Assembly: GCF_001888165.1 (NCBI RefSeq)
Contig: NZ_CP015455.1
Span: forward strand, 496,001-560,000
Reading direction: 5' to 3'
Length of the DNA stretch: 64,000 nucleotides
DNA from: Syntrophotalea acetylenica
GTDB taxonomy: Bacteria > Desulfobacterota > Desulfuromonadia > Desulfuromonadales > Syntrophotaleaceae
Part shown: in pieces, positions 1-64,000 of the stretch
Layout: each line of letters starts with the position of its first letter
Numbering within the stretch: position 1 is the stretch's first letter
Position numbers and translations under genes: made by a program
The notes under the pieces: model-generated
The model's database searches: none
Told to the model about the DNA's origin: nothing
The model's input: the letters and a program-made list of their open reading frames with translations, nothing else

Positions 1-178
1 GAATCCGTGGAGAGGTTCTTTCCAGAATTTCGTCAAGGGGGTCCCACAACAAGGACACGGTTTCCGCATCCAGTCTGGAGCCGAAGGACAGTGCCAGCAC
101 TTCGGCATCGCTGGCCAGGATTTGGCATGCGTCACCGGCAAAAGAGGGGAGGTCGATTTTCCGGGTGGGCTTGCTCAT
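1..178 (-). CDS. N-terminal part of probable MlaE-type ABC permease with STAS-like domain (runs off window)
   Basis: Only the first 59 codons are inside the window; the gene continues beyond base 1. The start ATG at 178 is preceded by an AGGCGG ribosome binding site. The peptide begins MSKPTRKIDLPSF and contains a RLDAETVSLLWDPL stretch, which resembles the STAS-like extension found at the N-terminus of some MlaE/TtgB-type lipid-transport permeases. The six-helix permease domain itself is outside the window, so the assignment is an inference from a short segment. A stand-alone STAS anti-sigma-factor antagonist is the main alternative. Confidence 0.4.
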   Translation of the reverse strand, partial: MSKPTRKIDLPSFAGDACQILASDAEVLALSFGSRLDAETVSLLWDPLDEILERTSPRI

Positions 179-314
179 GCATCCGCCTGTTGTAAGCATG
201 GCCGGGTGATTCCGCCGTGGATGCCGCCGGAAGTTCCGCGCATGGGTTGCCTTGCCGGTCAACAGCCACAGGATAAACCCCGGCGTGTTTCAGGTTCGTG
301 TCAGGCAGCTCCGG

Positions 315-785
315 TCAGCGGATGATTTTCCATGTGCCATCCGGTTGGCGACAGGCCGTGCCGTAAGCTTGCTGCTGCTGTCCGCCGATGATCACGTTCT
401 GCAGATACTCGCGGCAATACTGTCCGCCGGGCGTCTGGTAGGTTTCAATCGGTGTAATGCTGCCGTAATTGCCCGAGTCAGGGTTGCGCCAGCTTGTGGA
501 TTGGCGGGTCGGCGTGTATTCAAGGGCATACTGGGCATTTTGCTGCATGGCCAGCTGGTCCGCGCGATCAAGGGACTTGCCTACTTCCTGGCCAAGCAGG
601 GCGCCGGCCAGGGTGCCGACAGCGACGGCGATCAGGGTGCCGCGCCCGCCCCCGATCTGCGATCCGATCAGGGCGCCGGTTCCGGCTCCGATCAGTGTGC
701 CGCCGGTTTCCTTCGACCCCATGGTCCCATAACAACCGCTAAGCAGGAGCAGAAATGCGCAGCACGCAGAAACGGTTTTTTTCAT
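315..785 (-). CDS. glycine-zipper outer-membrane lipoprotein (17 kDa surface antigen family)
   Basis: 156 residues. It starts with a Lys-rich n-region and hydrophobic core ending in a lipobox LLSGC, so it should be lipidated at Cys18 and exported. Residues about 28-66 form a glycine zipper (GAGTGALIGSQIGGGRG, then a second AVGTLAGALLG segment), the 2TM module of the Rickettsia 17 kDa antigen/SlyB family. The C-terminal third (GGQYCREYLQNVIIGGQ...GTACRQPDGTWKII) is the usual RT/YMGG-type tail with two Cys. It lies next to the partial permease on the same strand with no obvious co-transcription. Role: probably envelope integrity; no substrate can be named. Confidence 0.8.
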   Translation of the reverse strand: MKKTVSACCAFLLLLSGCYGTMGSKETGGTLIGAGTGALIGSQIGGGRGTLIAVAVGTLAGALLGQEVGKSLDRADQLAMQQNAQYALEYTPTRQSTSWRNPDSGNYGSITPIETYQTPGGQYCREYLQNVIIGGQQQQAYGTACRQPDGTWKIIR

Positions 786-872
786 GACATCCTCCCCGAT
801 AAAAAGGCTGGATTTGCGGCCGTCAGCGCCGCTTGATATTCTTGTCTAACCATAACCGTCCCCGGTGGACTG

Positions 873-1465
873 TCAAGGCTGCGACCCGGCGGGGGCTGAG
901 CCTTCCAGAGCACGCAGCATGTCGATGACCAAAGGCCGCAGGCGTTTGGCGATTTCCCGGGCGCCCCTGGCATTGGGATGCAGGCCGTCCTTTTGCAGCA
1001 ACATTGGGTTGCCCGCCACGCCGTCGAGATAGTCGGGATAGAAGGGCACCGCATGACGGCTGGCAAGTTCATGGAACAGCGACACAAAACGAAAATTGGT
1101 ATCCGGTCCCAGGTCACGCAACGGTCGGATGCCGGCAAACAGCGCCGGAATGTTTCTGGCGGCCAGGATGCCGAGCATGGCGTCGAGGTTGGTTTTTGTT
1201 ACAGTGAGCGGCAGGGCTTGCAGATTGTCATTGGCTCCCAATTCCAGGATGACCAGATCAGGGTTACAGCCCAGTGCTTTTTCAAAGCGTCGGATTCCCC
1301 CTCGGTCGTTTCGCCGGGAACGCCGGTGTTGATGAAGGAAACATCGAAACCTTCTTTTATCAGGGTGCTTTCCAGGCAGGCTGGAACAGTTTTGGATGGT
1401 TGCAGTCCCCAGCCCGCCGTGAGGCTGTCGCCAAAGGCCAGGATGCGAACAGGTTGCTTGGGCAT
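873..1465 (-). pseudogene. tesA: TesA-like GDSL esterase/acyl-CoA thioesterase I, single-base frameshift
   Basis: The 5' part (start ATG 1465, AGGGAG site six bases upstream) carries the SGNH block I motif LAFGDSLTAGWG. The 3' part, in another frame, carries block III GAND and block V DGLHPNARG with its catalytic Asp/His. Joining the frames inside the run of five T at 1278-1282 (A on the coding strand) restores DALKKALGCNPDLVILELGAND; one A appears to be missing. The repaired protein would be 197 residues, normal for TesA. An upstream in-frame hydrophobic stretch (about 1495-1550) looks like a signal peptide but has no start codon at a sensible distance from a ribosome site. Real decay or a sequencing indel are both possible. 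Confidence 0.75.
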
Positions 1466-1862
1466 GACAGTCTCCCTGGCGCCAACCGGAAAAACGTCAA
1501 TCCTCGTGTGCGCGAATATCATCAGGAGAAAAACAACCGTTAAAAGACGCGATTGCCTCCTACTATAATCCAGCCGGGCAGGGCAAGGCAAATCATTCCG
1601 GTAACTTGGCGAATTGATACGGAGCGAAGGCATCCGTTTTCAGGAGAAGCGGTGGGAGGCCGAAGAAGAAACTTCGTCCACAAACACAAAAAACGCCGGC
1701 ATTGCCACGGTCAGCTTTTTGCCAATTCGACGAGCGCCCTTTTTCCGGGGTTGCCTGGCGGCTCATTTACAGACCCGCTTTGGCGCGCCCTTCCCAATGG
1801 TGCCCGACGGATGGGAAGACAAGGCTTCTGGCATGAGACCGCGCAATGCCGGTTTTCGCTTT

Positions 1863-1882
1863 CAGGTGGTTGCAACCACCTG
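1863..1882. repeat. 20-bp perfect palindrome
   Basis: CAGGTGGTTG followed directly by its reverse complement CAACCACCTG. With no loop it suits a dimeric DNA-binding protein better than a terminator. No gene start lies directly beside it. Confidence 0.6.
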
Positions 1883-1898
1883 CTCTGCAACATTATTT

Positions 1899-1928
1899 TA
1901 CCACAGAAAATCAATATTTTCTGTGGTA
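1899..1928 (-). terminator. hairpin downstream of ferritin-like gene
   Basis: A 13-bp perfect stem (TACCACAGAAAAT and complement) with a CAAT loop, five bases beyond the stop of the minus-strand ferritin-like gene. T-rich bases lie on both sides but there is no long U tract, so it may be a weak or bidirectional terminator. Confidence 0.55.
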
Positions 1929-1932
1929 GGTT

Positions 1933-2436
1933 TTATTCCCGCACAAAGGTGTCGATGTCCGTTTCATGTACCATGCCCATCAGGTGTGCGTACTCGGATT
2001 CGATCATGAGATAATGCCGGCGGGTCGACTCGGCATTATCAAGGTAAATGTTACGGACTTCTTCATCGACGATTCTGTCAGCCTGCGCCCGCAGGTGTTT
2101 TTCCAGGGCCTGTTCCTTTTCCATCGCCAGTTCCATGGCTTTGCGTATGCGCAGGTCGCTGAGCAGGGCCTTTTCCTGCTGCAGCAGGTATTCCCGGTCA
2201 TGTTTCAGGTTCTGCTCCATATATTCGTCAAAGGGCGGAAGGTCTGTCCCCTGATAGAGATTGTAGAAATGGCGGGCATGGTCCCGTTCCTCGCCGGCCA
2301 GCAATTCAAAAAGTTGTTTCGCCTGCGGGCGTTGCACCAGGCCGCCGGCCATACGATAAAAATTCATCGCATTTTTTTCGGTTTGCAGAGAATCCTTGAT
2401 GGCTTCCTGAATTGCGGCATCGCTTAATTTGGGCAT
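1933..2436 (-). CDS. ferritin-like diiron protein (rubrerythrin-type)
   Basis: 167 residues, mostly helical. It has the paired carboxylate/His pattern of the ferritin-like superfamily: an N-terminal EKNAMNFYRM helix, EERDHARHFY (ExxH) around residues 50-58, and later EKEQALEKHLR and a C-terminal ESTRRHYLMIESEYAHL helix with a second ExxxxxH set. There is no C-terminal rubredoxin domain, so it is a short rubrerythrin/YciF-like member, probably cytosolic and involved in iron or peroxide handling. The start at 2436 has an AAGGAGG site. That site overlaps a 7-bp hairpin (2445-2461), and a TTGACA-type promoter lies upstream. Confidence 0.8.
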   Translation of the reverse strand: MPKLSDAAIQEAIKDSLQTEKNAMNFYRMAGGLVQRPQAKQLFELLAGEERDHARHFYNLYQGTDLPPFDEYMEQNLKHDREYLLQQEKALLSDLRIRKAMELAMEKEQALEKHLRAQADRIVDEEVRNIYLDNAESTRRHYLMIESEYAHLMGMVHETDIDTFVRE

Positions 2437-2788
2437 GGTTGCCTCCTTGTTGGGAACAAGGCTTTTTCGCTATGCTCATGCTTAACAATTATCCCAAATA
2501 CCACAGTTGTCAACGGTTTCAGTGATGCTTGGGGCGGCGGGGCAGGCCGACGTGGACTTCCTTTGGCCTGACGGGTTATGCTGTCACAGCAGATTCGAGA
2601 GAGGCATGGCAGGCCAGGGGTATCCATTCGCCGTTGTCCGTAAAGTCCGAGTAGGGCGCGGTCCGACCCCTGCATTGCGTAATATGAGCTGTTTTTTAAA
2701 AGCTAATTGGCCGTTTTTGTTGTATTCACCCGGTTGTTGCGATATCGTTCGCAAGAGCCTTCGAACAGGTGTTCCAGTCAGGAGAAAA
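2437..2788. other. divergent intergenic region between ferritin-like gene and engB
   Basis: About 350 bp with outward-facing genes on both sides. On the ferritin side it holds a hairpin overlapping the ribosome site and a promoter-like pair. The engB frame stays open upstream through this interval, but nothing in the extra peptide is conserved-looking and the ribosome site before 2789 is good, so the upstream part is treated as non-coding. Confidence 0.6.
2486..2513 (-). promoter_or_regulatory. sigma70-like promoter for ferritin-like gene
   Basis: On the minus strand a perfect TTGACA (-35, 2508-2513) is followed after 16 bp by TAATTG (-10, 2486-2491), about 50 bp upstream of the start codon. 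Confidence 0.45.
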
Positions 2789-3424
2789 ATGACGTTGCAG
2801 ATTAAATCCGCCGAATTCATCAAGGGGGCTGCCCGACCCGAAGGCTATCCTTCGGACAATTTACCGGAAATTGCGTTTGCCGGCCGCAGCAATGTCGGGA
2901 AAAGCTCCCTGATCAATGTTCTTGTCAATCGCCGTGGGCTGGTAAGAACTTCCGCTACACCCGGCCGCACCCAGATGCTCAACTTCTTTTCCGTAAATGA
3001 GCAGTTCACCCTTGTCGACCTGCCCGGTTTCGGTTTTGCCAAGGTGCCTTTGGCCGTCAAGAAGGACTGGGGCATTATGGCTCGCACCTATCTGGAGAAT
3101 CGCGCCAACCTCAAGGCGGTGATCCTGCTCTTCGATATCCGCCGTGTGCCCAGGGACGAGGAACTGCAGTTGCTCGACTGGCTGGAAGAGCTTGATATCC
3201 CCACCATACCGGTCATTACCAAGGTCGATAAGGTCAGCAGAAACCGTCGCGGCGCGCAGATGCGCCCGATACTCGAGGCCACCGGACTGCCGCAAGAGGC
3301 GTTTTCGTTTTTTTCCGCACTGACCCGCGAAGGTCGTGAGGATATCCTTCAACGGATTGAGGTGGCTCTTGCCTGCGCGGAGTCTGATGCTGAACTGCCC
3401 GCGGATTCCGGGGAAGAGGTTTGA
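2789..3424 (+). CDS. engB: ribosome-biogenesis GTPase EngB/YsxC
   Basis: 211 residues, the usual length. G1 is GRSNVGKSS (about residues 32-40), the conserved TPGRTQ switch I segment follows, G3 is [10 protein letters not shown] and G4 is TKVD. EngB is a small TrmE-Era-Obg class GTPase needed for large ribosomal subunit assembly. ATG 2789 was chosen because it has an AGGAGA site 4-9 bases upstream and gives the family-typical N-terminus; the frame is open further upstream but without support. The gene ends three bases before the next start, so it is probably co-transcribed with the phosphatase and cbiX. Confidence 0.92.
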
Positions 3425-3427
3425 GCC

Positions 3428-4069
3428 GTGGCGGACCGTGCCGGTGTCGACCGGAAATCAAGCACCAGCGGCTCCCGCACCCGTGTTTACCTGATACGGC
3501 ACGGGCAGGTGGAGGGCCACGAAGAGCGGCGTTACAACGGACAGGACGATGTCGGCCTGACGCCGCTGGGGTGGGAGCAATACCGGGTTCTGCAGCAAAG
3601 ACTTCGGGATCGCCCTCTGGCCGCGATTTTCAGCAGCGACCTGAGCCGTTGCCTGGACGGAGCCAGGCTGCTGGGACGAGCCCATGGCCTGGATCCCGTG
3701 CCACTACCGGCTTTGCGAGAACTGAACATCGGTCAATGGCAGGGTGTCACCTGGCAGGAATTGCAGCGGCGTTTTCCAGAGCAATGGGCTGCGAGGCTCG
3801 GGGATATCGTACATTACCGGGTTCCCGGGGGGGAAAGTCTGCTGGACCTTTCCCGGCGGGTGCTTCCGGCCATGCAGGCTGCGCTGGCCGCCCATGCCGG
3901 TGCCGAAATGGTGGTTGTCGCCCACGGGGCGGTCAACCGGGTGATTCTGCTCGATGCCCTGGACGCTCCGTTGCGATCCGCGTTTCGCCTTGAGCAGTCC
4001 TATGGATGCCTCAATATCATAGATTACTATGAAGGCGGCCGCTGTACTGTGCAATTGCTGAACGGCTGA
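3428..4069 (+). CDS. histidine phosphatase (CobC/alpha-ribazole phosphatase-like)
   Basis: 213 residues, GTG start at 3428. It has the phosphoglycerate-mutase/histidine phosphatase core: the phospho-acceptor motif YLIRHGQ (His25), the acid/base segment LRELNIGQWQG, and the second catalytic His in VVVAHGAVNR. The neighbour cbiX and the nearby cbiET make alpha-ribazole-5'-phosphate phosphatase of cobalamin nucleotide-loop assembly the most likely role. Family members with other substrates look similar, so the substrate is an inference from context. Confidence 0.75.
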   Translation: MADRAGVDRKSSTSGSRTRVYLIRHGQVEGHEERRYNGQDDVGLTPLGWEQYRVLQQRLRDRPLAAIFSSDLSRCLDGARLLGRAHGLDPVPLPALRELNIGQWQGVTWQELQRRFPEQWAARLGDIVHYRVPGGESLLDLSRRVLPAMQAALAAHAGAEMVVVAHGAVNRVILLDALDAPLRSAFRLEQSYGCLNIIDYYEGGRCTVQLLNG

Positions 4070-4080
4070 CGAGGGATTCG

Positions 4081-4476
4081 ATGGCCAAATACCCTGCTGT
4101 TGTGATCGTAGGACATGGTTCACGCCGGCCCCAGGCTGCCGATGTTTTGCGAAAGGTTGCCATCCAGGTTCGCCAGCGGTTGTCTGGCGCCACCAGGGTC
4201 GATGTGGCATTTCTGGAGCACGGCAGCCCGAGTTTCTCGGCGGCATTGGCAAGCTGTTATGCCGCGGGTGAGCGAAGGTTGGTGATTATACCGTTTTTTT
4301 TGTTGCCTGGCATGCATGTTACCGCCGACCTTCCGGCGGCGATTGCTTCGGCGCGGCGCCGCTATCCCGAACTGCAGATTGTGCAGGCTGAATTTCTTGG
4401 CGGGCACCCCGCTCTCGGAGAGGTGGTGAGTACTTTGTTTCTGGAAGCCGCGGAAACTGCGCATTGGCTTGATTGA
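4081..4476 (+). CDS. cbiX: sirohydrochlorin cobaltochelatase, short CbiX
   Basis: 131 residues, the length of the single-domain CbiX(S) type that works as a homodimer. The metal-binding GHGSR motif is at residues 11-15, with the second conserved His in LLPGMHVTADLP. It inserts cobalt into sirohydrochlorin, the entry step of the anaerobic cobalamin pathway. It starts 12 bases after the phosphatase stop in the same operon. A sirohydrochlorin ferrochelatase role (SirB) cannot be excluded from sequence alone, but the neighbouring cbiET favours cobalt. Confidence 0.85.
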   Translation: MAKYPAVVIVGHGSRRPQAADVLRKVAIQVRQRLSGATRVDVAFLEHGSPSFSAALASCYAAGERRLVIIPFFLLPGMHVTADLPAAIASARRRYPELQIVQAEFLGGHPALGEVVSTLFLEAAETAHWLD

Positions 4477-4551
4477 CCCAGCGCACAGGGGGAGGCTGTC
4501 TGTTTTCCCGGCGTATTGCTCTGCTTGACGAAGACAAGTGCGATCGTTAGA

Positions 4552-4584
4552 GTAGTTTTCATCCGGAGTTTGCGGATGGATACC
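4552..4584. repeat. short palindromic repeat, relative of the 156-bp element
   Basis: Contains GTAGTTTTCATCCGGAG followed by TTTGCGGATGGATAC. The TAGTTTTCAT end is identical to the terminal inverted repeat of the 156-bp elements near 12.9 and 22.4 kb. The following 24 bases match the hairpin beside the second copy (22528-22551) at 23 positions. It folds as CATCCG/CGGATG. It lies in the 154-bp gap between cbiX and cbiET. Confidence 0.6.
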
Positions 4585-4630
4585 AGAGTAGCTTTTTCCA
4601 GCGAATGCTTCCGACTGTCGCAGGAAGAGA

Positions 4631-5851
4631 ATGGCGGATATGAAAAAAATTTATGTCATCGGTGCCGGAGTTGAAGGGCAGGAGGGTTTCAGTCGCCGCG
4701 CTCTGGACATTATTGGACAGGCCCATGTTCTGTTTGGCCGCGCAAGACTGCTGTCGCTGTTCCCGGACTTTCCCGGCGAAAAGATCGATATCGATCAGGA
4801 TTTTTCCGAAGTAGTCAATCGCCTCAAGACCTGCGAGGGGCCCGCAGTGGTGCTGGCATCGGGCGACCCGCTGTTTTTTGGTATCGGCCGGCAATTGCTG
4901 CGCAATTTTCGGGAAGATGAGTTGGAATTCGTGCCCAATGTCAGTTCCGTTCAGTATGCGTTTGCTAAACTAGGCTTGCCATGGGACGATGCGGTTTTTC
5001 TTTCCTGCAAGGGACATGAGCCCGAGGATGTGGCAGACCGCATTATTGCCAGTGACAAGGTTGCGCTTTTGACCGATGCCCGGAATACTCCCGCCGTTAT
5101 CGCCCGTGAAATGCTGGAGCGGGGGCACGAAGGGTATGCCGCTTATCTTTGCGAAAACCTCGGCACCCCACAAGAACGTATCGTGCGCACCGATGTGGCC
5201 GGATTGCCGGCCGAGCCGGCCGCGCCTCTCAATGTGCTGGTGCTGGTAAAGCAATACGAAGCCCTCGCCGAAGCATCGCGGCCGGTGCTGGGCATTGCCG
5301 ACGAAGCTTTCAGCGCCATCAAAAAGCAGATCACCCGGGAAGAGGTGCGGGCGGTAACCCTGGCCAAGCTGAGGCTTTGCCAGGATATGGTGTTGTGGGA
5401 TATTGGCGCAGGTTCGGGTTCCGTAAGCATCGAGGCCGATCGCCTGATGCCTGATGGCAGAGTGTACGCCATTGAACAGAATGAACAGTATCAGCGGTTC
5501 ATCCGGGAGAACCTGCGCAAATTTCATTCCCGGCATGTTACCGTTGTGGAAGGGGAAGCGCCTGGCTGCCTCGAACGGTTGCCGGATCCGGACCGCGTTT
5601 TCATTGGGGGATCGGGCGGCAGTCTGTGGGCGATCCTGAGCGTGGTGGATCAGCGCCTGGCGGCCGGCGGCCGGATCGTGGTGAACGCTATTACCCTGGA
5701 CACCCTTGCTGCCGCCAGCGAGTTTCTGGAAAATGCCGGATACCGGGTCGAGGTGACCAGCGTCAACATTGCGCGCACTCGCCCGGCAACCGATTACAAG
5801 ATGTTCGAGGCGTTCAACCCCGTGTTTGTTTTGGTGGCCGATAAGGAATAA
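4631..5851 (+). CDS. cbiET: precorrin-6Y/cobalt-precorrin-7 methyltransferase-decarboxylase, fused CbiE-CbiT
   Basis: 406 residues. Residues 1-210 are a tetrapyrrole methylase (CbiE: YVIGAGVEGQEGF start, ASGDPLFFGIG, and a C-terminal LVLVKQYEAL). Residues 220-406 are a class I SAM methyltransferase (CbiT) with the glycine-rich SAM motif WDIGAGSGSVSIEA. The fusion (CobL/CbiET) methylates C5 and C15 and decarboxylates the acetate at C12 of the corrin ring. A Met at 4640 is an alternative start, but AGGAAG fits 4631 better. It is the third cobalamin gene here, after a 154-bp gap with a repeat. Confidence 0.9.
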   Translation: MADMKKIYVIGAGVEGQEGFSRRALDIIGQAHVLFGRARLLSLFPDFPGEKIDIDQDFSEVVNRLKTCEGPAVVLASGDPLFFGIGRQLLRNFREDELEFVPNVSSVQYAFAKLGLPWDDAVFLSCKGHEPEDVADRIIASDKVALLTDARNTPAVIAREMLERGHEGYAAYLCENLGTPQERIVRTDVAGLPAEPAAPLNVLVLVKQYEALAEASRPVLGIADEAFSAIKKQITREEVRAVTLAKLRLCQDMVLWDIGAGSGSVSIEADRLMPDGRVYAIEQNEQYQRFIRENLRKFHSRHVTVVEGEAPGCLERLPDPDRVFIGGSGGSLWAILSVVDQRLAAGGRIVVNAITLDTLAAASEFLENAGYRVEVTSVNIARTRPATDYKMFEAFNPVFVLVADKE

Positions 5852-5954
5852 TTCTCCCGGCCGGGGATGTCGCGCGCGGCTGTGGCCGTTAAATTCCGGG
5901 ACGGAGGACAGATAAGTCGGTTTTTTCAGATTCCGGATTCAAGGAGGATGGATT

Positions 5955-7112
5955 ATGAACCCGCAGGATATGTTGGCTTTGCTGACCGGGCCGCAAGGCT
6001 TGCTGTTGCTAATTGGCGTCATGCTGCTGGTGCTGATCGGCTTGCTTTATCGCCGGACCGGCAAGCTGCTGGCCGCCATTTGTTCCGAGTTGTCCGCGGT
6101 TCGCGAGGCCATTCAGCAGCTTGCCGACCGTGCGGATGCAGCGCAGAGTGAGGTCCCGCTGCCGAGCATGCCTGTTCCGGAAGGAGAGCAGCGGGCTTAT
6201 AAGGGTGAGCCATCCGAAATGGTTCCATCCGGCGTTGCCCCGATTCCTGATGAATTGCCGGCTTCCGTTGCGTCAAGTCTGGCTGGCGCCGTTCCGGAAA
6301 CGAAGGATTTGGCGGATGCCGAGGGTTATTTTTCGGCAGACGTCGAAGAGATGGCCCCGCATAGTGTGACGGAAACCGCCGCGGAGCCGATGTCCGACGC
6401 CGAAGACCTTTTCGATGCAGGGACCGGAGCGGCTTCTGGGGAAGAAATGGGTGCCATTGGCATCGGTCCCGAATTTTCCGGGGAAAATGAAGAGGTTGCA
6501 CCCGAGCCGCTGGTTGAGTCCGGGGCGGATGCTGAAGCGGATGCCGCGGAACCCTTCGAAAGTGCCGGGGTGTCTGAAGGTGCCTTCCAGTTTGTCGTGC
6601 CTGATGCCGGCGCAGTGGCAGATCTGGAACCCGCCGTCGAACCGGTGGCGTTCGCGGCAGGCGACCCGGAGTCGGCGTCCCGATTCGAGTTCAACGTTAC
6701 CCATTCCGGAAGCGCATCCACGGATGCCGATGCGGTTGAAGCGGCCTTTGTCGAGCAAGCGGCCGGGATGCCGGATGAATTCGTCGACGATTCACCGCCG
6801 GACATGGCCGAGACTCGTGACAGCGAGGAGCCCGTTTTTGAGGAAGACATGGACGAGGACGATTCCCTTTCGAGGCAGGCGCCGAGTGTCGGACCGCTGG
6901 ATGCTGGCGCCGAGGTGCCGCCTGAACCGGCCATGCCTTCGCCGGTTCCCGGTCAGGAGACTTGTCTGATTCCGTTGCCCGGCAACCCGGATCAACCCGA
7001 AGTGGGGGTGGCGCGTTGCAGTGCCTGTGGCCGTAAGATTGCCTACCCCATGCGGCTTTCCGGAAAGCGCATGCGCTGCCCCGCCTGCCGGTCTGTCGCG
7101 GTGCTGCCCTGA
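5955..7112 (+). CDS. membrane-anchored acidic protein with C-terminal zinc ribbon
   Basis: 385 residues, family not recognised. One membrane span at about residues 14-31 is followed by a basic YRRTGK (cytoplasmic), a short coiled segment, then about 290 residues very rich in Ala, Glu, Asp, Pro and Val, likely disordered. The C-terminal 35 residues form a CSACG-x22-CPAC zinc ribbon of the kind seen in FHA- and PilZ-linked bacterial proteins (CSACGRKIAYPMRLSGKRM, then RCPAC). The topology is a cytoplasmic zinc ribbon held to the membrane by a long flexible linker. A strong AAGGAGG site supports the start. It stands alone between cbiET and the next gene. Confidence 0.7.
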   Translation: MNPQDMLALLTGPQGLLLLIGVMLLVLIGLLYRRTGKLLAAICSELSAVREAIQQLADRADAAQSEVPLPSMPVPEGEQRAYKGEPSEMVPSGVAPIPDELPASVASSLAGAVPETKDLADAEGYFSADVEEMAPHSVTETAAEPMSDAEDLFDAGTGAASGEEMGAIGIGPEFSGENEEVAPEPLVESGADAEADAAEPFESAGVSEGAFQFVVPDAGAVADLEPAVEPVAFAAGDPESASRFEFNVTHSGSASTDADAVEAAFVEQAAGMPDEFVDDSPPDMAETRDSEEPVFEEDMDEDDSLSRQAPSVGPLDAGAEVPPEPAMPSPVPGQETCLIPLPGNPDQPEVGVARCSACGRKIAYPMRLSGKRMRCPACRSVAVLP

Positions 7113-7330
7113 CGCGTTCAAACCGCCGGCGGTCTGATGCTGTTTATGCGGAACCGCTGGTTCGGCTTCGGCAATCGCTTTGCGATGCAAGATCTTTTTA
7201 AATTGCTCCGGAACGGCTACGGCTGCTATTTATACCATGCATAAGGAGCAGGTTCGGTCCGTGATCGCCGTCCGGTCCGGTGTGCAAACTGTCCTGGAAA
7301 TTTTTTCAAGTTACATCAGGGAGACATGAC

Positions 7331-7690
7331 ATGGAGATTGAAGTACGTATGTTTAGGTTCGATGACCAGGGAGATATGCATCCGGTCGACAAGGCGCGCT
7401 TCGACGCCGCCTGCGAGCATCTGGAACCTTTTGTTGAATTCAAGGGGCAATGTGTCAGATTGGCCGGAGCCCTGTTGGTCAGACAGCCGGATCAGACCCT
7501 TTTACTGCAGAATATTTATGGACAATATGTCCATTTCAATCAGGAAGGCTTTGTCGACGAGGAGAAACTCGCCGCGGCAACCCGCCATACCGATAAAGAC
7601 CTGGGTCAGGATTACCATAATGAATTCATGTGGTTTCCCACTGAAACGGAAATTGAAAAAATCAAGGCGGCCGTTGGCGAGGTTCTTTAA
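7331..7690 (+). CDS. conserved hypothetical protein, 119 aa
   Basis: 119 residues beginning MEIEVRMFRFDDQGDMHPVDKARFD; soluble and acidic, with no signal peptide, membrane span or catalytic motif I can recognise. ATG 7331 has a GGGAGA site eight bases upstream; an overlapping ATG at 7326 opens a different frame without family character. Codon use and the short 32-base gap to the Nudix gene suggest a real, co-transcribed gene. No function is proposed. Confidence 0.65.
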   Translation: MEIEVRMFRFDDQGDMHPVDKARFDAACEHLEPFVEFKGQCVRLAGALLVRQPDQTLLLQNIYGQYVHFNQEGFVDEEKLAAATRHTDKDLGQDYHNEFMWFPTETEIEKIKAAVGEVL

Positions 7691-7722
7691 GCCGTCCGGC
7701 GGGCCGATACTGGAGATCAGTC

Positions 7723-8625
7723 ATGGATAAAAAACCGGGATGCAAAGAGGCCAGACCCTCTGTGTTCGCCTCCGGCGGCGACCCTGAAAGCCGGGATTGG
7801 CTGGCAGGAGATCTGCATGTTTATGTGGAGCCCTGGCGGGCTCGTTTCGAATGGCCGGATGGCTATCCGCGGCGGATCAAGGTTCCCGATGCGCTGGTAG
7901 ATTGGGATGTCGATTATCCCGATTACGATCCGCCCTATTACGTTGCTCCCGAGGTGCTGGCCAACGACCGCACCCGAAAGGAGGGTGGCTGGGCCGATCC
8001 GGAAGACATCGCCATGGCCGAAGCTTTGCCAGTGCAGAGTTTCGAAGGGCCGATCCGATTCGATGCCAAGGGCCGGCCGCTCAATCCCCGAGGGCGTTCC
8101 GGAATCGCCGGGCGCGGCCTGCTTGGCAAGTGGGGCGTTAATTACGCCGCCGATCCCATCGTCACGCGCATCAACAAGCAGTTCGGCGACGTTGAAATGC
8201 TGGCGATTCAACGCAAGGATAACGGATTGTGGGCCATCCCCGGCGGTATGGTCGACGCTGGCGAAGAGGTGAGCCGCACGCTTGCCCGGGAATTGTCTGA
8301 AGAAACCGGCGTGAGTCTCGACATGAATCGTGGCAAGCTGATTTATCGCGGCTTTGTCGATGACCCCCGTTCCACCGACCACGCGTGGATCGAGACCACG
8401 GTTCGGCATCTGCATCTGAGTTCCGAGGATGCCGCGGATCTGGAGCCCCGCGCCGGCAGTGATGCCCGTTCGGTTTACTGGCTGCCTCTGACCGAGAAGA
8501 GCCTCCAGAAATTGTATGCAGGGCACGGTTACTTCGTCGTTTCCGCCCTGGCGCAGTTACTTCGCGACGAACCGGAGGCTTTGCCGAAAAAAATGCTGGC
8601 TGTCCTGCGGTCCTATTACAAATAA
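7723..8625 (+). CDS. Nudix hydrolase of the NUDT9 (ADP-ribose pyrophosphatase) type
   Basis: 300 residues. A perfect Nudix box runs from Gly175 to Val197 (G-x5-E-x7-RE-L-x-EE-x-G-V; key residues E181, R189, E190, E193, E194). Outside the box, GRSGIAGRGLLGKWG...NYAADPIVTR, YRGFVDDPRSTDHAWIET and the GSDARSVYW segment match the architecture of human NUDT9 and the TRPM2 C-terminal domain, which is longer than the common bacterial NudF-type enzyme. The N-terminal YPRRIKVPDALVDW cap is also NUDT9-like. Likely reaction: ADP-ribose to AMP and ribose-5-phosphate with Mg2+. It follows the small unknown protein. Confidence 0.8.
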   Translation: MDKKPGCKEARPSVFASGGDPESRDWLAGDLHVYVEPWRARFEWPDGYPRRIKVPDALVDWDVDYPDYDPPYYVAPEVLANDRTRKEGGWADPEDIAMAEALPVQSFEGPIRFDAKGRPLNPRGRSGIAGRGLLGKWGVNYAADPIVTRINKQFGDVEMLAIQRKDNGLWAIPGGMVDAGEEVSRTLARELSEETGVSLDMNRGKLIYRGFVDDPRSTDHAWIETTVRHLHLSSEDAADLEPRAGSDARSVYWLPLTEKSLQKLYAGHGYFVVSALAQLLRDEPEALPKKMLAVLRSYYK

Positions 8626-8703
8626 ATTCCGCCATAGGCCGAGAGGGGTGGCGGCGTCCGTCTTTCCCGGCCGTTTTTTCCCGTCCGGCAAAAGGGGCAA
8701 GGC

Positions 8704-9573
8704 ATGACCCCGTGGTTTTTCAAAGCGCTGCTGGCCCTTGTATTGATAGGGTTGCAGCGCTTTTTCTACAAGGTGGCGGCGGAACGCGGCTGCAATACCG
8801 CGCTGACCAGCCTGGTTTTTATGGCGACGGTGGCGGTGGTCAGCTGGTCACAGTTTTTGTGCGGGGCGGACCGGGGAGATCCGCGCCTTTCCATGGTGCT
8901 TTGGGGATTGGTCAATGGCGTGGCGTTTCTGGCCAGTGCGGCGCTGACCATTGAAGCGTTGCGGCGGATCCCGGCTGTTGTCGGGTATTCGATCACGCGC
9001 CTCAGCACGGTATTCGCAACCCTGTTTTCGGTGTTTTTCTTTCAGGACCGGCTCTGGCCGCGGCAGTGGTGCGGCATTTTGCTGGCCATTGCCGTACTGC
9101 TGCTGTTTGCTCGCCGGTCAGCGGCAGGCTCCCCGGCGGAGGAGGTTGCGGGCCGATACCGGTGCGGGGTGGCTCTGGCGCTGCTTGCCATGGTGGCCGG
9201 GACCGTGGCCACCGTTTCCAGTAAATTTGCCGCCCTGCACGCGGATAAGTGGGGATTTATGGCAATCGCCTATAGCTTCAGTGCCGCGGCCGCGGGTTTG
9301 TGGCGATACCGCCAGTGGCAAAATGTCTCGTCAGCGGCGCTGAAGGCGCCAGTAATTATCGGCATAATCATGGGGGGGCTGAATCTGATTGGCTTTTACC
9401 TGTTCCTTTGGGCGCTGGAGACCGGCCCGCTGGCCGTTATCGCGCCGCTGGTCGGTTTGCATTTCACCATAGCGGTTCTGCTTTCAGCGGTTCTGTATCG
9501 TGAGCGGCTCGATTTCCGGGGGGGGCTTGGAATCCTTCTGGCGGTGGCCGCAGTTCTGTTGATGAAAGCCTGA
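8704..9573 (+). CDS. EamA/DMT-family transporter
   Basis: 289 residues with about ten hydrophobic segments arranged as two five-helix EamA repeats. The first repeat ends near the AIAVLLLFARRSAAG segment; the second begins CGVALALLAMVAGTVATVSS and ends GGLGILLAVAAVLLMKA. This is the drug/metabolite transporter superfamily of inner-membrane exporters; the substrate cannot be predicted. It starts 78 bases after the Nudix gene and may be in the same transcript. Confidence 0.75.
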   Translation: MTPWFFKALLALVLIGLQRFFYKVAAERGCNTALTSLVFMATVAVVSWSQFLCGADRGDPRLSMVLWGLVNGVAFLASAALTIEALRRIPAVVGYSITRLSTVFATLFSVFFFQDRLWPRQWCGILLAIAVLLLFARRSAAGSPAEEVAGRYRCGVALALLAMVAGTVATVSSKFAALHADKWGFMAIAYSFSAAAAGLWRYRQWQNVSSAALKAPVIIGIIMGGLNLIGFYLFLWALETGPLAVIAPLVGLHFTIAVLLSAVLYRERLDFRGGLGILLAVAAVLLMKA

Positions 9574-9661
9574 GTCCTGTTTCCGCCGTTTTTTTGCTCC
9601 TGTTTTGGTTTGCCTGTTTTTTTAGGGTGTTTCACCTGGTCAGGGGTTTTTCCCCACGGTC

Positions 9662-9681
9662 TTATCCACTTTTTATCCACA
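9662..9681 (+). promoter_or_regulatory. two DnaA-box-like sites upstream of nrdD
   Basis: TTATCCACT (9662-9670) and a perfect TTATCCACA (9673-9681) lie head-to-tail with starts 11 bp apart. The consensus is TTATNCACA. They sit just upstream of the NrdR boxes. In E. coli, DnaA boxes control the aerobic nrdAB promoter, so replication-linked control of nrdD is plausible here. Confidence 0.5.
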
Positions 9682-9698
9682 TCCTTTCCAGTTCATAT

Positions 9699-9746
9699 GC
9701 ACAATATATAGGGCAGTATGCGCAGTTTTTCCCCTAGATATTGTGC
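9699..9746 (+). promoter_or_regulatory. pair of NrdR boxes upstream of nrdD
   Basis: Box 1 is GCACAATATATAGGGC (9699-9714); box 2 is CCCCTAGATATTGTGC by position (core CTAGATATTG, 9734-9743). Both fit the NrdR consensus acaCwAtATaTwGtgt. Core-to-core spacing is 32 bp, three helical turns, as in known tandem NrdR sites. NrdR is the ATP-cone repressor of ribonucleotide reductase operons. Confidence 0.8.
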
Positions 9747-9755
9747 TGTTTTGCC

Positions 9756-9783
9756 TTGACAGCAAGGCATGCTGTGCTACATT
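9756..9783 (+). promoter_or_regulatory. sigma70-like promoter of nrdD
   Basis: A perfect TTGACA (9756-9761), a 16-bp spacer, then TACATT (9778-9783). It lies directly downstream of the NrdR boxes and about 36 bp before the nrdD start. Confidence 0.55.
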
Positions 9784-9818
9784 CAGACTCGTCAAATCGA
9801 CCGTGGAGGAATGCAGGC

Positions 9819-11807
9819 ATGATCGAATATATTCGCAAAAGAGATGGCCGGCTGGTGCCGTTTGAGCAGGATAAGATCTCGTTGGCCATTCAGAAAGCCG
9901 TGCGGGCCGTGAACGGTACCGATATGGACAAGGCTGGCAAGATCGCCCGTGAAGTCGGCGGCATTCTGGAGGTCATCTACAAGGATGACAGGGTTCCGAC
10001 CGTTGAAAATGTCCAGGACCTGGTGGAGAAGATCCTTATTGAAAAAGGCCACGCCAAAACCGCCAAGGCCTACATCCTTTACCGTAAACAGCGCGAATCG
10101 CTGCGTCAGACCAAAGAGTTCATTCAGGAGTCCATCGAGGCCATCGATTCCTATCTCACCCAGGAGGACTGGCGGGTCAACGAAAACGCCAACATGGGCT
10201 ATTCTCTGCAGGGGCTCAACAATCACATCGCCGCCAATATCACCAGCAACTACTGGTTGAACAAAGTCTACCCCCGCGAAATCGCCGATGCGCATCGCAA
10301 TGCCGATTTTCACGTTCACGATCTTGGTACCCTGTCGGTGTACTGCTGCGGCTGGGATCTGCGCGATCTTCTGCTACGCGGGTTCAGCGGCGCCTACGGC
10401 AAGATCGAGAGCGGACCGCCGCGCCATTTCCGTACAGCCCTCGGTCAGGTTGTCAACTTCTTCTACACCCTGCAGGGCGAAGCGGCCGGTGCCCAGGCGT
10501 TCGCCAACTTCGATACCTTGCTGGCACCTTTTATCCGGTACGACAAACTGACCTATCGCGAGGTCAAGCAATCGGTTCAGGAATTTATCTTCAACATGAA
10601 CGTGCCGACCCGGGTCGGTTTCCAGACGCCTTTTACCAACATCACCCTCGATATGATCGCGCCGCGCAATCTCGCCGAGGAAGCGGTGGTGTGCGGCGGC
10701 CGGCTGATGGATGATCGCTATGGCGATTTTCAGGAGGAAATGGATCTGTTCAATCGCGCCTTCTGCGAGGTGATGATGAGCGGCGACCATGCCGGCAGGA
10801 TTTTTTCCTTTCCGATTCCGACCTACAACATCACCAGCGACATCGACTGGGAAAGTCCCCGGTTCCAGGCCATCTGGGAGATGACCGCCAAGTACGGCAT
10901 CCCTTATTTCAGCAATTTCATCAATTCGGATATGGACCCGGAAGATGCCCGCTCCATGTGCTGCCGGCTGCGCCTCGACAATCGGGAGCTGCGCCGCCGT
11001 GGCGGCGGATTGTTCGGTTCCAATCCCCTGACCGGATCGGTCGGCGTGGTGACCCTCAATCTGCCGCGCGCCGCCTATCTGGCGGACGGCAAAGAGGCCT
11101 TTTTCGCGCGCATCTCCGAGTTGATGCGCCTGGCCTACCAGTCCATGGAAATCAAGCGCAAGCAGCTTGAACGCCTGACGGAGGAAGGCCTGTACCCCTA
11201 CAGCCGCTTTTATCTGTCCGGAATCCGGGAGCGTATGGGCCAGTACTGGGCCAACCATTTTTCCACCATCGGCCTGATCGGCATGAACGAAGCCGCCCTC
11301 AACCTTATCGGTCAGGGCATTGAAACGCCTTCCGGCAAGGCTCTGGCGGTGGAGACACTTAACTTCATGCGCCTGCAACTGGAGGCGTTCCAGGAAGAAT
11401 CGGGACATCTGTACAATCTTGAAGCCACTCCGGCCGAAGGCACCAGCTTTCGTCTGGCCAGTCAGGATCGCAAGCGCTATCCGGAGATTATCACCGCCGG
11501 CACCGATGAGCCTTATTACACCAATTCCACGCAGCTGCCGGTTGGCAGCACCGAGGATATTTTTCAGGCACTGAATCACCAGGATGCACTGCAGACCCTG
11601 TACACCGGCGGCACGGTGTTTCACGGATTTCTCGGTGAACGGTTGGAAAACTGGGAAAGCGCCCGGTTGCTGGTGCAGCGCATCGCCAACAATTTTCATC
11701 TGCCCTATTTCACCATCAGTCCGACCTTCACTATTTGCCCGGTGCATGGCTATATTCCGGGCGAGCATTTCAGCTGTCCCCATCACCAGGACGGCGGTGC
11801 GGCCTGA
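9819..11807 (+). CDS. nrdD: anaerobic ribonucleoside-triphosphate reductase, large chain lacking its glycyl-radical tail
   Basis: 662 residues from ATG 9819 (GGAGGA site). Residues 1-95 are an ATP-cone (MIEYIRKRDGRLVPFEQDK), the allosteric switch. The barrel follows with the CCRLRLDNRE active-site region near residue 380. The C-terminus reaches the zinc-knuckle motif (C640-P-V-H643, C653-P-H-H656) and stops six residues later. The glycyl-radical loop (normally RVxGY) is missing from this chain and is encoded 44 bases downstream as a separate small gene. Role: oxygen-sensitive class III reduction of ribonucleotides to dNTPs. Operon: nrdD, small glycyl-radical gene, nrdG. Control: NrdR boxes and possible DnaA boxes. 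Confidence 0.93.
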   Translation: MIEYIRKRDGRLVPFEQDKISLAIQKAVRAVNGTDMDKAGKIAREVGGILEVIYKDDRVPTVENVQDLVEKILIEKGHAKTAKAYILYRKQRESLRQTKEFIQESIEAIDSYLTQEDWRVNENANMGYSLQGLNNHIAANITSNYWLNKVYPREIADAHRNADFHVHDLGTLSVYCCGWDLRDLLLRGFSGAYGKIESGPPRHFRTALGQVVNFFYTLQGEAAGAQAFANFDTLLAPFIRYDKLTYREVKQSVQEFIFNMNVPTRVGFQTPFTNITLDMIAPRNLAEEAVVCGGRLMDDRYGDFQEEMDLFNRAFCEVMMSGDHAGRIFSFPIPTYNITSDIDWESPRFQAIWEMTAKYGIPYFSNFINSDMDPEDARSMCCRLRLDNRELRRRGGGLFGSNPLTGSVGVVTLNLPRAAYLADGKEAFFARISELMRLAYQSMEIKRKQLERLTEEGLYPYSRFYLSGIRERMGQYWANHFSTIGLIGMNEAALNLIGQGIETPSGKALAVETLNFMRLQLEAFQEESGHLYNLEATPAEGTSFRLASQDRKRYPEIITAGTDEPYYTNSTQLPVGSTEDIFQALNHQDALQTLYTGGTVFHGFLGERLENWESARLLVQRIANNFHLPYFTISPTFTICPVHGYIPGEHFSCPHHQDGGAA

Positions 11808-11851
11808 GACCGGCTTGTTTGAAACGACTTCCTTAATCATGGAGACTGGAC

Positions 11852-11998
11852 ATGGCAACCAAGTGTGATGCAAAAACCGAAGTCTATTCGAGAGTTTGCG
11901 GATTTTTCCGGCCCGTTCAGCAATGGAACCGCGGCAAAAAGGAGGAATTCAAGGACCGCCGTGAATTTGTCCTTGAAAAAACCCCCGGAAAAGGCTGA
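11852..11998 (+). CDS. separate glycyl-radical domain of class III ribonucleotide reductase
   Basis: 48 residues: MATKCDAKTEVYSR then VCGFFRPVQQWNRGKKEEF. It matches the C-terminal end of ordinary NrdD, with the radical-bearing glycine at residue 17 in RVCGFFRP. It has its own ATG with a GGAGA site seven bases upstream, ends before the nrdG start at 12004, and is in good codon use. It is separated from nrdD by a stop and 44 bases, so this is not a simple frameshift. Cys5 sits where the last zinc-knuckle cysteine would be in an unsplit protein. Inference: it docks on NrdD and is activated by NrdG, comparable in concept to GrcA/YfiD for pyruvate formate-lyase. Confidence 0.88.
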   Translation: MATKCDAKTEVYSRVCGFFRPVQQWNRGKKEEFKDRREFVLEKTPGKG

Positions 11999-12003
11999 TC
12001 TCA

Positions 12004-12698
12004 ATGGGAATCAAAGGCTTCCAGGGAACCAGCCTGCTGGATTTTCCCGGCCGCATCGCTTCTCTGGTGTTTGTGGGGGGTGCAATCTGAGCTGTCCCTT
12101 TTGCCACAACCCCGCTCTGGTAAAGGCACCGGAGAGTCTGCCTGACTACCCGCTGGAGCCGTTGTTTGAAGAATTGAAACAGCGGCGCTCCTTCATCGAT
12201 GGCGTGGTTATCTCAGGAGGCGAGCCAACCCTGTATCCCGGATTGTCCGACCTGATGCGCGGCATCAAGGATCTGGGGCTGCTGGTCAAGCTCGACACCA
12301 ACGGGTTGCGTCCCGATGTCGTCGCCGGGGTGCTGGAGCAGGGGTTGGCGGATATGGTAGCTCTGGACCTCAAGACGTCCCCCGAGCGCTACGGCGAACT
12401 GCACTGCGCACCGGTGGACGGCAGCCCATTGCGGGAGAGCGTCGCCTTGCTGTTGCGCGATTCCGTTGCTTGCGAGTTTCGCACGACCTGTGTGCCCGGC
12501 CTGGTGCAGGAGGCTGACATCCATGTCCTGGGCACCCTGCTGCAGGGTGCCGGAAGTTGGGTGCTGCAGCAGTTCGTGCCGCACTACTGCATGGACGACG
12601 GCTATCGGGCCATCGAGCCCTATCCGGCTTCTTTTCTGGAGCATTTTGCCGAACTGGCGCGCCGTTACGTTCCCTGTGTGATGTTGCGAGGCGTCTGA
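12004..12698 (+). pseudogene. nrdG: anaerobic ribonucleotide reductase activase NrdG, single-base frameshift
   Basis: A radical SAM enzyme that makes the glycyl radical. From ATG 12004 the frame reads MGIKGFQGTSLLDFPGRIAS, then LVFVGG, and breaks. The rest (CNLSCPFCHNPALV with the CxxxCxxC iron-sulfur motif, VVISGGEPT, LKLDTNG) is in the next frame to 12698. One G is missing from the G6 run at 12075-12080; seven G would give an intact 231-residue protein. The ribosome site AAGG overlaps the end of the small glycyl-radical gene. Because nrdD depends on it, and the rest is undamaged, a homopolymer sequencing error or recoding at the slippery run should be considered. Confidence 0.88.
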
Positions 12699-13163
12699 CC
12701 CTGGCAGGTCCGTCGCGCCGGGTCAGGATATGTTGTCGAGATGGTCCGGCCGGGCCATTTCCGATGCAAAAACCTGTTGCTCAGCTGCCTGTGGCTATGG
12801 CGACTGTCGTTCGAATCCCTTCCAAATCTTCCCACCTGATGTTTTTCTCTTTCTCTGGATACAGCGTAGTTTTCATATGGAAAACGAGCAATTTTTCGTT
12901 GTGGCAAGGAAATCAAGGGGTTGCGCGGAGGCGTACATCGGTACGCCGCACAAGCAAGCCTGCGGATTGACGCCGCCATGGCGGAAAAGGGCCGTTTCCG
13001 GATGAAAACTAGTTAGCAGCGGAGGTCTCCGATGTGGCTTCCTCATTATTTTTCGTGATGTTTACGGTAGGAATTCCCAAATAGAGTGGTTCTGTGATAT
13101 GTTGGCTTCTCGTTTGCCGGCCGTCCTTTTTATTCAAAACGGAACAGAAAACAAAGGTGCGCG
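12699..13163. other. 465-bp gene-free interval holding a 156-bp dispersed repeat
   Basis: Between nrdG and the PAS gene. The middle is the 156-bp repeat copy A. A short open frame inside the repeat (beginning MENEQFFVVARKS) is repeated with the element and is not treated as a gene. Confidence 0.65.
12857..13012 (+). repeat. 156-bp MITE-like repeat, copy A
   Basis: It is 97% identical (4 differences in 156) to the reverse complement of 22373-22528. Imperfect ends carry a 10-bp inverted repeat, TAGTTTTCAT (12867-12876) and ATGAAAACTA (13002-13011). No transposase is encoded. A small non-autonomous mobile or palindromic repeat is the likely nature. Confidence 0.75.
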
Positions 13164-13664
13164 ATGATTAACAGGACTCTTTGGAAAAAGCTTTGGGAAT
13201 ATGATCCTAACAGCCTGGTCGTTATGGATCATGACTCCATGATGATTAAAATCGTAAATCCCTCTTTCTGTGACATCGTCAAAACCGGTGAAGCAGACGT
13301 GCTTGGCAAGCACGCTTCAGCCTTTTTTGATGACCTGAGTGATTTTCAGGAAGCCTGGGATAAAAACAGCGTCATCCGCAAGGAAAAAAAGTTCCAGCGC
13401 TACGGAACCTATATGCGACTGGTTATTTTTCCCATGAAGGATGAAGGCGTGGTGGCCTGCATCCTGGTCGATTTGACCTGCGAGCACCATCAGCGCGAAG
13501 AGATGCGCCGCATCAAGGAGGAACTGCTCCTGAATGTCAACAAGGTCATTGACAAGCAGATGCATATCGCACAGCAGATTGCGGGCCTGCTTGGAGAAAC
13601 AACGGCTGAGGCAAAGGTCAGCTTGATCAAAATCCGCAACGCGCTGAATGAGGAGATCAAGTAG
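13164..13664 (+). CDS. PAS-domain protein paired with SpoIIE phosphatase
   Basis: 166 residues. Residues about 12-110 form a PAS-like sensor (LVVMDHDSMMIKIVNPSFCD, then VLGKHASAFF). The C-terminal 50 residues are a helical, probably coiled-coil segment (EMRRIKEELLLNVNKVIDKQMH). There is no kinase or DNA-binding domain. Its stop overlaps the GTG start of the SpoIIE gene by one base, so the two are translationally coupled. Very similar PAS/SpoIIE pairs occur beside [FeFe]-hydrogenase operons in anaerobes, but no hydrogenase gene is in view here. Confidence 0.75.
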   Translation: MINRTLWKKLWEYDPNSLVVMDHDSMMIKIVNPSFCDIVKTGEADVLGKHASAFFDDLSDFQEAWDKNSVIRKEKKFQRYGTYMRLVIFPMKDEGVVACILVDLTCEHHQREEMRRIKEELLLNVNKVIDKQMHIAQQIAGLLGETTAEAKVSLIKIRNALNEEIK

Positions 13665-14827
13665 TGAAATGCCTGTTGGATGTTTATCATAAAAGCCTGA
13701 ACATGGTGGGGGAAGAACTCTGCGGCGACCAGGTTCGCGTGATCAATTCCGGAAACAAGACCCGTGCGGTGCTGTGCGACGGTCTTGGCCACGGAGTCAA
13801 AGCCAACATTCTGGCCACCCTTTCCTCTGAAATCATCATTAACCTGCTGCGTGAAGATGTCCCCCTGCCGGAGGTTTTTGAAACCGTTATTGGCACGTTG
13901 CCCGTGGACAAGGAACTGAACCTGGCCTATGCCACCAGCACCATGATCGAAATCGATCGTTCCGATCTGACCTACAAGGTTTACAACTTCGACAATCCTC
14001 CGATTCTTTTTTATCGCAAACGTAAACTCGAATTTTTGCCATTTCGCCAGATTCTCCTGATGGACAGGAATGTTCAATATTCAGAAGGAGCCCTGGAACG
14101 CGGCGATCTGCTGATCACCATGAGCGACGGTATGCTCCAGGCCGGCATCGGTGGCGTGCTCAATCCCAATTGGGATGTAAATCGTCTCGGGGCATACGTT
14201 GAGGAATTATTCCAGTATCTTCCTGTCAACCTTCGCCTGCTGGTTGACAAAACCGTCGCTCATGTCAACCAGCTTTATGACAGGAAACCGGCGGATGACG
14301 CTTCCCTGCTCGGACTGCTTGTGCGGGCGAAGCAGGGTGTCATGCTTTTCACCGGTCCGCCCGTCAATCCCGACCAGGATCGCAGTTTGTCCCAGCGCAT
14401 TTTGAAATTTGAGGGGACGCGCATTGTCTGCGGCGGGACAACCGGCAACATTGTTGCCAGGGAAAGCGGTCACAGCGGCGCTATCGACCCGGATACGGCT
14501 CGACTGGATGTCCCTCCGATGAGCAGTTTGCCGGGGATCGATATCCTGACGGAGGGGATATTGACTCTCTCGTCGGTACTTGAGTGGATTGAAGCCACGC
14601 ATGGCAATCCGAACCTGCTGCCGACAAAAGACAAGAATGGTGCGGTCCTGGTCGCCGAAGCCTTGCTCGATGCCGATGAAATTACTCTGGTGGTTGGCTT
14701 GAAGGTCAACCCCGCCTACCAGAACCCGGACCTCCCCCTGAGTATGTCCATTCGCAAAAACCTCATGGAAAAAATCGCTGACCGGCTTGCGGAGCTGGGC
14801 AAGGTGGTTTCGATCGAGTTTCATTGA
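13664..14827 (+). CDS. SpoIIE/PP2C-type serine phosphatase
   Basis: 387 residues, GTG start overlapping the PAS gene stop. Residues 1-220 are a SpoIIE phosphatase: metal-binding Asp in AVLCDGLGHGVKA, a second in LITMSDGMLQAG, and the C-terminal PADDASLLGLLV. Residues 230-387 are an extra domain (RIVCGGTTGNIVARE ... SSLPGIDILTEGILTL) that I know from SpoIIE proteins of hydrogenase clusters but cannot assign a function. No membrane spans. It should dephosphorylate a partner Ser/Thr (often an anti-sigma antagonist); none is encoded nearby. Confidence 0.8.
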   Translation: MKCLLDVYHKSLNMVGEELCGDQVRVINSGNKTRAVLCDGLGHGVKANILATLSSEIIINLLREDVPLPEVFETVIGTLPVDKELNLAYATSTMIEIDRSDLTYKVYNFDNPPILFYRKRKLEFLPFRQILLMDRNVQYSEGALERGDLLITMSDGMLQAGIGGVLNPNWDVNRLGAYVEELFQYLPVNLRLLVDKTVAHVNQLYDRKPADDASLLGLLVRAKQGVMLFTGPPVNPDQDRSLSQRILKFEGTRIVCGGTTGNIVARESGHSGAIDPDTARLDVPPMSSLPGIDILTEGILTLSSVLEWIEATHGNPNLLPTKDKNGAVLVAEALLDADEITLVVGLKVNPAYQNPDLPLSMSIRKNLMEKIADRLAELGKVVSIEFH

Positions 14828-15102
14828 TCGATGGACTCGCAGCCGGCTGCTGGCGTTGTTTCACCGTCTGGCACTGCCGCAGGGCCGCTTCCGCCAGCAC
14901 CCGGGACGCGTTTTTTGCCTGCCTGACCAACATGCATTCGTGCTTGTATTAATCCCCTGCTTTGCATGTTTTAGCGCATATTTCATTTTTTCAGGAGATT
15001 ATTTTTTTGCAAAGAATCAAAATTATAGGTAAAACGACAGGATCCTTTAAAAAACTAGGAAACGATTCACGAGTTTCCAAGGTCAGGTTACAGGAGTAGC
15101 AG

Positions 15103-16296
15103 ATGCGTCCCGCCGTGCCTTTTTCAGAATTGCAGAGCCGCATGACCCGCTTTAGAGCCCGCATGGAAGCCGCCTGCCCGCGCTGGCAGATGGCCGCCCT
15201 TTTTGACCGGGTCAATCAGTACTATTTTACCGGCACCATGCAGGATGGCGTGTTGCTTATCCCCCGCGATGCCGAGGCCGTGTACTGGGTGCGGCGCAGT
15301 TATGAGCGGGCCCTGGACGAATCGCTGTTTCCGCGTATCGAGCCGATGGACAGCTACCGCGATGCCGCCCAGGGAATGGGGCCGTGTCCGGAAACCATTC
15401 ATCTGGAAGCGGAGCTGGTGCCGCTGGCCATGCTGCAGCGGTTTCGGAAATATTTTCCCATCACCGAGTATCTGTCCGTCGATATGCAGGTTGCCGCGGT
15501 GCGGGCGGTCAAAAGCCCCTTTGAGCTTGAGATCATGCGGCGCTCCGGTATGGTGCACCGGCGTATTCTGGAAGAGCGGCTGCCGGCCATGCTGTGCGAA
15601 GGCATGAGCGAGGCCCAACTGGCGGCGGAGCTGTACCCGGTGATGGTCGAAGAGGGCCACCACGGGGTGGCACGCTTTGGCATGTTTCAGACGGAGATCG
15701 TGATCGGACATGTCTGCTTCGGGCCGAGTTCACTCTATCCGACCTCCTTCGATGGCCCCGGCGGCAATTTCGGGCTGGGGCCGGCGGTTCCGGTGCTGGG
15801 CAACCGCGACCACACTCTCAAAAAAGGCGATCTGGTGTTTGTCGACATCGGTTGCGGGGTTGACGGCTATCACACCGACAAGACCATGACCTATATGTTC
15901 GGCGCGCCGTTGCCGGAGGAAGTTGCGGTTGTGCACCGGCAGTGCGTCGACATTCAGAATCGGGTGGCGCGTCAGTTGCGGCCCGGGGCTATCCCCTCGG
16001 AAATCTACCGGACTACCATGGACAGCCTGGACCCCGGGTTTCTTGAAAATTTCATGGGTTACGGAAGCCGCCAGGCTCGTTTTCTCGGTCACGGCATCGG
16101 GTTGCTCATCGACGAATTCCCGGTGATCGCCAAAGGCTTCGATGAGCCGCTGGAGGAGGGTATGGTCCTCGCGCTGGAACCGAAAAAGGGCATCGCCCAT
16201 GTCGGCATGGTCGGCATCGAAAACACTTTCGAGGTAACACCGTCCGGCGGTGTCTGCATCACCGGCAACCACCCCGGACTGATGCCGGTCTATTGA
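15103..16296 (+). CDS. M24-family Xaa-Pro-type peptidase
   Basis: 397 residues. The N-terminal creatinase-like half precedes a pita-bread catalytic domain. The five dinuclear-metal ligands are visible: Asp in FVDIGCG, Asp in DGYHTDKTM, His in FLGHGIGL, Glu in LALEPKKG and Glu in GIENTFEV. It is cytosolic, with no signal peptide. The family cleaves Xaa-Pro bonds in di- or oligopeptides; some members act on other substrates, so the exact specificity is unknown. An AGGAG site precedes ATG 15103. It starts after a 275-bp gap and lies seven bases before the exonuclease gene, so the two are probably co-transcribed. Confidence 0.82.
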
Positions 16297-16303
16297 CAAA
16301 GGT

Positions 16304-16975
16304 ATGTTCGCCCTGACTCCCCATGACGCACAACGGCCCGCGGCACTGCATGCCAGTGGCGAAGAAATCGTGGTGCTCGATTTCGAGACGACCGGCGTGG
16401 CGCCGTTGCGGGGCGACCGGGCCATCGAGATCGGCGCGGTGCGCATGGTGGACGGACAGATCGTCGGCCGGTTTCAGAGCCTTATGAATCCCGGCCGCCG
16501 TGTCAGCGGTTTCATCGAGGCCTATACCGGCATCAGCAACTCCATGCTGCAGGCGGCGCCCCCCGCTGCCGAGGTAATGGCCGATTTTCATGATTTTATC
16601 GGCATGGCGCCGCTGGTGGCCCACAATGCGTCTTTCGACCGGCGCTTTCTCGATCATGAACTGGGCCGCATTGGCCGCATCCGTCGGCAGGAATTCGCCT
16701 GTTCGCTGCTGGTGGCCCGGCGGCTCTATCCGGATGCTCCCAATCACAAACTGGCGACACTGGTTTACCTGAAGGGGCTGCCCAATAGCGGCCGGTTTCA
16801 TCGTGCGCTGGCCGATGCCGAAATGACCGCTCATCTGTGGCTGCGCATGGTGGAGGATTTGCGGCATGCTTACGGTTTGCCCACGGTATCCTTTGCGTTG
16901 ATGTGTGGCCTGGCGGCACAGAAAAAGGCGCGAGTGGAGACCTTTTTGCAGCAGTGGGTGCAGCCGCCGCGATAG
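16304..16975 (+). CDS. DnaQ-like DEDDh 3'-5' exonuclease
   Basis: 223 residues. ExoI motif LDFETTG (Asp, Glu), ExoII in LVAHNASFDRRFL (Asp), and ExoIII HRALADAEMT with the His/Asp pair define the DEDDh class of the DNA polymerase III epsilon/PolC-exonuclease family. The C-terminal 50 residues contain no GIY-YIG or polymerase domain. It may be a proofreading-like or repair exonuclease. It follows the M24 peptidase by seven bases. Confidence 0.83.
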   Translation: MFALTPHDAQRPAALHASGEEIVVLDFETTGVAPLRGDRAIEIGAVRMVDGQIVGRFQSLMNPGRRVSGFIEAYTGISNSMLQAAPPAAEVMADFHDFIGMAPLVAHNASFDRRFLDHELGRIGRIRRQEFACSLLVARRLYPDAPNHKLATLVYLKGLPNSGRFHRALADAEMTAHLWLRMVEDLRHAYGLPTVSFALMCGLAAQKKARVETFLQQWVQPPR

Positions 16976-17062
16976 AACGCACCAGCCCTCGACAAAGGCG
17001 CCAAGCCCGGCCTTTGGCGATGGGACTGATGACCGTTTGTCCGCTTTTTGCCGGGAGGTTTT

Positions 17063-17467
17063 ATGCCCTATCTCAAGGGACAGCTTTTAAAGCTGCTGGT
17101 GGATTATTTTGAAGAAGATTACCGCCGCATCCAGCATGCCGTCAGCGTTTTGCGATATGCCGAAAGTATCATGGAGACCTTCGAGGGGCACGATCCCGAT
17201 GTGGTGATCGCGGCTGCGCTATTGCACGATGTCGGCATTAAACCGTCGGAGCAGGAACTCGGCTACAACAACGGCAGAACCCAGGAGCGGTACGGGCCAG
17301 CGGTGGTGCGCTCCCTGTTGGGCGGCATCGGTTTTCCCGAGAGCAAATTGCAGAAAGTTGCCGACATTGTCGGCAACCACCATTCGCCATCGCGCTACGA
17401 CTACCCCGAACTGGAAATTCTCAAGCAGGCCGATCGCATCGTCAATCGGCTGGAAGCGGCGCGGTAG
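17063..17467 (+). CDS. HD-domain phosphohydrolase
   Basis: 134 residues from ATG 17063 with a GGGAGG site. The metal-binding HD pattern is present: His in RIQHAVSV, HD in ALLHDVGIK, NHHSP, and the final Asp in KQADRIVNRLE. Short stand-alone HD proteins of this kind may hydrolyse nucleotides or (p)ppGpp-like molecules; the substrate here is unknown. It is 87 bases downstream of the exonuclease and convergent with the CcdA-like gene. Confidence 0.75.
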   Translation: MPYLKGQLLKLLVDYFEEDYRRIQHAVSVLRYAESIMETFEGHDPDVVIAAALLHDVGIKPSEQELGYNNGRTQERYGPAVVRSLLGGIGFPESKLQKVADIVGNHHSPSRYDYPELEILKQADRIVNRLEAAR

Positions 17468-17484
17468 GCGCAAACAAACGCCAA

Positions 17485-18105
17485 TCAGGTGAAGCCGCCG
17501 AGCAGTTTCACGCCCCGCAGAATGAACCATAACCCGCCGATGCCGCAGGCGATGCGGGCGGCGGCACGTATTTCGGAATAGCGTGTTGCCAGGCCGGAGA
17601 GGACCAGTGGCAGCAGGTACAGGGAAGTGGTCAGGAAAAACACCACGAAAAACGCCACACTCTGCAGCATGGAGCCGCCGCGCATGGCCTGTGCAACGGC
17701 GAGCAGAAACGGCGGACAGAGGTTGATGCCGGTGAAAAATCCGGCGGCAAACAGCAGTTTGTGGCGACCGAACCAGCGGTGGGCGCGGCGGCATGATATC
17801 AGGTGCGGCAGGCGGTGCAAGGTTGCATGGAGCAGCATCACGGCGCCGAGCAGCACTTCCCCTGCCGGCAGCAGCACGGTCAGGGACGCGCTGTGCGCGC
17901 CCAGGGCCTGTCCGGCGGCAAAGCTCGCCGCCCCGAACAGGCAGTAGCCGGCCAGCCTTCCCCCCAGAAAGATCACCAGCCCCCTGGCATGGGATTTCAA
18001 TCCCGCCTGTTCGCCGCTGGCGAACAGGCTCATAAGCACCGGGGCGCAGGTTCCCAGGCAGAAAAAACCGGTAGACAGTCCCAGCGTCAAGGCCCGCGCC
18101 ATCAT
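17485..18105 (-). CDS. CcdA/TauE-like six-helix membrane protein
   Basis: 206 residues, six predicted spans. GFFCLGTCAPVLMSLFASG and, half-way, FFTGINLCPPFLLAVAQAM are the paired motifs (each Cys-Pro or CxP) of the DsbD/CcdA transmembrane family, also annotated as sulfite exporter TauE/SafE. Such proteins pass reducing power or export heavy metals or sulfur compounds. The start overlaps the stop of the upstream MIP18-domain gene (ATGA), with GGAGG upstream, so the two proteins probably work together. Confidence 0.75.
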   Translation of the reverse strand: MMARALTLGLSTGFFCLGTCAPVLMSLFASGEQAGLKSHARGLVIFLGGRLAGYCLFGAASFAAGQALGAHSASLTVLLPAGEVLLGAVMLLHATLHRLPHLISCRRAHRWFGRHKLLFAAGFFTGINLCPPFLLAVAQAMRGGSMLQSVAFFVVFFLTTSLYLLPLVLSGLATRYSEIRAAARIACGIGGLWFILRGVKLLGGFT

Positions 18106-18668
18106 GGTTTGCCTCCAAAAAAATAGCGTTGCCCTTCGGTGGAAAGATATTCGGGAGTCCAGCGATGCTGCATGTCGATTACAACCTTGATCGTCCTGCC
18201 GGGGGCCAGCGGTCGCGCCGTTTGCCTGATTTCAGCTACCAGGTATTTCAGATAGGGACACAGGGGGGAGGTCGGAAGCATGGTGATCACCAGCCCTGCC
18301 GGTCCATCCTCCGCAATGTCGCGGATCATCCCCAGGTCGATAATGCTCACCCCCAGTTCCGGGTCGCGCACGGCCCGCAGGGCGTTATACACCGGATGCT
18401 TCTCCAGTCGGTCGCGCAAGACGGGTTGTCCGGGATTTTCCACGCTTGCGGCTTCGGGCGGCATGCCGGACCTTTCGGCGGGCCGCTTTTTGGTGGCAGC
18501 GGGAGTCGATGGCCTGCTGGCTTCGCGGTGTGGCGTGCATTCGGGTTCACCGGCCTGTCTGAAAGCCGTGACCAGAGCCGGGAGCTGCGTCAGACCATAA
18601 CCGCCGCCACAAAACAGCAGTGCCATAAAGAGGCGCAGCCAAACGCGAGCGCAGCGATCATTTTGCAT
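18102..18668 (-). CDS. membrane-anchored MIP18 (DUF59) domain protein
   Basis: 188 residues from 18668 (AAGGA site). N-terminal basic residues, then a hydrophobic span (WLRLFMALLFCGGGYGL), then a Pro/Ser-rich linker to about residue 90. The last 95 residues are a DUF59/MIP18 domain: DPELGVSIIDLGMIRDI, then TSPLCPYLKYLV with its conserved Cys. DUF59 proteins (PaaD, SufT, MIP18) assist iron-sulfur cluster assembly in the cytosol. The anchor here predicts an extracytoplasmic domain, which is unusual. It overlaps the CcdA-like gene by four bases. Confidence 0.7.
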   Translation of the reverse strand: MQNDRCARVWLRLFMALLFCGGGYGLTQLPALVTAFRQAGEPECTPHREASRPSTPAATKKRPAERSGMPPEAASVENPGQPVLRDRLEKHPVYNALRAVRDPELGVSIIDLGMIRDIAEDGPAGLVITMLPTSPLCPYLKYLVAEIRQTARPLAPGRTIKVVIDMQHRWTPEYLSTEGQRYFFGGKP

Positions 18669-18741
18669 AGAGCCATCCTTTAAAGCAGCCGAGTCCCGCG
18701 AATTGCGAGGTCTCGGCTGTTGCGTCTGGGTCCGTCCCGTT

Positions 18742-20970
18742 CTACCCACGGTTTGCGGCGGGCGGCAGGGCTTGCCGGTCGTTCGGATTGCCGTTGTGGG
18801 CGCCATGCTCTGGCTGCTGATCACTGCACTGGCTTTCGATGATGTTTCGCAGCCTGGAGGCCATGCCCGCCAGTTCGTCGGACGTCGCCGCGGTCTCTTC
18901 GGATGAGGCGGTAACCATCTGGGTCGCGCCGTCCACCTGGCCGATCCCCTGGGTGATCTGATCGATGCCGGCGGCCTGTTCACTGGCGGCGTCGGCGATC
19001 TCCCTGACGATGGCGGCAGTCTTGGCGGTGGCCTCGACGATCTTGACCAGCGCTTCGGAGGTCTCTCCGGCGATCTTGTTGCCGTTTTCCACCTTGCCCA
19101 CCGAATTCAGGATCAGATCGGTAATTTCATGCGCCGCCTGGGCGCTGCGCACCGCCAGGTTGCGTACTTCTTCGGCCACTACCGCGAAGCCCTTGCCGTG
19201 CTGGCCGGCGCGGGCCGCTTCCACGGCGGCGTTGAGGGACAGCAGATTGGTCTGGAAGGCGATCTCATCGATAACCTTGGTGATTTTGACGATATTCTGG
19301 CTCGAATCGTGGATCGCGGCCATGGCTCCGAGCATCTGATTCATCTGTTCCTGGCCGGACGTGGCCACTTGCAGGGATGTGGCGCTGAGTTCGTTGGCCA
19401 CCCCGGCGTTGTCCACGGTTCCTTTGGTCTGCGCGCTGATTTCGGTAAGGGCGGCCGAGATTTCCTCAAGAGAACTGGCCGCTTCGGTGGCGGCCTGAGC
19501 CAGGGATTGACCCGAATCGCTCAAGGCGTGGGAACTATGATCTATATGAACCGAGATGCTGTCAACCTGGGACAGCACTTCATTGAGGTTTTTCAGATTG
19601 GCTTTCATGTCCGCATCGTTCTGGCCGAGAAGCTCGGCCATGTGGTCCAGAGAGGCGGCAAGCCGGCCTATTTCATCGGACTGCTCGAGGTTGAGGCGAT
19701 CGGAAAAGTCGCCTCGGCTCAGGTTGTCAGCCAGCCGCATGGCTTTGTATACCGGACCGGTGATGCTGCGCACGATGAAAAACGAGACTGCGGCGCCGAT
19801 ACCGGTGGCCAGCAGGGCGCATACCATAATCAGCAGCTTGGTGCCGGCGGTACGCAGGGCGGCCCGGGTTTGGACATTTTTTACCTGCTGCATTTCCGCG
19901 TTGATGAACTGGGCCAGTTTTTCCTGCAGCTGGTTCATGATGCCGTCACCGACTCCCGACTCGACTTGGTCGGTCAGCACCTTCCAGAGCCGTTGATCGT
20001 TGCCGAGTTTCGACATGGTGCCGGCCAGCAGGCTGAGAAATTGCGCCGATTGTTCGACCTTTGTTTTGGACAGCACCGGGATCTCGCGCACGGCCTTGAG
20101 CATGGCATCCGGATCGATGTCGAGCTCTCGCGCAAGCTTGCCAAAATGCGCGGTGTCGGGTTTTTTGGTCAGAACCTGCCCTCCCAGCCAGGCGCCTATC
20201 TGGCGGCCGTCCACAATAATCGGCACGGCGAAATCGACCAGGCCGGCATGGCATTCGTACACGAAGGGTTTGCCGGTTTCTCCGGATACCTTGCCGCCCT
20301 TGGCATCGTCGGCCTGGCAGCGCAGGGCGCCTTTCTTGCTCTGGCGTACCAGGCCGAAACAGAAGGTGGAAAAGGTGCTCAGATCCTGCAGGCGGACCGG
20401 GCTGCCGTCCTGTTCGGCCACCATGTTTTTCAGGCCGGTCACGGCGGTGAACAGCTTCTGGTATTCAAGCAGGATCTGCGGGTCGAGGACATCCTCGACC
20501 TTGACCATGCCCTTGTCGCCCTCGGTTTTGGCCCGTTTTCGCCGCTCCTCGGGGCTCATGTCGATACGTTGCCGGGCGAGAATTTCCGGTTCCGCCGCTT
20601 CTGTCCGCCAGCGCTCGGCCAGGCCGGAGATATCGTCCAGCAGTTGCATCTGCCCTGGACGTTCCTTGACCAGCTTCTTCAGTCCGGCGATATGTTCGGA
20701 CACCACCTGCTTGCCGTTCAGGTAGAGGTCCAGCATCTCTTTTTTGCCGGATATCAGGTAGCCTTTCTGGCCGACCTGCATCTGCAGGATGATTTTTTCC
20801 AGATCCTTTGACTGCTCCACGGCCTGGTGGCCGCTGTCGACCTGCCGCGCGGAAGTCAGCAACACTGCCATGCCATTGTAGCTGATGCCCCCCAGTATCA
20901 ACAGCAGTAACAGCGGGACGCCGCAACCGATGGTTATTTTGGCCGTCAGTCCGAGATCTCTGAATTTCAT
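18742..20970 (-). CDS. methyl-accepting chemotaxis protein with CHASE3 and PocR sensor domains
   Basis: 742 residues. TM1 (about 12-34), then CHASE3-like helices ([20 protein letters not shown]), then a PocR ligand domain ([20 protein letters not shown] ... [21 protein letters not shown]), then TM2 ([20 protein letters not shown]), HAMP, and the MA signalling hairpin with the tip [20 protein letters not shown]. There is no C-terminal CheR-binding pentapeptide. The PocR domain falls between the two membrane spans and so should be periplasmic. PocR domains bind small diols or hydrocarbons in known regulators. ATG 20970 has GGGGAG upstream; the frame is open further upstream without support. Confidence 0.88.
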
Positions 20971-21551
20971 GATGTTCTCCCCATGCATGGAAAAGCCGGA
21001 ACATGTCAATTCGGCATCTGTGGTGCTCCGGACAGAAAAGATACAGCAGGTTCCGGTCTTTGCAGAGAGACAGGAGGCGGGCAGCATATCCGGCAAGATA
21101 TGTGCCGCGACGATTACCTAAAAGTCGACTTTGCAATGAGAAAACAGATACTTGTGTCTTGAAATTGACACCCTGCCAAGTTGTGGGAATGGTGCAGGAA
21201 AAGGCAGAAAAGGATGACTTGAAGAATTAAACAATAAAAACAATTTTATAAAAAAGCGAATGATCCGCTTGTGACAAATGTTTATTCATGAAAAAAGTGT
21301 TCGGGAATTGTACGAATGTTTATGATAGCAATGGCATGTACCTTTGACTTTCATGTTGGAATTGTTGGAGGTTCTGCCTTTTCCGAGTTGTTTTGTTTCG
21401 TTAATTTGCTTATATTCAAGAAAATGTTTTTTTGATGAGGCGCTACGTTTCAATCGGGCCGGCCGGACCGGCCATTGTGAGATGGGTGGGAATTTTGCGC
21501 GACTGCCGTTTTGCGGGCGTGTGTGCAAACCGATTAAAAAGGAGTGTGTCC
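20971..21551. other. 581-bp AT-rich divergent intergenic region
   Basis: Separates the minus-strand chemoreceptor from the plus-strand DUF4870 gene. It is richer in A/T than the surroundings. I see only short open frames without ribosome sites and no clear repeats or sigma28/sigma54 pattern. It presumably holds both promoters. Confidence 0.5.
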
Positions 21552-21893
21552 ATGGAAGAAATCAAGGATGTGGCCGGTAACCAGGAATCCAGGAATATGG
21601 CTTTGCTCATCTGGATTGGTACCATATTTTTCGGGTTTATCCCCGGGTTGATCTTCTATCTCATCAAAAAAGATGATGCCTACGTTTTTGATCAGGCGAA
21701 GGAATCTCTGAACTGGTCGATCACCGCGGCTATCGCCATGGTCGTCGGAGGATTTTTGACGGTGATACTGGTCGGATTTCTGGTGATGCCTGCTGTCTGG
21801 GTCTGTAACCTGGTGTTCTGCATCATGGGAGCAATGGCCTGTTCCAACGGCAAAGACTTCAGGGTCCCCTGGACCCTGCGGCTTATCAAGTAA
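21552..21893 (+). CDS. DUF4870 (Tic20-like) membrane protein
   Basis: 113 residues with three or four hydrophobic segments: ALLIWIGTIFFGFIPGLIFYL, then SITAAIAMVVGGFLTVILVGF and AVWVCNLVFCIMGAMA. The conserved core ...GLIFYLIKKDDAYVFDQAKESLNW is typical of the DUF4870/Tic20-like family of small inner-membrane proteins of unknown role. ATG 21552 has an AAGGAG site. The gene ends nine bases before a 101-bp repeat that contains a strong terminator hairpin. Confidence 0.8.
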   Translation: MEEIKDVAGNQESRNMALLIWIGTIFFGFIPGLIFYLIKKDDAYVFDQAKESLNWSITAAIAMVVGGFLTVILVGFLVMPAVWVCNLVFCIMGAMACSNGKDFRVPWTLRLIK

Positions 21894-21901
21894 CGCGTAG
21901 C

Positions 21902-22002
21902 GTCATCCACCGGCGGTTTGCCGGTTTGGTGATGCAGACTGTTTCTGATAAAAAGGCGACGGATACCGCCCGGCAGATGCCGGAGGCCGTCGCCTTTTTT
22001 GT
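21902..22002 (+). repeat. 101-bp direct repeat R1 with terminator hairpin
   Basis: Identical at 100 of 101 positions to 24225-24325, same orientation. Content: a CCGGC/GCCGG hairpin, then a long hairpin starting AAAAAGGCGACGG and ending CCGTCGCCTTTTTT, with an inner CCGGCAGATGCCGG. This would be a strong bidirectional terminator for the DUF4870 gene. The second copy is upstream of srkA, so it is not tied to one gene. Confidence 0.85.
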
Positions 22003-22365
22003 TTTGCCCAGCGAGGCGGGCGAACCCGGCCTGTTGAAAGAAACAGGCGTCACCCCGACCAGGGGGCAGGTAATCCGAATCCCAAGGGCGTTGCTGACAA
22101 CGACAGGATCTGAAGGAAGCGACACGAGAAGAAAGCTGCGCATAGTACAAGCGAACCTGATTCGGCACGGCGGGTGGGTTCAGTGGAACGGGTGCTTGGC
22201 CCAACATTTTGCCTGATGTTGGTTTGTTGAACCCCTGGAGTTTTTCTTCCAAAGGGATATAGTGGAAACACAGCCTGAGAGATGATGCCTGGTTCCCATT
22301 AAACTTTTTCAGAGAGTTGCCAAGGCAACCGTTTTGGAAAAAGTGCGCGCCCCTCAAGCCGGGCG
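22003..22365. other. non-coding stretch left of the gene cassette
   Basis: About 360 bp with no credible gene. Its right end, CCTCAAGCCGGGC followed by GTTATGA (22365-22371), resembles an L'/R' half-site of an integron attachment site. A matching upstream half-site with complementary L'' sequence was not found. Confidence 0.5.
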
Positions 22366-22372
22366 TTATGAG

Positions 22373-22528
22373 CTAGTTTTCATCCGGAAACAGCCCTTTT
22401 CCGCCGTGGCGGCGTCAATCGGCAGGCTTGCTTGTGCGGCGTACCGATGTACGCCTCCGCGCAACCCCTTGATTTCCTTGCCACAACGAAAAATTGCTCG
22501 TTTCCCATATGAAAACTACGCTGTATCC
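22373..22528 (-). repeat. 156-bp MITE-like repeat, copy B
   Basis: Inverted relative to copy A (12857-13012), 152 of 156 bases identical. It begins seven bases inside the gene cassette and ends 15 bases before the acetyltransferase start. Its distal end overlaps a 12-bp-arm hairpin with a GTT loop (22524-22550, TATCCATCCGGA and complement), which is related to the short repeat at 4552-4584. Confidence 0.75.
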
Positions 22529-22543
22529 ATCCGGAGTTTCCGG

Positions 22544-22972
22544 ATGGATACGAGCAAGGGACATAAGAAATTGTTTACGTTTAAAGATGGTAAAATTTTT
22601 AAAAACACTGATATTGCACCTGTCTTTTTATCTAATGGCTGGTCTTTAAAAGAAGATTCGTCTCACGTAGTTGATGCCTTACGCTTCAGTGACCAAGTAG
22701 CATCTTGTTGGTTGGGCGATACTCTAATCGGTTTTGCAAATTCAATTACTGATTGCGGTATTACAGTTTATATACACTATCTGATTGTGCACGCAGATTA
22801 TCATGGTAACGGTGTTGGCACAAAGTTAATAGAACAGCTCGTTTGTTCCTATCCAAATTACAAACATATTGTTCTTGCAACGGCTGAGGAAAATGTTGAG
22901 TTTTTTAAGAAGTTCGGATTTTTCACTCACAGCACTGTGCGAACCATGGAAATGCGAAGAACCAACTCATAA
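22544..22972 (+). CDS. GNAT N-acetyltransferase, cassette-borne
   Basis: 142 residues. It shows a GNAT core: beta strands around QVASCWLGDTLIGFA, the YIHYLIVHADYHGNGVGTKL acetyl-CoA motif A (HGNGVG), and the C-terminal EENVEFFKKFGFF motif B. It is much lower in GC than its neighbours. The stop codon TAA lies inside the attC R'' half-site, as is common for cassette genes. The start ATG 22544 lies in the second arm of a hairpin and has no clear ribosome site; the frame is open upstream through the repeat. The acceptor substrate is unknown. Confidence 0.78.
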   Translation: MDTSKGHKKLFTFKDGKIFKNTDIAPVFLSNGWSLKEDSSHVVDALRFSDQVASCWLGDTLIGFANSITDCGITVYIHYLIVHADYHGNGVGTKLIEQLVCSYPNYKHIVLATAEENVEFFKKFGFFTHSTVRTMEMRRTNS

Positions 22973-23069
22973 CCATCGGGTCCAGCGGACGGGAAACCTG
23001 CGGCTGTTTTCGTTTAGACCAGTGCGTTACCATCATCTGCGCGCCGTCCGCTGACCCAAGTCGTTCGGC
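22967..23069 (+). other. attC recombination site
   Basis: R'' is TCATAAC (22967-22973), L'' GGGTCCAGCGGACGG (22978-22992), a 51-base variable loop, L' CCGTCCGCTGACCC (23044-23057), and R' GTTCGGC (23063-23069). L'' and L' pair perfectly over 14 bp except for one extrahelical C in L'', the feature that orients the site for IntI. Spacers of 4-5 bases are canonical. The next gene starts seven bases after R'. Confidence 0.8.
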
Positions 23070-23075
23070 ATCACA

Positions 23076-23534
23076 ATGAGGAAAAATACGTCAGTATACA
23101 TGATTATTCAATCAACGGTTAAGGATGCAGAGAAATATAATCAATACATTGATCGAGTCTCTCCAATTGTTGAAAAGTATGGCGGTTGTTATCAACTGGA
23201 GCGTTATCACAAAACCATCAAGAGCGAGTGCATTCGCCCCAAGGTGGCCCTTTCGCTCGAAGAGGCCAGAGCCCAGATCGCGGACTACATCCGCTACTAC
23301 AACGAAGAGCGGCTGCACAGCTCTCTCGGCTACGTTGCCCCCAAGAACAAACTGGAAGGCCGGGACAAACAAATTTTCACAGAGCGCGACAAAAAACTGG
23401 AAGTGGCCCGAGAGGTCAGAAAGCAAAAGCGGCAGGAGGGGAAACAGCGCCTCGCCCTCCATCATCCTGCGCCGGCAGCCGGGGAGATCTTCAACTCACT
23501 AACTCAACAGGGGCAACTCTTTATTTCCGGCTGA
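23076..23534 (+). pseudogene. chimeric frame: 5' DUF1330-like cassette gene fused to IS3-type transposase tail
   Basis: 152 codons. Residues 1-40 (MRKNTSVYMIIQSTVKDAEK then YNQYIDRVSPIVEKYGG) match the N-terminus of DUF1330-type small proteins, common in gene cassettes; the start lies 12 bases after the cassette junction. From about residue 42 the sequence becomes an IS3-family transposase C-terminus (ERYHKTIKSECIRP, YYNEERLHSSLGYV). The join happens to stay in frame. Neither half is complete: the DUF1330 fold and the second attC are lost, and the transposase lacks most of its DDE domain. A functional hybrid is unlikely but not excluded. Confidence 0.72.
23201..23534 (+). mobile_element. IS3-family insertion sequence remnant
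   Basis: The last third of an OrfB-type transposase: ERYHKTIKSECIRPKVALSL, then the conserved IRYYNEERLHSSLGYVAPKN and a charged C-terminal helix. No OrfA, no left inverted repeat and no target duplication are visible. The left edge (about 23198-23204) is set by loss of DUF1330 similarity and a rise in GC. Confidence 0.72.
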
Positions 23535-23558
23535 GGCAAAACAAAAAGGAGTCAAGAC

Positions 23559-24041
23559 ATGTTGAAAAAAGTCGCTATGGTCGTTTTGTTTGTCATGCTT
23601 TCCGCGGGCTTAACGATGGCGGAAGATGCCGTCGGGCAGGATTACGGCAAGCAGCCGTGGGTGGTCGACATCGAAGATCTGACAGTGAAAAATGAAAATT
23701 TCCGTACCACGAAGTGGACGGGTCAGGACCTTCAGATGACCGTGATGTCGCTTAAGCCAGGGGAGGAGATAGGCCTGGAGATACATGACGAGGGCGATCA
23801 GTTCATACGTGTTGAAAAAGGCACTGCCCGTGTTGTGATGGGCGCGTCGAAGGATAAAATGACTTTCGACAAAAAAGTTTCAGATGACTGGGCCATCTTT
23901 ATCCCGGGTGGTTTCTGGCACAATATTATCAACGAAGGGGATCAGTCGCTCAAGGTTTACGTTATTTACGCTCCACCCGAGCACCCTGCGGGAACTTTGC
24001 ACAAAACTATCAAGGAATCGGAAGCCGCCCATGGTCATTGA
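23559..24041 (+). CDS. exported cupin-domain protein
   Basis: 160 residues. An N-terminal signal peptide (KKVAMVVLFVMLSAGLTMA, cleavage after AEDA region) is followed by a single cupin barrel. Motif 1 is SLKPGEEIGLEIHDEGDQFI-type (His, Asp, Glu metal positions), then VEKGTARVV; motif 2 is IPGGFWHNIINEG with the last His. Probably periplasmic; ligand or enzymatic activity unknown. The AAGGAG site is good. It follows the transposase remnant directly, so it may be original cargo of the island or a neighbour stranded by the insertion. Confidence 0.75.
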   Translation: MLKKVAMVVLFVMLSAGLTMAEDAVGQDYGKQPWVVDIEDLTVKNENFRTTKWTGQDLQMTVMSLKPGEEIGLEIHDEGDQFIRVEKGTARVVMGASKDKMTFDKKVSDDWAIFIPGGFWHNIINEGDQSLKVYVIYAPPEHPAGTLHKTIKESEAAHGH

Positions 24042-24224
24042 TTGCAGAGGAAGGGACAGTTATTGACAAAAACCTGCAAGTCGCTACTGTCCCGCCTTCA
24101 GGCGAGGTTGGTTCTGAACTCGAAGAAATAGCGTTTGTGTATCATTTTGCTCATTGATTCCTCGCTTTCGTCAGTGCGTGGCTCGCCACCTTAATACACT
24201 GCCCAAAATTTTAGTGCCAGTTCT

Positions 24225-24325
24225 GTCATCCACCGGCGATTTGCCGGTTTGGTGATGCAGACTGTTTCTGATAAAAAGGCGACGGATACCGCCCGGCAGA
24301 TGCCGGAGGCCGTCGCCTTTTTTGT
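24225..24325 (+). repeat. 101-bp direct repeat R2
   Basis: Second copy of R1 (21902-22002), one mismatch, same direction. Sequences outside the two copies are unrelated. Together they bracket 2.2 kb containing the cassette, the transposase remnant and the cupin gene. R2 lies 116 bases upstream of srkA and, through its terminator hairpin, would insulate that gene from upstream transcription. Confidence 0.85.
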
Positions 24326-24440
24326 CGGCAGACGCAACAAGGCACTGTGCCGGTTGAGTCCGGAGGCTGTCTCTGATACATTGAATCGCCGGATAATTTT
24401 TTTCGGCCTTATGCCCCGGCGTTGCGCCATGGAGGCCTGT

Positions 24441-25423
24441 ATGCCCATCAATCCGCACCCTTTCCAGGCCCTGACCCCTGGGTTCATCATGGATGCCGTG
24501 GAAAGCTGTGGTTATCTGTGCGATTGCCGGACCCTGGCCCTGAACAGTTACGAAAACCGGGTATACCAGGTCGGCATCGAAGGGCAGAGTCCGCTGGTGG
24601 CGAAGTTCTATCGCCCAAAACGCTGGAGCGACGCCCAGATACTGGAGGAGCACCGTTTCTGTTTCGAACTTGGGGAACACGAACTGCCGGTGGTCGCGCC
24701 GCTGCGCAACGCACAGGGGCAAAGCCTGTTTCATTTTCGGGGATTCCGCTTCGCTCTTTATCCACGCAAAGGGGGGCATGCGCCGGAGCTGGACAGCCTC
24801 GATAACCTGCTGGTTCTGGGACGCCTCATGGCGCGGATTCATAGCGTCGGTGCCTTGAGCCCCTTCAAGGCCCGACCGCGACTGGACATCCACAGTTTCG
24901 GCCATGAAGCCGCCGCCCTCGTCAGCGAGCGTTACATCCCCCGGAATTCAAGGCAAATTACGATGCGCTGGTGGGCGACCTGCTGCAGGGCATCGCGCAG
25001 GCCATGGCAGACGCCGGCGCGGTGCGCTATATCCGTACCCACGGCGATTGCCATGTCGGCAACATTCTGTGGCGTGACGGAGGGCCGCATTTTGTCGATT
25101 TCGACGATGCCCGCATGGCTCCCGCGGTGCAGGATCTGTGGATGATGTTGTCTGGCGACCGCCCCAGCAAAACTGCGCAGCTCGCGGAAATTCTCGCGGG
25201 CTATGCCGAATTCAACGATTTCGATATGCGCGAACTGCGGCTTATCGAAGCCTTGCGCAGTCTGCGTATTCTGCATTTCACCGCGTGGCTGGCGCAGCGA
25301 TGGGAAGATCCCGCTTTCCCGCCGAGCTTTCCCTGGTTTAACACCCCCCGCTACTGGGGTGACCATATCCTGGAACTGCGTGAGCAGATTGCGGCTCTGC
25401 AGGAACCGGCGTTGCAGGTGTGA
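24441..25423 (+). pseudogene. srkA: SrkA/YihE-type Ser/Thr stress-response kinase, single-base frameshift
   Basis: From ATG 24441 (GGAGG site) the frame encodes the N-lobe and hinge of the aminoglycoside-phosphotransferase-like SrkA family (NSYENRVYQVG, PLVAKFYRPKRWSDAQI, GRLMARIHSVG) and then fails. The C-lobe continues one frame over: the catalytic loop RTHGDCHVGNILW and metal-binding VDFDDARMAP. The break is in the C5 run at 24938-24942; six C would give ERYIPPEFKANYDALVGDLL and a 327-residue protein, the family's normal size. SrkA counters stress-induced death in E. coli. All catalytic residues are intact in the joined frame, so this may be a sequencing indel. Confidence 0.82.
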
Positions 25424-25430
25424 GGAACAA

Positions 25431-25460
25431 AGGCCCTTTGTCGCAAGGAACAAAGGGCCT
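25431..25460. terminator. bidirectional terminator-like hairpin
   Basis: AGGCCCTTTGT and its exact complement around an 8-base loop, placed between the convergent srkA and FKBP genes. The U tracts are weak on both sides. Confidence 0.55.
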
Positions 25461-25488
25461 GCGCCAATGACAAATGGCGGTCTTGCCG

Positions 25489-26175
25489 TTATTTGATCCC
25501 GAGCAACTCCACATCGAAGATCAGCGTCGCGTTCGGACCGATGGTCGGAGTTCCCCGGGTCCCGTAGGCGAGTTCCGATGGAATGAAAAGCTGCCATTTC
25601 GCGCCCGGTTTCATCATCTGCAGGGCTTCCGTCCAGCCGGGGATGACCCCCTGCACCGCGAAGGTGGCCGGTTTTCCGCGTTTGTAGGAGCTGTCGAACT
25701 CGGTACCGTCGAGCAAACAGCCGCGGTAGTGCACCGTGACACGGTCCTGCGGGCCGGGCCGCCTTCCCGCCCCGGGCTCCAGTATTTTGTACTGCAGGCC
25801 GCTGGCGCTGCTGATAATCCCCGGCTGCTGCCGGTTTTTGTTCAGAAACTTCCTGCCTTCCCACAGGTTTTTATCCGCCATCTGGTTTTTCATCATCTGC
25901 TGATGCCCGGCAGCCTGCTTCTGTAATTCACTCAGGGCTTCATGCCGCTGCTTCTCGTCAAGAACCGGCGGCCTTTCCGCCAGGGCATCCTCGATGCCCC
26001 GTACCAGCAGCTCGGGATCGATCACGATCCCCTGGGTTTTGAAATCCGCTCCGATTTTGTGCCCGAGGCTGTAGCTTGCCCTGGCTGCAGGGGTTTGCAG
26101 ATCAGCTGCATTCTGTGCCGAAACGATTGCCGGCATGCATGCCATTGCGAGCACGGCGTAGAGAAGGTGTTTCAT
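25489..26175 (-). CDS. FKBP-type peptidyl-prolyl cis-trans isomerase, periplasmic (Mip/FkpA-like)
   Basis: 228 residues. A signal peptide (LLYAVLAMACMPAIVSA) is followed by a helical N-terminal dimerisation region (residues 25-115) and a C-terminal FKBP domain (DRVTVHYRGCLLDGTEFDSS, VIPGWTEALQMMKPGAKWQL, ELAYGTRGTPTIGPNATLIF). This is the Mip/FkpA layout: an isomerase and chaperone for proteins folding in the periplasm. ATG 26175 starts the signal peptide; the frame continues upstream without support. It is monocistronic and ends at the hairpin shared with srkA. Confidence 0.88.
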   Translation of the reverse strand: MKHLLYAVLAMACMPAIVSAQNAADLQTPAARASYSLGHKIGADFKTQGIVIDPELLVRGIEDALAERPPVLDEKQRHEALSELQKQAAGHQQMMKNQMADKNLWEGRKFLNKNRQQPGIISSASGLQYKILEPGAGRRPGPQDRVTVHYRGCLLDGTEFDSSYKRGKPATFAVQGVIPGWTEALQMMKPGAKWQLFIPSELAYGTRGTPTIGPNATLIFDVELLGIK

Positions 26176-26308
26176 GTCTGGCCCTTTTCTGTTTTGGATT
26201 ATCCGGGGGTGGATGGTTTTTGTGGGAAACGGTTCCGCTACCTTAAAAGACCGGCAGGGCAATGTCAATTTGCGATTATTGTATCGGGAGGGTCTTTGCG
26301 GGACGAAA

Positions 26309-26342
26309 ACAGAAGGCGGAACCGTGAGGCTCCGCCTTCTGT
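26309..26342 (-). terminator. rho-independent terminator of glutamate synthase operon
   Basis: A 12-bp perfect stem (ACAGAAGGCGGA and complement, 10-base loop) followed on the minus strand by TTTTCG, 27 bases after the last glt gene. Confidence 0.8.
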
Positions 26343-26368
26343 TTCTCCATGCTTTGCGGCAAGGTCAA

Positions 26369-28684
26369 TCAGAATACGACTTTTTCCATCTGCCAGATGC
26401 CGCAGGGGCAGATGCCGGAACACAGGCCGCAGCCGATGCAGTATGTTTCGTCGGAGACGTACTCGAAGGTTCCGTCCGGTTTTTCACGGCGTACGATGGC
26501 ACCCTCGGGGCAGGTCTCCAGACACAGGCTGCAATCGCGGCAGGTGCCGCAGCTGATGCAGCGGTGTACTTCACTGCAGGCGTCTTCCACCCGGAAGCGG
26601 CCGCGGTTCTGTGGCATGAACGATTCCTTGTGGAGCTTGGCCTGGGGAATCATCACCGGCGCCGGCTTGGCGATCAGTTCGCGACCGCAGAGGTAATCGT
26701 CGATGTAGTCGGCAACTTCGCGGCCGCTGCCGATGGCATGAGTCAGAAGGCCGGGTTTGATGGTATCGCCCAGAGCGAAGACATCAGAAGCTTTCTTGAC
26801 CTGCCAGCAGTCGTTGGTTTCCATCATGCCGCGGTCGGTGAGCCATTCGCGGGGTACGTAGGACAGGTCGGGGCGTTCACCGATGGCGATGATTACGGTA
26901 TCGGCCTCGATCAAACGGCCGTCTTTGGTGTGCAGGCCCTCCGCGTCGATGCGTTCGGTGAAGACCGGCCATTCAATCCTGCCGCCGAGGGCCTCGAACT
27001 GGTCGATCTCTTTCTGGTAGGCGGCGGGACGCTGTACGTCGATGGCGGTCACCTGCCCGGCGCCCATGCGGTAAGCGCCGATGGCGACGTCCATGCCGGC
27101 ATTGCCGGCGCCGATAACCACGACCTTGCGGCCCACCCCGGGCTTGCCGCCGTTGTTGATCTCCTTGAGGAAATCTAGGCCTTTGACCAGGCGCTCATGG
27201 CCGGGGAAGGGGATGACCACCGGATTGTGGGCACCGGTCGCGACCACGACCGCATCGACGTCGCCTCGAATGGCTTCGAAGGACTGCTTGTCGATCTTGC
27301 TGTTGGTGCGGATATCGACGCCGATGTTCTTGATACGGTTTATTTCATCATTGAGGACTGCGCGCGGCAGACGCTCGGAGGGAATCGCCTGACGCAGTTT
27401 GCCGCCGACTTCCTTATCCGCTTCATGAAGCACCACGCTGTGCCCGCGCAGGGCCAGCTGCCAGGCCACGGACAGTCCGGCGGGACCACCGCCGAGAACC
27501 GCGACCTTTTTGCCGGTAGCGGGCTGCATATCGGGGGCTGCGACGGTCTGGGACAGGCGGCCGAGTTCCTTCATGGCCACCGGGTGGTCAAGGTGGCGAC
27601 GGCTGCAGGCATCCATGCAGAGATTCGGACACACCTGCCCGCAGACGCTGGCCGGAAACGGCGAATACCTGAGGACCAGTTCCAGCGCTTCCCTGGTCTT
27701 GTTTTCCCGCAGCAGGCGGATGCGGTCCTGGGTCGGTATGCCGGTGGGGCATGCTGCCTGGCAGGGGGCGGCGTAGGCCTTGTCCTGCCAGTGCGGAATT
27801 TTAAGGCGCATGTCGCCGGTATTGATCAGGTCGGCGACATGGTCGTAGTCGTCTTCCACGACATCGCCGAAAATGCCACCCTCCACCCATTTACCGAGGC
27901 GGAATTCATGCAGGGTTGGGCGCTCGGCGGCCTGACGTTCCTCGTAGGTCTTGGCGACGATCTTTTGCCACTGGGACAGATCGGTGAGTTCCGCAAATAG
28001 CTGCGGCTTGTCGATTTTGCCGAGAAACACAGGCATGTTGTCAAGCAGGAACTGTTTGTCGAAATCGTCCAGTTCCATCAGCCAGACGTCTTTGGACAGG
28101 CCCTTGATCGGACCGCGCACGTAGATGGTGCCACCGACCATGCCGACGCAGGCGCGGTCCCCGAGCACCGATTCGAAGGCATCGCTGTCGTAGCCGCAGA
28201 CCACGGCGATGCCGCCGCCCATGAACTCGAAGGAGAAGGACCCGACGTTTTTCAGCACCCACAGCTCGGGGGCTTCATGTGCCGGGTCGCGTTTCATCAG
28301 CGAGCCGGTACGGGTTCCGGCGCGTCCGGCTACATAGATCTTGCCGCTGGCGGCGCAGTGGGCGGTGGTGTCGCCGCCGTCGCCCTTGAGGATCACGGTA
28401 GCGCCGGCGTTGAGCCAGCCGACATCGGCCGGAGCCGGACCGTTGATGACGATCTCGGTGCCGGCCAGACCGAAGGCGCCGACACGCTGGCCGGGATTTT
28501 TGACCGTGAATTTCAGCGGGATGCCGTCCCTGGTCCAGAGCGGTCCGCCGATGTCATGATGGCCGGAGGAGAGGATTTCGAATTCGGTCTCTCCGGCTTC
28601 CAGGGCGGCATAGATCTTCTGCAACAGCTGCTGCGTGGAAATGCGCCGGTTGTTTTCATCAAAGCCGTTGATAAAGGCTGCCAT
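26369..28684 (-). CDS. glutamate synthase: GXGXG domain fused to FAD/NAD small subunit and ferredoxin
   Basis: 771 residues. Residues 1-240: the GXGXG beta-helix normally at the C-terminus of the GOGAT large chain (GTEIVINGPAPADVG, MVGGTIYVRGPI). Residues about 300-690: the small subunit with an N-terminal 4Fe-4S domain (CQAACPTGIPTQDRIRLL, CGQVCPNLCMDAC) and two dinucleotide folds (VAVLGGGPAGLSVA, VVVIGAGNAGMDVA). Residues 700-771: two further 4Fe-4S clusters (CISCGTCRDCSLCLETCP, CIGCGLCSGICPCG). It completes a three-gene, archaeal-type glutamate synthase with the two genes upstream. Electron donor, NAD(P)H or ferredoxin, cannot be settled from sequence. Confidence 0.85.
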   Translation of the reverse strand: MAAFINGFDENNRRISTQQLLQKIYAALEAGETEFEILSSGHHDIGGPLWTRDGIPLKFTVKNPGQRVGAFGLAGTEIVINGPAPADVGWLNAGATVILKGDGGDTTAHCAASGKIYVAGRAGTRTGSLMKRDPAHEAPELWVLKNVGSFSFEFMGGGIAVVCGYDSDAFESVLGDRACVGMVGGTIYVRGPIKGLSKDVWLMELDDFDKQFLLDNMPVFLGKIDKPQLFAELTDLSQWQKIVAKTYEERQAAERPTLHEFRLGKWVEGGIFGDVVEDDYDHVADLINTGDMRLKIPHWQDKAYAAPCQAACPTGIPTQDRIRLLRENKTREALELVLRYSPFPASVCGQVCPNLCMDACSRRHLDHPVAMKELGRLSQTVAAPDMQPATGKKVAVLGGGPAGLSVAWQLALRGHSVVLHEADKEVGGKLRQAIPSERLPRAVLNDEINRIKNIGVDIRTNSKIDKQSFEAIRGDVDAVVVATGAHNPVVIPFPGHERLVKGLDFLKEINNGGKPGVGRKVVVIGAGNAGMDVAIGAYRMGAGQVTAIDVQRPAAYQKEIDQFEALGGRIEWPVFTERIDAEGLHTKDGRLIEADTVIIAIGERPDLSYVPREWLTDRGMMETNDCWQVKKASDVFALGDTIKPGLLTHAIGSGREVADYIDDYLCGRELIAKPAPVMIPQAKLHKESFMPQNRGRFRVEDACSEVHRCISCGTCRDCSLCLETCPEGAIVRREKPDGTFEYVSDETYCIGCGLCSGICPCGIWQMEKVVF

Positions 28685-28698
28685 TGATTGAAACCTCC

Positions 28699-30342
28699 TT
28701 AACAGACGTACTGAACCTGCAAACGATCGGCAACGGCCTTGTCGGAAGAGACCAGGCAGTCGGAGCGGCCGACGGGCAGGGAGGAGTTGCCGATGGGGGC
28801 CATGAGCTTGCGCAATTCACCGTCCATGGCCAAAAAGTAGTTAACGATGTTCTGTGCCACCCGCTCCGGGTTGAGGCGTTTGACCAGCACCGGTTGCTGG
28901 GTGGTGATGCCGACCGGACACAGGCCGGTGTTGCAGGCGTTGCAGCGGCTGTGGTCGTTGCCGAGACAGCCGGCCATCTGCAGGATGAGCTTGCCGGTGA
29001 ACACGCCGTTGGCTCCGAGACAGAACATTTTGAAAGCATCGGCCGCCAGGTTGCCGGTTTTGCCCATGCCCCCGGCCGCCCACAGCGGAATCTGGCCCTG
29101 GCGTCCCTGGGCCACGGCGGCGAGGTAACAGTCCCGCAGCTTGCTGACCACCGGATGACCGGTATGGTCGAGGCTGATGTCGTGCGCCGCGCCGGTGCCG
29201 CCGTCGATACCGTCAAGGAAGAAGCCGCCGACGATGTTGTAGGGGTCGCGCACCAGGTTGTTGAACACCGAAACCGAGGTGGCGCTGGCGGCAACCTTGA
29301 TGGCTACCGGCACGCGGAATTTGAACGCGGCATTGAAAGACAGGAACATCTTCTGCACGCTCTCCTCGATGGAGTACAAGCCCTGATGGTTGGGAGGCGA
29401 CAGCAGGTCCGCCTTGGGCACGCCGCGGATTGCCTGGATGTGCTCGGCCACTTTGGCTGCCATCAGCAAGCCGCCGTCACCGGGCTTGGCGCCCTGGCCG
29501 ATTTTGATCAGTACGCCGGCCGGGTCTTCCACCATGTGCGGCATGGCCTGGATGATACGGTTCCAGCCGAAATGCCCCGAAGCGATCTGCAGGATCATGT
29601 ACTTCAGGTACTTGCTTTTCAGCAGGCGCACCGGCATGCCGCCTTCTCCGGAGCACATGCGCACCGGCAGGCTGCATTCTTCGTTGAGGTAGGCGACCGC
29701 CATGGCGACGGCTTCCCACATGCGCCAGGACAAGGCACCGATGGACATGTCGCCGATAATGACCGGGTAGATCCAGCGCACCGGCGGGGTGTGGCCGTCC
29801 TTGATCAGCTTGCCGTCGGCGGTCTGTTTGAGCGGCAGGTTGCCGGCCGGCAGGATGCGGCCCAACGGCGCCAGGCAGTCGAAGGTATGCCGCTGGGCAT
29901 CGAGGCTCGGGTCGGTCATTTGCGAAATGCGGCCGACGCGCAGGGTGTCGAGGGTGCGGGCCTGCACTTCGAGATTGTTGCGGCCGCCCCGCTTGGGGCC
30001 GCTGGCGGTAACGGTGGCATAAGCCACGCTGAACCGCGAGTCGGGATTGCGTTCCGAGCTGATGGCATTGTTGGGACACACCCGTTCACAGACGCCGCAG
30101 CCGCGGCAGTAATTCTTGATGCTGTTCTGCTGGGCGATTACCGGCTGGGCGCAGAAGCGGGTTTTGGGCTCGGGGGTGGTGCTGTCGGTGTAGGTGACGC
30201 GGCGGCGCTCCATTTTGGGGCCGATGGCGTCAAAGGTGCAGGCTGCGATGCAGGCTCCGCAGAGGGTGCAGCGCTCGGGGTGGTATTTGATCTTCCAGGG
30301 AAGATCGTTGCAGGCGATGTCGTTTATTTTTACTGTTTCCAT
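28699..30342 (-). CDS. glutamate synthase central FMN domain with N-terminal ferredoxin clusters
   Basis: 547 residues. Two 4Fe-4S motifs at the N-terminus (CTLCGACIAACTFDAIG, CRGCGVCERVCP) precede the FMN-binding glutamate synthase barrel (MSIGALSWRMWEAVAMAVAY, CSGEGGMPVRLLKSKY, KIGQGAKPGDGG, DGIDGGTGAAHDISLDHTG) and its Cys-rich CNACNTGLCPVGITTQ, which binds the 3Fe-4S cluster in classical GOGAT. It makes glutamate from 2-oxoglutarate and ammonia delivered by the amidotransferase gene. Its start lies inside the end of that upstream gene (13-base overlap). Confidence 0.9.
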   Translation of the reverse strand: METVKINDIACNDLPWKIKYHPERCTLCGACIAACTFDAIGPKMERRRVTYTDSTTPEPKTRFCAQPVIAQQNSIKNYCRGCGVCERVCPNNAISSERNPDSRFSVAYATVTASGPKRGGRNNLEVQARTLDTLRVGRISQMTDPSLDAQRHTFDCLAPLGRILPAGNLPLKQTADGKLIKDGHTPPVRWIYPVIIGDMSIGALSWRMWEAVAMAVAYLNEECSLPVRMCSGEGGMPVRLLKSKYLKYMILQIASGHFGWNRIIQAMPHMVEDPAGVLIKIGQGAKPGDGGLLMAAKVAEHIQAIRGVPKADLLSPPNHQGLYSIEESVQKMFLSFNAAFKFRVPVAIKVAASATSVSVFNNLVRDPYNIVGGFFLDGIDGGTGAAHDISLDHTGHPVVSKLRDCYLAAVAQGRQGQIPLWAAGGMGKTGNLAADAFKMFCLGANGVFTGKLILQMAGCLGNDHSRCNACNTGLCPVGITTQQPVLVKRLNPERVAQNIVNYFLAMDGELRKLMAPIGNSSLPVGRSDCLVSSDKAVADRLQVQYVC

Positions 30343-31436
30343 CGCTGGACCTCCAGATTGTTGTCGATGACCACGATTTCACGTTCGTTGGGGTAGATAT
30401 CGGTCTCCCAGTTGCGGTCAGGCAGGATCTCGTTGATGCCGCAGACTTCCGAGGACAGAACCACGGTATCCGCGTCCCTGCCGACCACCACCGGCCGCAG
30501 TTTCTTGGCATCGCAGCAGGTGAACAGGGTGTTGTCGGGCAGTACGCCGATGATGGTGTTGGGGCCGTTGATTTCCAGGTGTGCCAGGGACTGGCGCATG
30601 GCCAGCAGCTGGTCCTGGTCTTCACGCCTGACCATTTCCTCGAAGGGCAGCGGCGTGATGACGTGCTTGTAGTAAGACAGCGGCCAGCCCAGTTGGCGGT
30701 GAATGTGGTGCAGCGTGTAGAGGAAGCACTGGGAGTCGGACTCGAAGCCGATATAGCCGCGGTGCAGGCTCTGCTGGAATTCCCTGTTTTTCTGATAAAA
30801 GGTGTTTTCGCCATTGGCCAGCGCCGTGTAACCCTGGCAGAAGAAGGGGTGGGCGGCGTAGCGCACGATGGCGTAGTTGGTGTTCTGGCGGCACTGGGCG
30901 GTGATGACCCTGGCAGTGAATTTGTCGTCCGTGTCCCAGATGTTGAAGAAAGTGCCGATATCGCGAGGGTCGCCGATCTCTTTCAGGGTGATCACGTCGG
31001 GCCAGAAAGAGTAGGCGAAGCCTATGCAATTGTCTTCCATTTCACGGCGCAATTCCAGGCGCGTATCGAGCAGCAGTTCCTGTTTGGCCTTCTGGTCGGC
31101 GGCGGCATAATCCGCGGGATAGTCGAAGGTCTGGAAGACATAGTGCGGCATGGCCTGAATGTCCAGGCCCGGCTGCCGGTTGGTCCGTGGCTCCCATTCA
31201 TGGACCAGGCGGAACCCGCGGGTGTCCATGATGGTCTTGGCGATCCGCAGGCCTTCGTCGGTGCAGGCCAGCGACAGGGTGGGCAGATGCTTGTAGTTTT
31301 CGAAGATGCCCCCCAGATCCTGCATGACCATGGCGAAGCCGGAATTGTCATGTCCCTTCTGTTGGGACTGCATGAGCAGCAGGGCTTGGCTGGGGTGCAC
31401 ATAATGGCGGCTCTTGATAGCTCCAATACGACACAT
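30330..31436 (-). CDS. glutamate synthase glutaminase (class II amidotransferase) subunit
   Basis: 368 residues from ATG 31436 (GGAGG site). The N-terminal MCRIGAIKSR places the nucleophile at Cys2, as in class II (Ntn) amidotransferases; QKGHDNSGFAMV is the usual following motif. It supplies ammonia from glutamine to the FMN subunit encoded next in the operon. In classical GltB this domain is fused to the rest; here it is free-standing, as in archaeal-type clusters. The long frame continues upstream of 31436, but processing at Cys2 requires this start. Expression is probably driven by the sigma54-type promoter at 31507-31523. Confidence 0.88.
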   Translation of the reverse strand: MCRIGAIKSRHYVHPSQALLLMQSQQKGHDNSGFAMVMQDLGGIFENYKHLPTLSLACTDEGLRIAKTIMDTRGFRLVHEWEPRTNRQPGLDIQAMPHYVFQTFDYPADYAAADQKAKQELLLDTRLELRREMEDNCIGFAYSFWPDVITLKEIGDPRDIGTFFNIWDTDDKFTARVITAQCRQNTNYAIVRYAAHPFFCQGYTALANGENTFYQKNREFQQSLHRGYIGFESDSQCFLYTLHHIHRQLGWPLSYYKHVITPLPFEEMVRREDQDQLLAMRQSLAHLEINGPNTIIGVLPDNTLFTCCDAKKLRPVVVGRDADTVVLSSEVCGINEILPDRNWETDIYPNEREIVVIDNNLEVQRWKQ

Positions 31437-31506
31437 TCTATTCAACCTCCGGATGGTGAGTACGCGAATAACCACAGATGGCTTCTCGGTGTGACATATT
31501 ACACAT

Positions 31507-31523
31507 TTGCAAATTGAATGCCA
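31507..31523 (-). promoter_or_regulatory. sigma54 (-24/-12) promoter of the glutamate synthase operon
   Basis: On the minus strand TGGCATTCAATTTGCA: GG and GC elements separated by exactly 10 bases, close to TGGCAC-N5-TTGCA. It leaves a leader of about 60 bases. Nitrogen control through NtrC is expected for such a gene, but no enhancer site was identified. Confidence 0.65.
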
Positions 31524-31702
31524 TAAAACAGATAACGACAATTGCAGGCATCCGGACAAGAATTAAATTGAGAAAAACATTAGTACAAACGGCGCATTAG
31601 CTGATTTATGCAGAAGTTGTAGCAGGAGTTTTCCGGAACCGGGAGAGGTATTTCAGGAGGCGCTACTTAACACCAAAAGAGTATTTTATTTACTCAAAAA
31701 TT

Positions 31703-31734
31703 GCCCGACGCCTCCGCGAGGAGAGGCGTCGGGC
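31703..31734 (-). terminator. rho-independent terminator of amt
   Basis: A 12-bp perfect stem (GCCCGACGCCTC and complement, 8-base loop) followed on the minus strand by AATTTTTG, 18 bases beyond the amt stop. Confidence 0.8.
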
Positions 31735-31752
31735 CACGAAACCGAGGCTGGG

Positions 31753-33027
31753 TTAAATGTCGTAAGCGCTTTCAGAGTGCAGGGTCTGGTCGAGGCCGAT
31801 GATCTCTTCTTCTTTGCTGACCCGCAATCCGAGGGTTTTGTCGATGATCCAGAGCAGTATGATGGTGACGATGGCGGCGTAGGCTCCGGCGGCCAGCACG
31901 CCGAGGATCTGCACCCAGAGCTGGTGCGGATCGCCGGTCAGCAGGCTGCTCGCGCCGACAGTCGCGAAGATGCCGGTCGCCAGGGCACCAAAAGCGCCGC
32001 CGACGCCATGCACGCCGAAGGCGTCAAGGGAGTCGTCGTAGCCGAGTTTGTGTTTGAGCATCACGCCGCTGTAGCAGACGGCTCCGGCCATCAGGCCCAT
32101 CACCAGAGCCCAGCCTGGGGTTACGAAGCCGGCCGCCGGCGTGATCACGACCAGTCCGGCCACGATGCCGGAGGCTGCGCCAAGGGCGCTTGGCTTGCCC
32201 GCCAGGCGCCATTCGATCAACAGCCAGGACAGGGCGCCGGCCGCGGCGGCGGTCTGGGTGGTGGTAAATGCCAGGGCGGCGCTGCCGCCGGCGGACAGGG
32301 CGCTCCCGGCATTGAATCCGAACCAGCCGAACCACAGCAGGCCGGCCCCAAGCAGGGTCATGGGCAGATTGTGGGGGGCCATCCGCTCGTGAGGGAAGCC
32401 ATGGCGTTTGCCGAGGGCAATCGCCAGGATCAATGCCGACAGACCCGAGGACAGGTGGACGACAGTGCCGCCCGCGAAATCGAGCGCGCCCATCTCCAGA
32501 AGCCAGCCGCCTTCACCCCAGACCCAGTGGGCCAGCGGATCGTATACCAGGGTGGCCCACAGCAATATGAAAATGCAGTAACTCGAAAATTTCATGCGTC
32601 CGGCTACGGCGCCGGAAATGAGGGCCGGGGTGATAATGGCGAACATGCCCTGGAACATGGCAAAGACATAGGTTGGAATGGTGCCGGTTACGCTGTCGGG
32701 GCCAATGCCGGCCAGAAACATATTGCCAAGTCCGCCGATAAAGCGGCCGGAGCCACCGAAGGCCAGACTGTAGCCGATCACCACCCATTGCACGCCAATG
32801 ATGGCCATTGCCGCAAAAGTATGCATGCTGGTCGAAAGGACGTTTTTTGCGCGGACCATCCCGGCGTAAAAAAGTGCCAGCCCGGGCAGCATCACCAGTA
32901 CCAGGGCAGTGGAAATGAGCATCCAGGCGGTGTCGCCGGGATCGGCCCTTTCCGCTGCATGGGCAGCAACCGGAAGTGCCGTCAGGTACAGTGCGGTGGT
33001 TAGAAACAGGGGGCTGCGAAACATCAT
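31753..33027 (-). CDS. amt: ammonium transporter AmtB
   Basis: 424 residues: a cleavable signal sequence (LTTALYLTALPVAAHA), then eleven membrane spans. Family signatures include DTAWMLISTALVLVMLPGLA, FYAGMVRAKNVLS and the second twin-His region DAFGVHGVGGAFG; the ammonium-wall motifs are intact. It conducts NH4+/NH3 across the inner membrane. No PII (glnK) gene is adjacent, which is less common. It lies just upstream of the glt operon but is separated from it by a terminator. A possible sigma54 promoter is 145 bases upstream. The start could also be Met2. Confidence 0.92.
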   Translation of the reverse strand: MMFRSPLFLTTALYLTALPVAAHAAERADPGDTAWMLISTALVLVMLPGLALFYAGMVRAKNVLSTSMHTFAAMAIIGVQWVVIGYSLAFGGSGRFIGGLGNMFLAGIGPDSVTGTIPTYVFAMFQGMFAIITPALISGAVAGRMKFSSYCIFILLWATLVYDPLAHWVWGEGGWLLEMGALDFAGGTVVHLSSGLSALILAIALGKRHGFPHERMAPHNLPMTLLGAGLLWFGWFGFNAGSALSAGGSAALAFTTTQTAAAAGALSWLLIEWRLAGKPSALGAASGIVAGLVVITPAAGFVTPGWALVMGLMAGAVCYSGVMLKHKLGYDDSLDAFGVHGVGGAFGALATGIFATVGASSLLTGDPHQLWVQILGVLAAGAYAAIVTIILLWIIDKTLGLRVSKEEEIIGLDQTLHSESAYDI

Positions 33028-33172
33028 TTTCCTCCATTGCTTCGTTGCAGGGATGTGCGGCCCGAATACCTGGCGTTGATGGCTGCGCGGTCGTCAACGG
33101 CGTCGGCGCCGTTGGGAGGGTATCCGGATCTGGCGGGGCGGACGTTGTCCCGCCGCTTTGTTCTAGAGACTT

Positions 33173-33188
33173 AGCAAACCTTGAACCA
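33173..33188 (-). promoter_or_regulatory. candidate sigma54 promoter of amt
   Basis: On the minus strand TTGGTTCAAGGTTTGCT: GG and GC spaced by 10 bases. The -24 half deviates from TGGCAC, so it is weaker than the glt site. Confidence 0.45.
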
Positions 33189-33308
33189 ACTTTTAAATTA
33201 GCGTAAAAACAATGACTTGTATGTTTTCTGAAGAGGAAATGAAAGAGGGGATGCCTAAAAAACAGGCGTGCGTGCCGCATTAGCGGGCGATGGCAGGTGT
33301 CATGAAAA

Positions 33309-33332
33309 AAGCCCCCGTTGAAACGGGGGCTT
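33309..33332 (-). terminator. rho-independent terminator of ilvE
   Basis: An 11-bp stem (AAGCCCCCGTT and complement, two-base gap) followed on the minus strand by a run of six T. It lies 31 bases after the ilvE stop. Confidence 0.85.
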
Positions 33333-33362
33333 CGGCTTGCGTGTCTATGAAAAGGGTGCGAA

Positions 33363-34427
33363 TCAGAGCATTTCGATCCAGTTGTGAGTGTCGGGTTCGT
33401 GGCCGTATTGTATGCCGGTCAAAGCCTTGTAGAGCTTCATGGTCAAGGGCCCCATCTGGCCGTCGCCGATGGTTACGGTGCGGTCCCTGTATGTCAGTTG
33501 CCCGACGGGGCTGACCACCGCTGCGGTGCCGGTGCCGAAGGCTTCGGCGAGGCGTCCCGATTCGGCGCCGTCGAGCAGTTCGTCAACACTCATGGCCCGT
33601 TCTTCCACAGTGTAGCCCATTTCGGCGCCAAGCTGCAGGATGGAGCGGCGGGTGACGCCGTTGAGGATGGTGCCGTGCAGCGGCGACGTGACGATTTTTC
33701 CGTCGTACAGAAAGCAGATGTTCATGCTGCCGACTTCCTCGACATATCGGCGTTCCACGGCATCGAGCCACAATACCTGGTCAAAGCCCTTGGTGGCAGC
33801 CTCTTTGGCGGCGAGCAGGCTGGCTGCGTAGTTGCCACCGCATTTTACTTCGCCGGTACCGCCCGGGGCGCTGCGGACGAACTGGTCGGAAATCCAGATC
33901 CTGACCGGTTTGAATCCGCCTTTGTAGTAGGCACCCACCGGGCAGAGGATGATGTAGCAGAGGTATTTTTCCGATGGCTTGACACCCAGGACCGCTTCCG
34001 TGGCGATCATGGTGGGGCGGATATACAGGCTGGTGCCCTCGCTGTGGGGAACCCAGTCGGCTTCCAGTCGGATCAGCTTCCTGATGGCTTCAAAAAAGAA
34101 CTCTTCGTCGACGGGAGGCATGCAGAGGCGGCTGGCACTCTGATTGAAACGCCGGATGTTGTCTTTCGGGCGGAACAGGGCGATACTGCCGTCCTGCCGT
34201 CGAAAGGCCTTGAGCCCTTCGAAGATTTCCTGGGCGTAATGAAATACCAGTGCAGCCGGATCGAGCGTAAACGGCGCATAGGGCTGGATACGGGCCGAGT
34301 GCCAGCCGCGTCCGGCATCGTATTCCATGACGAACATACGATCGGTGAATTGGCGGCCGAACACCAGCTTGGATTCGTCTTCGATGCGGGGTTTCGGCTG
34401 AGTGACAGGCTGAATTTCGATATCCAT
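33363..34427 (-). CDS. ilvE: branched-chain amino acid aminotransferase
   Basis: 354 residues, the longer BCAT form (ilvE_II type). PLP fold type IV: FHYAQEIFEGLKAFRRQDGS near residue 65-85, the PLP Lys in GEVKCGGNYAASL (about 200), SMNICFLYDGKIVTSPLHGT, and the C-terminal AFGTGTAAVVSPVG. It interconverts Leu, Ile and Val with their 2-oxo acids using glutamate/2-oxoglutarate. It is monocistronic with its own terminator and lies near glutamate synthase, which makes its amino donor. Confidence 0.92.
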   Translation of the reverse strand: MDIEIQPVTQPKPRIEDESKLVFGRQFTDRMFVMEYDAGRGWHSARIQPYAPFTLDPAALVFHYAQEIFEGLKAFRRQDGSIALFRPKDNIRRFNQSASRLCMPPVDEEFFFEAIRKLIRLEADWVPHSEGTSLYIRPTMIATEAVLGVKPSEKYLCYIILCPVGAYYKGGFKPVRIWISDQFVRSAPGGTGEVKCGGNYAASLLAAKEAATKGFDQVLWLDAVERRYVEEVGSMNICFLYDGKIVTSPLHGTILNGVTRRSILQLGAEMGYTVEERAMSVDELLDGAESGRLAEAFGTGTAAVVSPVGQLTYRDRTVTIGDGQMGPLTMKLYKALTGIQYGHEPDTHNWIEML

Positions 34428-34551
34428 GATGCGCGTCTCCGATCCGGTGGAAAATCTTATGCCAAAGCACCTCGTTGCTTTAGCATATTTAAACTGTTGC
34501 TGGCAAGGAGTTTCGTGGCGTCAAAATGGTGTTGGGCCGGATCGGCGGGGG

Positions 34552-35274
34552 TCAGTTTTTCAGCCCGAGAAAAGCGAGGGTTGATTCCAGTGTCCGGTTG
34601 ACGATCTGCTCGCTGTCCACGCCTGCTTCGGCGAGGATCGCAATGGCCTGCGTAAAATTCCCGACGTTCTGGGCAACATGTGAATCACTGCCGATGGCCA
34701 CGGGGCAACCGAAGCGGGCGCACAGGCGCGCGATCAGTCGGCAGTTGTCGGCACTGCCAAGGCGGCTGGTGATGAATGACGAGTTGTTGATTTCCAGAGC
34801 CGTGCCGGTAGCCGCGGCCTGACGCGCCACGGTTTCGTAATCGAGTGGAAAACCCGGATTGCCCGGGTGGCAGATGATGTGGATGCGAGGGTTTTCCATC
34901 AGGGCCAGAACTGCCCGCGTGTTGGCTTTGCAATCGCTGGGTCCGAAACCGCAGTCGTGGTGGAACCCGGCCAGCACCACATCCATTTTGTCCAGCAGGC
35001 GGTCGCAGAGATCCACCCGGTCGGGGCCGACGATGTTGGCTTCCACGCCTTTGATGATGCGTACCCCTGACAGATAGTCGGGAATCATGTACAGGCATTC
35101 GAAATGATAAGGATGGGGGGCTGCCGGCATGGCCGGTCCGTGATCGGTCATGGCGACGCCGCGCAGGCCGCGTGCCGCGGCTGCGGTGGCGATTTCGCCG
35201 ATGGTGCTGTAGGCGTGTCCGGAAGCCAGGCTGTGAACGTGGAGATCGACTTCGGCGTTTATCGTTGCCGTCAT
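34552..35274 (-). CDS. PHP-domain phosphatase (YcdX-like)
   Basis: 240 residues. PHP motifs are in order: DLHVHSLASGHAYSTIGE (HxH), TDHGPAMP, GVEANI (Glu), AGFHHDCGFG, HIICHPGNPG and AIGSDSHVAQNVGNF (DxH), which build the trinuclear metal site. Close to E. coli YcdX-type phosphatases. The true substrate is not known. It is divergent from the radical SAM gene. Confidence 0.85.
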   Translation of the reverse strand: MTATINAEVDLHVHSLASGHAYSTIGEIATAAAARGLRGVAMTDHGPAMPAAPHPYHFECLYMIPDYLSGVRIIKGVEANIVGPDRVDLCDRLLDKMDVVLAGFHHDCGFGPSDCKANTRAVLALMENPRIHIICHPGNPGFPLDYETVARQAAATGTALEINNSSFITSRLGSADNCRLIARLCARFGCPVAIGSDSHVAQNVGNFTQAIAILAEAGVDSEQIVNRTLESTLAFLGLKN

Positions 35275-35477
35275 GGGAATCCTTTGGCTGTTGCAAGCTG
35301 TTTTTGGGACGGGATGCGAAGCGACATGTTAGCATTTCGCCTTTGTGGGCACAATTACCCTGCTCCGATCGCGGGTGCCTCCCCCTTTTGTTGTTTCCCG
35401 GCGCAGGTTCGTGTTATAACAACCCTTCTTTTGGCCTTTCAAGAAAAAACATTCATCCCGAACGGGGTTATTTGCAT

Positions 35478-38009
35478 ATGAGTCTGGAAGATTTACTGCA
35501 CGAGGTGAGCCGCCCCGCCCGCTATCTGGGCGATGAACTCGGCAGCGTGCGCAAGGACTGGCAGAAGGTCGACGTCAGCGTCGCCCTTGCTTTTCCCGAT
35601 GTTTACGAAGTCGGGATGAGTCACATAGGCCTGCCTCTTCTCTATCGGGTGGTCAATGATCTCGACTGGGTTCTGGCCGAGCGGGTGTATGCCCCCTGGC
35701 CCGATCTCGAAGCGCTGATGCGCTCCGCCGGTAGGCCGTTGGCTTCCCTGGAGTCACAGCGCGGGCTGGCGGATTTTCATATCATCGGTTTTACCCTGCA
35801 GTATGAATTGTCGTACAGCAATGTTCTGAACATGCTTGACCTGGCCGGAATTCCGTTGCGGCGGGAGCAGCGGGATGCCTCTTTCCCGCTGGTGGTGGTC
35901 GGCGGGCCGGGGGCGTTCAATTGCGAGCCTCTGGCGGATTTTGTCGACTGTGCGGTGATCGGCGACGGCGAAGAAGCCATTGTGGAGCTGTGTGAAGCGG
36001 TGCGGGCTTCGCGCCGGGCAGGTGAGGACCGGACGGCTTTGCTGTTGCGGCTTGCCGCCATTGAAGGCGTTTATGTCCCTTCTCTGTATGATGTCCAGTA
36101 TGACGATGTCGGGCGCGTGGCCTCTGTCCGTTCCCTCGGGGGCGCTCCCGCCCGGGTGCGGCGCAGGATCCTGCCTGATCTCAACGTCGACGGTGTGCAA
36201 GCGCGACCGCTGGTTCCGTTCATGAATGCCGTGCACGATCGGGTTACAGTTGAGATTGCGCGAGGTTGCACCCGCGGCTGCCGCTTCTGCCAGGCCGGCT
36301 TCATCACCCGGCCGGTGCGCGAGCGCGATCCCCGGCGGATTGTCGATCATGTTGCCGACGCTCTGGCCTGCTCCGGGTATGAGGAGGTTTCCCTGTTGTC
36401 GCTGTCGGCGGGGGATTACAGTCAGATCGGCCCCCTGCTCAAGGGGCTGATGGATCGCTATCACCAGCAGCGGGTGGCCATGTCGCTGCCGAGCCTGCGC
36501 GTCGGTTCGCTCACCGGCGAGTTGATGGAAGAAATCCGCAAGGTGCGCAAGACCGGTTTTACCCTGGCTCCGGAGGCCGGCAGCGAACGTCTGCGCCAGG
36601 TGATCAACAAGGGGATCACCGAAGAGGACCTGCTGCAGACGGCGCAGCAGGCTTTCGGTCTCGGCTGGCGAATCATCAAGCTTTATTTCATGATGGGGCT
36701 GCCGACGGAAACGGAAGAAGATCTTGCCGCCATGGTCACTCTTGCGGCGCGGGTCAAGCGCGCCGGCAAGGGGACCCAGGGTGGTGCGGATGTCAATGTA
36801 TCGGTTTCGACCTTCGTGCCCAAGCCGCACACGCCTTTTCAGTGGGAAGCGCAATTGGGGTTGCAGGAAACGCTCGACAAACAGGCCTGGCTGCGCGATG
36901 CGCTGCGCAGCAAAAAACTGCGGCTCAAGTGGCACGAAGCGCAGATGTCCTTCATGGAGGGGGTGTTTGCCCGCGGCGACCGGCGCCTTGGCCGGGTTCT
37001 GGAGCGGGCGGTGGCGCTGGGCTGCCGGTTTGACGGCTGGCGGGAGCATTTTCGTTTTGACCTCTGGCGGCAGGCTTTTGACGATTGCGGGATCGATCCG
37101 CAATGGTATCTGCGCGCACGCGATGAGGACGAGATTCTGCCCTGGTCGCATATCGACTGCGGGTTTTCCGAAGGTTTTCTGCTGGCGGAAAGGCATCGGG
37201 CATTGCGCCTGGGCTACACGCCCGATTGCCGTTCGGGACAGTGTTCCGGTTGCGGTGTCTGCGATTTTGCCAGCATCAGGCCGCGGGTTGCCGCAGCCGA
37301 CCTGGTGCCGGAGCCTGTCGAGCGAGGCGTGCCGGAGAACTCCGCACCGGACAGTCCGGAAGAACTCTGCAGGGTCCGGTTGCGGGTGCGGAAGCAGGGG
37401 CGGGTGCGGTTTGTCGGGCATCTCGATTTCATGTCCCTGATTCACCGCGCGGTGCGGCGCGCCGGTTTGCCAGTGCGTTTTTCCGGGGGGTTCCATCCCT
37501 CCCCGCAGATTTCTTTTCCCGATGCGCTGCCTACCGGAGTGGAAAGCGATGCGGAGATTGTCGATTTGAAACTCTGCCGGCACCGGGAACCCGAAGAGGT
37601 TCTTGCGGCCATCAATGCGCAACTCCCTCGCGGGGTGGAGGTGCTGGCCGCACAGACCGTTGCCTGGAAAGCCGCAGCTCCCGCCGTTGCCATTCGCAGT
37701 TCCGTTTATCGGGTGCTTTTGCCGGCGGGCGCGTCTGATGCTCTGCCGGAGCGTGTCGCCGCTTTCCTGGAGCGGGAAGTGCTGGAGGTCGCGCGACTGA
37801 AAAAGGGGCGCGAGCAGATCCTCGATCTGCGGGCGGCTGTCGAAGATCTGCGCATCGAAGACGGCAGCTTGTGGTTGCGACTGACAAAAGGCAGTCCGAT
37901 GCCGCTGCTCGCCTGGCTTCTCGACATTCCGGCCGCGCAAGCGGCCCGCCTGCCGGTTCGCAAGGTGGCGGTGGTGCTGGACGGGGAAGCCGATTCCGGA
38001 TACATTTGA
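35478..38009 (+). CDS. TIGR03960-family radical SAM protein with C-terminal TIGR03936/DUF2344 domain
   Basis: 843 residues. The N-terminal 230 form a B12-binding-like Rossmann region (VALAFPDVYEVGMSHIG, VVVGGPGAFNCEPLADF). The radical SAM domain has the cluster motif EIARGCTRGCRFCQAG (Cys x3). A Cys-rich GQCSGCGVC segment (about 588-596) follows, and the last 220 residues are DUF2344 (KQGRVRFVGHLDFMSLIHRA). In many bacteria these two parts are separate genes. The function is not established; the constant neighbour RNase G suggests RNA modification. The ribosome site before ATG 35478 is poor, and the long frame extends upstream. Confidence 0.85.
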   Translation: MSLEDLLHEVSRPARYLGDELGSVRKDWQKVDVSVALAFPDVYEVGMSHIGLPLLYRVVNDLDWVLAERVYAPWPDLEALMRSAGRPLASLESQRGLADFHIIGFTLQYELSYSNVLNMLDLAGIPLRREQRDASFPLVVVGGPGAFNCEPLADFVDCAVIGDGEEAIVELCEAVRASRRAGEDRTALLLRLAAIEGVYVPSLYDVQYDDVGRVASVRSLGGAPARVRRRILPDLNVDGVQARPLVPFMNAVHDRVTVEIARGCTRGCRFCQAGFITRPVRERDPRRIVDHVADALACSGYEEVSLLSLSAGDYSQIGPLLKGLMDRYHQQRVAMSLPSLRVGSLTGELMEEIRKVRKTGFTLAPEAGSERLRQVINKGITEEDLLQTAQQAFGLGWRIIKLYFMMGLPTETEEDLAAMVTLAARVKRAGKGTQGGADVNVSVSTFVPKPHTPFQWEAQLGLQETLDKQAWLRDALRSKKLRLKWHEAQMSFMEGVFARGDRRLGRVLERAVALGCRFDGWREHFRFDLWRQAFDDCGIDPQWYLRARDEDEILPWSHIDCGFSEGFLLAERHRALRLGYTPDCRSGQCSGCGVCDFASIRPRVAAADLVPEPVERGVPENSAPDSPEELCRVRLRVRKQGRVRFVGHLDFMSLIHRAVRRAGLPVRFSGGFHPSPQISFPDALPTGVESDAEIVDLKLCRHREPEEVLAAINAQLPRGVEVLAAQTVAWKAAAPAVAIRSSVYRVLLPAGASDALPERVAAFLEREVLEVARLKKGREQILDLRAAVEDLRIEDGSLWLRLTKGSPMPLLAWLLDIPAAQAARLPVRKVAVVLDGEADSGYI

Positions 38010-38192
38010 ACGGTTTTCGCGGAAAGCAAACAGATTCCGTCGCAACCGTGATTGTTGGCGCCAGCGGCCGTTGCCGTGTCCTTCGATCCTGACAGCTGCC
38101 AGGCCCGTGGAATGAATGCGTTCAAGCAACGCCGGACTGCCGCTGTTGGTCCCGGGCCGGCCCAACAGAGAGAACTCGTGCCAGGAGGAGCC

Positions 38193-39704
38193 ATGACCAA
38201 AGACCTGGTCATTAATACTACATCCCATGAAACCCGCGTCGCTCTGCTTGAAAACGGGCACATCGCCGAATTGTATATCGAGAGAACCCGTGAGCGGGGT
38301 ATCGTCGGCAATATTTACAAAGGCAAGGTGCTGCGGGTGCTGCCGGGCATGCAGGCCGCTTTTGTCGATATCGGCCTGGAAAAAGCGGCATTTCTTTACG
38401 TGGCCGACGTTCTGGGGCAGATGCAGGCCCTGGAGCGCTATATTGACGAGGGGGAAAACGAGGCCGGTCTGCCCGAGGAGGATGGGCGGGAGACGACCGC
38501 TCTGCCGCCGATCGAGGAGCTTCTCAAAGAGGGGCAGGAGGTGCTGGTGCAGGTTTCCAAGGAGCCAATCGGCACCAAGGGGGCCCGCATTACCGCCCAT
38601 ATCTCTCTGCCCGGCAGGCATTTGGTCTACATGCCTACCGTCGACCATGTCGGCATTTCCCGCCGCATTGAAAACGAGGAAGAAAAAGAACGCCTGCGCA
38701 GCCTGATTGAAGAGATTCGATCGCCAGGGTCCGGCTTTATCGTGCGCACCGCCGCGGAGGGCAAGAACGCCGAGGATCTGAGCGCCGACATGGAGTTTCT
38801 TGCAGGATTGTGGAATGGTATCTGTGCGCTGAGGGAACGCAAGGGAGCGCCGTGCCTGATTTATTCCGATCTCGATGTGACCAGCAAGGTCCTGCGGGAT
38901 ATTCTGACCGAGGATGTGCGGCGCATCGTTGTCGACTCGCCGCGGGAATACGAAAAAATCGTCCGTTTTATTGAAACCTTCATGCCGAAGCTCACTTATG
39001 TCATCGAGTTGTATGAAGGCGAGGAGCCGGTGTTTGACGCTTTTGGCCTGGAAGTAGAAATCGACCGGGCTCTGGGGCGCAAGGTCTGGCTCAAGAGCGG
39101 CGGCTATATCATTATCGAGCAGACCGAGGCCCTGACCGCCATTGACGTCAATACCGGTCGCTTTGTCGGCAAGCACAATCTGGAGGACACCATCCTCAAG
39201 ACCAACCTCGAGGCGGTCCGGGAGGTTGCCTATCAGTTGCGGCTGCGTAATATCGGCGGGCTTATCATTATCGATTTTATCGACATGGAAAAAGAGGCCC
39301 ATCGGGAGAAGGTTTTCGTTGCCCTTGAGGAAGCCCTGAAAGGGGACCGCGCCAAAACCAATATTCTCAAGATCTCGGAACTGGGGCTGGTGGAGATGAC
39401 CCGCAAGCGGGTGCGCGAGAACCTGACCCGCACTCTGTGCGTACCCTGCCCGTATTGTGAGGGCAAAGGCTATGTCAAAAGCCGGACGACCATGGTTTAC
39501 GAGATTTTCCGGGAATTGCGCCGCGAGATCCGCAATCTGTCCGGATCCCAGGTTACCCTGCTGGTGCACCCAAGCATAGCTTCGCTGATCTGTGACGAGG
39601 AGCGCTGGGAAATCGATGATCTGGAGCAGGCTTACGGCAAGCAGATTGCCATTACCGCCCGCTTCGATTTTCATCAGGAGCAGTTCGAGATTCTCTGCAA
39701 CTGA
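38193..39704 (+). CDS. rng: ribonuclease G
   Basis: 503 residues, the RNase G length, without the RNase E scaffold. S1 domain near residues 37-130 (GIVGNIYKGKVLRVLPGMQAAF split by an acidic insert at 85-105), the DNase I-like catalytic core with Asp in ALTAIDVNTGRFVG and IIIDFIDMEKE, and the zinc-link CVPCPYCEGKGYV. It matures 16S rRNA 5' ends and turns over mRNA. An AGGAGG site supports ATG 38193. It follows the radical SAM gene by 183 bases. Confidence 0.92.
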   Translation: MTKDLVINTTSHETRVALLENGHIAELYIERTRERGIVGNIYKGKVLRVLPGMQAAFVDIGLEKAAFLYVADVLGQMQALERYIDEGENEAGLPEEDGRETTALPPIEELLKEGQEVLVQVSKEPIGTKGARITAHISLPGRHLVYMPTVDHVGISRRIENEEEKERLRSLIEEIRSPGSGFIVRTAAEGKNAEDLSADMEFLAGLWNGICALRERKGAPCLIYSDLDVTSKVLRDILTEDVRRIVVDSPREYEKIVRFIETFMPKLTYVIELYEGEEPVFDAFGLEVEIDRALGRKVWLKSGGYIIIEQTEALTAIDVNTGRFVGKHNLEDTILKTNLEAVREVAYQLRLRNIGGLIIIDFIDMEKEAHREKVFVALEEALKGDRAKTNILKISELGLVEMTRKRVRENLTRTLCVPCPYCEGKGYVKSRTTMVYEIFRELRREIRNLSGSQVTLLVHPSIASLICDEERWEIDDLEQAYGKQIAITARFDFHQEQFEILCN

Positions 39705-39724
39705 ACCGGCATCGAGGTTTTTCC

Positions 39725-39754
39725 TTGACAGTCCGGAAATGTCAGGGCTATATT
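39725..39754 (+). promoter_or_regulatory. sigma70-like promoter of rplU-rpmA
   Basis: TTGACA (39725-39730), 18-bp spacer, TATATT (39749-39754), 48 bp before the rplU start. Confidence 0.6.
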
Positions 39755-39802
39755 GCGCTTTCGGTTTATACCGAAATACCCAAAAAAGCGAGGTGAAACG
39801 GG

Positions 39803-40111
39803 ATGTATGCGGTGATCAAGACCGGGGGAAAACAGTATAAAGTTTCCGAAGGCGACCTGCTGAAGGTCGAAAAAATCGAAGGCGTGGTGGGTGACACCAT
39901 CGAGCTGAACGAGGTCCTCATGGTCGGCGGAGAAGAGGTAAAGATCGGAACACCTCTATTGCCTGGAGCGAAAGTCACAGCCCGCATTGTACAGCAGGGC
40001 AAAGACAAGAAGGTGCTGGTATTTCACAGCAAGCGGCGCAAAGGCTATCGCAAGACCTACGGACACCGTCAGCCCATTACCCGCCTGCAGATTACAGGTA
40101 TCGAGGCTTAA
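39803..40111 (+). CDS. rplU: 50S ribosomal protein L21
   Basis: 102 residues; MYAVIKTGGKQYKVSEGD start and KKVLVFHSKRRKGYRKTYGH are diagnostic of L21, which binds 23S rRNA domain VI and assembles with L20. It is followed after 15 bases by rpmA, the normal pair. The leader to the promoter is short. Confidence 0.97.
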   Translation: MYAVIKTGGKQYKVSEGDLLKVEKIEGVVGDTIELNEVLMVGGEEVKIGTPLLPGAKVTARIVQQGKDKKVLVFHSKRRKGYRKTYGHRQPITRLQITGIEA

Positions 40112-40126
40112 GGAGGAGGTTTATCC

Positions 40127-40381
40127 ATGGCTCACAAGAAAGCCGGTGGTAGTTCAAAAAACGGTCGTGATAGTGCCGGTAAGCGCCTTGGAGTCAAGCG
40201 CTTCGGCGGTCAGCAGGTGACTGCGGGCTCGATTCTGGTACGGCAGCGCGGCACGACCATCCATCCTGGCGCCAATGTCGGTTGCGGCAAGGACTATACC
40301 CTGTTCGCCCTGATCGACGGCGTCGTGTCGTTCGAACGCAAAGGCAAGGACAAGAAAAAGGTCAGCGTCTACGCACAGTAA
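40127..40381 (+). CDS. rpmA: 50S ribosomal protein L27
   Basis: 84 residues beginning [20 protein letters not shown], whose N-terminal tail reaches the peptidyl-transferase centre. It is of the non-cleaved type because there is no extra pre-sequence before MAHKK. Strong AGGAGG site. Second gene of the rplU operon; a weak terminator-like hairpin follows before obgE. Confidence 0.97.
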
Positions 40382-40429
40382 CATGCGCGGACCGGCTGGT
40401 TGTTTCAAGCCGATGCGACAAAGCACAAG

Positions 40430-40466
40430 GCCCGGGTTCCCCTGCAGGAGAGCTTCGGGCTTTTGT
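40430..40466 (+). terminator. terminator-like hairpin after rpmA
   Basis: GCCCG (40430-40434) and CGGGC (40456-40460) followed by TTTTGTTTTT. The stem is short with an imperfect centre, so partial read-through into obgE is likely. Confidence 0.5.
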
Positions 40467-40560
40467 TTTTGCCGCTCGGCTTCGCCCCCTATGCTGGGCA
40501 TGGGCACGGTTGTGCGGTAAGCTTTTCACAAACGGCCAGCGGCGCTCCGCCGCGGCGTAA

Positions 40561-41670
<1,110 letters not shown>

Positions 41671-41815
41671 CAAGGGGCTTCAGGGATAGTTAGAATTCCA
41701 CTTTTTTGTGCCGTCATTTAATGTTGTTCCACGGACGTGATTCCGCGGCCGACAGATCCGGTTTCCGGCGGCATATCTTTCGGAGTGAAGGGCTTTTTCT
41801 GGAAAGTGGACAGCC

Positions 41816-42937
41816 ATGCGCAAGGATCTTCTGGCCCAGGTTAAAAGGATCGTTGTTAAAGTCGGCAGCGGCGTGATCTTCGGCCAGGACGGTCTCGATT
41901 ACGATGTGATCGGGGCTTTGTCCCAAGATATCTGCGGGTTGCTTTCCCGCGGCTACGAAGTTGTTCTGGTCTCGTCCGGGGCCGTCGCCACCGGCAAGGG
42001 AGAACTCGGTATTGTCGGGCGTCCGCAGACCATCCCCCTGAAACAGGCCGCCGCCGCCATAGGCCAGAGCCGCCTGATGCGGGCCTGGAAGGACGCCTTC
42101 CGGCCCTGCGGCCGCTGCGTGGCGCAGATTCTGCTTACCCGGGACGATCTTGCCAATCGGCGGCGATTTCTCAATGCCCGCAACACCTTGATGACGCTTC
42201 TCGAATACGGCGTGGTACCGATCATCAATGAAAATGATACGGTCGTTGTCGAGGAGATCCGTTTCGGTGATAACGACAACCTCTCCGCCCTGATCACCTC
42301 TCTGGCGGAGGCCGACCTGCTGGTGATCCTGTCGGATGTGGACGGTCTTTACGACAGCAATCCCAAAATCAACCCGGCCGCACGGCATTTTTCCGTGGTC
42401 GAGCGCATTACCGAAGAGATTGAAAATATGGCCGGCGGGGCCGGATCCGTGGTTGGTACCGGCGGTATGTCCACCAAAGTCGAAGCCGCCAAGCGTGCCA
42501 CCCTTTATGGCGTCGGCACCGTCATCGTTGACGGGCGGCGGCCCGGCGTGTTGCCCGGATTGATGGCCGGCGAGGAGCTGGGCACCTTTTTTCTGCCGGT
42601 ACGCCAGCACATGTCCGCCCGCAAGCACTGGATCTCTTTCAGCAAGGCCAGTCGCGGCAAGCTGCTGGTCGACGAGGGCGCGCGGCGGGCCCTCACCGAT
42701 AAAGGCAAGAGCCTTTTGCCTTCGGGAGTGTTCGCCATTGAAGGAACCTTCGAGCGCGGTGACGCGGTGCGCATCTGCGATGCCGAAGGCAAGGAGTTCG
42801 CCAAGGGAATCGCCAGCTACTCACGGCAGGAGCTTGAGCGCATCCTGGGGCATAATTCTTCGGAAATCGAAACAATTCTCGGCTACAAGTACGGTGACGA
42901 AGCGGTGCATCGCGACAACCTGGTGGTCAAGAAATGA
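41816..42937 (+). CDS. proB: glutamate 5-kinase
   Basis: 373 residues: amino-acid kinase domain ([52 protein letters not shown]) plus a C-terminal PUA domain ([18 protein letters not shown]-like segment, near residue 285 on). First step of proline synthesis, ATP-dependent phosphorylation of glutamate, normally proline-inhibited. It is followed by proA after 46 bases, the standard pair. Confidence 0.95.
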
Positions 42938-42983
42938 TGTCCCGCCCATCGCGCCAGCCGCATGCCTTTTACAGGAGATACCG

Positions 42984-44240
42984 ATGACGCTACAGGATCA
43001 GATCCAACAACTGGCAAAAGACGCCCGGGACGCATCGCGGATCATGGCCCAGGTTCCGACCACGGTTAAAAATCATCTGTTGCAGCAGATGGCCGACGCC
43101 CTGGTGGCGTCCGGTGCCGCCTTGATCGAGGAAAATGCCAGGGATCTTGCCACCGGACGCGAGAAAGGCCTGTCCGAGGCCATGATCGATCGCTTGCGGC
43201 TGGACGAAGGACGCATTCGCGGCATGGCTGACGGTCTGCACGAAGTGGCCGAACTGCCCGATCCGGTCGGAGAGGTGACGGGCATGTGGCGGCGCCCCAA
43301 CGGTATCCAGGTCGGACGCATGCGCATCCCCCTCGGGGTCATCGGCATCATCTACGAATCACGCCCCAACGTAACTGCCGATGCCGCTGGTTTGTGCCTG
43401 AAAAGCGGCAACGCGGTGGTGTTGCGCGGAGGGTCAGAGGCGATTCACTCCAACCGGGCCATTGCCGCGATCCTCAAAAAGGAGCTCGCCGCCATGGGAC
43501 TGCCCGCCGGCGCATTGCAACTGGTCTCTACCACCGACCGCGCGGCGGTGACCGAACTGCTCAAGCAGGAACAGTTCATCGACCTGATCATACCCCGTGG
43601 CGGTGAAGGGTTGATCCGCTTTGTCAGTGAAAATTCCCGGATCCCGGTCATCAAACATTATAAAGGGGTCTGTCATACCTTCGTTGATGCCGATGCCGAT
43701 CTGGACATGGCGGAAAAAATCTGCATCAATGCCAAGGTGCAGCGACCCGGCGTATGCAACGCCATGGAAACCCTGCTCATTCACCGGGATTGTGCCGAAG
43801 CTTTCGTGCCGCGCATCGCCCGGGTTCTCGGTGCTCTGGGTGTCGAGCTGCGGGGCTGTGCCGAAACCTGCCGGCTGGCGCCCGCGGCAACCCCGGCGCA
43901 GGAGGAGGACTGGGGTGCGGAATATCTCGACCTGATTCTCGCGGTGCGGGTGGTCGACAGCCTGGATGCGGCCATTTCGCATATCCAGGAATACAGCTCC
44001 CTGCATACCGAGGTCATTGTTACTCGCGATTATCCGAATTCACAGCGCTTTTTGCGGGAAATCAATTCGAGCGTGGTGATGATCAATGCTTCATCGCGGT
44101 TTTCCGATGGCAACCAGTTCGGCCTTGGCGCCGAGATCGGGATTTCCACCACCAAGCTGCACTCCTTCGGACCGATGGGACTGGAAGATCTGACCACCCG
44201 GAAGTTTATCGTGTTCGGCGACGGGCAGGTCAGGGAGTAA
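42984..44240 (+). CDS. proA: gamma-glutamyl phosphate reductase
   Basis: 418 residues, aldehyde dehydrogenase fold. Motifs include [51 protein letters not shown], and the catalytic Cys region [20 protein letters not shown]-dependent second step of proline synthesis. ATG 42984 has an AGGAGA site. It ends 55 bases before a heptamer tandem repeat. Confidence 0.96.
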
Positions 44241-44294
44241 CGCTGAGTACCCAGCGTCGAGTGCCGAGTCAAATCGAAAGCCTGTTACACTTTG

Positions 44295-44345
44295 CTCAGC
44301 ACTCAGCACTCAGCACTCAGCACTCAGCACTCAGCACTCAGCACT
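44295..44345 (+). repeat. heptanucleotide tandem repeat, 7.3 copies
   Basis: Unit CTCAGCA repeated head-to-tail without a mismatch over 51 bases, in the proA-nadD gap and ending 32 bases before the nadD start. Such short-unit arrays can change copy number by slippage. Confidence 0.9.
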
Positions 44346-44377
44346 GAAGCGAAGCGCAACGAAAGACGGACGAATCG

Positions 44378-45034
44378 ATGAAGCTCGGTATCCTCGGCGG
44401 CACTTTCAACCCTGTCCATACGGCGCATCTGCGCATCGCCGAGGAGGTGCGGGAGCGCTGCGGGCTCGACCGGATTCTGTTTGTCCCGGCAGCGACACCG
44501 CCGCACAAGGAATTGGCCGGGGCGATTCCGTTTGCCGACCGATATGCCATGGTGGCCGCGGCCATTGCCGACAATCCGGATTTTGTGGCCACCGATCTGG
44601 AAAACCGGCGCGCGGGGAAAAGTTATTCGGTTCACACCCTGGAACTGTTGCACGAAGAATATCCGCAGGATACGTTTTATTTTATCATCGGCATGGATTC
44701 CTATCGATCTCTTGGCATCTGGAAGGACTTCCCGCGCCTTTTCGAGCTTGCCAATCTGGTGGTTGCGGCGCGTCCGGGGATCCCCTGCAAGGATCCGCTG
44801 GCATTGCTGCCCGTTGTCATCCGGGATCAGTTCTGTTACCATGAAAGCGCTCACATGCTGCGGCATCGCAGCGGCAATATAGTGGTTTTCTTCGAGGAAA
44901 CCTATCTCGATATTTCTTCGACGCAGATACGGCGACTGGTGTCGGAAGGGCGCTCCATCCGTTATCTGCTGCCGACCGCGGTCGAACATTATATTTACCG
45001 ACACGGCCTCTATCATAACGACGAAAGGTTCTGA
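44378..45034 (+). CDS. nadD: nicotinate-nucleotide adenylyltransferase
   Basis: 218 residues. Nucleotidyltransferase signature GILGGTFNPVHTAHL (HxxH class) at the start, FVPAATPPHKE, and the C-terminal ISSTQIRRLVSEGRSIRYLL. It transfers AMP to NaMN in NAD synthesis. The gene stop is four bases before the TTG start of rsfS. The heptamer array lies in its leader. Confidence 0.94.
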   Translation: MKLGILGGTFNPVHTAHLRIAEEVRERCGLDRILFVPAATPPHKELAGAIPFADRYAMVAAAIADNPDFVATDLENRRAGKSYSVHTLELLHEEYPQDTFYFIIGMDSYRSLGIWKDFPRLFELANLVVAARPGIPCKDPLALLPVVIRDQFCYHESAHMLRHRSGNIVVFFEETYLDISSTQIRRLVSEGRSIRYLLPTAVEHYIYRHGLYHNDERF

Positions 45035-45038
45035 TATT

Positions 45039-45398
45039 TTGCAAGCCAAACATCAGGCGCTGCTGTGCGCCGCATACGCTCTGGACAAGAAAGCTTTTAA
45101 TGTGCGCCTGCTGGATGTCGGCGGCCAGTCGTCGCTGACTGATTTTCTGCTGATTGTTTCCGGCGGTTCGGACCGTCAGGTACAGGCGATTGCCGAGGCT
45201 GTCGAACTGGGCATGAAAAAGGAGCACAATGTGTTGCCGCTGGCCGTCGAAGGCAAGCAGGAGGGCCGCTGGGTGCTGCTCGATTACGGTGATGTCATGG
45301 TGCACGTTTTCCAGCAACCGGTTCGCCAGTATTATGATCTCGAGGGCCTGTGGCCCGATGCGCCCGAAGTGCCTGTCGAGGAAATCGAGGAGGCATGA
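45039..45398 (+). CDS. rsfS: ribosomal silencing factor RsfS
   Basis: 119 residues, TTG start at 45039 with AAAGG upstream. Core motifs: DIGG-like LLDVGGQSSLTDFLLIVSGG, RQVQAIAEAVE, and the end WVLLDYGDVMVHVF. It binds L14 and blocks subunit joining when nutrients are short. The stop overlaps the rlmH start (ATGA). Confidence 0.93.
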   Translation: MQAKHQALLCAAYALDKKAFNVRLLDVGGQSSLTDFLLIVSGGSDRQVQAIAEAVELGMKKEHNVLPLAVEGKQEGRWVLLDYGDVMVHVFQQPVRQYYDLEGLWPDAPEVPVEEIEEA

Positions 45399-45865
45399 AG
45401 CTCAGCCTGGTCTGTGTCGGCCGCCTTTCGATCGGGTTTTTGCGGGAGGGGGTCGCGGACTATGAAGCGAGGCTGAAGCGTTATGCGCCCTTGCGGGTCC
45501 TGGAGCTGAAAGAGGAGAAGGGCGGGAAAAACGATCCGACTTTTATTCGTCGTCAGGAAGGGCGGCGCATTCTGGAAAAAATTCCGGAGGGGGCGTTTGT
45601 CATCGCGCTGGACGAGCGCGGAAGCTCCCTGTCGTCCGAGGACCTGGCCGGAATGCTCGAACGCCACATGCTGCAGGGCACCCCCGAGCTGATGCTGGTC
45701 ATCGGCGGCGCTTATGGTCTTTGCGACGCGGTCAGGCAGCGTGCCGATCTGGTGCTGTCCCTGTCAGCCATGACCCTGACTCATCAGATGGCCCGGCTGT
45801 TGCTCATGGAGCAGCTATATCGTGGCTTCACCATTGTCCGAAACGAACCGTATCATAACCGTTGA
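45395..45865 (+). CDS. rlmH: 23S rRNA pseudouridine-1915 N3-methyltransferase RlmH
   Basis: 156 residues, the usual length for this SPOUT knot methyltransferase. SAM-binding knot motifs: VIALDERGSSLSSEDLA, LVIGGAYGLCDAVRQRA and LTHQMARLLLMEQLYRGFTI, ending in the conserved PYHNR. It acts on helix 69 of 70S ribosomes. Overlaps rsfS by four bases. Confidence 0.96.
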   Translation: MKLSLVCVGRLSIGFLREGVADYEARLKRYAPLRVLELKEEKGGKNDPTFIRRQEGRRILEKIPEGAFVIALDERGSSLSSEDLAGMLERHMLQGTPELMLVIGGAYGLCDAVRQRADLVLSLSAMTLTHQMARLLLMEQLYRGFTIVRNEPYHNR

Positions 45866-45919
45866 CGTTCCGTCTGGCCATCGGCAAGCCTTGCGGCCAT
45901 ACCGAAGCAGGAGAAAATC

Positions 45920-47275
45920 ATGATTCTGATGGCGTTCATTTTCCTATTGCTGATCATCTTCTTTCTGCTGTTCTATATTCTCAACCCTCAGACCATCGCG
46001 GTGTTTTACTGGTTCGGCAACGAAGTTACGGCCTCGCTCGCGGTGGTTGTTGCGGCTTCGGTCCTTTCGGGGCTGCTGATTGGCTACCTGCTCTACATTT
46101 ACGGCGCTACCGGGCATTTGCTGCGCGACTGGCGCCGCCGGCGGCTGGAGAAGCGCAGCCGCAGCGTCATGGACCTCTATCATCAGGGCATGGGGCGGCT
46201 GGTCTCGGGGGATCTTAAAAAGGCTCGACGGCGGCTGCTCAAAGCCCATGCCCAGGATGGGGGACAGGTCGATGTGCTGCTGGCTCTGGCACGGGTATGC
46301 CGGGAGGAGGGGAATCTTTCCGAAGCGCTGGAATATCTGCTTCGGGCCCGCCGGCAGTCCTCGGACAGCCTGCAGGTTCTTTTTGTCCTGGCCGAAACCT
46401 ATCTGGCCGCCGGACAGGGCGACGAGGCGATAGCGGTTTACCGCTCGATTCTGGCGGTAGAGCCGGACAACCTCGAAGCGTTGCGTCGGCTGCGGGATCT
46501 GCATATGCGGGCGGAACTCTGGAACGAAGCCCTCGATCTTCAGAAACGACTGCAACGCAAGCTTGGCGGTACGCCCCAGGACGAGGATTTGCGCATTCAG
46601 GCTGGACTGCGGCTTGAAACGGCACGGGTGAGCCTGGAAGCCGGCCGGGCCGATTCGGCGGTGTCGGATCTCAAGGCGTTGGTCAAGGATCAGCCGGACT
46701 TTGTGCCTGCGCGGGTGCTGCTTGGCGATGCTTACGAAGTCTCCGCCCGCCCGGCGGAAGCTGCTTCGGTCTGGCAGGAGGGATACCGGCGTTTCGCAGA
46801 AGCTGTTTTTCTGGCGCGGCTGGAGGATCTGGCCATGGCCAACGAGGATCCCGCCGGGCTGCTTGACTTTTATCGCACTACCGCGCTCAATCGTGCCGAC
46901 GACCTTCTGCTGCGGCTGTTTTACGGCAAGTTCTGCCTGCGGCTGGAGATGGTCGAGGAGGCACTCGAGCAGTTGGCCGAGATCGAAAAAAACGGGGCGG
47001 ATTTTCCGCAAATGCACCTGCTGCTGGCGGAAGCGCATATGCGTCGGCGTCGTCTGGAAGAATCGATCCGCGAATACCGGAAAGTTGTCGGTTTCGAGGG
47101 CGCTCTGAATTTTGGCTATGCCTGCAGCGTTTGCAAAACCGCTTCGGTGGAGTGGAATGGTCGTTGCGAAGGATGTGGCGCCTGGGGCAGCTGCCATCTG
47201 GCGGGCCGTGAGCTGATCAAAAATCCCCCCGCCGGCGAATTGCGCGCCATTCATCATGGGGAGCAAACCGTATGA
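45920..47275 (+). CDS. LapA-LapB-like fusion: membrane anchor, TPR repeats and rubredoxin-type zinc domain
   Basis: 451 residues. Residues 1-80 carry two spans and the LapA/DUF1049-type segment [20 protein letters not shown]. Residues about 85-390 are TPR helices ([40 protein letters not shown]). The C-terminus has the LapB zinc domain [21 protein letters not shown]. LapB (YciM) steers FtsH degradation of LpxC and LPS assembly in E. coli, where LapA and LapB are separate neighbours. Its end overlaps gpmI by four bases. The same role here is an inference. Confidence 0.78.
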
Positions 47276-48813
47276 CCGCGCCGATCCGCCGTCCGGTAAC
47301 CCTTGTCATCCTTGATGGCTGGGGCATCAATCCCGTTTGTGCGCACAACGCCGTGTGCCAGGCCGATACGCCGCGCCTCGATGCCCTGCTGCGTGATTGG
47401 CCCCGGGCAAAGCTTGGCGCTTCCGGTCTGGATGTCGGACTGCCTGACGGGCAGATGGGCAATTCGGAGGTCGGGCATCTGAATATCGGTGCCGGCCGCA
47501 TCGTCTACCAGGATCTGACCCGCATCAGTCTCAGTATCGAAACCGGGGAATTTTACCAGAATTCTGAATTGCTGCGGGTCATGCAGGCGGTGTTTCAGTC
47601 CGGTGGCAAGCTGCACCTTATGGGACTGTTGTCGGATGGCGGGGTACATTCGCATAACACTCATCTCTATGCCCTGGTCGATATGGCGCATCGGGTGGGG
47701 ATCAGGCAGATCTGCATTCATGCCTTTATGGACGGGCGCGACACGCCACCGAAGAGCGGGGCAGCATACCTTGCCCAGCTCGAGGAAAAACTTGCGGAAA
47801 TTGGCGCCGGACAGATCGCTACCGTGATAGGCCGCTACTGGGCCATGGATCGGGACAATCGCTGGGAGCGGGTGGCGCGGGCCTACCGGGCCATGACCGA
47901 AGGCCTTGGCTCCAGCTATTGCGATAGCGCGGCGGCAATCAACGCTGCCTATGCCGGCGGCCAGACCGACGAGTTTGTCGAACCGTGCGTTATAACAAGG
48001 GATAACCCCTGCACGGTGGCCGACGGCGACGGCATGATCTTCTTCAATTTCCGCGCGGACCGGGCCCGGCAAATCACCCGGGCTTTCACGGAGACCGGCT
48101 TTCATGGTTTTGACCGGGGCAGAACACCGCGGCTTTGCGATTACGTCTGCCTTACCGAGTACGACGCAACCTTCAATCTGCCGGTGGCCTTTCCGCCGCA
48201 GACCTGTCCGGACCTGCTCGGAGAAGTGGTCTCCAGGGCCGGACTGCGTCAATTGAGGATCGCTGAAACCGAAAAATACGCGCATGTCACGTTTTTTTTC
48301 AACGGCGGACGCGAAGAACCTTTTGACGGCGAGGAAAGGGTCCTGATCCCCTCTCCCAAGGATGTTCCAACCTACGATCTCAAACCGCAGATGAGCGCTG
48401 TGGCGGTGACCGACGCCATGCTCGAAAAAGTGGCCGCCGGGCGATACGATTTTATCGTTCTCAATTTTGCCAATCCCGACATGGTCGGGCATACCGGCGT
48501 GGAAAGCGCTGCCATCACCGCCATGGAGACCGTCGATCGGTGTGTCGGTCGGGTGGCGGATGCGGTGCTCGCCGCCGGCGGAAGCCTGGTCATTACATCC
48601 GACCATGGCAACTGCGAACAGATGCTGGACGACAAGGGCGCACCCCATACCGCCCACACCACCAACCCGGTGCCGGTCATTCTGATCGATCCGCAGTGGC
48701 GCGATGCGACGTTGCGCGACGGCATTCTGGCCGATCTGGCTCCTACGCTGCTGGCAATGCTGGGGCTGGATAAACCGGCCGCCATGACGGGTCGCAGCCT
48801 GCTGGAAAAATAG
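47272..48813 (+). CDS. gpmI: 2,3-bisphosphoglycerate-independent phosphoglycerate mutase
   Basis: 513 residues, normal for iPGM. The phosphatase domain supplies VILDGWG (Asp), the Ser nucleophile in [16 protein letters not shown], and the C-terminal [12 protein letters not shown] and [10 protein letters not shown] (Asp, His). The phosphotransferase domain is inserted ([18 protein letters not shown]). It is Mn2+-dependent and converts 3- to 2-phosphoglycerate. Confidence 0.96.
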
Positions 48814-48840
48814 TCTGCAATCAACCACAGGCGAGGACAA

Positions 48841-49584
48841 ATGCTGGCGGATTTGTGCACCGGATTGAAAGGACTGTTCGATCTGCTGCTGCCGGCCTGC
48901 TGTCCGTTGTGCGGCGTCCTGCTTGCCGGCGGCGCAAGCCAGGGGTTCTGCCCGGACTGCCTTGAAGGCTTCCGGCCTCTTGACCGGTCCCACTGTCCGC
49001 GCTGTGCCCTGCCTTATCCCGCGCCGTCGGGCAGCAATCATTTGTGTGAAAGCTGTCTACGTCAGGATCCCCCCTTTGTCTGGACACGTTGTCTGGGCCT
49101 TTACGAACAGACGCTACGCGCAGCGGTGCACCGCTTCAAATTTCAGAATGCCGTGCATCTGGACCGCCCTCTCGCCAGGTTGCTGGCGGCCAGCCTCGAA
49201 GATGTTCCCCGCGGTTTCCGGCCCGATGTGCTGGTTGCGGTTCCTCTGCACCGGCGGCGTCTGCAGGCCCGTACCTACAATCATTCGTTGCTGCTGGCGC
49301 GTGAACTGGGACGGCTCTGGAAAATTCCCGCGCCGGGTCGGTTGTTGCGCCGGGTCCGGCCAACCCTGCCGCAGCAGGGGCTGTCGGCGAAGCTGCGGCG
49401 GCGCAATCTCAGGGGCGCGTTTGCGCTGACCCGCCCACTCGAAGGCGAACGGATTTTGCTGGTGGACGATGTTCTTACCACCGGGGCCACTGCCAGGGAA
49501 TGTGCCGCGACGCTGCTTGCCGGCGGTGCGTCCCGGGTCGCGGTGGCGGTGCTGGCGCGCGCCCGTTTGCATCAATTGCTGTGA
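48841..49584 (+). CDS. ComF-family phosphoribosyltransferase-like protein
   Basis: 247 residues. N-terminal zinc finger with four CxxC-type pairs (CCPLCGVLL, CPDC, CPRCALP, CESC), then the PRTase fold with the PRPP loop LLVDDVLTTGATARECA. ComF helps DNA uptake in competent bacteria; related GntX works in gluconate use in E. coli, so the role is uncertain. It follows gpmI by 27 bases. Confidence 0.88.
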   Translation: MLADLCTGLKGLFDLLLPACCPLCGVLLAGGASQGFCPDCLEGFRPLDRSHCPRCALPYPAPSGSNHLCESCLRQDPPFVWTRCLGLYEQTLRAAVHRFKFQNAVHLDRPLARLLAASLEDVPRGFRPDVLVAVPLHRRRLQARTYNHSLLLARELGRLWKIPAPGRLLRRVRPTLPQQGLSAKLRRRNLRGAFALTRPLEGERILLVDDVLTTGATARECAATLLAGGASRVAVAVLARARLHQLL

Positions 49585-49626
49585 CGGATCCAGTCTCCTT
49601 CCCGTCCGGGGTCCATAAGGTTGCCC

Positions 49627-50277
49627 ATGAAAAATTCATTGATGTTTATGTACCATCGGTTGGTACGGCATTTCGGGCCGTTGCATTGGTGGCCGGCCGA
49701 CAGCCCGTTTGAGGTCGTAATCGGGGCGTTTTTGACCCAGAACACGGCCTGGCGCAACGTGGAACAGGCGATTGCGGCCCTCAAACAGCACATCCCTCTG
49801 ACTCCCGCGGCGCTTTGCGCGCTGCCGAAGGAAACGCTGGAAGCCCTGATTCGGCCGGCGGGATTTTTCCGTCAGAAAGCACAGCGCCTGCAGCTTTTCG
49901 CCCAGGTGCTGCAGGAGCGTTATCAGGGTGATCTGGATGCCATGCTGTCCGGCCCGCTGCCGCGGGTGCGGCAGGAGCTGCTTGCTTTCAAGGGCATCGG
50001 GCCGGAAACCGCGGATTCCATTCTGCTGTACGCGGCGCAGCGCCCGAGCTTTGTTGTGGATGCCTATACCCGGCGCCTGCTGCAGCGTTACGGGCTATTG
50101 CGGGGCATTGAAAATCATGAAGAGATCCGCGCTCTTTTCATGGACCACCTCCCGCATCAGGCCGCGTTGTTCAACGAGTTTCATGCCCTGGTTGTCGAAC
50201 AATGCAAGACCTTCTGCCGCAAGCGGCCGCTGTGCGAATCCTGTCCTCTGCAATCCCGCTGCGCCGCGCGGCTCTGA
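49627..50277 (+). CDS. endonuclease III-like HhH-GPD DNA glycosylase
   Basis: 216 residues. Helix-hairpin-helix LLAFKGIGPETADSILLYA with catalytic Asp in FVVDAYTRRLLQRY, and a C-terminal 4Fe-4S set CKTFCRKRPLCESCPLQSRC. The EndoIII catalytic Lys position is replaced within GIGPETADSILLY, so it may be a monofunctional glycosylase of the type called endonuclease III-related (MIG/AlkA-like, GPETADS). It removes damaged bases. Start ATG 49627 has AAGG; TTG 49621 is an alternative. Confidence 0.85.
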   Translation: MKNSLMFMYHRLVRHFGPLHWWPADSPFEVVIGAFLTQNTAWRNVEQAIAALKQHIPLTPAALCALPKETLEALIRPAGFFRQKAQRLQLFAQVLQERYQGDLDAMLSGPLPRVRQELLAFKGIGPETADSILLYAAQRPSFVVDAYTRRLLQRYGLLRGIENHEEIRALFMDHLPHQAALFNEFHALVVEQCKTFCRKRPLCESCPLQSRCAARL

Positions 50278-50366
50278 TATCTGTACCGATCCGGTCAAGG
50301 CCGGCAGTCGCCACGAATAACCGCGGACACGCTCCGTATAACTGTCGCTGAGCAGGTTTTAATGGC

Positions 50367-52518
50367 ATGGACAAACCTTGCAGACCACATCAGCTGTGGT
50401 ACAAGGTTAAGCATGTCCTCCCCCTTCATTTACTGCTGCTGGAAGATTCCGAGGATGAAGCTCTGTCGCTGGTGCGGGAACTGAGCCGCCACGGCTACGC
50501 CCTCGCCTGGGAAAGAGTCGACACGGCCGAAGCCTTGCAGGCCGCCCTTGCCCGGGGCAGTTGGGATGTGGTTATCTGCGACTGGTCCCAGCAGCGTCTC
50601 CGCCTGCGGGCGGCCTTCGAGATTCTGCAATCCAGCGGGCAGGATTTGCCTTTTATCATCCTTCGCGGGGGTACCGAGGACGAAACCGCCGACGAAGTCA
50701 TGGGCGGCGCTGCTCATGGCTATGTCAGCAAAGACAACCTGGCTTCTTTGCCCGCCGTCATCGAAAAGCAACTGCAGCATGCCGCGGGGCGACGCTGCAG
50801 CGCGGAACGGGACGGGCGTAACAACGATGGGTTGTTTCGTTCCATTTTTCAGAATGCCCTTGCCGGCATGGCCACCGTATCTCCCGAGGGCCGTTTTTTA
50901 CAGGTGAACCCGGCCTTGTGCCGGATGCTCGGTTACAGTGAAGATATATTGCTGGAGAAATCCGTCCTTGAAATCACCCATGCCGCCGATGTTGCCTTTA
51001 CCCGCGATCTGATCAGGGAAATGCGGAGTGGTGGCCAAATTTCCCGGGATTATGAAAAGCGTTATATCTGCCGCAATGGCGAAGTCCTCTGGGCACATGT
51101 CGCGACCTCCTGTATTTCTCATGAAGACGGGACCTTGAGTTGCCTCGTCCTGCTGGTCACCGATATCACCCCCCATCATCAAGCCCGTCAAAAAGCCCAT
51201 CAGTTGGCCTACTTCGACAGTTTGACCGGATTGCCCAACAGGCAGCTGTTCTGTGAGCACCGTCATGGATGCCTGATTCAGGCTCGCCGCGAGCGGACCT
51301 CCCTGGGGGTGCTGACCATAGATATCGACCGTTTCAAGGGGGTTAACAATTCCTTCGGTTACGAGTCGGGGGATGCCATGCTCAAAACGGTCAGCCAGCG
51401 TCTGCAGGATTGCCTGGCCCGCCAAGACGTTCTGGCGCGGTTGGGCAGCGATGAATTCGCTGTCGTGGTTTCCCACGCCAGGTCCCAGGATGAATATTCG
51501 GTACTTGCCCAGAAGCTTCTCAACAGTTTGTCGGAGCCCATTGCTCTGGATGGCCAGAGGGTTTACTGTTCGGTGTGTATCGGTATCGCGCTGTTCCCTC
51601 TGGACGGTGTCGAGGTCGATGTGCTGCTGAAAAACGCTGCGACCGCCATGCATCAGGCCAAACAAAGGGGGCCGAAAAATTACCAGTTTTTTTCAAAAGG
51701 CATGAATCGCATGGCCCGGGAAAGGCTCGAAGTCGAGGCCGGATTGCGTCGTTCGCTGGACCTTGGCCAGCTCGCGCTTCACTATCAACCCAAGATCGAT
51801 CTGAAAACCGGCAGGGTCGTGGCCATGGAGGCGCTGCTGCGCTGGGAATCACCGGAACTCGGCAGGATCAGTCCTTTACGTTTTGTCCCTCTTGCAGAAG
51901 AGACAGGACTGATCCTGCCCATCGGTGACTGGGTACTGGAGACGGCCTGCATGCAGGGCGCGGCCTGGCACCGTCAGGGGTTCTCCAGCTTGCGCATGGC
52001 GGTCAACATTTCCCCGCGGCAGTTCCCGCCAGAGGGATTTTGTGGCGCGTCTCGACGGCGTACTGCGGCGGAGCGGATTTGATCCCGGTCTGCTGGAACT
52101 GGAACTGACCGAAAACCTGGTCATGGAAAAATCCGAGGAGACGCTCCTGACCCTGATCGATATCAAGGCGCGTGGCATCAAACTCGCTATCGATGATTTT
52201 GGTACCGGGTACAGCATGCTCAGCTATCTCAAGCACTTTCCCATCGACCGTCTCAAGATCGATCGCAGCTTCGTGCAGGACATCCCGATGTATGCTGACG
52301 ATGCGGCGATTACCGAGGCCATCCTCGCCATGGCGCGCAGCCTGCGGATCAAGGTCATTGCCGAAGGGGTAGAGACCTGCGAGCAGCTGGCCTTCCTGAA
52401 GGATCGCGGCTGCCAGGAGGGGCAGGGTTATTATTTTTCCCGGCCCATGCCGGCCGATGCCGCGGCTGAATTCCTGTCCGGTCGGTTTCGCTGCCGCAAT
52501 CTGCTCGAAGGCGGCTAG
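50367..52518 (+). pseudogene. REC-PAS-GGDEF-EAL c-di-GMP signalling protein, single-base frameshift
   Basis: The joined product is 716 residues: receiver domain (LLLEDSEDEAL, phospho-Asp in VVICDWSQQ, Lys in YVSKDNL), PAS (about 155-270), GGDEF (RLGSDEFAVVVSH; Gly2 of GGDEF is Ser) and EAL (VVAMEALLRWESPELG). After NISPRQF the frame breaks at the C3 run 52025-52027; removing one C restores RQRDFVARLDGVL and the EAL catalytic tail ([27 protein letters not shown]). All EAL residues are present, so an active phosphodiesterase is possible if the indel is an error. The GSDEF site suggests weak or no cyclase activity. Confidence 0.83.
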
Positions 52519-52659
52519 CCATTATGGCCAGGCAAGCAGATGAGCTACCTGCCGACGACACGGTTTTCCCCCCTGATTGGACGCAAGCATCATGCGGGCC
52601 TATCTTGTCGAGGAGGCTGCTTCTCTGAAAAAACGGGGGCTGGATATCGAGAAGTTAAA

Positions 52660-52684
52660 GGCTGGCGTGAGAGAAACGCCAGCC
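52660..52684. terminator. convergent-gene terminator hairpin
   Basis: GGCTGGCGT and its exact complement around a 7-base loop, between the EAL gene and the Crp-type regulator which point at each other. There is a short T-rich run on the minus side. A 45-codon frame crossing this hairpin is considered fortuitous. Confidence 0.6.
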
Positions 52685-52753
52685 AGCGCAAAAATCCTGG
52701 CCAATTTCTCCGGGGTGATATTCGGGTAGGATTGCCGGCCAACGGATAAACCG

Positions 52754-53422
52754 TTACACATCCGTGCCGTTTTCGAAGGCCGCCAGCAGCTGGATCGATT
52801 TGCCGCTGACCCGGATCATTTCTTCCTCGGAGAGTTTTTTGAGCAGTCGCGAAAAGGTTTCCGGGGTGGTGCCGAGCAGCAGCGCGATTTCCCTTTTGGG
52901 GGCCGGAAGCTGAACCACGCCGGTGCGATGTTTCTGATCCAGGGCGCGCAGGTAGCCCATAAAACGTTGGCGGATGTCGGCGATGGCGAGCTGTTCAACA
53001 CGCTTGAGCATGAACATCAGGCGCTGGGAGAGAATGCCGACCAGGTGCATGGCCAGCTGCGGGGTCTGTTGCAGGCGGGCGAAGAGTTTACCTACGTCGA
53101 TCAGAAGCAGGGAGCAATCTTCCAGCGCAATGGCGTTGACCGGGTAGCGGTTGCGCAAGTCGAGCAGGATTTCCGCAAAAAACTCTCCCGGTTGTACGAA
53201 GCGGATGACGGCTTCCTTGCCGTCTTCGTTGGCCCGGTAGAGTTTAACCCGGCCGCGCAGCAGGAAATGCACGGCGTGTCCGTCCTCCCCTTCAAAAAAT
53301 AAAACTTCCTTGCGGCGGCGTTTCTGAAAAAAGCTGATCTCCTCGATCAGGGTGTAAAGATCGGCGTCGCTGGATCCGAAAAAGCGCTCCAGAAACTGTT
53401 CGATGGCTTTCTGCTGTTCCAT
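52754..53422 (-). CDS. Crp/Fnr-family transcription regulator
   Basis: 222 residues. N-terminal cyclic-nucleotide-binding-type domain (VLFFEGEDGHAVHFLLRGRV, RFVQPGEFFAEILL), dimer helix, and a C-terminal HTH (KREIALLLGTTPETFSRLLK). The N-terminus lacks the Fnr iron-sulfur cysteines and the cAMP-contact Arg/Ser pair is not conserved, so the ligand is unknown. ATG 53422 has AGGAGG. It is 16 bases after the Na/Pi cotransporter gene, suggesting the two form one operon. Confidence 0.85.
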   Translation of the reverse strand: MEQQKAIEQFLERFFGSSDADLYTLIEEISFFQKRRRKEVLFFEGEDGHAVHFLLRGRVKLYRANEDGKEAVIRFVQPGEFFAEILLDLRNRYPVNAIALEDCSLLLIDVGKLFARLQQTPQLAMHLVGILSQRLMFMLKRVEQLAIADIRQRFMGYLRALDQKHRTGVVQLPAPKREIALLLGTTPETFSRLLKKLSEEEMIRVSGKSIQLLAAFENGTDV

Positions 53423-53438
53423 ATCGGTTTCCTCCTGC

Positions 53439-55112
53439 CTATTTCTGACCGGTAATCGCCTGGGCAATGTTGAAGCAATAGCCGCCGATACGTTCAAGAT
53501 AGGCCATGATGTCGATGTACCAGAGCCCCGGTTCGATGGAACAGTCCCGTTCCTGGAGGCGCTGGATTTTTTGTACGCGCATTTTATTGAATTGCAGGTT
53601 GATGCCGGTTTCGTGTTTGTAGGCTTCCTGCATGAAGGTGGCATCGGGCGCGTTGATCTGGACGATGACAAGGTCGAGGAAGGCCAGCACCCGATGCGAC
53701 ATCTGCTCCAGGTCCTTCAGGGAATGGTCGGATAACAGCAGCCTGTTTTCAAACAGCTTCTCCGACAGGTGGGCCAGCTGTTCCACTGCATCGCCTATTT
53801 TTTCGATGTTGTTGGCCATACGGAAGAAACTGTGAATTTCCCGCGCCGAATCCTCGTTGATTTCAAGTTGATAGATCTTGATGAGGTAATGGGTGATTTC
53901 CTTGCGGGCCTGATCGATCCATTTTTCCTGCTCTTTCCATCCGCTCATCATCTCTGGGTTGCGCTGCTTGATGGCGGGGATGACGTTTTCCAGCGTCTGG
54001 CGGGCGGTTTTGGCCATTCGGAGGATTTCGGCTCGTACCTGGGCCAGAGCCGCAATGGGGGATTCGTCATAAAAATCGTTGAACTCGGGAATGGCTTCCG
54101 GGGGCGGTGCCGTTTTGTCCTTGGGCGACAGCATGATCGCCGCTTTTACAAGAACCGGTAAAAAGAGTAGGAAAAACAAAGCGTTGGTAATGTTGAACAA
54201 GGTGTGTCCGTTGGCCAGGTAGCGGCCCACGTACAGGTGCTCGCCATGTAACAGGGCATCGGGTGCGCCAACCCCGGATAGCCGGGTGATTTTTTCGACA
54301 AAAGCGACAAATTGCGGAAAAACCAGCACCATAATGCCTACGCCGATGACGTTGAACATGGTGTGGGCGCGTGCCGTGCGATGAGCCTCGATGTTGGCGG
54401 TGCCGAGGGTGGCGAGTTCGGCGGTGATGGTAGTGCCGATATTCTCGCCCAGCACCAGCGCCATGGCAGCGGGGAAGCTCAACAGCCCCTGGGTCGCCAT
54501 GGTCATGGTGAGCCCGACGGTGGCCGAGGAGCTCTGCACTGCCATGGTCAGCAGGGCTCCGGTCAGAACGCACAGCAGCAGTCCGCCCAGGCTGGCGGGA
54601 TCGAAGCGGGTGAAAAAGGACAGGAAGTTTGGATCGCTTCGCAAAGGCTGCAGTCCATGCTTCATGGTTTCCATGCCCAGAAACAGCAGGCCGAAGCCGA
54701 GAATCACCTCGCCGGCATACCGGTATTTTTTCTGCTTGGAAAAAAAACGCATGGAGACGCCGAGGGCGACGGCCGGCAGGGACAGGCTCGACAGCTTGAA
54801 AGCGATCAGCTGTGAGGTCATGGTGGTGCCGATATTGGCGCCGAGGATGACACCGACCGCCTGCTGCAGGGTCAGCAGACCGGCACTGACAAAACCGATC
54901 AGCATGACAGTGGTGGCCGAGGAGGATTGCACCATGGCGGTCACCAGCGCGCCGGTGGCGCAACCGATGACCCGGTTGGCGGAGATGGCGCAGAGAATTT
55001 TCTTGATGCGGGGACCGGCCGCCATTTGCAGGCCTTCGGTCATGGTCTTCATTCCCAGGACAAACAACCCCAGCCCGCCGATGGTTTCGATGAAAATCCC
55101 GATAAAATGCAA
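53439..55112 (-). CDS. Na+/phosphate cotransporter with PhoU-like tail
   Basis: 557 residues from a TTG start at 55112 (AAGGAGG upstream). Two inverted Na/Pi-II repeats contain QSSSA motifs (MVQSSSATTVMLIGFVSAGL and MAVQSSSATVGLTM) and GANIGTT/GENIGTT. The C-terminal 200 residues are a helical PhoU-like domain (EILRMAKTARQTLENVIPAI, NNIEKIGDAVEQL). It is a sodium-driven phosphate importer of the inner membrane. The downstream Crp-type regulator may respond to it. No pho box was found. Confidence 0.85.
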   Translation of the reverse strand: MHFIGIFIETIGGLGLFVLGMKTMTEGLQMAAGPRIKKILCAISANRVIGCATGALVTAMVQSSSATTVMLIGFVSAGLLTLQQAVGVILGANIGTTMTSQLIAFKLSSLSLPAVALGVSMRFFSKQKKYRYAGEVILGFGLLFLGMETMKHGLQPLRSDPNFLSFFTRFDPASLGGLLLCVLTGALLTMAVQSSSATVGLTMTMATQGLLSFPAAMALVLGENIGTTITAELATLGTANIEAHRTARAHTMFNVIGVGIMVLVFPQFVAFVEKITRLSGVGAPDALLHGEHLYVGRYLANGHTLFNITNALFFLLFLPVLVKAAIMLSPKDKTAPPPEAIPEFNDFYDESPIAALAQVRAEILRMAKTARQTLENVIPAIKQRNPEMMSGWKEQEKWIDQARKEITHYLIKIYQLEINEDSAREIHSFFRMANNIEKIGDAVEQLAHLSEKLFENRLLLSDHSLKDLEQMSHRVLAFLDLVIVQINAPDATFMQEAYKHETGINLQFNKMRVQKIQRLQERDCSIEPGLWYIDIMAYLERIGGYCFNIAQAITGQK

Positions 55113-55301
55113 AACGCGGCCTCCTTGTCGGAAGCGGTTGCCTGAAGGCAAGCCAGTCTCGCGCAACAGCTTTCCGCATGACGGCGGTGCCCCTGCGGGC
55201 ATCAGCCTGGATGGGTTTTGCGGGCAAACCGCTCAATGGTAACAAAAAGGCGTGGCGTTTTGAAGCAGAGTTTGCACTTGTGTGGCAGCCGCGGCGCCGT
55301 G

Positions 55302-58300
55302 CTACGAAGACGTCGTTACGATGCTCGTGCCCGAAGTCGGGCTGGCAAGCAGCGCCGTAAAATCATCGACGTCAAGCGGTGCCCAGAACAGATACCCCTG
55401 GCAGCAGTCGCAGCCGCAATTGCGGAGAAACTCCAGTTGCTGCTGCGTTTCGACGCCTTCGGCGATGGACTGCAGGCCCAGGCTTCGAGCGATGGCCACG
55501 ATACTGGTAACAACCGCCGAAGCGCTGGGATCCTGACCCACGTCACAGATGAAGCTGCGGTCGATCTTCAGACCGTTGACCGGAAAACGGCGCAGGTAGT
55601 TGAGGGAGGAGTACCCGGTTCCGAAATCATCCAGAGCCATGCTGACGCCCAGATCGCTGAGCTGCTGCATGGTTTCCGCCGACGCCTGTGGTTCGCGCAT
55701 GATCATGCTTTCGGTCAGTTCGAGTTCCAGCAGTTGCGGACGGACCCCTTGTTTTTGCAGGATCTGTCGCACGGTCTGTGCCAGATTTTCGTTGCGAAAC
55801 TGTCGGGCGGAAAGGTTGGCGGCAATCGGAACCACCGACAGCCCCCGCGTCTGCCATTGTCTGATCTGTCGGCAGATCTGTTGCAGGACCCATTCGCCAA
55901 TAGGGAGGATCAGGCCGGTCTCTTCGGCCAGAGGGATGAAAAGGTCGGGAGGGATCAAGCCGCGGGTTGGATGGAGCCAGCGCAGCAGGGCTTCGGCTCC
56001 GATGATGGAGCCGTCGTGCAAATCGATTTTGGGCTGGTAGTGCAACAGCAGCTCGCAGCGGTCCAGAGCGCGCCGCAGATCCGACTCCATTTCCATGGCT
56101 TCATGAACCACCAGGTTCATTTCCGGGGCGTAAAGACAGAAGCTGTTGCCTTCTTCCTTGGCACGGTACATGGCGATATCGGCGTTACGGATAAGGGTTT
56201 CCTCGTCTTCGCCGTCTCGCGGGTAGATGCTGATGCCGAGGCTCGCGGTGACGGTAATTTCCCGGTCGTCGATATGAAAAGGGGCGGCGAGGCGTTCGAG
56301 GATCTTTTTGGCGACCTTGCCGACGTCTTCTTCATTGGCCACTTCGGCAAGCAGAATGACGAATTCGTCACCTCCCAGCCGGGCAACCGTATCCGCGTCC
56401 CGTACCGATTGACGCAGCCGCTCGGCGACAATCTGCAGCAGCCGGTCACCGAAACTGTGACCGAGGCTGTCGTTGATGATCTTGAAACGGTCCAGATCCA
56501 GCAGCAACGCCGCTACCAGCCGCTTTGAACGCCTGGCGAACAGGATCGATTGCTCAAGGCGGTCCTGCAGCAATGCCCGGTTGGCCAAACCGGTCAAATC
56601 ATCGTGGGTGGCAAGGTGCTGCAGCTGGTCCTGATAGCGTTTGCGCTCGGTGATGTCCTCCTTGATGGCCAGAAACTGGCTGATGGTGCCGGCAGAACTG
56701 CGTACCGCGGAGATGGATATGTGCTCCCAGAAAAAGCTGCCGTCTTTGCGCCTGTTATGAAACTCGCCGTGCCACTCCCTGCCGGAGGAGATGGTCTCCC
56801 AGAGCTTTTTGTATTCCTCCGGAGAAGTTTCCCCTGATTTCAAAAGACGCGGATTCTTGCCGCGCACCTCTTCAAAGGTGTAGCCGGAAGTTTGGGTGAA
56901 CTTGGGGTTGACGTATTCGATGTTTCCATGCGGATCGGTCAGCACCACGGCGGTCGGGCTTTGCTCCACCGCCTGGGAGAGTTTTCGCAATTCGTTTTCG
57001 TGCCGTTTGCGTTCGCTGATGTCGCGGACGAATGAATAGCAGACAGTCTGGCCATCGTAATCGAAATAGTTGATGGTGACTTCCACCGGGAACACGCTGG
57101 CGTCCTTTCTCCGGTGCAGGGTCTCAATGGTTGTGGAACGCTCGGAAAGCATGATTTCCCGGTGCCGTACCCAGCGTTCGGGGGTAACCGTCGGATCGAT
57201 GTCGAAAATCGTCAGTTCTTCCAGCTCTTCGGGAGTGTAACCGAGCGTTTTGCTGCCCTGTTTGTTAACTTCAAGAATGCGACCCTGCTCGTCAATGCGG
57301 AAAATGCCGATGGCGGCGTGATCGATGCAGGACTGGGCCAAGCGCCATCCGGACTGTGCCATTTTGCTGGCGGTGATATCCTGGGCAATGCCGAGAAACC
57401 CGACGATCTCGCCGCAGGGGGCGCGCATGGCTGTAATCACCAGCGATACGGACAGTCTCTGGCCGTTTTTGTGAACGTAGGTCCACTCCCGGTGATCGGC
57501 GTCGGTCCGGGTCACTTGTGCCATGAACTCCCCGATGGTTTTCACGGCAGGTATGTCGCCACTGTTCAACTCCGCATAGCGGGCCTGCAGTTCCGATGGG
57601 AGATGGAACTGGGCCGGGGTCTGCCGGCCGACGACTTCCTCGGCCGCGTATCCCAGCATTTTTTCGGCACCCCGATTGAACACCGTGATGAAGCCCTGGG
57701 GGTCGGTGGCAATGATGGATACTTCGGAGGCGGCGCTGAGCACACCGGCCAGCAATCGTGAAGTGCGTTCGATTTCCGCCGTTGCGGCTTTCTGCTCTTC
57801 GAACAGGCGCTGCAGGGTCAGTCGCGCCTGCTGGGCTTCTTCAAGAAGGCGCGCCTTTTCGCGTTCCGCATCGAGGGTTTTCTGGTCCGCCTGACGGCGC
57901 TCGGTGATATCGGAGAAGGTGCCCAGGATGCGCAGGGGCTGACCGTCGGCGTCCGTTTCCAGCAGTTTGCCCATGGAGCGGAACCATTTCCAGGTTCCGC
58001 AGCGGGTGCGTTGACGGAACTCGGCACGGAATTCATCGATCCTGCCGGCGACATAGTCCCGATAGGCGGCCAGCACCGCTGGCCGGTCATCGGAGTGCAT
58101 GCGCGCCATCCACGCCGCATTGGTTTCGCGGAACGTCTCCGGTTCATAGCCCAGCATCCGTGCGTAATCCGCATTGACGATGATTGCGCCGGTCTGTACG
58201 TTCAGATCGTAAAGGCCCTGGCGCGAGGCCTTGAGGGCCATGCGCAGCCGCTCCTCGCTGGCCTGCAACGCCAGTGACAGCCGGTCGCGTCGCTGGCGGG

Positions 58301-58859
58301 CGACCATCAGCGTGCCGAGCATGGCGGTGGCCACAGGGTAGATGAGCAATACCGGCAGGCTGATGCGGCTCAGGACGCGCAAGGCGGTATCCCATGGCAG
58401 CAGCAGCATGCAGGCCAGCATGACGATATGTAGCACCATGCCGAACAGATAGAGTTGCCACCAGGATATCTCGGTGTCGCTGTGGCGGGTGCGGTTCTTC
58501 CAGAGCATCCCCAGCAGGCCCGAGGTCAAGATGACGCAGACTCCGGCTTGTGTCGCCGTGCCGCCCTGGGCAAAACGAAAAACGGCGGTGATAATCATGG
58601 CCAGGGAAGTGGGTAACATGCCGAAAAACAGGCCGGACACTCCCAGCAGTACCGAGCGGGTGTCGAAAACGATGCCCGGCACGTATTGCCAGGGGGAGCT
58701 CATGAGGACAATGCCCAACAGGCCGAGGGTGATGCCGACGAAGACCTGTACCGCCAGTCGGTGTTTGAAGCGGCAGCGGCTGGTCGTCACGTCGTAGATG
58801 AAGGCCATGGCCAGCAGCAAGGCGGCATTTTTTACAAGGGCGAGGAAAACATTTTCCAT
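55302..58859 (-). CDS. membrane-bound multi-PAS GGDEF-EAL protein
   Basis: 1185 residues. An N-terminal LytS-type 5TM region ([37 protein letters not shown]) covers residues 1-200. Four PAS/PAC units follow (for example [20 protein letters not shown]), then GGDEF with an intact GGDEFVI and EAL with [20 protein letters not shown] and [17 protein letters not shown]. Both enzymatic signatures look intact. It should make or degrade c-di-GMP in response to a membrane signal. ATG 58859 was chosen because upstream extension has no ribosome site. Confidence 0.88.
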
Positions 58860-59111
58860 GGGGTTAGATCCTTCGCAATGCCTGTCCGTGGATTGCCGGG
58901 GCCAAGCATAGCAATTTTGCGGCATCCTGTCACCCGGTCAGACTTTGTGTGCCGTTTGTTTTGTGCAGACTCCCCGAGAACAAGCAACAGACGGGCCATA
59001 TCGTGAAACGCAGGCGTTGCAGGGTTTTAATCCAGCCTTGTTGCATGGCGGTAAAACAGGTACTATGGGTGGCAACCTGTTTTATCCCCGACAAGGAGGT
59101 ATGGCTGGACC

Positions 59112-61409
59112 ATGGCAGTTCGCAAGGTGTCCGCACGCAGCGTTGGCAAGCGGGTTTTTCTGTATGGCATGATGGTCAGCCTGCTGACCTTCGGTCTTTA
59201 TGCGATTTATCTCGATTTTGCCGTAAGGGAGCGGTTTGAAGGCAAGCGTTTCGCCTTGCCCGCGCGGGTTTATGCGCGGCCGCTCGAATTGTACCCGGGA
59301 CTGAAGCTCACCCCTGCCGATCTGGCCGCCGAGTTGGCCCTGCTCGGATACCGGCAGGTGAAATCTCCACTGGAGCCGGCGACCTACCGATGGGAAGGTC
59401 GACAGTTGGACCTGGTTACCCGGTCGTTCGTGTATGGCGACGGCCCTCAGCCGCCGATTTTATGCAGCGTGGCTTTCTCCGAAGGACGTATCGTATCCCT
59501 GACCGACCGCAAACGGCGTTCGGCCCAGCAGCTGGTGCGCCTCGATCCGGCCCTTATCGGCGGCATTTTCCCCGGCAAGAACGAGGACCGGGTGCTGATT
59601 GAACTGCGGACCGTGCCCCGGCTGGTGGTGGATGCGCTATTGGCCGTCGAGGATCGCCGCTATTACCGGCACCATGGCATCGATCCCCGGGGGATGGCCC
59701 GCGCGCTGCTCATGACCCTCAGTGGCAAAAGCGTTCAGGGTGGCAGCACCATCACCCAGCAACTGGTGAAAAATTTCTACCTGACGGCGGAGCGCACCCT
59801 GCGGCGCAAGTTCACGGAAATGATCATGGCCGTGCTGCTGGAGATGCATTACAGCAAGGAGGAAATTCTCGAAACCTATCTCAATGAGGTTTATTTAGGT
59901 CAGGACGGCAACCGGGCCATTCACGGGTTTGGCCTTGCCAGTGTCCATTTTTTTGACAAACCCCTGTCCCGTCTTCGTCCCGCCGAAGCCGCGCTGCTGG
60001 TAGGCCTGCTGAAAGGTCCGGCCTACTACAGCCCGCGCAACCACCCCCGGCGGGCTCTGGACAGACGCAACCTGGTTTTGTCTCAGATGGTCGAGGCCGG
60101 ATTTCTGCCCGAACAACAGGCCGCGGAAGCCAGAGCGATGCCCCTGGGAGTGGTTGAACGGCCTCCCCGTGGCACCTCTCCCTACCCGGCATTTCTGAAG
60201 CTGGTGCATCGCCAGTTGCAGCGTGATTATCGAGACGAGGATCTGCGATCAGAGGGGTTGTTGATTTTTACCACGCTTGATCCCCGGGTGCAGCGCATGG
60301 CGGAAGAAGCGGTGCAAAAACATCTGGCGCATCTGGAAGCGATACGTGGCATTAAATCCGGCACCCTGCAGGGGGCGGCTATCTTCACCGACACGCAAAG
60401 TGCCGAGGTGCAGGCTTGTGTGGGCGGGCGGGAGCCGCGTTTCGAGGGGTTCAACCGGGTTGTCGATGCCAGGCGGCCTGTCGGATCGCTGATCAAGCCG
60501 GTTGTTTTTCTGACCGCACTGCAGCATCCTTCCCGATACACTCTTGCAACCCTGCTGGACGACGGTCCGCTGGTTTATCGGCAGGCCGGAGCTGAAGACT
60601 GGATTCCGCAGAACTATGACAAGCAGCATCACGGCAAGGTGTCGATGCGCGAGGCCCTGATTCATTCCTATAACGTGGCCACGGTCCGGCTCGGGTTGTC
60701 GGTGGGGGTGGATTCGGTGATGGCCAATATCCGGCAGCTCGGCGTGGAGCGTGAACTGACCGGTTTTGCCGCCAGCCTGCTGGGGGCGGATGCCCTGTCC
60801 CCCCTTGAAGTCGCGCAGCTCTACCAGACCCTCGCCGGAGGCGGTTTCCGTACGCCGCTGCGGGCCATTCGGGAGGTACTTACGGCCGAAGGCGAACCGC
60901 TGCAACGATATCCCCTGAATGTGGAGCAGGTCATCAGGCCGGCCCCTGTTTATCTGGTAACCACCGCACTGCAGTCCGTGGTCCGCGAAGGGACCGCTCA
61001 AAAGTTGTACAACCGGCTGTCGCCTGATCTGGGTATTGCCGGCAAGACCGGTACCACCGACGACTACCGGGATAGCTGGTTTGCGGGATTTACCGGTGAC
61101 CGTCTCGGTGTGGTATGGGTGGGGCGGGACGATAACGAACCTGCCGGATTCAGCGGCGCTGGCGCCGCCATGGGCATCTGGGGCGATATTATGGTCGGAC
61201 TTGATCCCGAACCCTTGGCCCTTGTGCCGCCGGACAATGTGGAGTGGGTATGGATTGATCCCGCATCGGGATTGCGCAGTGCCGCAAACTGCCCGGGTGC
61301 CGTGGAACTGCCTTTTATCTCCGGTTCGGCCCCAACCCGCAGCGCCGATTGTGGTCCACATTCGGTGGGCCATCGGATCAAAACCTGGTTTAAAGGGTTA
61401 TTCGAGTGA
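59112..61409 (+). CDS. mrcB: bifunctional penicillin-binding protein 1B
   Basis: 765 residues. One membrane span (residues 17-36), UB2H-like domain, then GT51 transglycosylase (AVEDRRYYRHHGIDPRGMAR; GGSTITQQLVKNFYLT) and transpeptidase with SxxK VGSLIKPVVFL, SxN SYNVAT and KTG AGKTGTTDDYRDSWFAGF. It polymerises and cross-links peptidoglycan. Its stop overlaps the lipoprotein start by four bases, so the neighbour may be a LpoB-like partner. Confidence 0.93.
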   Translation: MAVRKVSARSVGKRVFLYGMMVSLLTFGLYAIYLDFAVRERFEGKRFALPARVYARPLELYPGLKLTPADLAAELALLGYRQVKSPLEPATYRWEGRQLDLVTRSFVYGDGPQPPILCSVAFSEGRIVSLTDRKRRSAQQLVRLDPALIGGIFPGKNEDRVLIELRTVPRLVVDALLAVEDRRYYRHHGIDPRGMARALLMTLSGKSVQGGSTITQQLVKNFYLTAERTLRRKFTEMIMAVLLEMHYSKEEILETYLNEVYLGQDGNRAIHGFGLASVHFFDKPLSRLRPAEAALLVGLLKGPAYYSPRNHPRRALDRRNLVLSQMVEAGFLPEQQAAEARAMPLGVVERPPRGTSPYPAFLKLVHRQLQRDYRDEDLRSEGLLIFTTLDPRVQRMAEEAVQKHLAHLEAIRGIKSGTLQGAAIFTDTQSAEVQACVGGREPRFEGFNRVVDARRPVGSLIKPVVFLTALQHPSRYTLATLLDDGPLVYRQAGAEDWIPQNYDKQHHGKVSMREALIHSYNVATVRLGLSVGVDSVMANIRQLGVERELTGFAASLLGADALSPLEVAQLYQTLAGGGFRTPLRAIREVLTAEGEPLQRYPLNVEQVIRPAPVYLVTTALQSVVREGTAQKLYNRLSPDLGIAGKTGTTDDYRDSWFAGFTGDRLGVVWVGRDDNEPAGFSGAGAAMGIWGDIMVGLDPEPLALVPPDNVEWVWIDPASGLRSAANCPGAVELPFISGSAPTRSADCGPHSVGHRIKTWFKGLFE

Positions 61410-61819
61410 ACAAGACACTGATAAAATGGCTGGTTCCGGCGATTCTGCTGCTGATCGCGGGGTGTGCGGTGCCACCTCAGAAACAAACTGCGCCGGCGCC
61501 ATCGGGCAACCTGGCGGTGACTTCCCTGCTTGGCAAGGCCAGGTCGCAAACCGCGGCGGGTCGCCTGTCCGATGCCAGTGTTTCGCTGGAACGTGCCTTG
61601 CGGATCGAGCCCCGCAATGCACTGCTCTGGCATGAACTGGCCCGCGTGCGCCTGGCGCAGGGACAGCTCATGCAAGCCGAAAATCTCGCCGCCAAGTCCA
61701 ATTCCCTGGTTCCCGCTGGTCATGTTCTGCGTCGTGAAAACTGGATCATCATCGGTCGGGCCCGTACCGACCTTGGCGATCTGCAGGGAGCCCGCCAGGC
61801 GTTTGAAAGGGCCGAGTAG
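61406..61819 (+). CDS. TPR lipoprotein downstream of PBP1B
   Basis: 137 residues, GTG start. Lipobox LLLIAGCAVPP (Cys19) and two TPR-like repeats (LSDASVSLERALRIEPRNA, LQGARQAFERAE). It is translationally coupled to mrcB (GTGA overlap) and may help or regulate PBP1B at the outer membrane, by analogy of position with LpoB-type cofactors, though it has no LpoB sequence similarity. Confidence 0.78.
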   Translation: MNKTLIKWLVPAILLLIAGCAVPPQKQTAPAPSGNLAVTSLLGKARSQTAAGRLSDASVSLERALRIEPRNALLWHELARVRLAQGQLMQAENLAAKSNSLVPAGHVLRRENWIIIGRARTDLGDLQGARQAFERAE

Positions 61820-61887
61820 CTCGGAGAAATTGCCGTTCTGGACGCGGGCAGGTTTGCGCGCGCCTTATGCGGTGAGGGAGAACCCAT

Positions 61888-62850
61888 ATGGAAAAGTCGA
61901 TGCGGCATTATGGTATCGCGCAGGAATGCATTCCCTGTGTCCTGAAACAGTGCCTTTCCACGGCGCGCTTCGCCCAGCTTGAAGAAGGGCAGACAGCACG
62001 CATCCTCGCCGTGGCGCGGCAGGCCATCGAAGACTCGAAGGTCAAGCCGCTGCTGGTTCAGCACGTTGTCCGCCAGGTTGCGGATGCCGTCATTCAGGAA
62101 CGGGGCGAATCGCCCGAATTCGATATCTATGCCGAGGTCAAACAACGCTCAAACGCGCTGTCCCTGGCTCACGTCCCGATGTTTCAGAAAATGCTGGCCT
62201 GTAGCCCGGAACCGATCGAGATGGGATTGCATCTCGCCGCGGCCGGCAACATCATCGATTTTGGCGTCAAGCCCCATGACGACATCGATCTGGAGCATGA
62301 AATCCGCAATCTGGATCAGACCAGCTTTGCCCGTTATGACATCCGGCCTTTCCGGCAGGCATTGCACAAGGCCTCGAACCTTCTCTATATCTGTGATAAC
62401 AGCGGAGAGATTGTCTTCGACAGGCTGTTTCTGGAAGAACTCATGCGCCAGTTTCCCCGTCTGCGCATAACGGCGGCGCTTCGCGCCCGGCCGATCATCA
62501 ACGACGCTACCCTGGAGGATGCCAGGGCCGTGGGGCTGGACCGTCTGGTCCGGACTATTTCCAGTGGCAGTGTTTACCCGGGGACCATCCTTGATGAAAC
62601 AACCACGGAATTCCAGACATTGTTCGCAGAGGCCGATGTGATCCTGTCCAAGGGACAGGGCAATTTCGAGACGTTGCATCCGCTGGCTGACGAAAGGTTG
62701 TTTTTCCTGCTGCGCATCAAATGCGATTACATGGCCAACCTGGCAAGCGTGGTGAAAGGCGGCCTGGTGCTGATACAGGGTAGCCCCCTCCCTTCCGGCA
62801 GATGCCCGGATTCGTCACGGACCCCGCCGCCACAGCCGACGGTCGATTGA
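61888..62850 (+). CDS. DUF89 (ARMT1-type) damage-control phosphatase-like protein
   Basis: 320 residues. Conserved N-terminal Cys pair CIPCVLKQ and the active-site-like LLYICDNSGEIVFD and DVILSKGQGNFE, with Asp/Asn/Gly metal-binding residues. Members hydrolyse damaged sugar phosphates with a divalent metal. The C-terminus is Ser/Pro-rich. It ends before a clear terminator. Confidence 0.82.
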   Translation: MEKSMRHYGIAQECIPCVLKQCLSTARFAQLEEGQTARILAVARQAIEDSKVKPLLVQHVVRQVADAVIQERGESPEFDIYAEVKQRSNALSLAHVPMFQKMLACSPEPIEMGLHLAAAGNIIDFGVKPHDDIDLEHEIRNLDQTSFARYDIRPFRQALHKASNLLYICDNSGEIVFDRLFLEELMRQFPRLRITAALRARPIINDATLEDARAVGLDRLVRTISSGSVYPGTILDETTTEFQTLFAEADVILSKGQGNFETLHPLADERLFFLLRIKCDYMANLASVVKGGLVLIQGSPLPSGRCPDSSRTPPPQPTVD

Positions 62851-62882
62851 CGGGCGGTTTCACCTGGCCGGTGGATAACAAA

Positions 62883-62911
62883 AAAGGGTTACGCCTTTGA
62901 CGTAACCCTTT
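62883..62911 (+). terminator. rho-independent terminator of DUF89 gene
   Basis: An 11-bp stem AAAGGGTTACG and its complement (7-base loop), followed by GTTTTTTATT. It lies 32 bases after the stop. Confidence 0.9.
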
Positions 62912-62922
62912 GTTTTTTATTA

Positions 62923-62999
<77 letters not shown>

Positions 63000-63129
63000 G
63001 CGGACTCAACTATATAACTCATCCTTCGAGGAAATGCAACGTCAATTTGCAGCCTTTTTGTCCGCCAGGCGCAGGAGTGTGTGTTTTACTCCCTGCGAAG
63101 CAGTGGTTTGCAGGGTGCTCGCCTGTTGG

Positions 63130-63828
63130 TCAGGGCGTCCGTTCGCGTCCGACGCCAAACACTGAAATGCGCAGTTTCGGGCTGCGGGGACTGCTTGTCG
63201 AGAGGGTGATGTAGCCGTTTTGGCGGCTTTTTTCGGCAGGCAGTGTCAGGGTTGCCCGGATGCGGGCCGAAGCGCCGGGTGCCAGCCTGGTCTGGCTGAG
63301 ACTTGCCGATAACGAAGCGGGCATGGTGGCAAGGTTGGACAGAAAAATGGTGCGTTCGCCGTTGTTGGTAAGGGTGATGTCTGCCTGGCGTTTTTCGCCG
63401 GGTCGCATGTTGGTAAGCTGCAACCGGTCGGGTTGTATGTCGATTTCGGGTTTGACCAACCCCGCAATCCGCAGTGCCGCTTTCGGGGTGGCGGGATCGT
63501 TGCTGTAGATGTACACCCATTTGGTAATCGGGCCCCGCATGCCGTTGGAATTGAAAGTGATTCTTACCTCTCCCGATTTTCCGGGGAGGATTTCCCTGCT
63601 GGACAGCAATGTGCCGGTGCATCCGCACGTTGATCGCACGCGTTCAATGGACAGGGTCTGGTCGCCGCGGTTGGCAAAAGTAAAAACATGCTCCAATCTG
63701 TCGCCTTCGGCGATCGTTCCGAACTGGAAAGCGGGGTCGGAGATGAAGATCTGCGGAGCGGCCAGTGCCGGCGCCGGGAGAAGAGCCAGACAAAAAATGG
63801 CCAGAAAAAACGTGTGCGGTGTTTTCAT
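63130..63828 (-). CDS. exported DUF1573-domain protein
   Basis: 232 residues with a signal peptide (FFLAIFCLALLPAPALA). Residues 30-125 match DUF1573/ASH-type immunoglobulin folds: FQFGTIAEGDRLEHVFTFAN, the paired-Cys STCGCTG, and PGKSGEVRITFNS. The second half is another beta-rich segment (RPGEKRQADITLTNNGERTI). Periplasmic and of unknown role; possibly an adhesion or scaffold protein. It is downstream of nothing on this strand within view. Confidence 0.8.
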   Translation of the reverse strand: MKTPHTFFLAIFCLALLPAPALAAPQIFISDPAFQFGTIAEGDRLEHVFTFANRGDQTLSIERVRSTCGCTGTLLSSREILPGKSGEVRITFNSNGMRGPITKWVYIYSNDPATPKAALRIAGLVKPEIDIQPDRLQLTNMRPGEKRQADITLTNNGERTIFLSNLATMPASLSASLSQTRLAPGASARIRATLTLPAEKSRQNGYITLSTSSPRSPKLRISVFGVGRERTP

Positions 63829-63917
63829 AAAAAATCTCCTGAGCAGATTTGAAAGTTCCAGCCGGCCCCAAGATGCGGTTGGCGCCGACTGTTCTTTATA
63901 GCACTATTTGAAGTTTC

Positions 63918-63949
63918 AAACCAGCCCCCTCCACGGGGGATACTGGTTT
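63918..63949. repeat. hairpin at window edge
   Basis: AAACCAG with CTGGTTT outside and CCCCC with GGGGG inside. It could terminate a gene that ends beyond the window. No gene lies between 63829 and 64000. Confidence 0.45.
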
Positions 63950-64000
63950 GCAGGCGCTTGCCGGCGGTTGCATTGGGATTGACAGCCCCTTTGAGTGTTG

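Follow-up and report, generated by a model that had tools for sequence, protein, structure and literature searches.

Analysis of a 64,000-nucleotide stretch of Syntrophotalea acetylenica DNA (hereafter, the window) indicates that the class III ribonucleotide reductase (RNR) of this bacterium is very probably a two-chain enzyme, in which the glycyl-radical domain would be a separate 48-residue subunit encoded in an nrdD-tail-nrdG cluster. The NrdD family profile is partitioned between a core and a tail, two open reading frames (ORFs) that share one NrdD, and the gene order at the locus is nrdD core, tail and then nrdG2, all on the plus strand. The core (positions 9819-11807) starts with ATG at 9819, stops with TGA at 11805-11807 and encodes 662 residues, which comprise an ATP-cone and the catalytic barrel, lack the glycyl-radical segment and end in ...TICPVHGYIPGEHFSCPHHQDGGAA. 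It matches positions 1-526 of the 562 in Pfam profile PF13597 (E = 7.8e-179) as well as the ATP-cone profile PF03477, and it scores 510 bits over positions 1-545 of the 581 in TIGR02487 (cut-off, 326), so that the NRDD catalytic domain is present. A gap of 44 nt (11808-11851), which contains GGAG at 11841-11844 and in which no terminator-like site was found on the plus strand, lies between the core stop and the start of the tail ORF (11852-11998). The tail is read in a different frame from that of the core; its peptide begins MATKCDAKTEVYSRVCGFFRPVQQWNRGKKEEF... and its 48 residues are, in full, MATKCDAKTEVYSRVCGFFRPVQQWNRGKKEEFKDRREFVLEKTPGKG. The original prediction, that the large chain stops at residue 662 and that a tail with its own start, ribosome site and stop follows 44 bases away, is borne out by these coordinates (ATG at 11852, GGAG as above, end at 11998).

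The tail matches positions 525-562 of PF13597 (E = 2.9e-9, computed for one genome) and positions 545-580 of TIGR02487 (E = 5e-9). The glycyl-radical motif is thus encoded with the core, by the adjacent gene, and the core and radical domain occupy separate ORFs; the solved enzymes, by contrast, join the two in a single polypeptide. The presumed radical glycine is Gly17 of the tail (codon 11900-11902), which lies in the motif RVCGFF and is invariant in alignments A1 and A2. The profile E-value, together with conservation across the class, argues that the tail is no chance ORF.

The cut falls within a zinc motif. Continuous NrdDs from the phylum carry on one chain, in 22/22 cases, a CxxC whose cysteines stand at Gly-15 and Gly-12 relative to the radical glycine. 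Tails of the class carry the cysteine at Gly-12 in 80/80 cases and that at Gly-15 in 0/80. The core retains the first cysteine, which is Cys653 in the window (codon 11775-11777, invariant in alignment A5), and the position of the second is occupied there by H, Q, V, M, E, L or other residues. The second cysteine is Cys5 of the tail (codon 11864-11866), 12 residues N-terminal of the radical glycine. With the first cysteine on the core and the second on the tail, the cut lies between the two cysteines of one motif. The other half of the presumed zinc site is Cys640-Pro-Val-His643 of the core (codons 11736-11747), in which Cys640 and His643 are invariant in alignment A4. The original prediction had a CPVH...CPHH knuckle closing the large chain; CPVH is indeed on the core, but the knuckle is probably incomplete there, because the cysteine found at Gly-12 of continuous NrdDs sits on the small protein. 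Ligands of both chains may meet in a single zinc site.

As a proxy for the fold, we used the locus of a Desulfuromonadales MAG (L091), 93% identical to the window NrdD, read as a single chain through in-frame TGAs. With 78 rows, the model reached a pLDDT of 87.0 and a pTM of 0.82, with the tail blocks at pLDDT 85-88 and the inter-gene stretch (660-676) below 50; an earlier model with 36 rows had left the tail unplaced. Residues 95-718 of the proxy align with 85-735 of Prevotella copri NrdD (8p2s_B; Z 35.7, rmsd 2.8, 562 aligned), and Z scores against solved class III NrdDs were 29-36. The radical glycine of P. copri NrdD is residue 711, and the domain that bears it is expected to shift as one rigid unit (PMC11226230). 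The predicted fold suggests that a cut at the core-tail junction is structurally tolerable. The proxy cannot show binding in trans, because it is a single read-through chain and its alignment includes continuous NrdDs, which bring the same placement with them.

NrdD ends inside the zinc motif, and we propose that the next gene supplies the radical subunit. The zinc site, with core Cys640, His643 and Cys653 and tail Cys5 as its putative ligands, would hold the small protein on the core, and NrdG would load the radical onto Gly17 of the small subunit. Gly17 would then reach into the barrel, next to the loop with the radical cysteine, and pass the radical to the core, and catalysis would start via the core cysteine. 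After cleavage by oxygen, a new tail could be supplied while the core is kept; if the arrangement is permanent and the radical is on the small subunit, oxygen damage would cost only 48 residues. The suggestion that two chains are needed to form the radical site gains support from the split loci described below, while we infer the docking of the 48-mer in trans, the shared zinc site, the loading by NrdG, the radical transfer and the repair.

Tails are also found alone. An extra tail without an adjacent core was present in 8 of the 58 genomes of the near sample (the source genome and its nearest relatives), including the source genome itself. The second tail of the source genome (C1:2320234-2320341; L004:8226-8384) has its own ribosome site and lies between CobT-like and RadC-like genes, with CobT, CbbQ_C and RadC domains among its Pfam neighbours, in what is likely a mobile element. 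Pfam neighbours of other extra tails include Mu GemA, DUF3164 and an AAA/TniB ATPase (L088), or an M15 peptidase and a phage integrase (L085). The GemA-like neighbour of L088 is also found at L082 and L087 and more weakly at L084, which has ORFs in common with L086, and the L083 tail is identical to that of IMG/VR locus L169. The DNA around the extra tails is mainly phage-like. All eight tails have the cysteine at Gly-12 (8/8), and they differ mainly at codon position 3 (0.482 vs 0.154 and 0.167).

A search of IMG/VR with the tail alignment identified 100 relatives, and the best 80 of these 100 were analyzed. Among these best 80, three loci have a continuous NrdD (L209, L239 and L248), one has the tail inside a longer open frame (L216), and the other 76 have a short-ORF tail with no core on the same strand; a GemA-like gene, detected with a model built from three prophages, is present at 14. 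The cysteine at Gly-12 is found in 58 of the 75 viral tails read from the best 80 of 100 relatives, and codon position 3 is again the most divergent (0.584 vs 0.229 and 0.180). In L171 and L172, a stop interrupts the tail after ...RVCGFFRPV. Searches of phages by tblastn returned 3 and 1 records only, and the evidence for phage-borne tails thus comes from IMG/VR and prophages. When six tails were compared with PHROGs, four matched only the end of a whole-NrdD family and two had no match.

Other arrangements were also seen among viruses. Some phage NrdDs are themselves split (L249, L290, L294 and L327), and several viral NrdDs (L268-L296 in part) extend past the radical domain into what, by eye, resembles a glutaredoxin- or thioredoxin-like domain. 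The archaeal virus ANMV-1 encodes a 144-residue protein (AJP62049.1; L334:1177-1611), annotated as a whole reductase, that has its own CHDC...CPKC before the radical motif. A viral record of 187,654 bases (G321, the record of L227) contains a truncated NrdD core and NrdG2, with the tail 69 kb away on the opposite strand, and appears from its sequence to be a scattered split class III RNR.

Phages that carry just the tail make the radical part look like an exchangeable subunit. With slightly better than even confidence, we propose that a glycyl radical on an exchangeable small subunit is common to cells and viruses, and that phages, including Mu-like prophages of bacteria with split NrdD, encode the subunit only, so that host NrdG would load it and the host reductase would be completed, rescued or taken over. 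Tail-only phages would depend on the host core and activase, and their tail gene could complete or repair the host enzyme; the phage tail may serve to rescue host NrdD, to top it up, to take it over or to block it. Blocking is central to another explanation, in which the phage-borne tails are decoys that take the host radical or NrdG. In 50 whole records from the best 80 of 100 relatives, which may be fragments, the tail was found in 50/50, no core in 49/50, and NrdG2 above the cut-off in 1/50 (G321), and the tail must consequently act on host parts, as a decoy would. However, the tails retain the radical motif, on which purifying selection acts, and a phage profits from dNTP supply. Both points are compatible with a decoy too, and we regard decoys as unlikely.

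In the window, nrdG2 (12004-12698; TIGR02495 positions 23-193) is out of frame in the assembly after its first codons: it opens in one frame (MGIKGFQGTSLLDFPGRIASLVF...), its radical-SAM part is in another, and the break lies within a run of G. No other NrdG2 in the genome passes the cut-off. At 38 of 41 relatives' loci, nrdG motifs are close by, with the frame intact where the pattern found the gene. The break in the window may be either a sequencing error or a real loss. The genome also encodes a class II NrdJ outside the locus, and, with nrdG broken and NrdJ present, the class III enzyme of this strain may be idle. B12 elements before nrdDG have been reported for Desulfuromonas (PMC545781); an Rfam scan of positions 8600-13200 gave nothing above the gathering score.

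The presence of NrdJ fits a further explanation, that the 48-mer is an accessory protein (a spare or a regulator) that is not needed, the truncated core being idle while NrdJ does the work. YfiD and Y06I would offer a precedent, as they are described as spare parts alongside intact pyruvate formate-lyase (PFL) (PMC8683613). Nevertheless, a radical glycine is missing from the cores that we read, core and tail remain adjacent and conserved, and only one genome in a sample of 117 from the class (G050) has a continuous NrdD in addition to its split one. An accessory role is, in our judgment, quite improbable.

The split of NrdD into two ORFs is a trait of the class Desulfuromonadia. PF13597 matched in 53 of the 58 genomes of the near sample, and 49 of these, as read from the tables, combine a core with a tail in an ORF of its own; the remaining four have a continuous NrdD only (G057), a core fragment only (G012 and G021) or a tail only (G051). 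In the class sample, 64 of 117 genomes have an NrdD match, and the tail is a separate ORF in 63 of the 64, the sole exception being G021, in which a core fragment lies at a contig end. We read 59 of the 63 split genomes base by base (unread: G006, G007, G015 and the split copy of G050).

The original prediction held that one continuous NrdD in close relatives would speak against it. Instead, we found 28 split loci among the 30 that were read from relatives, and the two continuous ones are a gene from another NrdD clade (L014, in G057) and the second NrdD of G050, on another contig (L021); the NrdD on a Geoalkalibacter subterraneus plasmid is likewise continuous. Further loci are split in 38 of 40 cases, the other two (G021 and G252) being without a complete core end; G252 and G215 (broken elsewhere) and G147 (masked) stand outside the split count. 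Named-genome loci (L089-L168) came from one scan of genome contigs and were the best 80 of 205 relatives. Most are from MAGs, the names include Pelobacter, Desulfuromonas, Desulfuromusa and Malonomonas, and the label is Desulfuromonadales or Deltaproteobacteria in nearly every case. Core and tail are present in 72 of these best 80 of 205; the other eight had no core beside the tail by our search pattern and were dropped before the counts that follow.

In the 72 split loci among the best 80 of 205 relatives, the core-tail gap ranges from 11 to 290 nt (median 57.5), the core stops are TGA (43), TAG (20) and TAA (9), and a start with a ribosome-site pattern precedes the tail in 72/72, although this pattern is loose and the assigned start of L149 is doubtful. 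Differences among the named-genome tails at codon positions 1/2/3 occur in 5.1/3.6/53.5% of comparisons, which points to purifying selection on the class tail; synonymous sites of these tails are saturated. A separate observation concerns the core end, which is Ala-Ala in 66 of the 72 loci (best 80 of 205 relatives) though the preceding residues vary. The corresponding codons in the window are 11799-11804, and a degron or a contact are candidate roles.

These loci also bear on the idea that translation itself fuses the two ORFs, through readthrough of the stop, a frameshift or bypassing. In its favour, the tail is in the frame of the core at 27 of the 72 loci (best 80 of 205 relatives), and a single TGA lies between the two in L104, L105 and L146. 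However, the frame differs at the other 45 (12 and 33 in the two other frames), gaps reach 290 nt, in-frame cases also have TAA and TAG, the tail has its own start and ribosome-site pattern, and tails occur far from any core; joining at translation is thus very improbable. A split intein or group I intron was rejected, as either would hardly fit into gaps of 11-290 nt and the tail contains no additional residues. Finally, it is scarcely credible that NrdD is really a single gene interrupted by sequencing error or pseudogene formation, for although the neighbouring nrdG has a frame break in the assembly, the split occurs in 63 of the 64 NrdD genomes of the class with differing gaps, frames and stops, and the tail has a strong third-position bias.

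Elsewhere in the phylum, NrdD has split again, at other points. Outside the class, the phylum sample used for the genome survey includes 94 genomes with an NrdD match, and most of these NrdDs cover the whole profile with no stop. Ten genomes outside the class are split, all of which were read (G149, G162, G184, G198, G209, G219, G232, G241, G259 and G269), and their cut points vary. Type A is the cut of the class. In type B the CxxC is entire on the core, and the tail ATG overlaps the core stop by 4 bases in 5 of 12 loci (L067 and L071-L074). Types C (f52), D (f37) and E (f64) have yet other cut points. A tree of 52 cores, which included 10 of 29 type A rows and excluded two type C rows, requires six changes between continuous and split (5-6 across bootstraps), and a single origin, with all split rows in one clade, was rejected on it (p-AU 4.8e-63). 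A 69-row tree requires five changes. Type E is on a very long branch, and types A and B stay apart without it.

The continuous L014 (G057) is nested in the type B split clade and has a linker that resembles a core end plus a tail start; it may be a re-fusion. At L068 (G119), two tails lie downstream of a single type B core, about 1.3 kb apart. Free-standing proteins of about 105 residues, with an NrdD-type radical motif and an N-terminal part of their own, are encoded at L078-L081 in G204, G236 and G264, which also carry an NrdD spanning nearly the whole profile.

The window enzyme resembles the class III NrdDs of T4, Thermotoga maritima and P. copri in profile, ATP-cone, barrel and radical motif. 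It differs in that the radical domain of the solved enzymes belongs to the chain of the core, whereas here another gene encodes it and the cut is inside the zinc motif. Like the tail, YfiD/GrcA and phage T4 Y06I are small free glycyl-radical proteins found in cells and phage, and they are proposed to act on a core without a working radical domain, namely damaged PFL (PMC8683613, PMC12338860). Those proteins are of about 14 kDa, belong to the PFL branch and replace the damaged domain of a full-length enzyme, whereas the tail is NrdD-type, has 48 residues and would serve a core that never has a radical domain. Consistent with this, the 48-mer matched five NCBIfam families (E up to 1), all of them NrdD and none PFL-type, and the viral tail of L192 matched only NRDD in Pfam.

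Split RNRs of other kinds have been described. The class II enzyme NrdJa/NrdJb also has two chains, cut near a C-terminal part with a zinc finger (PMC9669993); unlike the window core, which is class III and not B12-dependent class II, it has no glycyl radical, and another part is cut off. Split phage RNR genes (Aeh1 NrdA and phiAS4 NrdD) likewise consist of two coding pieces, and Aeh1 NrdA is described as functional in pieces (PMC3653736). These are cases from single phages, mostly involving introns, inteins or homing endonucleases, whereas the split in the window is at a domain boundary, is conserved across a bacterial class and yields a small piece that is also found alone. In the open-licence literature, with subscription papers mostly outside the scope of our search, we found neither a split class III RNR nor an NrdD radical domain that stands on its own.

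Class III RNR makes dNTPs without oxygen, and the radical glycine is where oxygen cleaves the chain. If the enzyme naturally consists of two chains, the destroyed part would be replaceable. Core, radical subunit and activase could also be combined and mutated independently, which a single chain makes difficult. The tails carried by phages point to an auxiliary gene of very small size. To our knowledge, spare parts for glycyl-radical enzymes have so far been validated only for pyruvate formate-lyase; the exchangeable subunit proposed here, if true, would represent spare parts for a ribonucleotide reductase.
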